Assembly: GCA_003151615.1 (NCBI GenBank)
Contig: PLXZ01000001.1
Coordinates: 200,470-244,317, forward strand
Direction: 5' to 3'
Source: Candidatus Tayloriibacteriota bacterium
Lineage (GTDB): Bacteria; Patescibacteriota; Minisyncoccia; Phycocordibacterales; PALSA-1337
Length of the DNA: 43,848 bases
Shown here piece by piece: positions 1 to 43,848 of the stretch (position 1 is its first letter; every line of letters begins with the position of its first letter). The notes under the pieces were generated by a model that saw only the letters and a list, made by a program, of their open reading frames with translations, was not told the origin of the DNA and did not search any database. Both the position numbers and the translations under genes were made by a program.

Positions 1-669
1 CATGTTGCAGACGGTCATGCGACCTTCCATATCCATGGATTCGATGACAGAGCCGGCGTATTCATAGGCATAACCTTTGCCGCCGCCGACGCCAAGTATG
101 TTGATAATGGCGAGGATGACGTCTTTTGCAGTGACGCCCGGGCGGAGTTTTCCGGTTACTTTGATTTGCCGGACCTTTGGCTTTTCCAGAAGCAAACAGC
201 CGGTTGCAAGAACGCTTGCGACTTGCGTCGTGCCGATGCCGAGGGCGATTGCCCCAAAGGCACCGTGTGTTGACGTATGGCTGTCGCCGCACGCAATCGT
301 CATTCCAGGCTGGGTCAAACCCAATTCCGGTCCGATGATGTGAACGATGCCTTGATTCGGGTCGCCGAGATTAAACAGCTTGATGTCGTGCCGGGCGCAG
401 TTGCGTTCCAAATGCTGAAGCATTGTTTCCGCAAGCGGGTCCAGCAGGGGACGGCTGCGGTTGTCAGTCGGGACGATGTGGTCAACGGTCGCAAACGTGC
501 GATGGGGGAAACGGACCTTGAGCCCGCGATCCTCGATCATCGGAAACGCCTGCGGAGATGTGACTTCGTGGATGAGATGCAGCCCAATTAAAAGTTGGGT
601 CTGACCGTTCGGAAGCGTGCGCACAGTGTGCCGCTCCCAAACCTTATCGAAGAGCGTTTTGGCGCTCAT
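1..669 (-). CDS. leuC: 3-isopropylmalate dehydratase large subunit, partial
   Basis: The first 223 residues are present; the gene runs off the window edge. LeuC with LeuD isomerises 2- to 3-isopropylmalate in leucine synthesis, using a 4Fe-4S cluster. The aconitase-type start ([14 protein letters not shown]), the HEVTSPQAF segment near residue 34 and the signature [13 protein letters not shown] at about 127-139 identify it; the remaining cluster cysteines would lie beyond the edge. The ATG at 669 follows a perfect GGAGG with ideal spacing, which almost no other gene here has. GC is in the mid-50s by sampling. It is divergent from guaA. A biosynthetic gene is unusual for a reduced CPR genome, so it may have been acquired by transfer (inference). 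Confidence 0.93.
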
Positions 670-779
670 AGGTTACCTCCAATGTAATGTTGTTTATGTT
701 GTATTCTTCTGTCGAAGAACAAGAGACATTTACGTAGTGTCCTCACGGAACATTAAAGGAGTTTTAGGGATAAGTCAAT

Positions 780-806
780 TTGATTTCAGTCCGATTATGT
801 TATACT
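780..806 (+). promoter_or_regulatory. guaA promoter, extended -10, predicted leaderless
   Basis: TATACT at 801-806 is preceded by TG at 798-799, an extended -10. A weak TTGATT lies at 780-785 with a short 15-nt spacer. The guaA ATG at 812 starts 5 nt after the -10 box, so transcription should begin at or next to the start codon. Confidence 0.6.
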
Positions 807-811
807 GGATC

Positions 812-2341
812 ATGATTGTAATACTAAACTTTGGCAGTCAGTTTGCCCATCTCATCGCCCGAAGAGTGAGGGACCTTGGAGTAAGAGCCGAGATTTTTCC
901 TTTCGATACCTCTGCGTCAAAAATTAAAGAAATGAACCCTTCCGGAATTATATTTTCCGGAGGTCCTTCATCAGTGCTTGAAAAAGGAAGTCCCCGACCG
1001 GACAAAAAAATATTTGATCTCGGCATTCCGATTCTCGGTATTTGTTATGGCCATCAAGTAATGGCGCGTATGCTCGGCGGCAAGGTTGAGAAAGGTGAAC
1101 ATCGCGAATTTGGCAAAGAAATTTTGTCGGTCAGGCAACATTCAAATCTGTTTAAGGGACTTTCGGCAAAAGAACAGGTTTGGTTTTCCCATGGCGATCA
1201 GGTGAATCGATTGCCAAAAGGATTTATGGCGACGGCCTCCACTGTTGGTTGCAAATATGCTGCATATAAAAGCAAAAGCGCTGATTTTTACGCAATCCAA
1301 TTTCATCCAGAAGTAACCCATACAAAAAATGGCACGAAAATTTTTGAAAGTTTCATTTTTTCGATTTGTCACGCACCAAAAGATTGGAAGATTGATTCAG
1401 TGGCCGAGAAGACTATCTTTGAACTGAAAAATGAAATAGGCAAAAGTCATGTGATTGTCGGAATTTCTGGTGGCGTCGATTCGTTGGTGGCCGGGACATT
1501 GCTTCATAAAGCCGTCGGCAAACAGCTCCACGCTGTCTTTGTTGATACGGGACTTCTGCGAAAAGATGAGGTAAAAAACGTCGCGGCGCTTTTGAGAAAA
1601 CAAAAATTTGATTTGCATGTTATCGATGCTTCAAAATTATTTCTCAATAAATTGAAAGGTGTAACCGATCCCGAACGAAAAAGGAAAATCATCGGGCATA
1701 CTTTCATAGAAGTGTTTGAACATACGATAAAAAATAAACTCAAAAAATATCCCATCAAATATTTTGCGCAAGGGACCATCTATCCGGACAGGATTGAATC
1801 GGCGGAAGGGTCAAAACACGCTTCGAAGATAAAAAGTCACCATAATCTCACTCTTCCGGAAAAGTTCGGCTTCAAAATCATTGAACCGATCAGGGATCTT
1901 TACAAAGACGAAGTCAGAAGATTGGGAGAATTGCTCGGCCTGCCAAAGGACATGCTCTGGCGCCATCCATTTCCCGGTCCGGGTTTGGCTATACGCATAG
2001 TCGGAGAAATCACGCCGGACCGCCTTCATATCCTTCGCGAAGCCGATGCGGTTTTTCTTGAAGAGCTGAAGAAAGCAAAAGAATATGAAAAAATATGGCA
2101 GGCTTTTGCGGTGCTGTTGCCTTTGAAAACGGTTGGCGTCATGGGAGATGCCCGTACCTATGAATATATGCTCGCACTCAGGGCGGTGGACTCTGTCGAC
2201 GGCATGAGCGCCGACTGGCACAAGATTCCGAATGAACTTCTGGAAAAAATCTCGAGCATAATTGTCGGAAGGGTAAAGGGGATAAATAGAGTTCTCTATG
2301 ACGTTACCCAAAAGCCTCCTGCGACGATCGAGTACGAATAA
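812..2341 (+). CDS. guaA: GMP synthase (glutamine-hydrolysing)
   Basis: Makes GMP from XMP, ATP and glutamine in purine synthesis. The 509-aa protein has the class I glutamine amidotransferase domain first: nucleophile Cys78 in GICYGHQ, and His165/Glu167 in FHPEV. The PP-loop ATP pyrophosphatase follows (SGGVDS, 219-224), then the GMP synthase dimerisation domain ending in KPPATIEYE. Length is normal for the family. An in-frame open stretch continues upstream to 617, but homologues start at MIVILNFG, and the promoter overlaps any earlier start. It converges on the methyltransferase gene, with 7 nt between stop codons. Confidence 0.97.
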   Translation: MIVILNFGSQFAHLIARRVRDLGVRAEIFPFDTSASKIKEMNPSGIIFSGGPSSVLEKGSPRPDKKIFDLGIPILGICYGHQVMARMLGGKVEKGEHREFGKEILSVRQHSNLFKGLSAKEQVWFSHGDQVNRLPKGFMATASTVGCKYAAYKSKSADFYAIQFHPEVTHTKNGTKIFESFIFSICHAPKDWKIDSVAEKTIFELKNEIGKSHVIVGISGGVDSLVAGTLLHKAVGKQLHAVFVDTGLLRKDEVKNVAALLRKQKFDLHVIDASKLFLNKLKGVTDPERKRKIIGHTFIEVFEHTIKNKLKKYPIKYFAQGTIYPDRIESAEGSKHASKIKSHHNLTLPEKFGFKIIEPIRDLYKDEVRRLGELLGLPKDMLWRHPFPGPGLAIRIVGEITPDRLHILREADAVFLEELKKAKEYEKIWQAFAVLLPLKTVGVMGDARTYEYMLALRAVDSVDGMSADWHKIPNELLEKISSIIVGRVKGINRVLYDVTQKPPATIEYE

Positions 2342-2348
2342 TAATTTT

Positions 2349-2918
2349 TTACCACACCCACGGAATCAAACGTTTCGTGCGGGCTTTGTATGCGGGATAG
2401 GTTTCGGGGAAGAGACGGGCCATGATTTTTTCTTCGGTGAAAACGCTCGGGATCAAGTATGCCGCGTAGAGCACGAGGATGATGGCCCACAAAAGTCCGA
2501 GGCAGAGCGCCGACCCGGTAATTGCCAGCAAAACGCCGCTGTATATCGGATTGCGAATGAAGGCATAAGGTCCGGTCGTCACGAGTTCCGCGCCTTCTTT
2601 TTCCGACATCGGCATTCCCCAATTGCGGCCGAGATAGAACCGCGCCCAAATGGCGAGGGCGACACCGACATAAACGCACACAAGGCCGATCCACTGAACG
2701 ACCGGCGCCTGTATATAATATGTAAAAACGGTATTTGAGAGGCCGGCATAGCGCAAGACGAAGTAGACAACGGCGAGAGCGACAAACCGGTAGAGAAGCC
2801 ACGATCCGCCCACCCGGCGCGCTGTTCTCTTCGCCGAAAACATGCCAACGATCCACACCAAAATCATCACGGTCCAGGCGATGTCTATAAGATGTGCGAT
2901 AAGGGAAGTGTATTGCAT
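2349..2918 (-). CDS. Isoprenylcysteine carboxyl methyltransferase-like membrane protein
   Basis: A 189-aa integral membrane protein with about five hydrophobic segments. The C-terminal signature of the ICMT/PEMT-type methyltransferases is visible: a GPYAFIRNPIYSG segment near residue 115, then EEKIMARLFPETYPAY and a terminal RLIPWVW. This family uses S-adenosylmethionine to methylate small or lipid-like substrates within the membrane; the bacterial substrate is unknown. On its strand TATACT ends 6 nt before the ATG, so it is probably leaderless. It converges tightly with guaA. Confidence 0.85.
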   Translation of the reverse strand: MQYTSLIAHLIDIAWTVMILVWIVGMFSAKRTARRVGGSWLLYRFVALAVVYFVLRYAGLSNTVFTYYIQAPVVQWIGLVCVYVGVALAIWARFYLGRNWGMPMSEKEGAELVTTGPYAFIRNPIYSGVLLAITGSALCLGLLWAIILVLYAAYLIPSVFTEEKIMARLFPETYPAYKARTKRLIPWVW

Positions 2919-2988
2919 CAGGTTAGTATAGCTTGAAACGATGAATTGGTGGAGTTATGACAAGTAATAAACCAAATAGTGGCAAAGA

Positions 2989-3025
2989 TTTTCTTTAAGG
3001 TAACAATTTGTGACCTTAAAGAAAA
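2989..3025. repeat. 37-bp near-perfect palindrome upstream of the ORF6N gene
   Basis: The arms at 2989-3001 and 3013-3025 are perfect 13-bp inverted repeats. The inner 11 bp add four of five further pairs around a centre at 3007, giving 17 of 18 pairs. Its core ACAATTTGTGA recurs in a second palindrome inside the next gene (3331-3359). It lies about 75 nt upstream of the ORF6N start and is a candidate operator or RNA hairpin. Confidence 0.8.
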
Positions 3026-3098
3026 GTTATCCCCAGAAGTCTAAAATTTTGATAAAGTTTTTGTAATTAACAAATTTTTTTGGTGATAAGATTTGTGA

Positions 3099-3650
3099 AT
3101 GAGTATTAAAGAATTTTCCAATAAAGAAATTCAGATTTCACCTGAACACATAACCCAGAAAATTTTCCTTATTCGTGGCAGGAAAGTTATGTTTGCGCAG
3201 GATCTGGCAGAAATATATGAAGTAGAAACAAGAATCCTCAATCAGGCAGTCAAAAGAAACAAGGAGCGATTTCCTGATGATTTTATGTTTAGTTTGAATC
3301 AGGAAGAAACCACGCAATGGCAGGGATATCTTTCAAGATCACAATTTGTGATCTTGAAACAAGGCAGAAATATCAAGTATTTACCGCTCGTCTTTACTGA
3401 ACACGGCGTTGCCATGCTTTCCTCTGTTTTGAAAAGCGAACGCGCGGTTGAGATGAATATTTTTATAGTTCGTGCATTCGTAAAACTTCGGGAGATGCTT
3501 GCAACAAACAAAGATTTGGCACAAAGGATGGATAAGCTAGAGCTTGAACAAAAGGATCAGGGAAATCTGCTCGCGTCGGTATATTCAATAGTGAAGCAAC
3601 TTATTGATACACCGGCCAAATCTGTAGGGAAGATTGGCTTCGATATTTGA
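3099..3650 (+). CDS. ORF6N domain-containing DNA-binding protein
   Basis: A 183-aa protein with an N-terminal ORF6N domain, the DNA-binding module known from phage regulators and common in CPR genomes. Typical features are IFLIRGRKVMFAQDLAEIYE (about residues 22-41), NQAVKRNKERFPDDF, and YLPLVFTEHGVAMLSSVL (about 95-112). The C-terminal third is predicted helical or coiled coil (LAQRMDKLELEQKDQ) and may oligomerise. TAAGAT at 3087-3092, preceded by TGA, ends 6 nt before the ATG, so the mRNA may be leaderless. Two related palindromes, one upstream and one within the gene, suggest autoregulation (inference). Transfer from phage is plausible. Confidence 0.88.
   Translation: MSIKEFSNKEIQISPEHITQKIFLIRGRKVMFAQDLAEIYEVETRILNQAVKRNKERFPDDFMFSLNQEETTQWQGYLSRSQFVILKQGRNIKYLPLVFTEHGVAMLSSVLKSERAVEMNIFIVRAFVKLREMLATNKDLAQRMDKLELEQKDQGNLLASVYSIVKQLIDTPAKSVGKIGFDI
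3331..3359. repeat. 29-bp perfect palindrome inside the ORF6N gene
   Basis: Fourteen perfect pairs around a single centre base at 3345. Aligned by centre to the palindrome at 2989-3025 it matches 22 of 29 positions. Six of the seven differences form three symmetric compensating pairs (offsets 7, 11 and 14). It encodes the SRSQFVILK segment of the ORF6N domain. Confidence 0.8.
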
Positions 3651-3684
3651 TTATTTCCCGCTTTTCCTGTACGATACCCCTACT

Positions 3685-3704
3685 AAAAGCCCTTACGCTT
3701 TTTT
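3685..3704 (+). terminator. Terminator after the ORF6N gene
   Basis: AAAAGC, a 6-nt loop and GCTTTTTT form a short stem with a T run, 35 nt after the stop codon. Confidence 0.6.
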
Positions 3705-3781
3705 CATTTTTATCAAAAAACAGTAATAGTAACCGGCCCCAAAAGCCACAATTATCCGCCAAATTTATCATCATTTAATTT

Positions 3782-5929
3782 ATGAACAGAGACTATCCAC
3801 TTGAACGAGTACGAAACTTCGGAATCATCGCCCATATCGACGCCGGAAAAACAACGACATCGGAGCGCATTCTTTTCTATACGGGAATGAAGCACAAAAT
3901 CGGCGAGGTTCACGACGGCGAGACGACAACAGACTGGATGGAACAGGAACGAGAGCGCGGCATCACGATCACAGCCGCGGCTATTACTTGTTTCTGGAAC
4001 CCAACATACATGCCGCATGACGATGTTTCAAAACGCGTGCGTTTCAACGTCATCGATACGCCGGGACATATTGACTTCACGGTGGAAGTGAAGCGATCTC
4101 TTCGCGTGCTCGACGGTGCTGTCGTCGTATTCGACGGAGTGGCCGGAGTCGAGCCTCAGTCGGAGACAAACTGGCGCTATGCCGACGAATCGAATGTGCC
4201 CCGCCTCTGCTTCATCAATAAAATGGACCGGACAGGCGCATCATTCGAACGCTCATACGCGTCGATCCTCGAACGCCTCAACAAACGCGCAGTCCGTTTC
4301 CAGATCCCGGTCGGTCTTGAAGGCGAGCACAACGGAGTCGTCGACCTTTTGAAAATGAAAGCGTATTTCTTCCAGGGCGACAAAGGCATCGAAGTCATCG
4401 AAAAGGAAATTCCTGAAAATCTTCTCGCAGATGCAAAAAAATACCGCGCGGAGCTGATTGAAAAGATCGTTGAAAACGACGATGTTCTCATGCAGCAGTA
4501 TCTCGACGGAAAGGAAATCGCCCTCGATGTTTTGAAGGCAACCGTCCGCAAAGCCGTCATCGCCAATAAAATGTTCCCGGTGTTCACGGGATCGGCTCTT
4601 AAAAACGTCGGCGTTCAGCTCGTTCTCGATGCCGTTGTCGACTATCTCCCGTCACCTCTCGATATTCCTCCGGTAAAAGGCATCAATCCAAACACGGGCG
4701 AAGAAGTTCTCCGCCACGCATCGGACACGGATCCGTTCTGCGCTCTCGCATTCAAATTGCAGAACGACCCATTCGTCGGACAGCTCACATTCTTTCGCGT
4801 ATATTCGGGAACAGTCGAGGCAGGCACCTATTTGTATAATGCAACGACGGGCAAGAAGGAGCGCCTCGGCCGCATCGTCCGCCTCCAGGCCAACCAGCGC
4901 GAGGAAGTGAAGAAAGTCTTTGCCGGAGAAATTGCCGCAGCCGTGGGCATCAAAGACGCCCTCACTTCGCACACATTCTGCGATGAAAACAATCCGATCA
5001 TCCTCGAAGTTATCAAATTCGTCGAGCCGGTGGTATCGCTCCGCATCGAGCCGAAGACAAAGGCAGACCAGGAAAAAATGGGTATGGCATTGCGCAAACT
5101 CGGCAACGAAGATCCGACATTTAAAATCTCCGCAAACTCCGAAACGGGCGAGACTATCATTTCCGGCATGGGAGAACTCCATCTCGAAATCATGGTTGAC
5201 CGCATGAAGCGCGAATTCGGCGTCGAGGCAAACGTCGGCAAGCCTCAGGTGGCATATCGCGAAACGATTCTGGGCGAAGCAGAGGCTGAACACAAATATA
5301 TCAAGCAGACCGGAGGTAAGGGTCAGTACGGACACGTCATCATTACGATCCGTCCGATGGTGCCTCTCGTTGAAGGCGCGAAGATTCCAAAAAACGTCAG
5401 CCGTTACGACGATTTTGAATTCATTAACTCCATTAAAGGAGGCGTCATTCCAAACGAATTCATCCCTGCGGTTGAAAAGGGCGTTCACGAAGCCATGGAC
5501 CGCGGTATTCTCGCTGGTTACAAGATTGTAAACGTTTCCTGCGAATTGACATTCGGTTCGTACCACGATGTGGACTCATCTGAAATCGCCTATAAAATCG
5601 CCGCTTCACAGGCATTCCAGGATGCGGCCAAGCGCGCACGTCCTGTCATCCTCGAACCGATCATGAAGCTCGAAGTTCTGTTCCCTGAAAAATTCATGGG
5701 TGACGTTACGGGTTCCATCTCATCAAAGCGCGGCCAGATCGAAGAAATGACCGAACGAAGTCAGGTCAAGGTATTGCACGCAAAGGTTCCTCTCTCCGAA
5801 ATGTTTGGCTACACAACTCAGCTTCGATCTATGACTTCAGGTCAGGGAAGCGCAACTATGGAATTCGATCACTATGAAGTGGTGCCGAAGAATGTGGAGG
5901 CGGAGATTATTGAGGCACGCAAAAGCTAG
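3782..5929 (+). CDS. fusA: Elongation factor G
   Basis: Translocation GTPase, 715 aa. G1 AHIDAGKTTTSERI (about residues 17-30), G2 RGITITAAA, G3 DTPGHIDFT, G4 NKMDRTGA and G5 GSALKN are all intact. Domains II to V follow, with GKGQYGHV in domain IV. Length is slightly above the usual ~700. It stands alone here rather than in the str operon with rpsL, rpsG and tuf; tuf lies 7.5 kb downstream. No Shine-Dalgarno precedes the ATG. A hairpin terminator follows. Confidence 0.98.
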   Translation: MNRDYPLERVRNFGIIAHIDAGKTTTSERILFYTGMKHKIGEVHDGETTTDWMEQERERGITITAAAITCFWNPTYMPHDDVSKRVRFNVIDTPGHIDFTVEVKRSLRVLDGAVVVFDGVAGVEPQSETNWRYADESNVPRLCFINKMDRTGASFERSYASILERLNKRAVRFQIPVGLEGEHNGVVDLLKMKAYFFQGDKGIEVIEKEIPENLLADAKKYRAELIEKIVENDDVLMQQYLDGKEIALDVLKATVRKAVIANKMFPVFTGSALKNVGVQLVLDAVVDYLPSPLDIPPVKGINPNTGEEVLRHASDTDPFCALAFKLQNDPFVGQLTFFRVYSGTVEAGTYLYNATTGKKERLGRIVRLQANQREEVKKVFAGEIAAAVGIKDALTSHTFCDENNPIILEVIKFVEPVVSLRIEPKTKADQEKMGMALRKLGNEDPTFKISANSETGETIISGMGELHLEIMVDRMKREFGVEANVGKPQVAYRETILGEAEAEHKYIKQTGGKGQYGHVIITIRPMVPLVEGAKIPKNVSRYDDFEFINSIKGGVIPNEFIPAVEKGVHEAMDRGILAGYKIVNVSCELTFGSYHDVDSSEIAYKIAASQAFQDAAKRARPVILEPIMKLEVLFPEKFMGDVTGSISSKRGQIEEMTERSQVKVLHAKVPLSEMFGYTTQLRSMTSGQGSATMEFDHYEVVPKNVEAEIIEARKS

Positions 5930-5952
5930 TCAGATAGAGCGAAGTTTCAAAT

Positions 5953-5979
5953 AAAAAGCCGGCGAAATGCCGGTTTTTT
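5953..5979 (+). terminator. fusA terminator
   Basis: An A-run followed by CCGGC, loop GAAAT, then GCCGG and six T. It begins 24 nt after the fusA stop. Confidence 0.85.
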
Positions 5980-6041
5980 CTCGTTAAGTAATCAAACAAA
6001 ACCTTTAGCTATTTTATTAAAAAATTGTATAATACTTTGTT

Positions 6042-7598
6042 ATGGCACTTCCTATAAATATAGAAGAATTAATAACTGGCAAAACCGTTGAATGGGAACG
6101 GATTGAATTTAAGAAAGGTTGGAATCCTCTCGATACAATCCAATCTGTTTGTGCTTTTGCAAATGACATTAATAATTGGGGCGGAGGATATATCGTTTTG
6201 GGTATTGAAGAGGGAGGAGGTCGTCCAGTCCTTCCTCCGAAAGGTATTGATATAAATAAGGTCGATTCAATTCAAAAAGAAATGCTCCAACTTTGTCATG
6301 AGATGCGGCCGCAATATTTCCCAATTATTGAGCCTGTAGATTTATATGGGAAAAAAGTATTGATAATTTGGGTTCCTGGTGGTGAGGTACGTCCTTATAA
6401 AGCACCTGATTCATTTGGTAAACCTAGAAATTATTCTTACTATGTAAGACGTTTTTCGTCGACAAAGAAAGCAAATGATAAGGAAGAAAGAGATTTATTA
6501 GTTATGTCGGCACATATTCCTTTTGACGATCGTGTTCAGCAAAATGCTAAGCTCACCGATATTAAACTTCCTTTAATCCAAGAGCACCTTGCTAAAATTG
6601 GTAGTAATTTATTATCGCATACGTCTTCTATGGCATTTGCTGATCTATGTAGAAAAATGAACATTGCTTCTGGTCCAGACGAGTATCTTAGGCCAAAAAA
6701 TATTGGATTGTTGCTTTTTAATGATGATCCACAAAACTTTTTTTCATGCGCAAGGATTGACCTTATTCAATTTAAAGATGAATCAGGTGATGAATTTACT
6801 GAGAAGTTGTTTAGCGGACCATTGCAACAGCAACTACAAGATGCACTCTTGTATATAAAAAATAATATAATTGCAGAGCAAGTAAAGAAAGTTAAGACAA
6901 GAGCTGAGGCTATTCGATTCTACAATTATCCATATGAAGCAATAGAAGAAGCACTTGTGAATACTGTTTATCACAGGAGTTATGAAGATGACAGTCCAAT
7001 TGAAATTAGAATCCTTCCTAACTATATAGAAATGCTTAGTTATCCTGGTCCGTTACCGCCTTTAACAAAAGCTAAACTTCTTGCCGGTAACATAGTTGCA
7101 CGAAAATATAGAAACAGAAGAATTGGTGATTTTTTAAAGGAACTCCATCTTACTGAGGGGAGGGGAACTGGAATCCCAAAAATTAAGAAATCAATGAAGA
7201 AAAACGGTTCACCCGAACCTTTATTCGATACTGACGATAATCTGGCTTATTTCTTAGTGAGATTACCGATTCATCCAATGTGGGTAAAACAAGATGATAT
7301 ACAAGTTGATGTACAAGATGATATACAAGTTGATAAGCTTATACTTAAGTATTGTTTAAGACCAAAGAAGCGTAAAGAGATTATGACTGAGTTAGGTCTA
7401 TCAAATAGTCATGCTACTTTCGGAAGATATGCAGGTCACTTAATTTCTAAAAAATTATTAGAGCTTACTGTTCCTGATAAGCCAAATAGTAAAAATCAAC
7501 AGTATAGGACGACGTCTAAAGGTGAACACTTTCTAAAAGGAGCTTCTGAAGAGGAGATAGAAGGACAAGGAACTCTTGGTTTCGATAAGAAAAAATAA
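6042..7598 (+). CDS. AlbA_2/Schlafen-like ATP-binding putative DNA-binding protein
   Basis: A 518-aa protein. The N-terminus has the AlbA_2 (divergent AAA-4/Schlafen-type) pattern: EWERIEFKKGWN, CAFANDINNWGGGYIVLGIE. The middle has a GHKL-like HATPase_c_4 module: EAIEEALVNTVYHRSYEDD (about residues 301-319) and GRGTGIPKI. A tandem acidic octapeptide (QDDIQVDV, QDDIQVDK) links to a C-terminal winged-helix-like part. Such proteins are usually called RecG-like or transcriptional regulators and some occur in defence islands; the real role is unknown. TATAAT at 6028-6033 lies 8 nt before the ATG. The region is AT-rich compared with fusA. Confidence 0.85.
   Translation: MALPINIEELITGKTVEWERIEFKKGWNPLDTIQSVCAFANDINNWGGGYIVLGIEEGGGRPVLPPKGIDINKVDSIQKEMLQLCHEMRPQYFPIIEPVDLYGKKVLIIWVPGGEVRPYKAPDSFGKPRNYSYYVRRFSSTKKANDKEERDLLVMSAHIPFDDRVQQNAKLTDIKLPLIQEHLAKIGSNLLSHTSSMAFADLCRKMNIASGPDEYLRPKNIGLLLFNDDPQNFFSCARIDLIQFKDESGDEFTEKLFSGPLQQQLQDALLYIKNNIIAEQVKKVKTRAEAIRFYNYPYEAIEEALVNTVYHRSYEDDSPIEIRILPNYIEMLSYPGPLPPLTKAKLLAGNIVARKYRNRRIGDFLKELHLTEGRGTGIPKIKKSMKKNGSPEPLFDTDDNLAYFLVRLPIHPMWVKQDDIQVDVQDDIQVDKLILKYCLRPKKRKEIMTELGLSNSHATFGRYAGHLISKKLLELTVPDKPNSKNQQYRTTSKGEHFLKGASEEEIEGQGTLGFDKKK
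7289..7334 (+). repeat. Tandem 24-nt coding repeat
   Basis: A 22-nt unit occurs at 7289-7310 and again, identically, at 7313-7334. It duplicates the eight codons of an acidic linker (QDDIQVDV/K) before the C-terminal domain. Confidence 0.9.
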
Positions 7599-7696
7599 TA
7601 GTTTTTTGTATTTTCAGTTGACGTAGATATTTACTGGTTTGCGCTTGCGCATCTAATATAATCATGCCACTATATACAATACATACATAATTATTT

Positions 7697-7909
7697 ATGA
7701 AAAAATACATCATAGGCTTTCTCTTAGTAGCAAGTTTTTTGGTGACATCAACAGCAAGTGCAGCTACGCGTGTTCATTCATATGTCACGAAGAGAGGCAC
7801 ACACGTAAGTTCTTATATGCGTTCTGATCGGGACTATACAAAAACAAATAATTATTCGTATCACGGAAATATAAATCCTTATACAGGAAAGAGAGGATAC
7901 AAATGGTAA
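7697..7909 (+). CDS. Small secreted protein of the GNINPYTGK type
   Basis: A 70-aa protein with a clear Sec signal peptide (MKKYIIGFLLVASFL, cleavage near ASA/AT at about residue 22). The mature part is about 48 residues, Tyr/Ser/Thr/Lys-rich, with GTHVSSYMRSDRD, then NNYSYHGNINPYTGK. That ending is shared by short exported or phage-linked proteins in many bacteria, with no known function. It overlaps the next gene by 7 nt (ATGGTAA), which implies translational coupling. A TATAAT lies about 35 nt upstream of the ATG. Confidence 0.75.
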   Translation: MKKYIIGFLLVASFLVTSTASAATRVHSYVTKRGTHVSSYMRSDRDYTKTNNYSYHGNINPYTGKRGYKW

Positions 7910-8361
7910 AAATTCATAAAAATAATTATTGGATTTTAGGTGTTTTCGCGCTATTACTTATAGCATTGATTGCTTACTATGTCGGCAAGCAATCAAGTAA
8001 TTTAAATAGCTCTACGACCTCAATCTTATCAGCGTCATCTACTGGAAATATGTCTGCGAGTGAAATTTTTGCCCGAAAGGCAGATTGCGCGGGGTATTTA
8101 CAAAAATTAATAGATAATGAGGAATCTGATCAAATTGAATTAGAATTAGTTTACAGAGTTTCATACAGTGAAACTCAAAATTCTTGTCTTGAAGAAGAAT
8201 ATATTATTTATCCTGCTCGCGGTACGACCAAAGAGGAAGAGGTTTTAAAAATTAATGACATTTTAAGTGGTAATAATTTGTGGACGTCTCAACTATATAG
8301 TCCCGCTTTAAAATATTGGGACGCCGATTCTATTTTGGATACACAGATGAATTCTATCTAG
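7903..8361 (+). CDS. Membrane-anchored protein of unknown function
   Basis: A 152-aa protein with one N-terminal membrane helix (about residues 9-27), a Ser/Thr-rich linker (about 32-52) and an acidic soluble domain, probably outside the cell. The only cysteines, in KADCAGYL and QNSCLEEE, could form a disulfide. It starts inside the stop region of the preceding secreted protein (7-nt overlap), so the two are probably made together. No family recognised. Confidence 0.7.
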   Translation: MVKIHKNNYWILGVFALLLIALIAYYVGKQSSNLNSSTTSILSASSTGNMSASEIFARKADCAGYLQKLIDNEESDQIELELVYRVSYSETQNSCLEEEYIIYPARGTTKEEEVLKINDILSGNNLWTSQLYSPALKYWDADSILDTQMNSI

Positions 8362-8365
8362 ATTA
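8357..8365. repeat. TCTAGATTA motif, copy 1
   Basis: The same 9-mer recurs at 10237-10245 and 11747-11755, each time just after the last gene of an accessory module. This copy overlaps the stop codon of the membrane protein gene ending at 8361. Confidence 0.5.
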
Positions 8366-8412
8366 GGTACTGGCCATTTTTGTAGATATGCGTTATATTG
8401 GGATGTACATCT

Positions 8413-10224
8413 ATGGACCAAAAGACCAAAGATACCTTTATTAGCAATGCTCGAAGGAACATTGCGAAAATACAGGAGTTTTTGGTAGACGAACAAAAAA
8501 AGGTCCAGCAACTCATAAATACGAAAACTTCCGGCGCGAAAGTGGAAGACAAATGGACGGAAGAATACGTCAAAGCTCTCAACAGGGATCGCCTCGTCCA
8601 GCTTCAAAAAATGCACGACTCCCCGTACTTCAGCAAATGCAATTCCACGTTTGAGGGAGTAACCAAGGATTATTATTTCGGAAAATTTTCTCTGACCGAA
8701 GAATCGATTTATTCCTGGGTGGCTCCGGTTGCGTCGATTCGTTTCGATGTGCCCGGTCCGATATCGTATCCGTTGCCAAACGGAAAAATTCGCAGCGGAA
8801 AACTTCATGAAAAAGACGAATATCAGATAGTCGACGGTAAAATTCTTTTCTACTCGACCGAATCAGAGGGAAGTCCGCGACAACTTGTCCATCAGGAATA
8901 TTTCTCGACAAAGAAAAGCGGCTTCCTTCTTCCCGAAATCGTTTCGAAAATGGAAAAAGCCCAGGATACGATTATCAGGGCTCATTACAACAATCCTTTT
9001 GTGGTATCGGGTCCTGCAGGATCGGGAAAAACGACGCTGGCTCTGCATCGAATCGCGTATCTGATGCAGGCTCCGGCCAGCACCGACATTTACAAAAATA
9101 GTTCAATTGCCGTTTTCGTTCAGGATCAGCGTTCAAAGGACTATTTCTCACACCTACTTCCCGAGCTTGGCATTACGACGGTTTCAATCATGACATTCAC
9201 CGAATGGGCGTTGGCAATTCTCGATGATATGGATACGAGCGCGGTCAATTCGTTCTCTTCCAACCTTTTGCCGGACCTTTTGTACGAGCAGGAGAAAATA
9301 TTGGCGATGAGAAGCGTTCTGTCGGCCGCAGATGAAAGTAAAAAGCCTAAATTTTCAAAAAATTATTTCGCCGGCCTCGAAAAAATATACAAGCCGTTCT
9401 TTTCCGCCGAAAATGCAGCTGTGTTCGCGAAACAAAAAAAAGAAAATGTTCTCGATCGGATTGATCTCACTCTGCTTCTGGCCTTGTATCGGCTTTCACA
9501 TAAAAAACTTTCGATAACGAAACGTACGTTTGTTCCGGACGATGACGGCGCCTTGGTCGAGAAGCGAAAAAGCGAAAGTCTCGAATATATGCTCATGGTT
9601 GTGGACGAATTTCAGAATTATTTGCCCGAACAGCTCACGATTTTGAAGGATTGCATCAATCAAGAGCATAAATCGGTCATTTATGTCGGCGACATCGCCC
9701 AGCAGATCAATCCCGGCGCCATTCGTGACTGGAACGAGATCGGCGAATTCATTCCTTCCGACCGACACGTCATTTTGAACAAGGTCTACCGAAACACAAA
9801 AAAGATTTTGAACTTCATCGGCACTCTCGGATATTCGGTGAACATTCCTGATTCGATAAAAGAGGGAACAGAAGTCGTCAACAAAAAATTCGCATCCGTC
9901 AAAGAAAAAATTGCTTTCATACAGGAATTGATTGCAAAACGTTCGGAACGCGAATCGATCGGTATTCTCGGAATCGACACCGAAAGTCTGACTGAACTCC
10001 GCAATTCAATCGAAACAAACGAATTCGTGCACATCATCACAGCCCGCGAATCCCAAGGCCTCGAATTCGACACCGTCTGTCTCGTTGGTTTCGACAAAGA
10101 CACCTATTTCGACGGTTACAAACAATTCCCCGAGCAGTTTCAGGCTGAAAAACAGAAGATTGATAGGGATTTGCTATATATTGCGCTGACCCGGGCGATT
10201 AGTGGGTTGTACTTGGTAGACTAA
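8413..10224 (+). CDS. HelD-like superfamily I helicase
   Basis: A 603-aa UvrD/Rep-fold ATPase resembling HelD/helicase IV. HelD releases RNA polymerase from dead-end complexes in Firmicutes and Actinobacteria. Family marks are the YYFGKFSLTEESIYSWVAPV block (about residues 83-102), Walker A GPAGSGKTTLALHRIAYL (about 200), Walker B VVDEFQNY (about 395), VGDIAQQINPG, ARESQGLEFD (about 542) and YIALTRA (about 588). The N-terminal coiled-coil arm is shorter than in Bacillus HelD (~770 aa). The ATG at 8413 is preferred; a TTG at 8398 overlaps the TATATT -10 box at 8394-8399. A bidirectional terminator follows. Confidence 0.85.
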   Translation: MDQKTKDTFISNARRNIAKIQEFLVDEQKKVQQLINTKTSGAKVEDKWTEEYVKALNRDRLVQLQKMHDSPYFSKCNSTFEGVTKDYYFGKFSLTEESIYSWVAPVASIRFDVPGPISYPLPNGKIRSGKLHEKDEYQIVDGKILFYSTESEGSPRQLVHQEYFSTKKSGFLLPEIVSKMEKAQDTIIRAHYNNPFVVSGPAGSGKTTLALHRIAYLMQAPASTDIYKNSSIAVFVQDQRSKDYFSHLLPELGITTVSIMTFTEWALAILDDMDTSAVNSFSSNLLPDLLYEQEKILAMRSVLSAADESKKPKFSKNYFAGLEKIYKPFFSAENAAVFAKQKKENVLDRIDLTLLLALYRLSHKKLSITKRTFVPDDDGALVEKRKSESLEYMLMVVDEFQNYLPEQLTILKDCINQEHKSVIYVGDIAQQINPGAIRDWNEIGEFIPSDRHVILNKVYRNTKKILNFIGTLGYSVNIPDSIKEGTEVVNKKFASVKEKIAFIQELIAKRSERESIGILGIDTESLTELRNSIETNEFVHIITARESQGLEFDTVCLVGFDKDTYFDGYKQFPEQFQAEKQKIDRDLLYIALTRAISGLYLVD

Positions 10225-10236
10225 CTTTTTTATGTT

Positions 10237-10245
10237 TCTAGATTA
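10237..10245. repeat. TCTAGATTA motif, copy 2
   Basis: Second copy, after the HelD-like gene. Its surroundings (TATGTTTCTAGATTAAA) match copy 3 except for one T. Confidence 0.5.
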
Positions 10246-10276
10246 AAGGTGCGTGCTTGTCGCACGCACCTTTAAT
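10242..10276. terminator. Bidirectional hairpin terminator
   Basis: A perfect 15-bp stem (10242-10256 with 10262-10276) and a 5-nt loop, between the HelD-like gene and the convergent microprotein gene. Confidence 0.85.
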
Positions 10277-10337
10277 TAATTTTCGTTATTGATTTCATAG
10301 TTAGTTATCGAACAATAATAGTTCTGATACTAAATCA

Positions 10338-10493
10338 TTATTTTTCTGCATCGAAATCAACATCGACAGGTTCTTTGACTATTTTGTGACCTTCGAAAGA
10401 AACAGGGCCTTTCTTAGTTTGGAAAGCAATGGTCGCGGGTTCTCTTACCGGCTTATGAGCCTCAAAATGCACATGAACTTTATTTTTTGCCAT
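10338..10493 (-). CDS. 51-aa two-repeat microprotein
   Basis: The small protein starts MAKNKVHVHF. It holds two tandem copies of a ~22-residue unit: VHFEAHKPVREPATIAF and VSFEGHKIVKEPVDVDF. The pattern V-x-F-E-x-H-K-x-V-(R/K)-E-P repeats with hydrophobic/polar alternation, suggesting beta strands. The duplication at protein level and the coherent composition support a real gene. On its strand TATAAT sits about 11 nt before the ATG, with no Shine-Dalgarno. It converges on the HelD-like gene and is divergent from panA. No family recognised. Confidence 0.72.
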   Translation of the reverse strand: MAKNKVHVHFEAHKPVREPATIAFQTKKGPVSFEGHKIVKEPVDVDFDAEK

Positions 10494-10591
10494 TTTTTTA
10501 TTTAATTATAATCGATCGACTAATTCGATTTCTAATAATAACTATATTCTAAGGCTTACATTTATTATGTCAAGTTATCAACACTTTTTGC

Positions 10592-10649
10592 TTGATTTTT
10601 TTACAAAATTTGTATATACTGTCTGGCATGGCCAAACAGTATATACAAA
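10592..10649 (+). promoter_or_regulatory. panA promoter with operator spanning the start codon
   Basis: TTGATT (10592-10597), 17-nt spacer, TATACT (10615-10620), then ATG at 10628: a leaderless promoter. A perfect 14-bp inverted repeat (10609-10622 and 10636-10649, 13-nt spacer) covers the -10 box, the start site and the first codons. This is a likely autorepression site for the HTH protein it precedes. Confidence 0.8.
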
Positions 10650-11329
10650 AAATTAAAGAATATCGTATAAAGGGAGGTTTATCACAAGAACAAATTGCTA
10701 ACGTTATCGGGGTATCGCGACCAACATATACCGCAATTGAGTCAGGAAAACAGGAATTAAGTGCTGAAGAAATCCAGAAATTGGCGAAATTCTATTCGAT
10801 TAGTGTCGATGAACTTCTTTCAGGAGAAATATCAGACTTTGAAAAGTACAAGCAAATGATTCTTGCATATTTACGTATGGATATCTCCAATAAAGAGGGT
10901 GGAAAGGTGCCAAAGACTAAACTCGCTAAATTATTGTATTTAGCTGATTTCGCTTGGTTTTATAATAATTTGAAAAGTATGAGTGGTATGCAATATCGTA
11001 AGTTACCATATGGCCCTGTGCCCGATGAATTCTTTCGAGCGATAGATGAGCTTGCTTCAGATGGTAAAATCAATATTGAACCAAAGACTGAAGGCGAAAA
11101 GGAAATGCTTCTTATTAGTGAACCTGAAAGCAATAAAAATGAAAAGTTAATTAAGGTTTCTTCCGAGGAAATTAATTTGATGGAGAAAATTGCTGAAAAA
11201 TGGAAAGACAAAAGAACTAACGAAATAGTTAACTTTACTCACAACCAGATGCCGTATCTTCTCTGTAAAAATGATGAGTTTATCCCGTATGAACTTATTA
11301 CCCAAGAAGATTTTGATCAAGTTTATTAA
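10628..11329 (+). CDS. XRE-family HTH plus Panacea (DUF4065) antitoxin
   Basis: A 233-aa protein. Residues 5-66 are an XRE helix-turn-helix (LSQEQIANVIGVSRPTYTAI...). Residues ~80-200 are the DUF4065/Panacea domain (KTKLAKLLYLADFAWF, YRKLPYGPVPDEFF, TNEIVNFTHNQMPYL). Panacea proteins are known as antitoxins paired with many unrelated toxins. A RelE-like gene starts 5 nt after the stop, as expected for the partner. An earlier in-frame start would lie within the promoter. The operator palindrome over the start codon suggests autoregulation (inference). Confidence 0.88.
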   Translation: MAKQYIQKIKEYRIKGGLSQEQIANVIGVSRPTYTAIESGKQELSAEEIQKLAKFYSISVDELLSGEISDFEKYKQMILAYLRMDISNKEGGKVPKTKLAKLLYLADFAWFYNNLKSMSGMQYRKLPYGPVPDEFFRAIDELASDGKINIEPKTEGEKEMLLISEPESNKNEKLIKVSSEEINLMEKIAEKWKDKRTNEIVNFTHNQMPYLLCKNDEFIPYELITQEDFDQVY

Positions 11330-11334
11330 AATAT

Positions 11335-11730
11335 ATGCCAGAAAACAATTTCGTCGAGATAAGAGCTTTTGCTGGCAAACACTATATCGACTCATTTACA
11401 AAGAAACATAAATCCCATTGGGATGTAACATTAAAAGCAATAGTTGGTCAATTGGAACGCATTGAAGCTTTTTTATTGACTGACAAAGCGGAAATTATTT
11501 CAGATGTTGGTGGTGTAAAACTTATCAAGACGAAATTTAAGATTGCTGCAAGTATGGAATCTGCCAAGACTTCGGGTAATCGTTGTATTGTTGCATGGTA
11601 TTCAGACAAACGAAAAGTCTCGATTCTTCTTGTTTATAGTAAAACAGATTTGAGCGGACAGAATGAAACGGATAAATGGAAGAAAATCATCAGAGATAAT
11701 TATCCAGAATATGAGGGTCATTGTAAATGA
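11335..11730 (+). CDS. RelE/HigB-like toxin, partner of PanA
   Basis: A 131-aa protein. The segment FKIAASMESAKTSGNRCIV (about residues 63-81), followed by a beta strand and SILLVYSKTDL (about 91-101), matches the RelE/HigB core (strands with SG-R and LL-Y-K). Toxins of this fold cleave mRNA at the ribosome. The N-terminal 45 residues are longer than in minimal RelE proteins. It is transcribed with panA, 5 nt apart. The family call rests on motif resemblance only. Confidence 0.65.
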   Translation: MPENNFVEIRAFAGKHYIDSFTKKHKSHWDVTLKAIVGQLERIEAFLLTDKAEIISDVGGVKLIKTKFKIAASMESAKTSGNRCIVAWYSDKRKVSILLVYSKTDLSGQNETDKWKKIIRDNYPEYEGHCK

Positions 11731-11746
11731 GGAACCATAGATATGT

Positions 11747-11755
11747 TCTAGATTA
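11747..11755. repeat. TCTAGATTA motif, copy 3
   Basis: Third copy, between the toxin and the nuclease-like gene. With copy 2 it brackets the microprotein-panA-toxin cassette. Confidence 0.5.
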
Positions 11756-11780
11756 AAAATATATTTAATTTAATAAATTT

Positions 11781-12461
11781 ATGGAAGATTTAAATTTAAA
11801 ATATCCGCACTTAAAGAAAAAAGATTTAGTTTCACCCACTAATGGATGGAAAATCGAAAATTTAAAAGACGGACTAAATTATTTTTTTGAAATACATGGA
11901 AGATACCCTACTGTAAAAGAAGTTGGTATTTTTGATTATTTACCAACTAGTCGAACCATCCAACGGTCATTCGGCGGAATGGTGTCTTTAAGAAAAACCC
12001 TGGGATTAAGTGGACCTTCTGATTTTACTACTGGGGATTCACGATCAAATGTTGCTCGCGATGGTGATCTTAGAGCTCAAAAATATGAAAAGGAATTCTA
12101 TGATTATCTTGTGTCAAAAATTCCTGAAATGAGAATACATGAGCATAAAATAATCAGACCCGGTGATACTGCAGCAGACTTTTTCATTTATACATCCGAT
12201 AGGGACGGCATAGTAGTTGATTTATTTTATGCAGTCGATATGCATTCTTTAGGAGGAGTCGTTAATATCAAATCGAAAAAATATGATGAGGTTAAGTATC
12301 TAGTTTATTTTGTACTTGTAGGGAATAAAAATCTTAAACAAGAAGATATAGATGTAAAAATAAAAAATAGGAGAAATCAATTGTCAAAACATATTGTAGT
12401 TTTGACTGAGGATAATTTCAAGGAACATCTTATTAAGATACTTGATACGAATAAATTTTAA
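11781..12461 (+). CDS. Putative nuclease with HNH-repeat-like N-terminus
   Basis: A 226-aa protein. Residues ~26-75 (GLNYFFEIHGRYPTVKEV, LPTSRTIQRSFGGMVSLR) resemble the small repeats associated with homing endonucleases, which bind DNA. The C-terminal half has a restriction-fold-like order: a helix with Glu103/Glu105, Asp133 in TAADFF, Asp147 in VVDLF and Lys164-Lys167 in IKSKKY. The exact D-(D/E)xK spacing is not clear, so catalytic activity is inference. A membrane protein gene follows 6 nt later. AT-rich, like its accessory neighbours. It could also be a non-catalytic DNA-binding protein. Confidence 0.5.
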   Translation: MEDLNLKYPHLKKKDLVSPTNGWKIENLKDGLNYFFEIHGRYPTVKEVGIFDYLPTSRTIQRSFGGMVSLRKTLGLSGPSDFTTGDSRSNVARDGDLRAQKYEKEFYDYLVSKIPEMRIHEHKIIRPGDTAADFFIYTSDRDGIVVDLFYAVDMHSLGGVVNIKSKKYDEVKYLVYFVLVGNKNLKQEDIDVKIKNRRNQLSKHIVVLTEDNFKEHLIKILDTNKF

Positions 12462-12467
12462 AAACCT

Positions 12468-13112
12468 ATGACCGATGAACATACAAAAATTATAAAAGAT
12501 TACATTGATGAAACTTTCGAATTGATGGAAAAAGTTTCAGAATTTGAAATTAATAATAGTTTTCAGTTACAACTTGCGCAACTCGATTTATTCAAAGTAA
12601 TTTCTAGTTTAGTTATTGGTATCACAGCTATTGGGTATATTTTTAGCAGTAATTTTGATAATAATTATTTACTTATTTCTGTTGGGTTTGCATTACTCAC
12701 TTTGATATTTTCTGTTTCATACACAAGAGAGATCATTGATCTACAGCGTGAACAAGATAGAAAAACAAATGTCGCAATTAAAAAAGTGGCAGACGAAGGT
12801 ATAAAAGTCGCAATGGATTCTCTTAAAAAGAATGATTCATCTATTTTCTTTAATTACGTAAGAAATCGAATAAAGGATAAATATCCGGAACAGCCACTTG
12901 TATATACCGGAGAGATCATGGTTTTTATCTTCTATTCATCAGTAGGTTTTTTGATATTATCGTTTCTAGCGCGTAGATATGAATTTACGGTAATTTCTTA
13001 TCAAACATTATTATTGTTAATAACTACTTATTTTTTGAGTTTTAAAAATTGGAGCGTCGCTTTATCTACGAAGTTGAGTAAAAATATAAAAAAGCAAAAA
13101 ATACAAGAGTAG
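12468..13112 (+). CDS. Four-helix membrane protein of unknown function
   Basis: A 214-aa protein. Two hydrophobic pairs are predicted, at about residues 43-60/67-85 and 149-168/175-192. They are separated by a charged helical segment (about 86-145) and flanked by a cytoplasmic-looking N-terminal helix and a Lys-rich tail. It is co-transcribed with the nuclease-like gene (6-nt gap). The layout resembles effector or sensor membrane subunits of conflict systems, but no family is recognised. Confidence 0.7.
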   Translation: MTDEHTKIIKDYIDETFELMEKVSEFEINNSFQLQLAQLDLFKVISSLVIGITAIGYIFSSNFDNNYLLISVGFALLTLIFSVSYTREIIDLQREQDRKTNVAIKKVADEGIKVAMDSLKKNDSSIFFNYVRNRIKDKYPEQPLVYTGEIMVFIFYSSVGFLILSFLARRYEFTVISYQTLLLLITTYFLSFKNWSVALSTKLSKNIKKQKIQE

Positions 13113-13174
13113 GTATCCTTCATTTCCAATTCACTTTACCCACTCCCACACCACAATATGAGCCTTAGAAAGGA

Positions 13175-13205
13175 ACTCTCGGAGGACACTAAGGTGTCCG
13201 AGAGT
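13175..13205. terminator. Bulged hairpin between the accessory genes and tuf
   Basis: ACTCTC and GGACAC pair with GTGTCC and GAGAGT, with a 3-nt GGA bulge and loop TAAG. It lacks a strong T run and may terminate the upstream operon. Apart from this and the tuf promoter/leader, nothing else is seen in 13113-13431. Confidence 0.5.
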
Positions 13206-13281
13206 GAGGCAACTTTTCATTACCAGAAAAGATGACATTCCTGGGAAAGATGTGTATGCAGGGTGTGGAAGTGACGTAGAT

Positions 13282-13325
13282 TTGACTTCGAAATGCGTAT
13301 CTGCTACTATCTTATCTACGCATTT
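13282..13325 (+). promoter_or_regulatory. tuf promoter with overlapping inverted repeat
   Basis: TTGACT (13282-13287), 17-nt spacer, TACTAT (13305-13310). AAATGCGTA at 13291-13299 and TACGCATTT at 13317-13325 form a perfect 9-bp inverted repeat centred on the -10 box. Confidence 0.8.
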
Positions 13326-13375
13326 TGCGTTGGCTGTTTGTTATTTATCAAGAAGTATTAATAAAATTTAACTTC

Positions 13376-13415
13376 ATTTCGCGGGGTCTGGCGCACTCGC
13401 AAGGGTCTGCGAAAT
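13376..13415 (+). promoter_or_regulatory. tuf leader stem
   Basis: ATTTCGC (13376-13382) pairs with GCGAAAT (13409-13415) in the 5' leader, enclosing two copies of GGGTCTG (13384, 13403). It ends 16 nt before the tuf ATG. Possible regulatory leader. Confidence 0.5.
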
Positions 13416-13431
13416 AAAGCAATAAAATCAT

Positions 13432-14616
13432 ATGGCAGATTTCAACCGCACAAAGCCGCATGTTAACGTCGGTACCATTGGACACGTTGACCACGGCAAA
13501 ACTACTTTGACGACCGCTATTCTCGCTGTTCAATCACGAGATGGTTTGGCTCAGATCAAGGCTTATTCTGATATCGCAAAAGGAGGAACAGTTCGAGACG
13601 ACTCGAAGATTGTTACTATTTCCCTTGCTCACGTAGAATACGAGACTCCAAATCGTCACTACGCTCACATCGACGCCCCGGGACACGCCGACTATATTAA
13701 GAACATGATCACAGGTGCCGCTCAGATGGACGGTGCTATTCTCGTGGTATCCGCAACAGACGGAGTTATGCCGCAGACTCGTGAACATATTCTTTTGGCT
13801 CACCAGGTCGGTGTTCCAAAGATTGTCGTTTTCCTCAACAAGTGTGACATGGTTCCTGAAGCAGACCTTCTCGACCTCGTTGAAGAAGAAGTTCGCGAAC
13901 TCCTCACAAAGAACCATTACGATGGAAAGGCCGCTCCTGTTATCCGCGGTTCTGCCCTGAAAGCCCTTGAAGGCGACGCTGCATACAGCGCTAAAATCAA
14001 GGAATTGATGAATGCTCTTGATACATACATCCCAACGCCGGTTCGTGAGGTTGATAAGCCTTTCCTCATGCCAATCGAAGACATTTTCTCTATCGAAGGT
14101 CGCGGAACTGTAGTAACAGGCCGTATTGAACGAGGTATGGTTAAAATCGGTGAAGAAGTCGAAATTGTCGGTTTCAAAGACACAACAAAGACTACTATTA
14201 CCGGTATCGAAATGTTCAACAAGCAGTTGAAAGAGGGTATTGCCGGAGACAACGCAGGTTTGCTCCTCCGAGGTACTGCAAAGGATGACGTGTCACGCGG
14301 ACAGGTTCTCGCTAAACCGGGAACATGCAAGCCTCACACAGATTTCGAAGCGGAAGTCTACATCTTGAAGAAGGAAGAGGGTGGACGCCACACCCCGTTC
14401 TTCACAGGTTACAAGCCTCAGTTCTACATCCGCACAACGGACGTGACTGGTGAAGTAACGCTCGCGGAGAAAGTGGAAATGGTTATGCCGGGAGACACGG
14501 TTACTTTCAAAGTTAAATTGGTTGCTCCGGTCGCCCTCGACGCACAGCAGCGTTTCGCCATCCGCGAAGGAGGCAAGACTGTCGGCGCAGGAGTCGTAAC
14601 GAAAATTGTCGCATAA
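13432..14616 (+). CDS. tuf: Elongation factor Tu
   Basis: 394 aa; delivers aminoacyl-tRNA to the ribosome. G1 [10 protein letters not shown]3 DAPGHADY, G4 NKCD and G5 GSALKAL are intact, and domains 2 and 3 are complete. Switch I differs from the usual form: KARGITI is replaced by DDSKIVTI, keeping the effector Thr but losing the Arg-Gly pair. I recall similar switch I sequences in some Parcubacteria. It is the first gene of the tuf-rpsJ-rplC-rplD-rplW-rplB run; rpsJ follows after 3 nt. Confidence 0.98.
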
Positions 14617-14619
14617 TAT

Positions 14620-14994
14620 ATGGCTACAGCAGTTAAAAAATCAGCGCCGAAGGCGGCGAAGTCAGTAAAGATGGCTCCGGAAGGGGAATTGCCACGACTT
14701 CGCATCCGAGTGAAGGCATACGAGCATAAAATCCTCGACGCATCGCTCAAGCAGATCATGGACACGGCGATCCGATACGACGTCCAGTTCTACGGCCCGG
14801 TGCCGCTTCCGACGGAAATTAAAAAGTACACCGTCAACCGCTCGGCCTTCATCTTTAAAAATGCGCGCGAACAGTTTGAAATGCGAGTGCACAAGCGACT
14901 GATTGACATCCTGAATCCGAATCCGAAGATCATTGAAGCTCTGACAAACCTAAGTCTCCCATCTGGCGTCAACATCGACGTAAAGATGATGTAA
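14620..14994 (+). CDS. rpsJ: 30S ribosomal protein S10
   Basis: 124 aa against the usual ~103. The core begins near residue 25 (LPRLRIRVKAYEHKILD) and contains YGPVPLPTEIKKYTVNRS. A Lys/Ala-rich N-terminal tail (MATAVKKSAPKAAKSVK) is extra. S10 belongs to the 30S head and the NusB/NusE antitermination complex. Start 3 nt after the tuf stop, with no Shine-Dalgarno. Confidence 0.97.
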   Translation: MATAVKKSAPKAAKSVKMAPEGELPRLRIRVKAYEHKILDASLKQIMDTAIRYDVQFYGPVPLPTEIKKYTVNRSAFIFKNAREQFEMRVHKRLIDILNPNPKIIEALTNLSLPSGVNIDVKMM

Positions 14995-15003
14995 TATTGA
15001 CCG

Positions 15004-15046
15004 AATTTAGGGTGGCGCCACTGCCACTCTTACTAAATTGCGCCAC
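15004..15046 (+). promoter_or_regulatory. Mutually exclusive hairpins upstream of rplC
   Basis: AATTTAG (15004-15010) pairs with CTAAATT (15033-15039), enclosing GTGGC/GCCAC (15012-15016 with 15023-15027). Alternatively GTGGCGC (15012-15018) pairs perfectly with GCGCCAC (15040-15046). The two states exclude each other. They lie in the 67-nt gap between rpsJ and rplC. Confidence 0.5.
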
Positions 15047-15061
15047 ACTTAACAAACCGCT

Positions 15062-15688
15062 ATGAAATTTATTCTTGGACGAAAACTGAATATGACTCAA
15101 ATCTTCGATAAGGACGGGGTTGTTCACCCTGCCACTATCGTCTCGGCCAACCCTATCGTCGTCACGCAGATCAAAAACAAGGAAGTTGACGGCTATGATG
15201 CCGTTCAGGTCGGCGAGGGCGTGCGAAGAGTTTCCCGATTGAGCAAGGCAGTCCAGGGTCACACAAAGGACCTCGGCAACTTTGCCCAGATTCAGGAATT
15301 CCGTTCTTACAACGCCGCTGATACTTCTCTTGCCGCTTTGAAGAAAGGCGACAAGGTTGATTTGAGCCAGTTCAAGGAGGGTGATGTCGTCGAAGTGAGC
15401 GCTATTTCAAAAGGAAAGGGCTTCCAGGGTGTCGTTAAACGCCACGGTTTCGGCGGAGGTCCTCGAACGCACGGTCAGAAGCATTCCGAACGCGAACCGG
15501 GTTCCATCGGCGGAGGACTTCGAAACAAAGTTCCAAAGAAAATGCGCATGGCCGGACGCATGGGCGGCGACCGCATCACGGTGAAGAACCTCAAGGTTGT
15601 TCATATTGACGCGGCAACCAACGAAATGTATATTTCTGGAGCTATTCCGGGACGACGCGGAACGCTTGTCGAAGTCATCGGCGCATAA
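15062..15688 (+). CDS. rplC: 50S ribosomal protein L3
   Basis: 208 aa, normal length. It starts MKFILGRKLNMTQIF and holds the L3 signature around GKGFQGVVKRHGFGG and GRMGGDRITVKNLKVV. L3 is a primary binder of 23S rRNA near the peptidyl-transferase centre. A structured spacer separates it from rpsJ; rplD follows after 34 nt. Confidence 0.97.
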   Translation: MKFILGRKLNMTQIFDKDGVVHPATIVSANPIVVTQIKNKEVDGYDAVQVGEGVRRVSRLSKAVQGHTKDLGNFAQIQEFRSYNAADTSLAALKKGDKVDLSQFKEGDVVEVSAISKGKGFQGVVKRHGFGGGPRTHGQKHSEREPGSIGGGLRNKVPKKMRMAGRMGGDRITVKNLKVVHIDAATNEMYISGAIPGRRGTLVEVIGA

Positions 15689-15722
15689 TTCTGATATACC
15701 GGACAACACACCACACAAAAAC

Positions 15723-16385
15723 ATGGAAACACCAATTTACAATCAGAAAGGCGAATCAGCAGGGAAAATAAAAATTCCTGAAGCTGTGTTCGGCGTATCA
15801 TGGAACGCCGACCTTGTTCACCAGGTCATGCTTGCGATGCGCTCAAACGAACGCGATCCGATTGCCCACACGAAAACTCGCGGCGAAGTCCGCGGAGGAG
15901 GCAAAAAGCCATGGCAGCAGAAGGGAACAGGCCGCGCCCGACACGGATCTACCCGATCACCGATTTGGGTTGGCGGAGGTGTCGCACACGGTCCTAGAAA
16001 CGACAAAAATTACTCCCGAAAAATCAACAAAAAGGCCCGAACGCACGCACTTTACACGATTCTTTCAAAGAAATTCCGTGACGGAGAAATTCTCTTCATC
16101 GATTCTCTTTCATTCGCAGCCCCAAAGGCAAAGGATGCAAAAGTAGTCCTCGGTGCACTTTCAAAAGTAAAAGGTTTCGAAAAATTGGCGACAAAGCCAA
16201 AAAATGCGGCATTGATTGCTTTGGACAAGAAGGAATCTTCGGTCGTAAAGAGCTTCGGCAACTTCGGCAACGTCCAGATCGAGGATTTGCGAACGATTAA
16301 CCCGCTTTCGGCTTTGAATCACAAATATATTGTGATCACGAACCCGGCGGAATCGCTCGCGGCACTCGAGGCGCGACGACAGTAA
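15723..16385 (+). CDS. rplD: 50S ribosomal protein L4
   Basis: 220 aa. The rRNA-binding loop is present (RGGGKKPWQQKGTGRARHGS, about residues 58-77), followed by the globular C-terminus with ALNHKYIVITNPA. The ATG at 15723 gives METPIYNQKG, the usual L4 start; the same frame is open further upstream but overlaps rplC. In E. coli L4 represses the S10 operon; whether it acts on the leader before rplC here is unknown. Confidence 0.97.
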   Translation: METPIYNQKGESAGKIKIPEAVFGVSWNADLVHQVMLAMRSNERDPIAHTKTRGEVRGGGKKPWQQKGTGRARHGSTRSPIWVGGGVAHGPRNDKNYSRKINKKARTHALYTILSKKFRDGEILFIDSLSFAAPKAKDAKVVLGALSKVKGFEKLATKPKNAALIALDKKESSVVKSFGNFGNVQIEDLRTINPLSALNHKYIVITNPAESLAALEARRQ

Positions 16386-16424
16386 ACGGAAGCAACGACA
16401 AAAACAAAATTTTAAAACAATCAC

Positions 16425-16916
16425 ATGGCTTTATTTGGAAAATCAACAACACGAAAAGACGAGAGCAAGAAACCTTCAGAAAAGGCGGCAATTAAGCCTG
16501 TAAAAGTCTCGAAGTCGCCGAAAGCAAAGAAAATGGAGACAAAAGCTCCTGTTGTTGCGAAGGAAATGAAGAAAGCTCCGAAAGTCGCGAAAATAGAAGT
16601 CGCTGTTGCCGCTCCGGCCATTGCGGGTTCAGCTCCTGTTGCTGCAAACTCAGTCATTCTCGGCGCACACATCACTGAAAAGGCGAACATGCAGCACGAA
16701 AAAAATAATGTCTACACATTCAAGGTCGCTGAAACTGCAACAAAACACGCGGTTGCTCATGCAATAAAGCGTGACCACAAAGTAACTCCTACCGATGTTC
16801 GTTTTGTCACGATGCCGGGCAAGACCATCGTCTATCGCGGACGATATGCGTTCAAGTCAGGCTTCAAGAAGGCGTATGTCAGCCTGAAAAAAGGCGACAA
16901 GATCGACCTCGCGTAA
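16425..16916 (+). CDS. rplW: 50S ribosomal protein L23 with long N-terminal tail
   Basis: 163 aa, against ~95-100 in most bacteria. The conserved domain begins around residue 76 (SVILGAHITEKA) and runs through YTFKVAETATKHAVAHAI to the C-terminus. The first ~73 residues are a Lys/Ala/Pro/Val-rich, probably disordered tail. L23 lies at the exit of the peptide tunnel and docks SRP, trigger factor and SecY, so the tail could reach the exit site (inference). Confidence 0.95.
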   Translation: MALFGKSTTRKDESKKPSEKAAIKPVKVSKSPKAKKMETKAPVVAKEMKKAPKVAKIEVAVAAPAIAGSAPVAANSVILGAHITEKANMQHEKNNVYTFKVAETATKHAVAHAIKRDHKVTPTDVRFVTMPGKTIVYRGRYAFKSGFKKAYVSLKKGDKIDLA

Positions 16917-16942
16917 ATCTTGACCAAATTTAAATAAAAAAT

Positions 16943-17794
16943 ATGAAATCATATCACCCATCAACACCATCACGACGTCACATGACGACCATTCCGTTCA
17001 AGAAATACTTGACGACGAATGAGCCGTACAAACCTCTCACGAAGGGTATGAAGCGCGACATGGGACGCAACGCTTTCGGCCGCATCACGGTCCGCCACAA
17101 GGGTGGGGGAAACAAAAAACTCTATCGCGATATCGATTTCACGTACGACAAGAAAAACGTTTCCGCGACAATCATGACTGTCGAATACGATCCGTTCCGA
17201 ACGGGATTCATCGCTCTCGCGCAGTATATTGACGGTGCACGACGATATGTTTTGATTCCAAAGGGCATGAAAGTCGGCGATAAATTCATGATTTCAGAAA
17301 CCGCTGAAATCGCGCCCGGAAACAGACTTCCCTTGAAGAAAATTCCAGTCGGTACATTCATTTACAATATCGAAATCCATCCTAACGGTGGCGCAAAGCT
17401 CGTCCGCTCAGCAGGATCATTCGCTCAGGTCATCGCAAACGATGCAGGATATACTCACGTGAAAATGCCTTCTACAGAAGTTCGAAAGGTCAACGAACTT
17501 TCATGGGCGACGATCGGTACCGTTTCAAACGACGAAAATCGTCTCGTTAATATCGGAAAGGCAGGACGCTCGCGATGGCTCGGCATTCGACCTACAGTTC
17601 GCGGATCCGCTCAGAACCCTGTTGACCACCCATACGGAGGAGGAGAACAGCGCACAGGACGAGGTCTCCGACGCTTGAAGACCCGCTGGGGTAAGCAAGC
17701 AGGAAAGGGCCAGAAGACCCGTACTCCGAAGAAATACTCGAACGTCTTCATCGTTTCGCGACGTCGCGTCGGCAAGGCAAAGAAAGGCGAGTAA
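16943..17794 (+). CDS. rplB: 50S ribosomal protein L2
   Basis: 283 aa, near normal length. GRNAFGRITVRHKGGGNKK near the N-terminus and the C-terminal NPVDHPYGGGEQRTGRG segment, which lies near the peptidyl-transferase centre, are intact. It is the last gene of this run and is followed by a terminator. The usual next genes (rpsS, rplV, rpsC and on to rplE) are absent. Confidence 0.98.
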   Translation: MKSYHPSTPSRRHMTTIPFKKYLTTNEPYKPLTKGMKRDMGRNAFGRITVRHKGGGNKKLYRDIDFTYDKKNVSATIMTVEYDPFRTGFIALAQYIDGARRYVLIPKGMKVGDKFMISETAEIAPGNRLPLKKIPVGTFIYNIEIHPNGGAKLVRSAGSFAQVIANDAGYTHVKMPSTEVRKVNELSWATIGTVSNDENRLVNIGKAGRSRWLGIRPTVRGSAQNPVDHPYGGGEQRTGRGLRRLKTRWGKQAGKGQKTRTPKKYSNVFIVSRRRVGKAKKGE

Positions 17795-17828
17795 CATGAA
17801 AATTGTCTATAAAATAATGAAAACAACG

Positions 17829-17858
17829 AAGAACATCGTCCACAAGGTGTTCTTTTTT
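17829..17858 (+). terminator. Terminator after rplB
   Basis: AAGAACA (17829-17835) pairs with TGTTCTT (17848-17854), with two further inner pairs; the T run continues to 17858. It ends the tuf-rplB operon. Confidence 0.8.
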
Positions 17859-17862
17859 GTCA

Positions 17863-17890
17863 TTGAACATTTCAACGAGTAAGGTATACT
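17863..17890 (+). promoter_or_regulatory. Promoter of the RDD-pilin gene pair
   Basis: TTGAAC (17863-17868), 16-nt spacer, TATACT (17885-17890), 39 nt before the ATG. Confidence 0.7.
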
Positions 17891-17929
17891 TATTCCGTCA
17901 CTTACAACTTATAAAATAACAATAAAACC

Positions 17930-18862
17930 ATGGCTGATATGAATATGAATACTGCTCCCGCAAGTGCCGCTCCGATGAACGAAGTTCCGATGGCTCCCGT
18001 AAAGTATGCAGGTTTTTGGGTTCGATATGTCGCGTATGTTGTCGATTCCCTGATTCTTTTTATTCCGAATTTGATTGTTTCGTTGGTTGTCGGTCTTTTG
18101 GCTCTGTCAATCTTCGGACCGACAGCGGCAAGAATAGTTCAGTACATTGCCGAATTTTTGGTCATATGGATTTATTTCGTTTTGATGACATACTATGCCG
18201 GTGCAACTCTCGGTAAAATGCTCGTCGGGGTTCATGTTCAATCAGATTCGTTCGGAAAACTCTCATTCGGCAAAGTTCTTCTTCGCGAGACAATTGGGAA
18301 ATTTATTTCAGGCCTGATTATTCTCATCGGTTACATAATGGCCGCATTTACTGGAAAAAAACAGGCATTGCACGACAAAATCGCCCACAGTGTCGTTGTT
18401 TACAAAAATCCCGCCAAACCTCACGGTGCCGGTTTGGTTGTCGGAATTATTCTTGCAGTTATAGTACCAATTCTTGTCTTTGTTGGTATTTTGTCGTCGG
18501 TAGTTTTGGTTTCGCTCAATAGCGCCCGACAAAAGGGCCAGGATGCCCAAGTCACGGAGATTTTGTATCAGGTGCGTCCGGCTGCCGAGATATATTATGA
18601 CAATAACAAGGAATCTTATTCATTTGCAAAAAATTGTTCCTCCGGCGTTTTTTCGGATCCAAATATTCAGTCAGACCTTTCCGGTCTTGCGAATAAAAAC
18701 GTAATTTGTTACGCAGAAGGTACGAGTTATGCAATATCCGCTCCGCTAAACGCCACAGGCTCCAGTTTTTGCGTTGACAGCACCGGAGTCACTGGCAACG
18801 GCGTGGCGGTTGACACTGGCTCCAAGGCCTCATGCCAAATGACGAGTTCGTCGCCATACTAA
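17930..18862 (+). CDS. RDD family membrane protein fused to a pilin-like domain
   Basis: 310 aa. Residues ~25-160 are an RDD domain: AGFWVRYVAYVVDSLILF, GATLGKMLVGVHV and KKQALHDKIAHSVVV, with three membrane helices. A further hydrophobic helix (about 167-195) runs into SSVVLVSLNSARQKGQDAQ, which closely resembles the helix end of CPR type IV pilin-like proteins. A small globular part with paired cysteines and FCVDSTG follows. No prepilin peptidase site precedes the helix. The fusion suggests a membrane-held pilin-type head displayed outside the cell (inference). Paired with the next gene (9-nt gap). Confidence 0.85.
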   Translation: MADMNMNTAPASAAPMNEVPMAPVKYAGFWVRYVAYVVDSLILFIPNLIVSLVVGLLALSIFGPTAARIVQYIAEFLVIWIYFVLMTYYAGATLGKMLVGVHVQSDSFGKLSFGKVLLRETIGKFISGLIILIGYIMAAFTGKKQALHDKIAHSVVVYKNPAKPHGAGLVVGIILAVIVPILVFVGILSSVVLVSLNSARQKGQDAQVTEILYQVRPAAEIYYDNNKESYSFAKNCSSGVFSDPNIQSDLSGLANKNVICYAEGTSYAISAPLNATGSSFCVDSTGVTGNGVAVDTGSKASCQMTSSSPY

Positions 18863-18871
18863 ACTCCATTC

Positions 18872-20338
18872 ATGGAAAACAAAATTGTTTTGCCGAAAAT
18901 TTCAAATCTCTTCCGTTCGACATTTAGTTTTTCCGTTGGGCACTGGAAGGAACTGCTCTTCATCATGGGATTGCCGCTTGGTTTTCAGGAATTGTATGCC
19001 TACGCAAACTCGATAGTCATACCTGCATTGGGAAATGCGCATGTCGGGTTCGCGCTTCTTTATTTGTTGTTTACTTTGTTGCTTGTGGTAGTGCTTCCTG
19101 TGTTCTTCTTCTATAGCGTTGCCGTCGTCATTTTGTACATAAAGAATTCGCTTGACGGCATCAACAGCATGGGTAAGGCGTACAAGGATACTTTCCGCTA
19201 CATTTTCCCGTTTATTTGGGTTCTCATTCTCGTGGATTTGTGCGTTTACGGAGCTTCCGTTTTTCTGATCATACCCGGAATTATTGTATTTATCTATCTC
19301 CAGTTCACATTACCATTGGTAATGGACGGAAAATATAAAGGCCTTTCCGCGATTTCGGCGAGCTTCCAGCTGGTAAAAGGGAATTGGTGGAGCCTTTTTG
19401 GCCGCATGCTTCTGCTTGCCCTGGTGGATATAATTCTCGGATTGATTTTTATAACTGTCGCCGTAACGGTTTCATATCTTTTCGCCCACCCGGGAGTTTC
19501 GCTCGTTGCATACGCCAAAAATCATGTCGAAATTATTTCGTTGGCGTTCACGATATCGTCATGGATTTATTCCGCGATTTCCATGCCTTACGTATGGATT
19601 CTCTATAGATCCGTTTTGAAGGTAAAAGAGGAGGGGTTTCTTGCCGAAGAGGAGATAAAAAAATCGAGGGGATTTTTCATGGGATTGTCGATCTGGGGAC
19701 TGGTCGCCGGAATTTTTATATTCATGACGCTTATTATAATAGTTGTCATAAGCGCCTTTACCGCGGCCCGTCACAAATATGACAGTCTGCAGGGCATAGC
19801 TTCTTCAAAAGCAGCCATAGTTGCGAATGACGCATCCTCAAGCATGCTTACCTATACCGATTCAGTCTATGGTTTTAGCATCAAGTATCCGGCGGATTGG
19901 CAGATTGATCCGGAGAACACGAACTCACCGTATTCCATATTTTTCATCGCTCCAGTAGTTGAAAATGCTTCGCCTGCGCAAGGTCTTCGCGGTTCGGTTG
20001 TTGTAAATATTACGGAGCGTCCCGCGCCGCAGGATTTCGAAGAAGTTTCGAGGGAATTCGAATCTGAAGTTGCCTATGAAGCAACGACATTGAAGGACGA
20101 TTGGACCATTCTTTCAAAAGAGAGCATTACATTCCTTGGGTTGCCCGCGTATCAATATTCAACGACAAAGCTCCGTACTTTTGACAATGGACAGACTTTC
20201 GTCACTCAGCAATCGCAAACCATTCTGTTTGTTAAAAACAACCTTATTTACGATGTCGAGTACAAAAATGATGTGGCCGACTTCGATTTGATGAAGCCTC
20301 TCGGCGACCAAATTATTTCTACTTTGAAGATAAAATAA
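18872..20338 (+). CDS. Multi-pass membrane protein with C-terminal PsbP-like domain
   Basis: 488 aa. The N-terminal ~300 residues hold six to seven hydrophobic helices, resembling the membrane domain of glycerophosphodiester phosphodiesterase-type proteins; no catalytic motif is seen. After the last helix (about 275-297) a soluble domain begins with YTDSVYGFSIKYPADWQ, the opening of PsbP/DUF1795-like domains. It shares a transcript with the RDD-pilin gene and may form a surface complex with it. The gene at 41228 has a similar soluble module. Confidence 0.75.
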   Translation: MENKIVLPKISNLFRSTFSFSVGHWKELLFIMGLPLGFQELYAYANSIVIPALGNAHVGFALLYLLFTLLLVVVLPVFFFYSVAVVILYIKNSLDGINSMGKAYKDTFRYIFPFIWVLILVDLCVYGASVFLIIPGIIVFIYLQFTLPLVMDGKYKGLSAISASFQLVKGNWWSLFGRMLLLALVDIILGLIFITVAVTVSYLFAHPGVSLVAYAKNHVEIISLAFTISSWIYSAISMPYVWILYRSVLKVKEEGFLAEEEIKKSRGFFMGLSIWGLVAGIFIFMTLIIIVVISAFTAARHKYDSLQGIASSKAAIVANDASSSMLTYTDSVYGFSIKYPADWQIDPENTNSPYSIFFIAPVVENASPAQGLRGSVVVNITERPAPQDFEEVSREFESEVAYEATTLKDDWTILSKESITFLGLPAYQYSTTKLRTFDNGQTFVTQQSQTILFVKNNLIYDVEYKNDVADFDLMKPLGDQIISTLKIK

Positions 20339-20339
20339 A

Positions 20340-20369
20340 AAACGCCGTTTCCGAAAGGAAACGGCGTTT
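20340..20369. terminator. Bidirectional terminator
   Basis: AAACGCCGTTTCC, GAAA loop and GGAAACGGCGTTT form a perfect 13-bp stem between the membrane gene and the convergent fic gene. Confidence 0.9.
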
Positions 20370-20382
20370 GAGTTTTTGCCGA

Positions 20383-21036
20383 TCAGTGTGATGATTTGAG
20401 GCGGTTCTCAAAATAGTTAATCATCATTTTTGGATCTTTAAAACAGCGATAATAGTTCATGATTTTGTCTCGGCTGGTAAAGATGATTGGCGGAATTGAA
20501 GCGAACCTGAGCATCCAATAGGCCAAAGCACGTCCGCTCCTGCCGTTCCCGTCAACAAACGGATGAATCCGTTCGTATTCGAAGTGAAATCTGGCGATTT
20601 GCTTCAAATTGTCGCGGGGCGCAGTCTGCTCTACGGCTTTTTGCCAGAAGTTTACCCGCTCAATCCATGAAGCCATTTTGAGAGGCACGTCTTCGGGTTC
20701 CGGGTTTTTCTGAATGACAATGTGGCCGCTTACCACCTCAATATTTACGGAACGGTATGCTCCGCAATCTCGGGGATCAAGTTTTCTTTCACCCTTCTGT
20801 TCCTGGTCGGAGACAATGAGCGCTTGAGTCCGAAAAATTATTTCGTCGGCGAGTCCGGTTCTTTTTGCCGCTTCATCCCGAAGCGTCATAATTGCCCGAA
20901 CGTGTCCGTCGCTTGGAATTTTGCCTTCGCACAACGATTTGTAAATTTTATTTTCATCCGTCTGTATGTTTTCGATTGCGTCTGATTCAGACACGAACCG
21001 GGCGATGAATCGCCACTCGTCATGTTCAGTGTTCAT
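20383..21036 (-). CDS. Class II Fic family AMP-transferase
   Basis: 217 aa. The Fic motif HPFVDGNGRSGR is complete at 158-169 (catalytic His158), with GAYRSVNIEV as the flap. The inhibitory motif (S/T)xxxE(G/N) is found N-terminal to the Fic core as SDAIEN (Ser18, Glu22, Asn23), so this is an autoinhibited class II Fic. Such enzymes usually transfer AMP to proteins; the target is unknown. An AAGAAGG stands 7 nt before the ATG, one of few Shine-Dalgarno-like sites here. It lies antisense in the gap of the ribosomal operon, an unusual place that suggests insertion. Confidence 0.92.
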   Translation of the reverse strand: MNTEHDEWRFIARFVSESDAIENIQTDENKIYKSLCEGKIPSDGHVRAIMTLRDEAAKRTGLADEIIFRTQALIVSDQEQKGERKLDPRDCGAYRSVNIEVVSGHIVIQKNPEPEDVPLKMASWIERVNFWQKAVEQTAPRDNLKQIARFHFEYERIHPFVDGNGRSGRALAYWMLRFASIPPIIFTSRDKIMNYYRCFKDPKMMINYFENRLKSSH

Positions 21037-21150
21037 ACGCTAGCCTTCTTTTAAATTTTTACTGTTGCAACTTGTTGGACGTTACCATTAATTTGTAAGT
21101 TTGTCTATTACGGTAATGATCAACTTCAAATGCACCGGAAAATGCATAAT

Positions 21151-21179
21151 TTGACTTCTTTTTCGGCCTCTGCTAATAT
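21151..21179 (+). promoter_or_regulatory. Promoter of the rpsN half-operon
   Basis: TTGACT (21151-21156), 17-nt spacer, TAATAT (21174-21179). It shares TTGACTTC-N10-TCTGCTA-N-TAT with the tuf promoter. Confidence 0.85.
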
Positions 21180-21185
21180 GACCAG

Positions 21186-21338
21186 GTCACAGCAGAATAA
21201 ACCAATAGATAGCAAAGTGCGTTGGAAGCAGGCCGTACGATGCGAAAGCATCAAAAAGGAAGCTAACCAACAGATTTTGTTTTTTATAGAGGAAAAGCGA
21301 TCTTAAAAAATCGCCGAAATCAAACAAAACGCTTAAAA
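21186..21338 (+). promoter_or_regulatory. Structured leader of the rpsN half-operon
   Basis: An outer stem, GTTGG+AGC (21221-21229) with GCT+CCAAC (21262-21271), encloses a GNRA hairpin GATGC-GAAA-GCATC (21239-21252). A second hairpin, GCGAT/ATCGC, lies near 21298-21314. It is a candidate site for autoregulation by a ribosomal protein such as S8. Confidence 0.55.
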
Positions 21339-21524
21339 ATGGCAAAGACATCAGTAAAAGCACGAGCAGCGAAAAAGCCGAAATTCAAGTCGCGCGTTGT
21401 TCGACGTTGCTTCCGATGCGGCCGAAAAAACGGCTACATGCGCGATTTCGATCTTTGCCGAATCTGCTTCCGCGAATTCGCCAACGAAGGCGTCATTCCC
21501 GGCATTAAAAAATCATCATGGTAA
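21339..21524 (+). CDS. rpsN: 30S ribosomal protein S14, zinc type
   Basis: 61 aa. CFRCGRKNGYMRDFDLCRIC carries the two CxxC pairs of the zinc-binding form, and the end GVIPGIKKSSW is typical. First gene of the second ribosomal run, after a structured leader. It overlaps rpsH by 7 nt (ATGGTAA), implying translational coupling. Confidence 0.97.
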   Translation: MAKTSVKARAAKKPKFKSRVVRRCFRCGRKNGYMRDFDLCRICFREFANEGVIPGIKKSSW

Positions 21525-21943
21525 CCGACCCTATCTCAGACTTCATAACGCGCATTAAAAATGCGAGCGACGCAAAGAAACCCAATGTTTCAATGCCATA
21601 TTCTGCGCTCAAGGAATCAATCGCCCACGCTCTCCACAAGGCCGGCTATGTAAAGGCCGTTACTCAGGAAGGCAAGAAAGTCGTAAAGACCCTCGAAATC
21701 GAATTGGCATACATCGGAGGCGTCGCGGAAGTAAACGGCGTCATCTCAATCATCGAACCGGTCGTAAAAGGCGTTGACCGCGTTTCAAAGCCATCGCGCC
21801 GCATTTATCAGAAGGCAAAAGACATTCGCCCATTCAAAAACGGCTTCGGAAACGTCGTTCTCTCGACTCCAAAGGGTATTTTACTCGATGTCGAGGCGAA
21901 AAAACAAAAGGTCGGCGGCGAAGTCCTCTTCAAAATTTGGTAA
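21518..21943 (+). CDS. rpsH: 30S ribosomal protein S8
   Basis: 141 aa. It starts MVTDPISDFITRIKNA, a typical S8 N-terminus, and contains RVSKPSRRIYQKAKDI. S8 binds 16S helix 21 and, in E. coli, represses the spc operon at the L5 start. L5 is absent here, so any such control would have to act at another site, perhaps the leader before rpsN (inference). Confidence 0.97.
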   Translation: MVTDPISDFITRIKNASDAKKPNVSMPYSALKESIAHALHKAGYVKAVTQEGKKVVKTLEIELAYIGGVAEVNGVISIIEPVVKGVDRVSKPSRRIYQKAKDIRPFKNGFGNVVLSTPKGILLDVEAKKQKVGGEVLFKIW

Positions 21944-21994
21944 CAAAGAGGCGACGCGCAATCGCGACGCATAATTTCAATAATATAAAATAAC

Positions 21995-22528
21995 ATGTCA
22001 AGAATTGGAAAAAGAGAACTAAAAGTGCCTGAAAAAACGACAGCGACCATCGCTCACGGTGTTTTCAGTGTGAAGGGACCATTGGGGGAACTCACTCGAA
22101 CTTTCAAAACAGACATCGAAATCAAAATCGACAACGGGGTCGTTACTCTTGCTCCGACTCGAAAATCTCTTGACCTCCAGGCTCTCTGGGGAACATATTC
22201 TGCGCACATCAACAACATGATGAACGGCGTCAACAAGCTTTTCGAGAAAAAGCTCATCGTCGAAGGAATCGGCTTCAAATCAGACGTAAAAGGCAAGGAA
22301 CTCCAGCTCGCTCTCGGTTTCTCGCACCAGGTGAAGGTTCCGATTCCTGACGGTTTGAAGGTCACTGCCGACAAAAACATCATCACTGTTTCCGGAATCG
22401 ACATTGAAAAAGTCGGTCAGTTTGTCGCGGCAGTCCGATCGTTGAAGAAGCCTGAACCTTACAAGGGCAAGGGTGTTCGCTACGATAACGAAGTTGTCCG
22501 CCGCAAGCAGGGCAAGAAGTCGGTATAA
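21995..22528 (+). CDS. rplF: 50S ribosomal protein L6
   Basis: 177 aa, normal length. [17 protein letters not shown] begins the first repeat; the C-terminal signature [20 protein letters not shown] is present. L6 lies at the base of the L7/L12 stalk. No Shine-Dalgarno. Confidence 0.97.
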
Positions 22529-22539
22529 AACCCAAAACC

Positions 22540-22863
22540 ATGAACACAAGCAAACTAAAACAACAGAAAATTGCCCGACGCCACAAGCGAATCCGCTCGA
22601 CCATTTCCGGCACCGCGGAACGTCCTCGTCTTTCCATTTTCCGTTCAAACAAATTCATTTATGCCCAGCTCATTGACGATGTGAAGGGAAATACACTTGC
22701 CCAGGCGAATGCCGCTGACGCAAAGGCTGTCGGCATTGAGATTGCAAAGAAGGGCAAGGCCGCAAAAATCACAAAGGTCGTTTTTGATCGCGGCGGATAT
22801 TTGTACACCGGCAAAATAAAGATGGTTGCCGATTCTGCGCGTGAAGGCGGACTCGACTTTTAA
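22540..22863 (+). CDS. rplR: 50S ribosomal protein L18
   Basis: 107 aa, slightly short (usual ~115-120). [20 protein letters not shown] and the C-terminal [20 protein letters not shown] segment mark the 5S rRNA-binding protein. It starts 11 nt after rplF. Confidence 0.96.
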
Positions 22864-22887
22864 TTTTTGCCTCATTTAAATACTTAT

Positions 22888-23580
22888 ATGGAAAACAATA
22901 CACAAACAAATCAGACAGCAGCGCCAGTGGCACCGGTAGTTCCGGTTGTTGCAGCTCCAACTGCGGCTCCGATGACACCGCAGGCGCCGGCTGGCTCTTT
23001 TGCTTCACGAAACAACGGTGCTCCACAGCGCCGACCCATGAGCGGACGACGTCCATCACGAGATGGCGGACGCGAACGAGTAAAGCCTGAATTCGATACG
23101 AAAATCATCAACATCCGACGCGTGACTCGAGTTGCTTCAGGAGGACGCCGATTCAGCTTCAGCGTTGCCGTCGTTTCAGGTGACAAGAAGGGCCGCGTAG
23201 GCGTGGGTCTTGGAAAGGCGGGGGATACATCACTCGCAATCGACAAGGCTACCCGCGACGCGAAAAAGCACATGGTCAAATTGAACCTTCTCCCGAACAT
23301 GTCAATCGCGCATGCAGTTGATGCAAAATACGCGAGCTGTGTCGTCTCAATCATTCCCGCAAAGGGCCGCGGAGTTGTCGCCGGCTCTGCCGTCCGAAAC
23401 GTCATTGAACTCGCCGGAATGAAGGATGTATGCGCGAAACTTCTCTCAAGCTCGAAAAACAAATTGAACATTGCCCGCGGCACAATCGTTGCCCTCCAAA
23501 AATTGTCGAAGACTTCAAAACCGGCCCGATTCGCGATTCGTCCGATGGCGGCTTCAAAATCAGCGGCTTCAGCCAAATAA
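22888..23580 (+). CDS. rpsE: 30S ribosomal protein S5 with long N-terminal tail
   Basis: 230 aa against ~165 in E. coli. The double-stranded RNA-binding fold begins near residue 70 (TKIINIRRVTRVASGGRRFS) and GLGKAGDTSLAIDKA follows. The first ~65 residues are Ala/Pro/Val-rich, then Arg-rich. ATG 22888 is chosen over a TTG at 22867 because the upstream codons lie directly behind the rplR stop. No rpmD (L30) gene follows; rplO starts 14 nt later. Absence of L30 is a known CPR trait. Confidence 0.96.
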   Translation: MENNTQTNQTAAPVAPVVPVVAAPTAAPMTPQAPAGSFASRNNGAPQRRPMSGRRPSRDGGRERVKPEFDTKIINIRRVTRVASGGRRFSFSVAVVSGDKKGRVGVGLGKAGDTSLAIDKATRDAKKHMVKLNLLPNMSIAHAVDAKYASCVVSIIPAKGRGVVAGSAVRNVIELAGMKDVCAKLLSSSKNKLNIARGTIVALQKLSKTSKPARFAIRPMAASKSAASAK

Positions 23581-23594
23581 ATTTCAAAAATACC

Positions 23595-24086
23595 ATGCAA
23601 ATACACGATGTAAAACCAATTCATAAGAACAAGCCCGTCATGCTCGTCGGTCGCGGGGGAAAGCGCGGCAAAACATCGGGCCGAGGCACAAAGGGCCAGA
23701 ACTCGCGCGCGGGACATAAAAATCGTCCCGAAGTCCGTGATTTCATCAAGCGTATTCCAAAATTGCGCGGCCGCGGCGTGAGCCCGTTCAAGTCTTTTGC
23801 CATAAAACCCTGGGAAGTTTCGCTTTCATCGATTGAAGACGCTTTCAAGGCCGGCGATTCAGTCACCCCGAAAACTCTCGTCGAGAAAAAACTCGTGCAA
23901 ATGGTCAGCGGAAAAATTCCTAAAATCAAAATCATCGGGGGCAAGATTTTGGACAAGGCTGATGCGAAAAAAGCCCCTGTTTCAAAGAAACTCGCCGTTT
24001 CCGGCGTCATTGTTTCAGCCGGTGCAAAAGCCGTCATAGAAAAAGCCGGCGGTTCTGTTACACTATCGGTACAAGTAAAGCAGTAA
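23595..24086 (+). CDS. rplO: 50S ribosomal protein L15
   Basis: 163 aa. MQIHDVKPI, the glycine-rich GRGGKRGKTSGRGTKGQNSR stretch and a C-terminal domain with SGVIVSAGAKAVIEKAGG are typical. The start at 23595 is set by the homologous N-terminus; the frame is open earlier but overlaps rpsE. Confidence 0.97.
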   Translation: MQIHDVKPIHKNKPVMLVGRGGKRGKTSGRGTKGQNSRAGHKNRPEVRDFIKRIPKLRGRGVSPFKSFAIKPWEVSLSSIEDAFKAGDSVTPKTLVEKKLVQMVSGKIPKIKIIGGKILDKADAKKAPVSKKLAVSGVIVSAGAKAVIEKAGGSVTLSVQVKQ

Positions 24087-24092
24087 AGTAAT

Positions 24093-25364
24093 ATGCAAAA
24101 ATTCACGGAAAAATTGAAGATTATTCTCAAGGATCCGACGATGCGAAAGAGAATCGGTTTCGTCTTTTTCGCCCTTTTTCTTTTCCGGCTTCTTGCGGCC
24201 ATTCCAATTCCAGGAATTGATCCGGTTGCTCTGGAGAAATTTCTTTCCGGCAACCAGCTTCTTGGACTTTTTAATATTTTCTCGGGCGGAGGCATTTCAC
24301 ATTTCTCGATCGTAATGCTTGGCGTCGGCCCGTACATCACCGCATCGATCATTATGCAGCTTTTGACCATGATGTCGCCGAAAATGAAGGCCATGTTCCA
24401 GGAGGAAGGCGAGCGCGGACGCCTCAAATTGGCCCAGTATTCGCGTCTACTCGCGGTTCCTTTGGCAGTTATCCAGGCTCTCGGTTTTATTAAACTTTTG
24501 CAAAGCCAGAGCGTCATTGCGCCTCTTTCGGGCCTTTCACTCATCACGAACATTATCGTAATAACAGGGGGTTCGATTCTCCTGATGTGGATTGGCGAAC
24601 TCATTTCTGAATTCGGCATCGGCAACGGTGTTTCCCTCATTATCTTCGCCGGAATCGTCGCGTCATTGCCGACAAATATCGGACAATTTGTCGCGACATT
24701 CAATCCTGCGCAATTGCCGATTTACATCGTCGCACTTATCGTAGCATTGATCGTTATCGTCGGGGTGGTCTATGTGACCGAAGCCGAACGTCCCGTGCCC
24801 GTTACTTATGCGAAGCAGGTTCGCGGCAATAAAGTCTACGGCGGGATTTCGACGTATCTGCCATTGCGTTTGAATCAGGCCGGCGTTATTCCGATCATTT
24901 TCGCCCTTTCAATATTGCTGTTTCCTCGGGTCATCGCCAACTTTTTGGTCAATAATGCGAACCATACGGTCTCGGTCATTGCGACGGCTGTCAGCGCGTT
25001 CCTCGCTAATCCATGGCTCTATGACAGTCTTTATTTCATAATGGTCGCTCTCTTTACCTTCTTCTACACGGCCGTTACGTTCGATCCAAAGATGATTTCC
25101 GAAAATCTCCAGAAGAGCGGCGCATTCATTCCCGGCATTCGACCAGGCGAATCCACTATTTTGTATCTTGGTAAAGTCGTGACGCGAATCACTCTCGTCG
25201 GCGCAGTCTTCCTTGGTGTCGTCGCGGTTCTTCCTCTCATCATGCAGTCGGTCACGAACAACACTACGCTGGCAATCGGAGGTACGGCGCTCCTCATTGT
25301 GGTTTCGGTGGTTCTCGATTTGTTGAAACGTGTCGACGCTCAGATATCCATGAGAGAGTATTAG
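24093..25364 (+). CDS. secY: Preprotein translocase subunit SecY
   Basis: 423 aa with ten membrane helices. LLAAIPIPGIDPVALEKF lies at the first helix and periplasmic loop, with GVGPYITASIIMQLL in helix 2, GNGVSLIIFAGIVA in the middle and YVTEAERPVPVTYAKQV in the cytoplasmic loop that contacts ribosome and SecA. It starts 6 nt after rplO. The stop is followed at once by a large nested inverted repeat. Confidence 0.98.
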   Translation: MQKFTEKLKIILKDPTMRKRIGFVFFALFLFRLLAAIPIPGIDPVALEKFLSGNQLLGLFNIFSGGGISHFSIVMLGVGPYITASIIMQLLTMMSPKMKAMFQEEGERGRLKLAQYSRLLAVPLAVIQALGFIKLLQSQSVIAPLSGLSLITNIIVITGGSILLMWIGELISEFGIGNGVSLIIFAGIVASLPTNIGQFVATFNPAQLPIYIVALIVALIVIVGVVYVTEAERPVPVTYAKQVRGNKVYGGISTYLPLRLNQAGVIPIIFALSILLFPRVIANFLVNNANHTVSVIATAVSAFLANPWLYDSLYFIMVALFTFFYTAVTFDPKMISENLQKSGAFIPGIRPGESTILYLGKVVTRITLVGAVFLGVVAVLPLIMQSVTNNTTLAIGGTALLIVVSVVLDLLKRVDAQISMREY

Positions 25365-25366
25365 GG

Positions 25367-25473
25367 GCACCCAGAATGTCATTTATGAAGAACATCCACA
25401 GGGCGAAGAGCCCGAGGACGAAGAAGCTTTCACCAGAAAGCTTCTGTTTCTTTATAAATGACATTCTGGGTGC
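25367..25473. repeat. 107-bp nested inverted repeat between secY and adk
   Basis: Perfect 20-bp outer arms (25367-25386 and 25454-25473) enclose 67 bp. Inside is a perfect 10-bp hairpin AGAAGCTTTC-ACCA-GAAAGCTTCT (25422-25445) followed by GTTTCTTT, a likely secY terminator. The right outer arm ends exactly where the adk -10 box begins. It resembles a miniature inverted-repeat element; no clear target duplication is seen. Confidence 0.85.
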
Positions 25474-25486
25474 TATACTCATTTTA
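25471..25486 (+). promoter_or_regulatory. adk extended -10 promoter, leaderless
   Basis: TGCTATACT at 25471-25479 is an extended -10. The ATG at 25486 follows 6 nt later. Its upstream half lies in the inverted repeat. Confidence 0.7.
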
Positions 25487-26082
25487 TGGATAAACGAGCT
25501 TTCATTTTCATAGGCCGGTCGGGATCGGGCAAGGGGACGCAGGCGAAATTGCTGGCTGACTTTCTGAAGGTCGGCAGCGGCGAGGGCAGCGTTCTCTATA
25601 TTCAAAGCGGCTATGAGTTCCGCAATTTTGTCATGGGAACTACGCAGACTGCGCGGCTTTCAAAAGCCATCAACGACGAAGGCGGCCTCCAGCCAGAATT
25701 TCTGGCCGTATATATGTGGGTGAACATGCTCGTGAAGCAATATACCGGAGGCGAGCACCTCATTTTTGACGGCACGCCGCGCCGGCCGCACGAGGCGGGC
25801 GTTCTCCATTCGATTTTTCAATTCTACGGAATACAAAATCCCTGCATCGTATATATAAATGTCAGCGAAGATTGGTCGCGAAAGCATCTTTTGATCCGCG
25901 GCCGCCGCGACGACAATGAGAAGGATATCCGCTCGCGCCTGGACTGGTTTGAAAAGGAAGTCGCTCCGACTGTCGATTTTTACCGGAACAACGGGGCATA
26001 TAATTTCATCGAAATAAACGGGGAGCAGGATATCAAGCTCGTTTTCAAGGAACTGACCGAAAAGGCTTTTCAAAAGAAATAA
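25486..26082 (+). CDS. adk: Adenylate kinase-family nucleoside monophosphate kinase
   Basis: 198 aa. P-loop GRSGSGKGT at 10-18 and FDGTPRRPHEAG (NMP-binding and core) are clear; the LID is the short form (RGRRDDNEKDIRSRL). It interconverts AMP, ADP and ATP. The position between secY and map is the usual one. The NMP-binding part is less typical (YEFRNFVMGTTQTARL), so the substrate could be another nucleotide; adk is the best guess from context. Confidence 0.85.
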   Translation: MDKRAFIFIGRSGSGKGTQAKLLADFLKVGSGEGSVLYIQSGYEFRNFVMGTTQTARLSKAINDEGGLQPEFLAVYMWVNMLVKQYTGGEHLIFDGTPRRPHEAGVLHSIFQFYGIQNPCIVYINVSEDWSRKHLLIRGRRDDNEKDIRSRLDWFEKEVAPTVDFYRNNGAYNFIEINGEQDIKLVFKELTEKAFQKK

Positions 26083-26107
26083 TTTCACGCATATTTTTTA
26101 ATTTTCC

Positions 26108-26926
26108 ATGGTCACGATAAAAACAAAGGAAGACATCGCAATATTGCGCGAAGGCGGCCGTAGGCATGCGGCAATCATGCGCGAACTGGTGAAAATGGTG
26201 AAGCCGGGGGTTTTTACGCGCGACATTGATACGGCCGCGGTGCGTTTGATTGCTGAGTTTGATAAAAATACAAAAGGCGGACGGGACGGCGACAAATCGG
26301 CGCTTCTCGGCTTCAAACCTCACGGTGCACAGCGTCCATATCCGGCGAGCATCTGTGTTTCCGTCAACGAAGAAGTGGTGCACGGCATTCCAACCGAAGG
26401 CAACCGGCAACTGCAAGAAGGCGATATTGTCAGTCTCGATTTCAGTCTTGTCCATCGCGGACTCTTCACAGATATGGCCGTGACCGTACCTGTCGGCGAA
26501 GTTGAACCAAAACTCGCCGATCTTATTGCGGTCACAAAAAAAGCCCTCATGGCCGGCATAAAGGCGGCAAAGGGAGGCAAACATATTGGTGATATTGCCA
26601 TGGCAGTTGAACGCGTTGGCAGGGGCGGAAAATATGGCATTGTCGAGGAGCTTGTCGGACACGGCGTCGGTTATGGTGTGCACGAGGACCCGTATGTTCC
26701 AAACTATATTTCAGGCGTTCAGGGTGGTTCCGGTGGCAAAGGAAAAGGCGAATTGCTGAAGCCCGGCATGACCATTGCAGTCGAGCCAATGTTCAATCTT
26801 GGAAAGAAGGATGTATTCATCGACGAAGACGGCTATACCATTTTCACCGCCGATGGCCTGCCAAGCGCACACTTCGAGCACACTATTTTAATAACAAAAG
26901 GCGCCGCGGAAATATTGACGGCGTAA
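26108..26926 (+). CDS. map: Methionine aminopeptidase type I
   Basis: 272 aa; removes the initiator methionine. The five metal ligands are visible: Asp in SLDFSL, Asp in FTDMAV, His in GHGVGYGVHEDP, Glu in AVEPMF and Glu in AHFEHT. It starts 25 nt after adk and probably shares its transcript. infA, rpmJ, rpsM, rpsK, rpsD, rpoA and rplQ, which often follow, are not here. Confidence 0.97.
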   Translation: MVTIKTKEDIAILREGGRRHAAIMRELVKMVKPGVFTRDIDTAAVRLIAEFDKNTKGGRDGDKSALLGFKPHGAQRPYPASICVSVNEEVVHGIPTEGNRQLQEGDIVSLDFSLVHRGLFTDMAVTVPVGEVEPKLADLIAVTKKALMAGIKAAKGGKHIGDIAMAVERVGRGGKYGIVEELVGHGVGYGVHEDPYVPNYISGVQGGSGGKGKGELLKPGMTIAVEPMFNLGKKDVFIDEDGYTIFTADGLPSAHFEHTILITKGAAEILTA

Positions 26927-26954
26927 AAACCATTTGAAAAAGAAGCAATCAGAC

Positions 26955-27575
26955 CTACAGCTTTAAACTTCTGAATATAAAAGGCAGTTTCTTGGTTTTC
27001 TCCTGTTCAGACAAATGAGTTTCAGGCATCATGCCAATTGGGATTCTCATTACTATGTATCGAATGTCTTCTTTTTTAAGATTCCCCGTGACATGCCGAC
27101 ACAAAAACTTTCGTTCCTGCTGGTTTCGGAAATTATCTCCGCTAAAATCAATTTCTGAAACTGACAAATTATCAGTTTTGAAGCCAATGACGGTTTTACC
27201 AAAGCCCACTACCGTACGTACCGGACCGGGAGACTGTCCTTCAGAAAAAGCTATCTGCATTCCTTCAGGAAGTGGTATCACCGCATTTGCATAATGAGAT
27301 TCAGTTTCATCAGAAATTGCGAGCGGTGTTTCGAGCTCTATTGTCTCGAGTACGCGCGAAAGCTGTTCGACTCTGGCCAGGCAGTTTTCCGACCGCATAT
27401 TTTCATATATTTTAAGGACGTTATTAACATATTCGGTGCCCAAATCCGAAGACATTTTTTCGAGAAGAAGGCCAAGTTTTTCCTTTATTACATTTTCGTC
27501 GTCTGTGTTTTCCAGTTCGCGGGCCAGTTCCAGGGATTCCGGTATTTTTTCAGCCGTATTTTTGATTTGTTCCAT
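26955..27575 (-). CDS. Unknown protein, possible CPR-specific family
   Basis: 206 aa, no signal peptide or membrane helix. The N-terminal ~80 residues are helical and acidic (ELARELENTDDENVIKEKLG). The C-terminal part looks like a beta-rich domain (VVGFGKTVIGFKTDNLSVSE, IRYIVMRIPIGMMP). It is divergent from the TraG-like gene and shares a 42-nt intergenic promoter region; TAATAA lies 6 nt before its ATG. No family recognised. Confidence 0.7.
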   Translation of the reverse strand: MEQIKNTAEKIPESLELARELENTDDENVIKEKLGLLLEKMSSDLGTEYVNNVLKIYENMRSENCLARVEQLSRVLETIELETPLAISDETESHYANAVIPLPEGMQIAFSEGQSPGPVRTVVGFGKTVIGFKTDNLSVSEIDFSGDNFRNQQERKFLCRHVTGNLKKEDIRYIVMRIPIGMMPETHLSEQEKTKKLPFIFRSLKL

Positions 27576-27617
27576 ATGGTATTATTATGCCTACAAGTAT
27601 ACACAATACAGACATTT

Positions 27618-30458
27618 ATGGAACTATTCTCACCGTCGGCAGAGTCGCGAAATTTGAAAACTCCGGAAGAAGAGATTGCCTTTTTGCGCGAAAGGCTTGC
27701 CCAAAAGGAGGCAGAGGCCGCAAGCCTAAAACAGGAAAAATCATCTGAAACGGTTGCCCGGGAAACGATGGAGGAATACCGCGATACACCGCGCCACCAG
27801 ATTCTTCACAAGGATTTCGCCCTTTCCGAAAAACAGGTTGCTCAAAAGGCCGAGGGGATTACCTTGCCTCTTTCACCTGAAGACCACGACGAGAAAATTG
27901 CCGAATTGCTCGGCATTATGCAGACGCACGGCATTAAAAATGCTCTGGCGATCGTCGAAAAAATGAATAACCCGCATGTCGAACGCGATTTCGAACGTTT
28001 CCTCGTCCAATATCTGAAAGCCGGATTTCCGATAGCCATGAGCGAGAAAGCGCCGGAGTTTAAGGCTCTCAACATGACGCTCTATGAAATTACATTGCCT
28101 GAAAAAACGGATGAGGGCAAGGAGCGCGCGTTGAAGGATGTGCTTTCATCCATGGAGCAGTTTTATTCCGGCATGATGTCGGTGGCGGACGACAATGCCG
28201 CGGGCGGCACCGGATATTTCACAATTGAACTGGCGGTCGCAAACAACAGCGACGATTTCGCCTTTCATGTTGCCGTGCACGACAGTAAAAAATCACTTTT
28301 TGAGAAGCAAATGCTGGCTATTTTTCACAATGCGAAAATAGTCGAGAAAAAGGACGACTACAATGTTTTCAATGAAGAAGGCGTGACGGTTGCCTCATAC
28401 GCGACCTATGCAAAAAATTCAATCTGGCCCCTCAAAACATATGACCAGTTCGAATATGACCCGCTTAACATCCTGCTCAATAGCTTTTCAAAAATAAAAA
28501 CAAACGGCGAGGGCGCGGCGGTGCAAATCATCATTCGTCCCGCGGGCGACGACCATACGAAACGATATCGCAAGACTCTCGATGAAATCATGAAGGGCGA
28601 GAAAATCAGCGAGGCGATTGCGAAGCACGGCGAAGGGATGGGCAAATATGTCGAAGGATTTTTCAAGGGAGTTTCCTCGATTATCGCCCCTCAATCAAAA
28701 GAACAGAAGGAAAAAGCCGAAGCCAAGAAAAAAGAAGCTGCGGCGACTGTCGATCAGATGTCAGTCGAAGCAATCAAGCAAAAAATTTCGTCTCCGACGC
28801 TGGCCGCTGACATTCGCATCGTTGCTTCGGCTGAAAATGAAGCAACCGCGAACGCCATTTTGGGAGATGTCGAATCGTCCTTCAATCAATTCGAAAACAC
28901 CGTCGGCAACAGGCTGAAATTCGAGCGGGTCAAAAAAGGCGCACTCAAGTCGCTTCTCTATGACTATTCGTTCCGCTTGTATGACGAAAAGAGCAAGCTT
29001 TTACCCAATATAAAGGAATTAGCGTCGATCATTCATTTCCCGGCTACGGTTTTGAAATCGTCGCCGCATCTGAAGACCGCAAAGGCGGGAAGTGCTCCGG
29101 CGCCCTTGGAATTGGCACGACCGTCCTCCGCTTCAAAAGAGCCGGGTTATGTACTCCTCGGCGTGAACCGCGATCGTGGCGTTGAAACGCCGGTCTGGAT
29201 GTCTCCCGAGGACCGTCTTCGCCACTTCTATGTCATCGGACAGACCGGAACCGGTAAAACAACTTTGCTTAAAAACATGATTGCGCAGGACATCGCAAAC
29301 GGGGAAGGCGTCTGCATGATTGACCCGCACGGATCGGATATTCAAGATATTTTGGCCATGATTCCGAAGGAGCGCTATGAAGACGTCATATATTTTGATC
29401 CGTCATATACGGCGCGGCCGATGGCTTTGAATATGCTCGAATATGATCCGAAATTTCCGGAGCAAAAAATTTTCGTCGTCAATGAGATGCTTTCTATCTT
29501 TAATAAATTGTTCGACATGAAGACCGCCGGTGGCCCGATGTTCGAGCAGTATTTCCGCAACGCAGTGCTTTTGGTCATGGAAGATCCCGAAACGGGCAAC
29601 ACTCTGCTCGATGTTTCGCGCGTCTTGGCAAACAAAGCCTATCGCGATTTGAAATTGTCGAAATGCCGCAACCCAATTGTCGTGCAGTTTTGGACGGAAG
29701 TTGCGGCAAAGGCCGGAGGCGAGGCGGCTCTGGCAAACATCGTGCCGTATATCACCAGCAAATTCGACGTCTTTTTGGCAAACGACATCATGCGTCCGAT
29801 TATCGCGCAGGAACATTCATCGTTTAATTTCCGCGAAATAATGGACCAGAAAAAAATTCTCCTCGTGAATTTGTCGAAGGGACGTCTCGGCGACATTAAT
29901 GCGAACCTCATCGGCCTCATTTTGGTCGGCAAAATTCTGATGGCCGCATTGTCGCGTGTTGATGTTGTCGGTTCAAGTTCCGGCGCAGGCGGATCAGCAG
30001 CCGCTTCGCTCCCGCCATTTTATCTTTACATCGACGAGTTCCAGAATGTCACAACTAATTCAATTTCTACCATTTTGTCCGAAGCCCGAAAATATAAATT
30101 GTCACTTGCGGTCGCGCATCAGTTTATTGCGCAATTGGAAGAAGGTATCCGTGATTCAGTCTTCGGCAACGTTGGTTCGATTGCGGCGTTCCGCGTCGGT
30201 GCAGAGGATGCCGAATATTTGGAGAAGCAATTTTCTCCGGTCTTTACCGCAAAGGACATTATGTCTATCGACAATCGCAACGCATATTTGAAAATGCTGG
30301 CAAACGGCCGCCCTGTTAAGCCCTTTAACATCGAAACAATGCCGCCTCCGCATGGCAATCGCGATGCCGTCGATAGCATAAAGGAATTGTCGCACCTCAA
30401 ATACGGCAAAGACCGCGCAACCGTCGAAGAAGCGATTTTGCTCAAATACAAGAAATAA
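27618..30458 (+). CDS. TraG/VirD4-like type IV secretion-type ATPase
   Basis: 946 aa. The N-terminal ~500 residues are a helical and coiled-coil region (AFLRERLAQKEAEAASLKQE) plus a domain rich in charged helices, without membrane helices. The ATPase core has Walker A GQTGTGKTTLLKNM (about 540), DPHGSDIQDIL, Walker B FYLYIDEFQNV (about 800) and SLAVAHQFIAQLEEGIRDSV. Coupling ATPases of this type pump DNA or proteins; in CPR they are often linked to pili or DNA uptake. No pilus genes adjoin it here. The ATG at 27618 is used because homologous-looking sequence begins there. Confidence 0.85.
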   Translation: MELFSPSAESRNLKTPEEEIAFLRERLAQKEAEAASLKQEKSSETVARETMEEYRDTPRHQILHKDFALSEKQVAQKAEGITLPLSPEDHDEKIAELLGIMQTHGIKNALAIVEKMNNPHVERDFERFLVQYLKAGFPIAMSEKAPEFKALNMTLYEITLPEKTDEGKERALKDVLSSMEQFYSGMMSVADDNAAGGTGYFTIELAVANNSDDFAFHVAVHDSKKSLFEKQMLAIFHNAKIVEKKDDYNVFNEEGVTVASYATYAKNSIWPLKTYDQFEYDPLNILLNSFSKIKTNGEGAAVQIIIRPAGDDHTKRYRKTLDEIMKGEKISEAIAKHGEGMGKYVEGFFKGVSSIIAPQSKEQKEKAEAKKKEAAATVDQMSVEAIKQKISSPTLAADIRIVASAENEATANAILGDVESSFNQFENTVGNRLKFERVKKGALKSLLYDYSFRLYDEKSKLLPNIKELASIIHFPATVLKSSPHLKTAKAGSAPAPLELARPSSASKEPGYVLLGVNRDRGVETPVWMSPEDRLRHFYVIGQTGTGKTTLLKNMIAQDIANGEGVCMIDPHGSDIQDILAMIPKERYEDVIYFDPSYTARPMALNMLEYDPKFPEQKIFVVNEMLSIFNKLFDMKTAGGPMFEQYFRNAVLLVMEDPETGNTLLDVSRVLANKAYRDLKLSKCRNPIVVQFWTEVAAKAGGEAALANIVPYITSKFDVFLANDIMRPIIAQEHSSFNFREIMDQKKILLVNLSKGRLGDINANLIGLILVGKILMAALSRVDVVGSSSGAGGSAAASLPPFYLYIDEFQNVTTNSISTILSEARKYKLSLAVAHQFIAQLEEGIRDSVFGNVGSIAAFRVGAEDAEYLEKQFSPVFTAKDIMSIDNRNAYLKMLANGRPVKPFNIETMPPPHGNRDAVDSIKELSHLKYGKDRATVEEAILLKYKK

Positions 30459-30472
30459 ATTATAATGTCAGC

Positions 30473-30772
30473 ATGAGTTTCGAACAACCACCAACAGAAG
30501 AACAATTGCCCGAAGCACCGGAGACCCCCCAGGAAATAAAAGCTTTCTGGGAGCTTTTGGCACATATGAAGGAAAAGGAAACCACTCCGAACGAACATGC
30601 GGATTGGCTCAAGGGTATAACAAAAAGTTTGGCCGAAAATGATGAAATGTTCAAAAAAATCTTTTCAAAATATGACCAAAATGACGTGGTCGGAATGATG
30701 GATGCTCTCGAGGAATATTCCGCGAAGTTGACTGAACCTGAAAAAGCCGAGGAAGCTTTGGAAAGTAAGTAG
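30473..30772 (+). CDS. Small acidic helical protein, unknown
   Basis: 99 aa, Glu/Pro-rich N-terminus (EQPPTEEQLPEAPETPQE), then amphipathic helices. TATAAT at 30461-30466 lies 6 nt before the ATG and 3 nt after the previous stop, so it has its own leaderless promoter as well as possible read-through. It could be a partner of the ATPase or of ndk. No family recognised. Confidence 0.65.
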   Translation: MSFEQPPTEEQLPEAPETPQEIKAFWELLAHMKEKETTPNEHADWLKGITKSLAENDEMFKKIFSKYDQNDVVGMMDALEEYSAKLTEPEKAEEALESK

Positions 30773-30782
30773 AAAACAAATA

Positions 30783-31424
30783 ATGTCCGAAACAAAGAAA
30801 CATATCAAAAACGAACGGACGCTCGTCATCATAAAGCCTGATGGAATTCAGCGCGGTTTGATCGGTGAAATCATCGGACGCTATGAACGCGCGGGTTTGA
30901 AGTTGACTGCCATGAAAATGACGGTTCCGACGGCGGAATTGATTGAGAAACACTATACTCTTGATCCGGAATGGCGCCGAATCACGGGCGAGAAGACCAT
31001 AAAAGGCTATGTGGATAAAGGCCTGAAGCCGCCGCACACCGATCCGCACAAAGTGACGGAAATTCTACTTGGCAGATTGGTGAAATACATGACTGCCGGT
31101 CCGGTCATTGTCATGGTTTGGCAGGGTGCGCATGCAGTTGCGATTGTGCGCAAATTGACGGGCGGAACCGAACCATTGACGTCGGATGTGGGCACGATTC
31201 GCGGCGATTTTGTCATTGATTCATATCAGATGACTGATTTGGATTCGCGTTGCATCAGAAATTTGGTGCATGCCTCTGGTTCCGTCAAGGAAGCGGAGGA
31301 TGAAATCGCACATTGGTTTGCGGTTGGACCTTCCGGCGACGTTGCGCCTTCAAAAATCATCGACTACACCCTCGTTCAAGAACGCATTTTGTATGATGTC
31401 AATCTTGATGACCTGCTCGGCTAG
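30783..31424 (+). CDS. ndk: Nucleoside diphosphate kinase, extended form
   Basis: 213 aa against ~140-150 for most bacterial NDKs. TLVIIKPDGIQRGLIGEII (13-31), the active-site His163 in RNLVHASGS, and GDFVIDSY are present. An insertion of about 35 residues after HYTLDPEW (about 60-95) and a ~40-residue C-terminal extension explain the length. It phosphorylates NDPs using ATP. It starts 10 nt after the small acidic gene. Confidence 0.93.
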   Translation: MSETKKHIKNERTLVIIKPDGIQRGLIGEIIGRYERAGLKLTAMKMTVPTAELIEKHYTLDPEWRRITGEKTIKGYVDKGLKPPHTDPHKVTEILLGRLVKYMTAGPVIVMVWQGAHAVAIVRKLTGGTEPLTSDVGTIRGDFVIDSYQMTDLDSRCIRNLVHASGSVKEAEDEIAHWFAVGPSGDVAPSKIIDYTLVQERILYDVNLDDLLG

Positions 31425-31432
31425 ACTATAAT
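31405..31432 (+). promoter_or_regulatory. Promoter of the 31.4-kb ncRNA
   Basis: TTGATG (31405-31410), 16-nt spacer, TATAAT (31427-31432), overlapping the end of ndk. Predicted start is about 31439. Confidence 0.75.
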
Positions 31433-31438
31433 TAAGAC

Positions 31439-31627
31439 AGGTTATTGGAGTATTAACCCTTAACTTATATTTTGGGATTCCAACGAACCTTCGTGGTTCA
31501 CATTGAGTCGCGCCTTGGCGTTGACCCTGAGGAAACCCACCTAGATTTAATCTAGGTATAATACTCTGATGACCTATTAAGAATATCTCGCAATTCCGGC
31601 TTCGGCCGCAATGCCGCGAGGTATTTT
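31439..31627 (+). ncRNA. Structured non-coding RNA, unidentified
   Basis: About 190 nt with its own promoter and terminator. Outer helix: AGGTTA (31439-31444) with TGACCT (31570-31575) and GAGTATTA (31448-31455) with TAATACTC (31559-31566), around a 3x3 internal loop. Inside: TGGGATTCC pairs with GGAAACCCA, enclosing two hairpins (GAACC/GGTTC, and GTC-CGC/GCG-GAC); beside it is ACCTAGA/TCTAGGT. The end, 31587-31627, is a CTCGC/GCGAG hairpin with a TTCG loop and a T run. It is branched, unlike rod-shaped 6S RNA. No open frame with gene-like content is seen. It does not match tmRNA, SRP or RNase P signatures that I know. Confidence 0.75.
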
Positions 31628-31721
31628 TAATTGGACAATTGAATATTCGAGGTACCTAGCGTTGCCACTATACTATGTTAGATTAGCGGGGTCGGGGGGG
31701 GGATTGGAGTCCTCTTTTTCT

Positions 31722-31824
31722 TCACCATCATGCAAATGCGAAAACGTGCATTTTGATGCCGAAAATATGGCTTGAAACTTAGATCGGAATTTTCCCATTC
31801 GCATTCGCATTTGCATGATGTTGA
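31722..31824. repeat. 103-bp inverted repeat upstream of the beta-CASP gene
   Basis: Perfect 17-bp arms (31726-31742 and 31804-31820), extended by TCA/TGA across one mismatch to 20 of 21. Spacer 61 bp. A run of nine G lies just upstream (31694-31702). Function unknown; similar in size to the repeat at 25367 but different in sequence. Confidence 0.8.
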
Positions 31825-31882
31825 GTTATAACAGAGCAGTCATCCTCTTAGGTTAAAGCTCTAAGGGCGCGTGATGCCGTGC

Positions 31883-31896
31883 TACAATACCCCCCA
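31883..31896 (+). promoter_or_regulatory. Extended -10 of the beta-CASP gene, leaderless
   Basis: TGC precedes TACAAT at 31883-31888, then seven nt to the ATG at 31896. Confidence 0.6.
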
Positions 31897-33308
31897 TGAA
31901 CAATCCTTTTCGCGTGACATTTTATTCGGGAATCGGCGAGGTGACGGGCGCTAACTTTCTGTTGGAAGCGGGTGCATTGCGAATTTTGGTTGACTGCGGT
32001 TTGGCACAGGGCGAAAAAATGGCAGCTGATGAAAATCGACAACCGTTTGCGTATGATGTTGCGAGTATTGACTATCTTTTCATAACCCATGCGCACCTTG
32101 ACCATGTCGGCCGCATTCCGAAATTGGTGAAAGACGGCTTTAAGGGCGTGATTTATTCGACACTCGAAACGCGCGAACTCGCGAAATTGATTTTGGCGGA
32201 TGCTCTCGGTCTGCTCACGAAAGAAGCCGCGCGGGAAGGACTGGAGCCTTTGTATAATCAAGAGGATGTAAACCATGTTTTTCCGATGTGGCAGACGATC
32301 CCGTATCATGTCGAGACTCCGGTTTCAGCAACAGGGTCTGGCGCTACAAACAGCGGCCTGAGTGTGTTTTTGCGCGATGCGGGCCATATTCTCGGCTCCT
32401 CCATGTTTCGCTTTACTTATAAAGACCCGGCTGGTCCCGCCGACGCCCCTTCAAAAAACATCGTCTTCACCGGCGATCTCGGTAATTCGCCGACGCCTTT
32501 GCTTCGCGATACTGAACCAGTCACCGGCGCACAGTATTTGGTGATGGAAAGCGTGTACGGCGACCGAAACCACGAACCGAAGGATCAGCGCCGCAAAAAA
32601 TTGGAGGACATCATCAATGAAACGGCGAAACGCGGCGGCACGGTTTTGATTCCGTCATTTTCACTGGAGCGCACGCAGGTCATTTTGTATGAGTTAGAAA
32701 AATTGGTTGAAGGGAAGCTCATTCCATCGATGCCGGTGTTTGTTGATTCGCCCCTCGCAATTGCGGTGACAGACATTTATCGAAAAAGCGAAAATTTGTT
32801 TAATGACAAAATTCAGGCGGAAATTCGCGGAGGAGAAACGCTTTTCAATTTTCCGAAACTTGAATTTACGGTCACGGCCGACATGTCGCGCGACATCGAC
32901 CATGCAAAAGCGCCAAAAATTATCCTCGCGGGTTCAGGAATGTCGACGGGCGGCCGCATGCTGCATCATGAAGTCATGTATTTGTCTGACCCGAAAAATA
33001 CCATTATATTCGTGGGCTATCAGGGCGTCGGAACTCTTGGCCGGACCATTGCCGACGGGGCAAAGCATCTGACAATCGCGGCTGTGCCAATCAACATTCA
33101 GGCCCAGATCGAAACGATCCTCGGCTATTCCGCGCACAAAGACTCCGACCACCTCGTCGAATTCGTCGCTACCGCGCGGGAATCATTGAAGCGAGTTTTT
33201 GTCGTTATGGGCGAACCGAAAGCCTCCACCTTTTTGGCGCAGAGATTGCGCGATGAGTTGGGAGTTAAAGCTTTGTATCCGGAGAGGGGGGTGGGGTATG
33301 AGTTGTAA
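31896..33308 (+). CDS. Metallo-beta-lactamase/beta-CASP RNA hydrolase
   Basis: 470 aa, like bacterial CPSF73/Ysh1 relatives that cut or trim RNA. MBL ligands: HAHLDH (about residues 66-71), His in RDAGHILGSSMF (motif 3) and Asp in FTGDLGN (motif 4). The beta-CASP part follows with VFVDSPLAI, LAGSGMSTGGRM and the final His in GYSAHKDSDHL. All metal ligands are intact. It probably acts in RNA turnover. It is convergent with the next minus-strand genes, 9 nt apart. Confidence 0.93.
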   Translation: MNNPFRVTFYSGIGEVTGANFLLEAGALRILVDCGLAQGEKMAADENRQPFAYDVASIDYLFITHAHLDHVGRIPKLVKDGFKGVIYSTLETRELAKLILADALGLLTKEAAREGLEPLYNQEDVNHVFPMWQTIPYHVETPVSATGSGATNSGLSVFLRDAGHILGSSMFRFTYKDPAGPADAPSKNIVFTGDLGNSPTPLLRDTEPVTGAQYLVMESVYGDRNHEPKDQRRKKLEDIINETAKRGGTVLIPSFSLERTQVILYELEKLVEGKLIPSMPVFVDSPLAIAVTDIYRKSENLFNDKIQAEIRGGETLFNFPKLEFTVTADMSRDIDHAKAPKIILAGSGMSTGGRMLHHEVMYLSDPKNTIIFVGYQGVGTLGRTIADGAKHLTIAAVPINIQAQIETILGYSAHKDSDHLVEFVATARESLKRVFVVMGEPKASTFLAQRLRDELGVKALYPERGVGYEL

Positions 33309-33317
33309 AAACAGTTA

Positions 33318-33614
33318 TTAGTTTTGCTTATCACTCGGAACGTAAAACTTACCTTTGACGAGAGACTTGCTTCTCCACCAGTAGTACCATGCACCCAAAA
33401 AGAAAAGGATACCAAAGAGAAACAACACGCCGCATGTTTTTAAATTCCCCTCATACGCAACATATACACCCAAAAGAATCATCACTATACCAAAGAATAT
33501 GTTCCTTAGTACTCTTCCACGATAATCCCAGCCCTCAACCTTGAATCCTGTTGATATTATTTTTCCTGGAATTGATTGCGCCATAGGTGCTTCGTTGAAA
33601 TTTTGATCATTCAT
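33318..33614 (-). CDS. Small two-helix membrane protein
   Basis: 98 aa with two membrane helices (about residues 38-54 and 60-78) and basic ends. It lies 6 nt after the preceding gene and probably shares its leaderless transcript. No family recognised. Confidence 0.7.
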   Translation of the reverse strand: MNDQNFNEAPMAQSIPGKIISTGFKVEGWDYRGRVLRNIFFGIVMILLGVYVAYEGNLKTCGVLFLFGILFFLGAWYYWWRSKSLVKGKFYVPSDKQN

Positions 33615-33620
33615 ATAATT

Positions 33621-34274
33621 TTATTGATTATTAGATTGGACTCCGACACTTTTTGAGGAAATAGTAACTCGGTTGACCTTCCATTGTCCATCCTCCTTGT
33701 CGAGATTCACAAAAAGGGTATTGTGAGAAGTTGTGGTTATAATTCCTCCCGGCTTATTATTGAAATTCTCTGTAGAAGTTGAAACTGTAGTCGGCAATTG
33801 CGCTGTCGTTGTTGCGTAATTTCCATTTACAATAGTTATAAATTGCAGACTTGTTGGATCGGGATAGGCATGAGCTATCGTTATAAGTTCAGTCTGGAAT
33901 GAAGCAACTGATGAACTTGGTATTTTACTTATAGCTGCCTGGAATTGCTGAATTTGGGCTTCTGACGCATACATCGACATCAGGTTCTGAATATCTTGAA
34001 GATCTGAGGCACTACGATATGCATTGAGTAATGAGGTTACATTATTGTTGATCTGTACCTGATCAGTTTCAGAAACTGATGATGTGGCGCTAGAAACATT
34101 TGGAGAGGTTGAGACGGATGAAGAAGAAAATTGATTATTAAAAGCACTTATTTGAGCGTTGGATTTCTGCTGTTGTTGCCAAATATAATATCCTCCGCCT
34201 GCGATAATCAAAAGTACAAGAACTATAAAAATGACCGCGGCTGCTGTCGTCAAACCTTCTTGTGTATTTTTCAT
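33621..34274 (-). CDS. Membrane-anchored extracytoplasmic protein
   Basis: 217 aa. A short N-terminus (MKNTQEGLTT) and one membrane helix (about 10-32) are followed by a Gln/Ser-rich linker (about 33-75) and a soluble domain ending in strands (TLFVNLDKEDGQWKVNRVTI), like NTF2/DUF4864-type folds. TATAAT lies 6 nt before the ATG on its strand: leaderless. The N-terminus matches that of the gene at 41228 (MKNTQKGSTT). Confidence 0.7.
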   Translation of the reverse strand: MKNTQEGLTTAAAVIFIVLVLLIIAGGGYYIWQQQQKSNAQISAFNNQFSSSSVSTSPNVSSATSSVSETDQVQINNNVTSLLNAYRSASDLQDIQNLMSMYASEAQIQQFQAAISKIPSSSVASFQTELITIAHAYPDPTSLQFITIVNGNYATTTAQLPTTVSTSTENFNNKPGGIITTTSHNTLFVNLDKEDGQWKVNRVTISSKSVGVQSNNQ

Positions 34275-34296
34275 TCCAAAATTATATCACACAAAC

Positions 34297-34324
34297 AAAA
34301 AGACCTCTGTTCGGAGATCTTTTT
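34297..34324. terminator. Terminator after rplT
   Basis: AAAAAGA-C-CTC pairs with GAG-A-TCTTTTT, loop TGTTCG. It separates rplT from the next minus-strand gene. Confidence 0.8.
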
Positions 34325-34345
34325 GGTCTTATTTAAAAGAAGGGT

Positions 34346-34696
34346 TTAAGCCACCTTCTTCACCACTGCTTCAAAAGCTTTCGGATTGTGCTCAGCGAGA
34401 GTCGCGAGAGCCTTTCGGTCGAGGGCGATGCCTGCTTTCTTCATTTTGCCCATGAATTTGCTGTAGGAATTTTTTGGGTCGAGAGCGCGGAGGCCGGCGT
34501 TGATCTTTACATTCCAGAGGCGTCGGAAATCGCCTTTTTTGTCGCGGCGGTGTGCGAATGCGTATGCGCCTGCGTGTGAAATCGCTTCATATGCGGCGCG
34601 TTCCGTTTTCGAACGGCGGAAACGGTAACCCTTCACATCTTTGAGGATGTTTCTTCGGGTTTTCAGCGCATTAACTCCTTTCTTTACTCGTGTCAT
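34346..34696 (-). CDS. rplT: 50S ribosomal protein L20
   Basis: 116 aa, normal length. MTRVKKGVNALKTRRNILKD, GYRFRRSKTERAAYEAI and DRRALATLAEHNPKAF-like ending are typical. Last gene of infC-rpmI-rplT; in E. coli and Bacillus this operon is autoregulated by L20. Terminator follows. Confidence 0.97.
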   Translation of the reverse strand: MTRVKKGVNALKTRRNILKDVKGYRFRRSKTERAAYEAISHAGAYAFAHRRDKKGDFRRLWNVKINAGLRALDPKNSYSKFMGKMKKAGIALDRKALATLAEHNPKAFEAVVKKVA

Positions 34697-34736
34697 GGTA
34701 TTTTATTTAAATTGGTTTAAAATTCGCGGTTGATAA

Positions 34737-34922
34737 TTAAAGATTGACCAAAAACTGGCTCTTGTCCTTGTTGTTCATCGGGAAGTCGTTCATGCGCTTT
34801 TTTGCGAGCTGTGAACGTCGGCTTTCCTTTGAATTGAAGTGGTTCTGTCCGGTCGAGCGCGCCAAAATTTTGCCATTTTTAGTGACCTTAAGACGCTTTG
34901 CAAATGATTTGTTTGTTTTCAT
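34737..34922 (-). CDS. rpmI: 50S ribosomal protein L35
   Basis: 61 aa, slightly short. MKTNKSFAKRLKVTKNGKIL and FNSKESRRSQLAKKR are typical. Located between infC and rplT as in most bacteria. Confidence 0.95.
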   Translation of the reverse strand: MKTNKSFAKRLKVTKNGKILARSTGQNHFNSKESRRSQLAKKRMNDFPMNNKDKSQFLVNL

Positions 34923-34970
34923 AATTTTTTGGTTATTTTTTCGACACTTTTGGCGCGCCGGCCGCCTCTG

Positions 34971-35483
34971 CTACTTCTTTTCGATGACGGTCGTCAGTCC
35001 CTTCGGGCCTTTTTTAGGCTCTTCGGCGACGCGGTATTCCGTCGTGATAAGCTTGAAAATTCGGTCGAGCCGTTCCTTCAGAAACTTAAAATCCATATAT
35101 TTGGAGCGGCCGATGAGGAACAGGTCAATTTTGACGCGGTGTCCTTCCTTGAGCCATTCGGATGCCTTTTTCGCCTTCAGCTCCAAATCGTGCTCGCCGG
35201 TACCTATTTTGACCTGAATGTTCTTGAGATCGGAGACTACGGTGCGTGATTTGGCCACCTTTGCCTTCCTTTTCTCGGTGTACTGAAATTTACCATAATC
35301 CATGATTTTTGCAACCGGCGGCACGGCGGAAGGGGATATTTCGATCAAATCGAGGTTTCGTTTGCCCGCTTCGGTCAAAGCCTGCTGCAGCGTCAAAACG
35401 CCGAGGTTCTCGCCGTCTTCGGTGATGACTCGCATTTCAGGCGACTTTATGAAGTGATTTACTCGTACTCGTGGGGTGCTCAA
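34971..35483 (-). CDS. infC: Translation initiation factor IF-3
   Basis: 170 aa. The N-domain runs RVNHFIKSPEMRVITEDGE to the linker, then KFQYTEKRKAKVAKSR; the C-domain has IQVKIGTGEHDLELKAKKA and VKIDLFLIGRSKYM. No ATG is available upstream of the conserved N-terminus, so the start is TTG at 35481-35483. A rare start is typical of infC (AUU in E. coli), where IF-3 rejects weak starts and so represses its own synthesis. Confidence 0.95.
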   Translation of the reverse strand: MSTPRVRVNHFIKSPEMRVITEDGENLGVLTLQQALTEAGKRNLDLIEISPSAVPPVAKIMDYGKFQYTEKRKAKVAKSRTVVSDLKNIQVKIGTGEHDLELKAKKASEWLKEGHRVKIDLFLIGRSKYMDFKFLKERLDRIFKLITTEYRVAEEPKKGPKGLTTVIEKK

Positions 35484-35512
35484 AGGTTTAAAAAAGGTTT
35501 ATTGAGACTTTA

Positions 35513-35541
35513 TTTATATCATGACTTCCTCAATTTTACAA
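35513..35541 (-). promoter_or_regulatory. infC operon promoter
   Basis: On the minus strand TTGTAA, 17-nt spacer, TATAAA (35513-35518), preceded by TGA (extended -10). It lies about 30 nt before the TTG start. Confidence 0.6.
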
Positions 35542-35560
35542 ATAATTTCGGAGGCGATTT

Positions 35561-36733
35561 TTACAAAAACTTTCGGATGAACTTCACGACGAATTCCGGA
35601 GTCTTCAGGAGAAAGAGGCGGTTTTCCCATTCTTTTCTGTCGAGAAGATCGGAGCGGCGGAGACTGGACCAGAAAAGCTCGCTCAATTCGGCGGAGAATT
35701 CGCGATTGGTGGAAATGATGTTTGCTTCAAAATTATACAGAAGGCTGATGGTGTCCAGATTAAGAGTGCCGAGTGTCGACCAGCGTCCGTCGATGACAGC
35801 CGTCTTGCTGTGGATCATGCCGCTGTCTTCGGCATTGCCTTCGTACAGGTATATCTTGACCCCCGCTTCGAGCATGCTCTGAAAATATGAGCGTGCGGCG
35901 ATGTCGACGACGGGATGGTCGCTGGCCTTTGGCACGACAATGCGGACATCCACGCCGCGATGCGCCGCCAGGCGGATGACGCGGGACAATCTGCGGGTTG
36001 GCACGAAATACGGAGTGACGATGAAGACGCTTTCATGCGCTCCGCGGATCGCGTCAACCAAGGCATGGTATATGCGGCGCTTTCCGGGAAGGGGATTGTT
36101 GGTTATGTATGAAAATTCACTTCCGTTTTTGCCGATTTTTCTTTTTTCAGCGCGGCGCATTTCCTTCCGCAGCTTCCGGTTCTTTTTGTGCTCGCTTTTT
36201 TCCTCTTTACTTTTGTCGTGCGTGGCGCGCATCCACATGGCGTCAAACGCCGCCTGGATGTCCGAGACGACAGGCCCTTCTATTTCCAGATGCGTGTCGC
36301 GCCAGTTGCGCAGTTTTTCCCAGACGCCGACGCCGCCGGTAAAGCCGATCCGTCCGTCAATGAGAAGGGTCTTGCGGTGGTCGCGAAAAAACCAGGAACG
36401 GTAATCGGGAACCTTGAAAAAACCGGGGATGAGGGTTTTGAAGAAGACGAGATCGATGCCTTTTTTTCGCAGGTCAGTGGCGAGGCCCGATCCGAACAGA
36501 TTGAAGCTGCCCGCCGCGTCCCAGAGAAAGCGCACATGCACGCCCTGTGCCGCTTTTCGCACGCAGACTTCTATTATTTTTTTGCCGATGTCGTCGTTTA
36601 CGAAAATGAACTGCTCCAGGTCGATGCTGTGTTCGGCCTTTTCGCAGGCCGCAATCATGGCCTCCCACGTGTCGTGGGCATCGTTATAGAGTTTCCAGCG
36701 TGTGGGTTTCATGAGATTGTCGTATCGAATCAT
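35561..36733 (-). CDS. Cardiolipin synthase-like phospholipase D protein
   Basis: About 390 aa. Two HKD motifs: HRKTLLIDGRIGFTGG and HSKTAVIDGRWSTLGTLN, as in cardiolipin synthases. A Lys/Arg-rich insert (KSEHKKNRKLRKEMRRAEKR) separates the halves. There are no N-terminal membrane helices, so it resembles ClsB/C-type or soluble PLD enzymes. Two starts are possible, 36733 (MIRYDNLM) or 36712 (MKPTRW); the longer is given. Most CPR cannot make lipids from scratch, so it may remodel scavenged phospholipids (inference). Confidence 0.88.
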   Translation of the reverse strand: MIRYDNLMKPTRWKLYNDAHDTWEAMIAACEKAEHSIDLEQFIFVNDDIGKKIIEVCVRKAAQGVHVRFLWDAAGSFNLFGSGLATDLRKKGIDLVFFKTLIPGFFKVPDYRSWFFRDHRKTLLIDGRIGFTGGVGVWEKLRNWRDTHLEIEGPVVSDIQAAFDAMWMRATHDKSKEEKSEHKKNRKLRKEMRRAEKRKIGKNGSEFSYITNNPLPGKRRIYHALVDAIRGAHESVFIVTPYFVPTRRLSRVIRLAAHRGVDVRIVVPKASDHPVVDIAARSYFQSMLEAGVKIYLYEGNAEDSGMIHSKTAVIDGRWSTLGTLNLDTISLLYNFEANIISTNREFSAELSELFWSSLRRSDLLDRKEWENRLFLLKTPEFVVKFIRKFL

Positions 36734-36768
36734 AATGGCATATTTCCGGCAAAAAGGGAAAAAGAAAA

Positions 36769-36797
36769 GACCTTGCGCTGTAATGTCGCGCAAGGTC
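36769..36797 (-). terminator. Terminator of the secreted-protein gene
   Basis: GACCTTGCGC/GCGCAAGGTC, a perfect 10-bp stem, followed on the minus strand by a T-rich run. It lies 26 nt after the stop. Confidence 0.85.
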
Positions 36798-36822
36798 GAT
36801 TTGATTATTTTCGAAGGAACTT

Positions 36823-38055
36823 TCAGAGGCTGGAGGTTTTCCAGTTCCCAATGTCGCTGACAGGATCAACGTAAGTCGTTCCGTTCGTTTCATACCAATT
36901 TATCTGCTGAAGTTCGGCGGAGTATGTGTTTGCCCCTCCGCCGGTGACTGTCCATGTATATGTCACAGGAATAGTCACTGTCTGGTTTTTCGCAATTTGG
37001 AAGTTGAGTGCTCCGCTCAATACAGTTACATCGTTCGGTATCGAATAACCGACATGAAGAGTGCCGTAAGTTCCTGCGTCGGCAAGTCCTCCGCCATTGA
37101 CAATGATTGCCAATGCCGAAGAGCTTGTCCAGAATGCAGGCCAACTCGATTGAGTTGTTCCCATGTTCACATCCTCGCCGACCGCAGTCACGTTCACATT
37201 GAATGTGGCCGTGTATTTGAACGTCGGCGTCATCGCGCCTCCCGGGGTTACGTTTACTTCTTGAATCGTGGGTGAACCCGCGAGTGAAAAAACCGGACCA
37301 GCCGACACGACAGTGATTACGTTTCCGTTTGCAGCGCCTTCAGCCAGGATTTGCGTCTTGCCGTCCTGTGCCCCGAGAGTTATTCCCGGACCGAAAACGC
37401 TTGCCGAAACCGTAAAGCCCGGACCGGCAGTAACGCCAATCACGTCAACTTTGACGGTAAACGGAATTGTCACATTTCCTGGAATCTCGGCGAACGTAAT
37501 GTTTGTGAAGCGCGTTCCCGACGGCTGAACCGTTGCCGTGCTGACCAAGGTTGAACCCTGATACAGATAGGCGGTGGAGAGACCGCCTCCCGAACCGCCG
37601 ACGGGCGAACTGATGTTGACAGTGATGCCTTCCAGCTGGGCCGGTCCGTTCGTGACGTTAAGGTCAAAAACAAGAATCGGCAGGCCGAGGTAATTATTGC
37701 TCACCGTGTCGGTGACTCCGACGCTTCCTGGAAGCGGGCTTGAAGGATCGTATGACAGGATTCCATTATTGTTGGACGCAACCAGGCTGCTGGTTCGGTA
37801 GAATAGACTCGCCGCAGCCGAGGTGTTGGTGTAAGTGTAGTTCTCGCTGTCGTATCCGACGAACGTGAATACGTTTGTCCAGTCGTGCAGATTTGTCGAG
37901 GATTGAATCGTATAATCAATTCCCGGAATTCCGTCGAATGAAATGGCGTCGTTTGTTCCTGTCCGCGCCAGATTTATTGTCTGGCCAAAACAGGGAAGCG
38001 ATGCCAGAACGGTGATGATGAATGTTGCTCCGAATGTCAGTTTTTTCGTTTTTAT
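36823..38055 (-). CDS. Secreted beta-rich surface protein, apparent AUA start
   Basis: About 410 aa. A signal peptide (KTKKLTFGATFIITVLAS, ending near CFGQ) opens the frame. Next is a module with YTIQSSTNLHDWTNVF and SLFYRTSS, a pattern of extracellular beta modules in Verrucomicrobia-like and CPR proteins. Ig-like strands follow to the end. No ATG, GTG or TTG precedes or lies in the signal peptide; an in-frame TGA at 38065-38067 limits the start. ATA at 38053-38055, 5 nt after GAAAGG, fits exactly in place of ATG. The first usual start is GTG at 37704, which would lose the signal peptide. A promoter lies at 38168-38196. Confidence 0.75.
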   Translation of the reverse strand: MKTKKLTFGATFIITVLASLPCFGQTINLARTGTNDAISFDGIPGIDYTIQSSTNLHDWTNVFTFVGYDSENYTYTNTSAAASLFYRTSSLVASNNNGILSYDPSSPLPGSVGVTDTVSNNYLGLPILVFDLNVTNGPAQLEGITVNISSPVGGSGGGLSTAYLYQGSTLVSTATVQPSGTRFTNITFAEIPGNVTIPFTVKVDVIGVTAGPGFTVSASVFGPGITLGAQDGKTQILAEGAANGNVITVVSAGPVFSLAGSPTIQEVNVTPGGAMTPTFKYTATFNVNVTAVGEDVNMGTTQSSWPAFWTSSSALAIIVNGGGLADAGTYGTLHVGYSIPNDVTVLSGALNFQIAKNQTVTIPVTYTWTVTGGGANTYSAELQQINWYETNGTTYVDPVSDIGNWKTSSL

Positions 38056-38066
38056 AGGTGCCTTTC

Positions 38067-38092
38067 AGTTTCGGGTTTTTATGCCCGAAACT
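38067..38092 (-). promoter_or_regulatory. Leader hairpin of the secreted-protein gene
   Basis: A 9-bp perfect stem (AGTTTCGGG/CCCGAAACT) with an 8-nt loop, just upstream of the GAAAGG ribosome-binding site. It may control translation. Confidence 0.55.
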
Positions 38093-38167
38093 ATTGTTGT
38101 TTTTGTTTGTTTATTTTGTTGTCACTGAGCCACAAATTCGTTGCGCGCTCATGCTAAAGCAGGCCAT

Positions 38168-38196
38168 ATAATAGCACTTCATGACGTAAATGTCAA
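38168..38196 (-). promoter_or_regulatory. Promoter of the secreted-protein gene
   Basis: Minus strand TTGACA, 17-nt spacer, TATTAT: a near-consensus sigma-70 promoter, giving a leader of roughly 105 nt. Confidence 0.8.
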
Positions 38197-38250
38197 TAAC
38201 ACTCCGAATAAGGTCTTAACATGTTAATGCATCGCCCGTAGGCCTTTATT

Positions 38251-38379
38251 TCAAAGTATTATCGAGTCTACTGATATTTTGTGCGCGATGAGGCGCTCGT
38301 GGATGCGCCGCAATACCTTACTCAGTTCTACAAGCGACTGGGATGTTTCTCCGGTGAATAATGGCTTTTCATTGGCCAT
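38251..38379 (-). CDS. 42-aa microprotein, putative
   Basis: MANEKPLFTGETSQSLVELS begins it, and a basic amphipathic helix follows (KVLRRIHERLIAHK). The composition is protein-like and it fills the otherwise empty 38200-38420 gap. No Shine-Dalgarno. Could be a chance frame; a conserved homologue would settle it. Confidence 0.45.
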   Translation of the reverse strand: MANEKPLFTGETSQSLVELSKVLRRIHERLIAHKISVDSIIL

Positions 38380-38422
38380 GACGAAAAGTGTGGCATGAGG
38401 GAAACGGATGTTAAATCTATAC

Positions 38423-38794
38423 TCACTTGATTTTCAACGGTAAATTATTCTCTTTAACTATTGAACTGATCTCTCTAAATATAGACCCCACCCCGGCAAT
38501 GCCAGAGAGATATAAATATTTGCTGATATCAGATTGGTGGTGGAATATTCTTATATAAATAATGCCCTTTTTAAGGTAATCAATGTTGGTGTATTTTAAT
38601 TCGTATATCAAAGGAGTCGAAGGCATGAGGATGCGTGGTCCTGTTACTTCAATTGACATATAAGACTCGTAAAATGTGATTGTGGCAAAAGGATAAGAGA
38701 CGTCAAAATTGCCTTTAACTCCCCAATTTGTCGGCATAAAACGCTTTGTCTGCATATCTATGCCAGTCTTCAATGTTGCAATAGTTTTTTCCAT
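38423..38794 (-). CDS. Unknown 123-aa protein, possible PH-like domain
   Basis: Starts at ATG 38794 (MEKTIATLKTG), 10 nt after the stop of the gene before it; a longer frame would overlap that gene. The pattern of strands (ATITFYESYMSIEV, IYELKYTNIDYLKKGIIYIR) and an ending helix suggests a PH-like barrel. No membrane helix. No family assigned. Confidence 0.65.
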   Translation of the reverse strand: MEKTIATLKTGIDMQTKRFMPTNWGVKGNFDVSYPFATITFYESYMSIEVTGPRILMPSTPLIYELKYTNIDYLKKGIIYIRIFHHQSDISKYLYLSGIAGVGSIFREISSIVKENNLPLKIK

Positions 38795-38804
38795 GGGTTG
38801 CGGT

Positions 38805-39095
38805 TTACAAAAGAGGAGCGGTGCTGCTGTATTTGCATTGCACAGAATTGTCATTGAGAGAAACCACCTTAGCTACGTTTATGTTGTTGCCAGATACACC
38901 AAAACTCTTTTCCATACTGACAAAAGTCGCATTATTTTTAATTACATCCAAATAGACAGTACAGTCTGTCGTTGTGTTCAAATCAGTTGAACAACTTGGG
39001 CACGGGACCTCAACGTATTTCTGAATTGGATAGAAAAAGAGAAATAACAAAATCAATATTGCAAAGAAAATAGCCACTTTTACGTATTTGTTCAT
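38805..39095 (-). CDS. Small membrane-anchored protein
   Basis: 96 aa with one N-terminal membrane helix (about residues 6-24), then CPSCSTDLNTTTDC and a soluble domain with four cysteines in all, probably outside the cell with disulfides. It lies directly upstream of, and likely with, the PH-like gene. TATAAC stands 8 nt before the ATG. No family recognised. Confidence 0.65.
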   Translation of the reverse strand: MNKYVKVAIFFAILILLFLFFYPIQKYVEVPCPSCSTDLNTTTDCTVYLDVIKNNATFVSMEKSFGVSGNNINVAKVVSLNDNSVQCKYSSTAPLL

Positions 39096-39215
39096 TTGCT
39101 TGTGTTATATCTTTGTATTGTACCACAGACCTAACTATGAGAAGAAAGGATACAAAAGTTCCGAACCTCTATTAGGGTACACAATTTTTTTGAATAGTTG
39201 TGCAATGGCATAAAT

Positions 39216-39243
39216 GAAATACCCAGCAAATGTTTGGTATTTC
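39216..39243 (-). terminator. Hairpin downstream of tRNA-Val
   Basis: GAAATACC and GGTATTTC form an 8-bp stem 26 nt after the tRNA 3' end on its strand. The T run is weak. Confidence 0.45.
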
Positions 39244-39268
39244 GGAAAGTTGTCTTAAGCCCTGATTG

Positions 39269-39341
39269 TGCGCGATGAGGGACTCGGACCCCCGGCCTTT
39301 CCCGTGTAAAGGGACTGCTCTACCAACTGAGCTAATCGCGC
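39269..39341 (-). tRNA. tRNA-Val (anticodon TAC)
   Basis: Acceptor GCGCGAT/ATCGCGC, D-arm AGCTCAGTTGGTAGAGC, anticodon loop TTTACAC (TAC), T-arm GGGGGTCCGAGTCCCTC. Discriminator A; CCA is not encoded. Confidence 0.95.
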
Positions 39342-39407
39342 AATTTTTATTTTCTTTTCTGGCGTTTTTACGAATACTAGCATAGTATGAACCATAAGTG
39401 AAATAGC

Positions 39408-40283
39408 ATGGAAATCATAAAGAAAAGCGACATTCTCTACGAAGACAAGGATTTTGTGGCGGTCAACAAGCCGGCCGGCTTGGTCGTGCATGACGATGGA
39501 AAACAGATGGCGGTGCTTTCTCAGCCGGCGGAAGTCACTTCGGCCATGGCGAAAAAGACAAAAACAGCCAAAGCTTCAAAAACTAAGGTAAAAAAAGAAC
39601 CGGTCCTCACCGACTGGATTCTCAAAAAATATCCGAAGGCGGCAAAAGTGGGGGAGCCGATCATCATGACAAACGGAACGGTCATTGAACGTCCAGGAAT
39701 TGTCCATCGCCTTGACCGCGGGACTTCGGGCGTTATCCTGATCGCGAAAAATCAGAAATCGTATCTTTCGCTGAAGGAGCAGTTCAAGGAACGCGTTGTG
39801 ACAAAAAAATATCTTGCGTTCGTGTACGGTCAATTTGAAGACAAATACGGAACGATCAATCGCCCCATTGGCCGCAGTAAAAACGACTTCCGAAAATGGT
39901 CAGCACAGCGCGGGGCGCGTGGGGAAATGCGCGACGCCGAAACATGGTATACGGTTTTGGGCAGCAGCATGGGTCTCGACGACGGAACCGGACGCAGAAG
40001 CGGGAACGGCTATACATATATATTGGTGGAGCCGAAAACTGGTCGAACCCACCAGATTCGCGTCCATATGAAGGCCATAAACCATCCCGTCATTTGTGAT
40101 TCGCTCTATGCACCCGAACGGCCCTGTTCGCTTGGCTTTGGCCGCACGGCTCTGCACGCCTACTCTTTAACCTTCAATAAAATGAATGGCGAGGCCGTCA
40201 CAGTGACTGCGCCGATACCCACGGACTTCAAAAAAGCTTGCAAGGAACTGGGTATCGTGATAGATTACACGAACATTACTTAG
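39408..40283 (+). CDS. RluA-family pseudouridine synthase
   Basis: 291 aa. The catalytic motif [10 protein letters not shown] (about 101-110) and [19 protein letters not shown] are intact, with [18 protein letters not shown] at the N-terminus. No S4 domain. An insert of ~40 residues (about 36-75), Lys-rich ([16 protein letters not shown]), follows the first strand. These enzymes modify 23S rRNA or tRNA uridines; which one cannot be told. It precedes rplS. Confidence 0.92.
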
Positions 40284-40323
40284 AGAAAAACGCTCAAAAG
40301 AGCGGCGAAAATTAAACATTATC

Positions 40324-40797
40324 ATGGCAAAAAGCCCAATAACAGCAGTCAATATCGAAGACCGAAAAGCCCTCAACGTCCGCGCAGGGGAGACGATCCG
40401 CGTCTGGCAGAAAATCAAGGAAAAGGACAAGGTCCGACTCCAGGCTTTTGAAGGCCTCGTTCTAGCCCAGAAACACGGAACTGAAGCAGGCGCGACGTTT
40501 ACCGTTCGAAAAGTCGTCGATGGCGTGGGTGTTGAAAAGATTTTCCCTCTCTACTCTCCGATGATCGACAAGATCGAAGTCATCCGACGCTCAAAAGTCC
40601 GCCGCGCGAAACTTTACTACATCCGCGAAAAGGCTTCGAAGGAAATCCGACACAACATGCGAAAAATGCTCGCCCTCGAGCCTGGCCAGAACACAGACAC
40701 AAAAATTGCGGGAGTCGACATGTCGACAGCCCACAAGGACGCGAAAGCGGTGAAGGCAGAAAAAACGGAAACAGCGACAGACGAGGTTGCGGCGTAA
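40324..40797 (+). CDS. rplS: 50S ribosomal protein L19 with C-terminal tail
   Basis: 157 aa against ~115. The core includes [50 protein letters not shown] and KLYYIRE. The last ~45 residues form an Ala/Lys/Thr/Glu-rich tail. It starts 40 nt after the pseudouridine synthase. Confidence 0.96.
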
Positions 40798-40825
40798 TTC
40801 ACTTCAAATACGAAAACCAAAGAGT

Positions 40826-40843
40826 CCGCGAAAGCGGTTTTTT
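40826..40843 (+). terminator. rplS terminator
   Basis: CCGC-GAAA-GCGG with a six-T run, 29 nt after the stop. Confidence 0.85.
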
Positions 40844-40950
40844 GATTATGCGAATCATTTCGTGAGAGTCCTTTTGGCGCAACAAAAGTTGTAAAACATG
40901 TCAGTTTCGGCTATACTCGTGAGGTATTTTAGGCGAAAATATTTGAAAAT

Positions 40951-41035
40951 GCTCGGGTGGCGAAACTGGCTAGACGCACTACCTTGAGGTGGTAGCGGCC
41001 GCAAGGCTATGGAGGTTCGAACCCTCTCCCGAGCA
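40951..41035 (+). tRNA. tRNA-Leu (anticodon GAG)
   Basis: Acceptor GCTCGGG/CCCGAGC, anticodon loop TTGAGGT between CTACC and GGTAG, long variable arm (CGGCCGCAAGGCTAT), T-arm GGAGGTTCGAACCCTCT. 85 nt, discriminator A, no encoded CCA. Confidence 0.95.
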
Positions 41036-41072
41036 CACTGATAATGGCGACGGCAGAAGCCATTTCAGATAC

Positions 41073-41145
41073 GGTGGCTATGGTGTAACGGTTAACACTG
41101 GAGCTTGTGGAGCTCTCAATTCGGGTTCGATTCCCGATAGTCACC
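41073..41145 (+). tRNA. tRNA-His (anticodon GTG)
   Basis: G-1 at 41073 and discriminator C, the histidine identity pair. Acceptor GTGGCTA/TAGTCAC, anticodon loop TTGTGGA between GGAGC and GCTCT, T-arm TCGGGTTCGATTCCCGA. No encoded CCA. Confidence 0.94.
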
Positions 41146-41227
41146 CACGCAGGTTCTAAAACCCTTAATTCTGTTAGACTTTTAGTACTAACAGGAATTG
41201 AACTTTCTGGTATATAATTGTGTCAAC

Positions 41228-42391
41228 ATGAAAAATACACAAAAGGGTTCTACGACAGTGGTGTTAATAATTATCATCGTACTGTTGGTTGTCGGTTTCG
41301 GTGCATATATCTATCTTCAAAATAATCAGTTGTCTCAACAACAGACGACTGTTTCGCAAGCTTCAAGTACGCAAAATATTCGGGCAACGCAAACAACCAC
41401 AACTGGTAGTACTAATTCGAGCTCATCTACTCAAGTGGTAGCTCCGATAAGCTCCAATTCTAGCTTAAGTACTTATGATAATTTGGGTATATCGTTCCAG
41501 TATCCTGTCCAATGGGGAATTCCAAGTGAAAATTTTTACGGCAATGGTCTCGGGTCCGTCTCTTTTAACTATGCTTCATCGACCGGCCAGCCGTTCGCTG
41601 TTTTTATAGAACAAGATTCTAACCCTGAAGGCACTGGATTACTGAGTGAAACATTTAATCAGATGATAGCCAGGTTCAGGGCAAATGATCAGTATATTTA
41701 TCAGCAAAAAGATATTTCGGCAGATGGTATAGGGGGCGTAGAACTATTTTATAATAGTGCCGTAACAGGTCAACCATACCATGTCGAAGCATACTTTCCA
41801 TTTCAAAACGGTTCGTATGTTGATCTTGGTGCTGACTATCAAGCAGTACCACAGAATATTTTTGATTCTATTGTTTCTACATTGAAATGGGATAGCGCTA
41901 CTGCTTTTAAGCAAGATCCGGCGACGGGAATTGCTGTATACCATAATAATGGGATCCAATTCAATTATCCGGTAAAATTTAATACTGATTATGCTTCACT
42001 TAATATTCAGACAAGTGTTCAAAAGGTAGATAACTCGAAATTAGATAATAACGGCTGCTATCCCGTTATAAGCGAAGAGACAGGCCGGCAAGGCTCATCA
42101 ACGGTATTGGCTATCAATGGCATAAAGTTTTGTTATTCCAAAAACGGAGGTGTCGGTGCCGGTCATGAGAATACCGATTACAGTTATATGACGATCCATA
42201 ATGGAAATGCTTATACGATAGATTATTCCGTGGGCACTTCAAATGGTTGTGGTGTTTACCAAAATTCTCCTAATCCTAGTGATCCTGATAATCAGAAATA
42301 TAATGAATGCCTGGATTTTGGAAAAAATTATGACAGTATTGTTGTAAATCCGATTCAGCAAAGTATCTCTACTTTCGAGTTTGCCAATTAA
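41228..42391 (+). CDS. Membrane-anchored surface protein with PsbP-like modules
   Basis: 387 aa. MKNTQKGSTT, one membrane helix (about 11-31), a Ser/Thr/Gln-rich linker (about 32-90), then YDNLGISFQYPVQWG, the opening of a PsbP-like domain. A second similar opening comes later (VYHNNGIQFNYPVKF, about 235). TATAAT at 41213-41218 ends 9 nt before the ATG, so the leader is about 3 nt; an earlier in-frame start lies upstream of the -10. The N-terminus matches the gene at 33621-34274. Confidence 0.75.
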   Translation: MKNTQKGSTTVVLIIIIVLLVVGFGAYIYLQNNQLSQQQTTVSQASSTQNIRATQTTTTGSTNSSSSTQVVAPISSNSSLSTYDNLGISFQYPVQWGIPSENFYGNGLGSVSFNYASSTGQPFAVFIEQDSNPEGTGLLSETFNQMIARFRANDQYIYQQKDISADGIGGVELFYNSAVTGQPYHVEAYFPFQNGSYVDLGADYQAVPQNIFDSIVSTLKWDSATAFKQDPATGIAVYHNNGIQFNYPVKFNTDYASLNIQTSVQKVDNSKLDNNGCYPVISEETGRQGSSTVLAINGIKFCYSKNGGVGAGHENTDYSYMTIHNGNAYTIDYSVGTSNGCGVYQNSPNPSDPDNQKYNECLDFGKNYDSIVVNPIQQSISTFEFAN

Positions 42392-42635
42392 ATTGCCCAC
42401 TGGCTCTAAACTTTCTAACAAGTTCACCCGGGGGTAATCAATAAAGCAAATCACACCCTGTGTGCGCAGACAGCTTTAATACTCAAAAACTGAGTGTGCA
42501 GAGTATCCATGTAACTCGTATTTTCGAGCACACTTATAATAGCGTTTGGATACTGACCCACGTCAGCGTATTTATGCCGTTTTGATCCTTCAACAATAAG
42601 GGTATTTTTAGCTTAAATCTGATATACTTGGAGCT
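42392..42635 (+). other. Structured gene-free region with possible pseudoknot
   Basis: No gene seen. AGTGTGC (42493-42499) pairs with GCACACT (42528-42534), and AGTATCCA (42502-42509) with TGGATACT (42547-42554); the two helices interleave as in a pseudoknot. Small hairpins also occur: CACAC-CCT-GTGTG, ACTCA/TGAGT, CTCG/CGAG and CTGAC/GTCAG. It could be a small RNA or the leader of a neighbouring gene. Confidence 0.5.
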
Positions 42636-42636
42636 A
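42620..42636 (+). promoter_or_regulatory. Extended -10 of the YbjQ-family gene
   Basis: TGATATACT at 42620-42628, with TATACT at 42623-42628, ends 7 nt before the ATG at 42636: leaderless. Confidence 0.65.
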
Positions 42637-42968
42637 TGATTAATCATGCTATGGCGACTACTGGGCTCGAGCTCACTGGTTATAAAATTACTAAAAATCT
42701 CGGTCTTGCTCGTGGTATTATCGTCCGTTCCCGTTCAATTGTGGGTAATATTGGCGCTGGTATCCAAGGTCTTTTTGGAGGAAATATTACTATACTCACA
42801 GATTTGTGTGAAAAAACCCGCGAGGATGCGTTCGACCTTATGTTGAAGCACGCTACGGATATGGGCGCCAATGCTGTTATTGGTGTACGTTATGATGCTA
42901 CCGAGGTAATGCAGGGTATGACTGAGGTTTTAGCATACGGCACGGCGGTTGTTGTTGAAAAAATTTGA
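42636..42968 (+). CDS. YbjQ/UPF0145 family protein
   Basis: 110 aa. GIIVRSRSIVGNIGAGIQGL, then KTREDAFDLMLKHATDMGANAVIGVRYDA and AYGTAVVVE are the family pattern. These proteins form pentameric rings of unknown function (sometimes called heavy-metal-binding). A GGAG at 42630-42633 is too near the ATG to act as a Shine-Dalgarno if the mRNA is leaderless. Confidence 0.93.
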   Translation: MINHAMATTGLELTGYKITKNLGLARGIIVRSRSIVGNIGAGIQGLFGGNITILTDLCEKTREDAFDLMLKHATDMGANAVIGVRYDATEVMQGMTEVLAYGTAVVVEKI

Positions 42969-43022
42969 TTAATTCAATTAGGAAATAAAATCTAATATAC
43001 CCGTGACTATTTAAAATCAACG

Positions 43023-43848
43023 ATGAAGATTATTTACGGCGTTTCCGGCGAGGGATTGGGTCATGTTTTTGAGGCGATGGAGTTGGCTTCTCGCTTAAAA
43101 AGCGAAGGGCATACGGTGAAGATTCTTACATACGGAGAACGTGCGTTTGCTTTTCTTCGTCCTTTCGATGTCCTTTGTATCGAAGGCGTTCATCTTGAAG
43201 TTACCTCGAGAGGGGGCTTTTCGCTCCCGCTTACTTTTTTAAAAAATCTCCATATTATAGGCTTTTACGTTAAAAATTGGACCCGATTAAAAAAAGAAAT
43301 TTCAGATTTCAAGCCGGACGTTTTTATCACTGCTTTTGAACCCTATACAACACTTATTTCGCATATTTTTCATAAACCACTGGTCAGTATCGACAATCAG
43401 AATGAACTTCTCTACATACAAAGGCCGAAAGGCATCAATTGGTTTAGTTTCAAACTGACGCGGTGGTCAACTCGCGCATGCACATGGGGTGCGTCACATT
43501 ATATAGTGAAGTCATTCAACAAAATCAATCCTTCCAAAAATAATCTGCACTATGTTTTTCCCATTATTCAATCTGAGACAAGAAAACTGAAATCAATTAC
43601 CGGTGACCATGTTTTCTTGTACTTAACAAAACCCAATCCCGAGTTGATCAAGATTCTTAAGACAATATCTGAAAAATTTATTGTCTATTGCAACGGCAAG
43701 GTCGGTGTTGACGGAAATATTGTATACCGCGCTTCTGGTGGCGATGATTATCTTGAGGATTTAAGGACATGCAAGGCGATAATTGCTACGACTGGTTTTT
43801 CTTTGATTGCCGATGCCTTCTTTTTGAAGAAGCCCTATTTTGGAGTTC
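43023..43848 (+). CDS. Glycosyltransferase, MJ1255-like, partial
   Basis: The first ~275 residues; the gene runs off the window. MKIIYGVSGEGLGHVFEAMELASRL-type start with the GxGLGH nucleotide-sugar transferase (GT-B) pattern, and CKAIIATTGFSLIADAFFLKKP near the edge, as in the family of MJ1255/VC2487. It probably adds sugars to cell-surface material. TAATAT at 42993-42998 could be its promoter (leader ~18 nt). Confidence 0.85.
   Translation, partial: MKIIYGVSGEGLGHVFEAMELASRLKSEGHTVKILTYGERAFAFLRPFDVLCIEGVHLEVTSRGGFSLPLTFLKNLHIIGFYVKNWTRLKKEISDFKPDVFITAFEPYTTLISHIFHKPLVSIDNQNELLYIQRPKGINWFSFKLTRWSTRACTWGASHYIVKSFNKINPSKNNLHYVFPIIQSETRKLKSITGDHVFLYLTKPNPELIKILKTISEKFIVYCNGKVGVDGNIVYRASGGDDYLEDLRTCKAIIATTGFSLIADAFFLKKPYFGV

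Follow-up and report, generated by a model that had tools for sequence, protein, structure and literature searches.

Palindromes inside ORF6N genes covary with the predicted recognition helix of the encoded protein

The window, as we call the whole 43.8-kb stretch of DNA analysed here, holds an ORF6N-domain gene with a perfect palindrome inside its coding sequence and a near-copy of that palindrome upstream. What keeps such symmetry in coding DNA, and what reads it? An earlier note on this DNA had suggested that selection acts on dyad symmetry for a protein dimer or an RNA hairpin, and that the ORF6N protein may bind both sites.

The two palindromes and the gene that holds one of them

2994..3020, unstranded: upstream palindrome copy (arms 2989-3025, one mismatch at -5), a poor match to the code of the window protein described below
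3099..3650, plus strand: ORF6N-domain gene, 183 aa (PF10543, 107.7 bits, residues 20-110; PADLOC candidate PDC-S05)
3332..3358, unstranded: internal 27-bp palindromic site, centre 3345, with perfect arms over 3331-3359, encoding approximately SRSQFVILK, at the same position in relatives

The odd palindromes that the earlier note had centred at 3007 and 3345 are real. Their 29-mers (CTTTAAGGTAACAATTTGTGACCTTAAAG and TTTCAAGATCACAATTTGTGATCTTGAAA) are identical at 22 of 29 positions and differ at -14, -11, -7, -5, +7, +11 and +14, such that the symmetric base-pair swaps claimed at offsets 7, 11 and 14 are borne out and -5 is the lone asymmetric mismatch, which breaks the upstream copy. The upstream arms (2989-3006 and 3008-3025) are 94% paired and the internal arms (3331-3344 and 3346-3359) 100% paired. 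No other odd palindrome in the window reaches 13 of 14 pairs, and ten first-order Markov copies of it contain none. The likeness also reaches to the left of the palindromes, as a 58-nt direct repeat (2963-3020 and 3301-3358, 72% identity), and a gapped alignment pairs 2940-3020 with coding sequence at 3276-3358. REP/BIME repeats, which have many intergenic copies per genome, were considered and set aside, the genome containing two copies of the palindrome and one further match with one mismatch.

The gene is the single ORF6N gene of its genome, and its product is an ORF6N member by profile (107.7 bits against a curated cut-off of 27.8). It also matches the PADLOC PDC-S05 model (E=6.7e-55), a membership by model in a family that is a phage-defence candidate only. 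PDC-S05 is counted in surveys as a single-gene candidate (PMC13356809); no description of its mechanism was found in the literature searched, and an in-gene site is no part of its definition. No match to the ORF6N protein was found in NCBIfam and no credible one among solved structures searched by sequence, while a fold search with the ORF6N model returned no significant match (best E 0.25) and only weak ones to 4ye7, SKI/Dachshund and MerR/BldC-like DNA-binding domains. We found no ORF6N relatives in viral contigs and no sigma-70-like promoter before the window gene. Nearby lie a SLFN/AlbA_2 plus HATPase_c_4 gene (6042-7598) and a UvrD-like helicase gene (8398-10224), a pair with partial matches to GajB/AbiO-type defence models; together with the ORF6N gene, they possibly form a small defence neighbourhood.

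Three elements of the encoded protein are referred to below:

3228..3257, plus strand: codons of the predicted recognition helix, residues 44-53 (TRILNQAVKR), a helix in the AlphaFold2 model (block pLDDT 91)
3231-3233, 3234-3236 and 3243-3245, plus strand: helix codons for residues 45, 46 and 49, which covary with palindrome bases by mutual information
3510..3605, plus strand: codons of a long C-terminal helix, residues 138-169 (AlphaFold2 secondary structure, pLDDT 56-66)

In the AlphaFold2 model, helix 44-53 follows helix 33-40 as in a helix-turn-helix, the segment encoded by the palindrome is a low-confidence loop between H68-73 and E97-100, and helix 138-169 is plausibly a coiled coil through which the protein would dimerise.

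Symmetry of the in-gene site across the family

We examined 80 relatives from Patescibacteria, Acidobacteria, Omnitrophota, Bacteroidota, Deltaproteobacteria and other groups, together with the ORF6N genes of 17 out of 287 Patescibacteria genomes and eight plasmid genes. A palindrome is present at the same coding position in 126 of 134 distinct ORF6N ORFs from many phyla. Most of the eight plasmid genes have one, with that of Haliovirga lacking a clear palindrome and those of Legionella and Butyrivibrio being imperfect. Homologues lacking the symmetry at both sites, which the earlier note had named as evidence against its reading, are not what we observe: the internal site is kept almost always, whereas external copies occur irregularly, with 30 found next to 125 genes.

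The arms are complementary at 10.35 of 11 pairs, compared with 4.65 under synonymous recoding, and 123 of 125 genes reach p<=0.01 individually. Because 83-100% of genes are paired at each of positions 2-13, counted from the centre, but only 51% at position 14, we take the unit to be 27 bp, or nine codons. Several pair types occur at most positions, and although a consensus of approximately TTTGAGGTCACAAWTTGTGACCTCAAA can be written, most of its letters vary jointly with their partners. The palindrome centre lies in one of two frames, the first in 117 cases and the second in 24, and these yield LRSQFVTSK-like or ELVTNCDRF-like peptides, and thus, the conserved thing is the DNA rather than the peptide. 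Nine genes have two palindromes. In one locus (L110:1423-2445), a single ORF6N gene carries four different palindromes in tandem, in frame and within the loop.

This pattern of symmetry could in principle reflect an mRNA hairpin with a role in translation, in mRNA decay or in attenuation, and the stems of 13-17 bp with complementary changes are of the kind that such a hairpin would have. The mismatches, however, show no excess of G.U (16 G.T versus 22 A.C), no Rfam family matches the palindrome at E<=0.1, and a hairpin would lead one to expect neither the coupling to a helix nor the matching non-coding copies described below. We consider this explanation highly improbable and reject a cis-acting mRNA hairpin on the first two grounds. 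What the earlier note had said of dyad-symmetry selection within coding sequence is supported family-wide. Its protein-recognition form is supported by the helix code described below, and its RNA-hairpin alternative is not supported.

Helix residues predict the bases of the site

When palindrome bases were compared with all protein columns other than those that the palindrome encodes, mutual information gave six outliers, each involving residue 45, 46 or 49. Base -4 is coupled to residues 49 (z = 33) and 46 (z = 21), base -5 to the same two (z = 20 and 13, respectively), and bases -7 and -8 to residue 45 (z = 21 and 11, respectively). These residues are i, i+1 and i+4 of helix 44-53 and are encoded about 100 bp from the palindrome. 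In frame 0, base -4 is A with Q49 (51/54), G with E49 (23/24) and C, which puts a G in the opposite strand, with R49 or K49 (15/17). When residues 46 and 49 are considered jointly, VQ or AQ goes with CA at -5/-4 in all 44 cases and RE with CG in 23 of 24. Base -7 is G with K45 (61/62, and 23/23 in frame 1) and A with other residues (33/35). The code holds in frame 1 for Q49, E49 and K45; in that frame, R49 combined with Y or H at residue 46 is matched by GA. Common protein-DNA contacts include Gln-A, Arg/Lys-G and Glu-C, and the pairings of residue 49 are in line with them.

The strongest of these couplings involves a silent base. Base -4 falls, in frame 0, on the third position of a serine codon, and this codon is TCA with Q49 (46/46) and TCG with E49 (22/22, p=2.5e-18), and the same holds in loci found solely by protein similarity (37/37 and 18/18, respectively). 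Neither peptide constraint nor locus ascertainment, therefore, can explain the code. When bases are predicted from proteins less than 60% identical, -7 is correct in 117 of 120 cases and the pair (-5,-4) in 90 of 111, against a chance of 0.33. Same-genome paralogue pairs of the Q49 and E49 kinds follow the code in 19 of 19 cases, with the Q and E groups being equal in G+C. Independent switches on the gene tree, whose deep branches are weakly supported, are few (4:0, 3:0 and 5:0 for three traits on starred branches). Where a gene has two tandem palindromes that differ, one of them in most cases matches the helix clearly better; loci with two in-frame palindromes, one of clearly better fit, are L041, L021, L056, L090, L170 and L181.

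The code is near-deterministic, in both frames, in paralogues and in flanking copies, and takes a similar form in Bro-N. By this code, a K45/V46/Q49 protein, such as that of the first gene of L062, should prefer GGTCACAA, and the same protein changed to R46 and E49 should prefer GGTCGCAA. For the window protein (R45/I46/Q49), it predicts CA at -5/-4 together with A at -7, and the internal site (GATCACAA) has these bases, making 3332..3358 the predicted operator of this protein. Since residues of the recognition helix predict the bases of the palindrome, proteins of the ORF6N and Bro-N type very probably recognise a palindromic word within their own genes.

The Bro-N relatives extend these observations to a second domain family. 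Bro-N genes are present in 85 of 380 Patescibacteria genomes, including that of the window, and a palindrome at the corresponding loop is observed in 21 of 21 genes tested (p<=0.05), or in 47 of 48 by a looser measure. Here, the residue in place of 46 goes with base -5, with V giving T (10/10), T giving C (8/8) and K giving G (17/21), and helix and site pair as YWTTLKNRL with GTCAC, YWKVLKNRL with GTTAC and YWNKLKERL with GTGAC. As each of these groups may be one clade, we regard the Bro-N code as supporting rather than as independent proof. The Bro-N gene of the window's own genome (L226, contig 3: 32964-33782) has the helix YWDDLKRRL and the in-gene palindrome AACTGTCCGCAAAAATCGGACAGTT. A KilA-N gene remnant (L180:613-1011) bears the same kind of palindrome, and thus, a third domain of this group may share the site.

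Template switching readily yields symmetric changes, and the palindrome might accordingly be a chance one that quasipalindrome correction keeps perfect with no selection at all. Such a process may supply paired changes, but it leaves one fixed site in two domain families and the helix code unexplained, and we judge it the least credible of the explanations considered. An early reading of our own, in which free variation under symmetry denoted pairing or hairpin copying, was likewise overturned by the helix code.

Copies outside the gene and the use of the site

Outside the coding site, copies are enriched 15.6x beside ORF6N genes, some of them just past the stop codon (20-26 nt after the last sense codon), whereas at most ORF6N genes a promoter-proximal copy is undetected. 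These external copies resemble the internal site of their own gene (6.76 versus 5.17 of 9, p=0.0005) with mostly no match in the flanks beyond the 27 bp, and they fit the helix of their own protein (p=0.0002), with some individual copies misfitting. Genome-wide, GRTCRCAAWTTGYGAYC occurs at 11 sites in 287 Patescibacteria genomes, and the reversed pattern at none. Eight of these sites are in ORF6N domains, one is just upstream of such a domain, one is in a Bro-N gene, and one precedes a nucleotidyltransferase/HEPN-like pair. This last site (L092:1202) is a solitary TGGTCGCAATTTGCGACCA right before TATAAT in a genome in which no ORF6N gene was found. In 38 genomes from relatives, the NN of GRTNNCAANTTGNNAYC is symmetric in most of the matches, and most of those inspected are inside ORF6N genes, with few being solitary.

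The upstream copy in the window fits its neighbour poorly. Both of its half-sites carry G at -7, while R45, as in the window protein, goes with A in most relatives, and when scored by the learned code, its fit to the window protein is little above that of an average family member (rank 0.58). Its left flank leads to one further feature:

2940..3020, plus strand: probable decayed ORF6N coding fragment, colinear with 3276-3358, with the upstream palindrome at its end (local alignment over 83 columns, score 27)

By itself, this left flank is aligned as well by 22 of 500 shuffles. From the G at -7 on both sides, the broken half-site at -5 and the colinear left flank, we read the upstream copy as what is left of a different, decayed ORF6N gene, which may have been of the K45 type, and the evidence for this is suggestive only. 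A second operator for the window protein is disfavoured by the poor fit to the code and the decayed-coding flank. Of the two sites that the earlier note had assigned to the protein, then, the internal one is predicted by the code and the upstream one is doubtful.

A palindromic coding element inserting in frame would be an alternative origin for the sites. PARCEL elements (Roske et al. 2010, PMC2996958) and Rickettsia palindromic elements (reviewed in PMC10969869) are palindromic coding sequences, and the ORF6N site resembles them in being coding DNA with dyad symmetry whose units may be tandem and in frame (27-33 bp apart in L021, L029, L041, L056, L090 and L110). The loop position of the site and the solitary copies in unrelated intergenic DNA (L151, L157, L160, L167, L175 and L176) are also as such an element would have them. 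Those elements, however, have spread through numerous unrelated genes or form 25-residue repeats of surface proteins, whereas the ORF6N site is fixed and helix-coupled. In our sample, it is almost wholly confined to one site in ORF6N and Bro-N genes, and mobility predicts neither coupling to a distant helix nor coupling through a silent base. We therefore find a mobile element improbable, and a palindrome dispersed through unrelated genes was rejected on the distribution of the 11 Patescibacteria sites.

The explanation that we favour, with a probability of roughly 0.75, is that the in-gene palindrome is the operator of the encoded protein, which would bind it as a dimer and thereby regulate its own gene; physical binding, dimerisation and regulatory use are each inferred. 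In the dimer, its most likely form, each subunit would insert its helix 44-53 into one arm of the 27-bp inverted repeat, with residue 49, together with 46, reading bases -4 and -5 and residue 45 reading base -7. The site would code for a flexible loop tolerant of almost any peptide, and would thus be free to change together with the helix. The bound protein may then act as a roadblock about 245 bp into the gene, giving negative autoregulation; at some loci, a further matching site lying immediately before the start codon or behind the stop codon would assist. Of the possible uses of the in-gene site, we lean towards autoregulation as the main one.

Autoregulated bacterial repressors with intragenic operators are a known general class, for which a conserved palindrome in the protein's own gene is the expected feature, and it is one that we observe here (126/134 ORFs, against the synonymous null). 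ORF6N genes share with this class a palindromic, dimer-type site, here a predicted operator, and, at some loci, a second nearby site fitting the same protein. They differ in that the site lies within the coding sequence of the DNA-binding domain, in nearly all members, with a sequence that follows the helix, and in that regulation is here a prediction. In phage lambda, the origin iterons lie within the gene for the O protein, which, as proposed here for ORF6N proteins, recognises sites in its own coding sequence with a specificity that changes with the site; lambda ori, however, is an iteron set for replication, whereas the ORF6N site is one palindrome, mostly chromosomal and not known to act in replication.

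A different use of self-recognition is that the word serves as an identity or homing tag rather than in expression control, letting the protein find its own or a relative's gene, in the chromosome or in incoming DNA, to home, exchange or exclude. Helix and site would then be swapped together, and paralogues in one genome driven to different addresses. Several observations agree with this, including the patchy occurrence over many phyla, the copies just past the stop codon, plasmid ORF6N genes with integrase neighbours, the PDC-S05 candidacy and the replacement of whole palindromes, at times with a change of frame (the gene tree has 10 of these; the L041 and L045 proteins are 83% identical, yet their palindromes are quite different). 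Paralogues in one genome also share palindrome cores less than expected (0.20 versus 0.37, p=0.0005, with the pairs being non-independent and genome groups assigned from accession numbers and handles), but this divergence fits the insulation of autoregulators equally well. A domain profile search of the window protein found neither a nuclease domain nor one of a transposase or recombinase, which speaks against an addressing role. We regard this use as unlikely.

Window protein and Bro-N relatives belong to the families PF10543 (ORF6N) and PF02498 (Bro-N), with KilA-N (PF04383) as the third domain of the group, and Bro-N genes share the phenomenon. In the open-access literature searched, we found no DNA target or in-gene site described for ORF6N or Bro-N. 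Both domains are widespread and known from phages and bacteria. Their probable DNA target can be read from each gene and is predicted by the residue-to-base code, which makes it possible to test binding, the switching of specificity and whether the proteins act in phage defence. The conserved LRSQxxTS-like peptide of the ORF6N domain would exist because of the palindrome rather than from any need of the protein, and the family thus offers a clear case of DNA-level selection shaping protein sequence.
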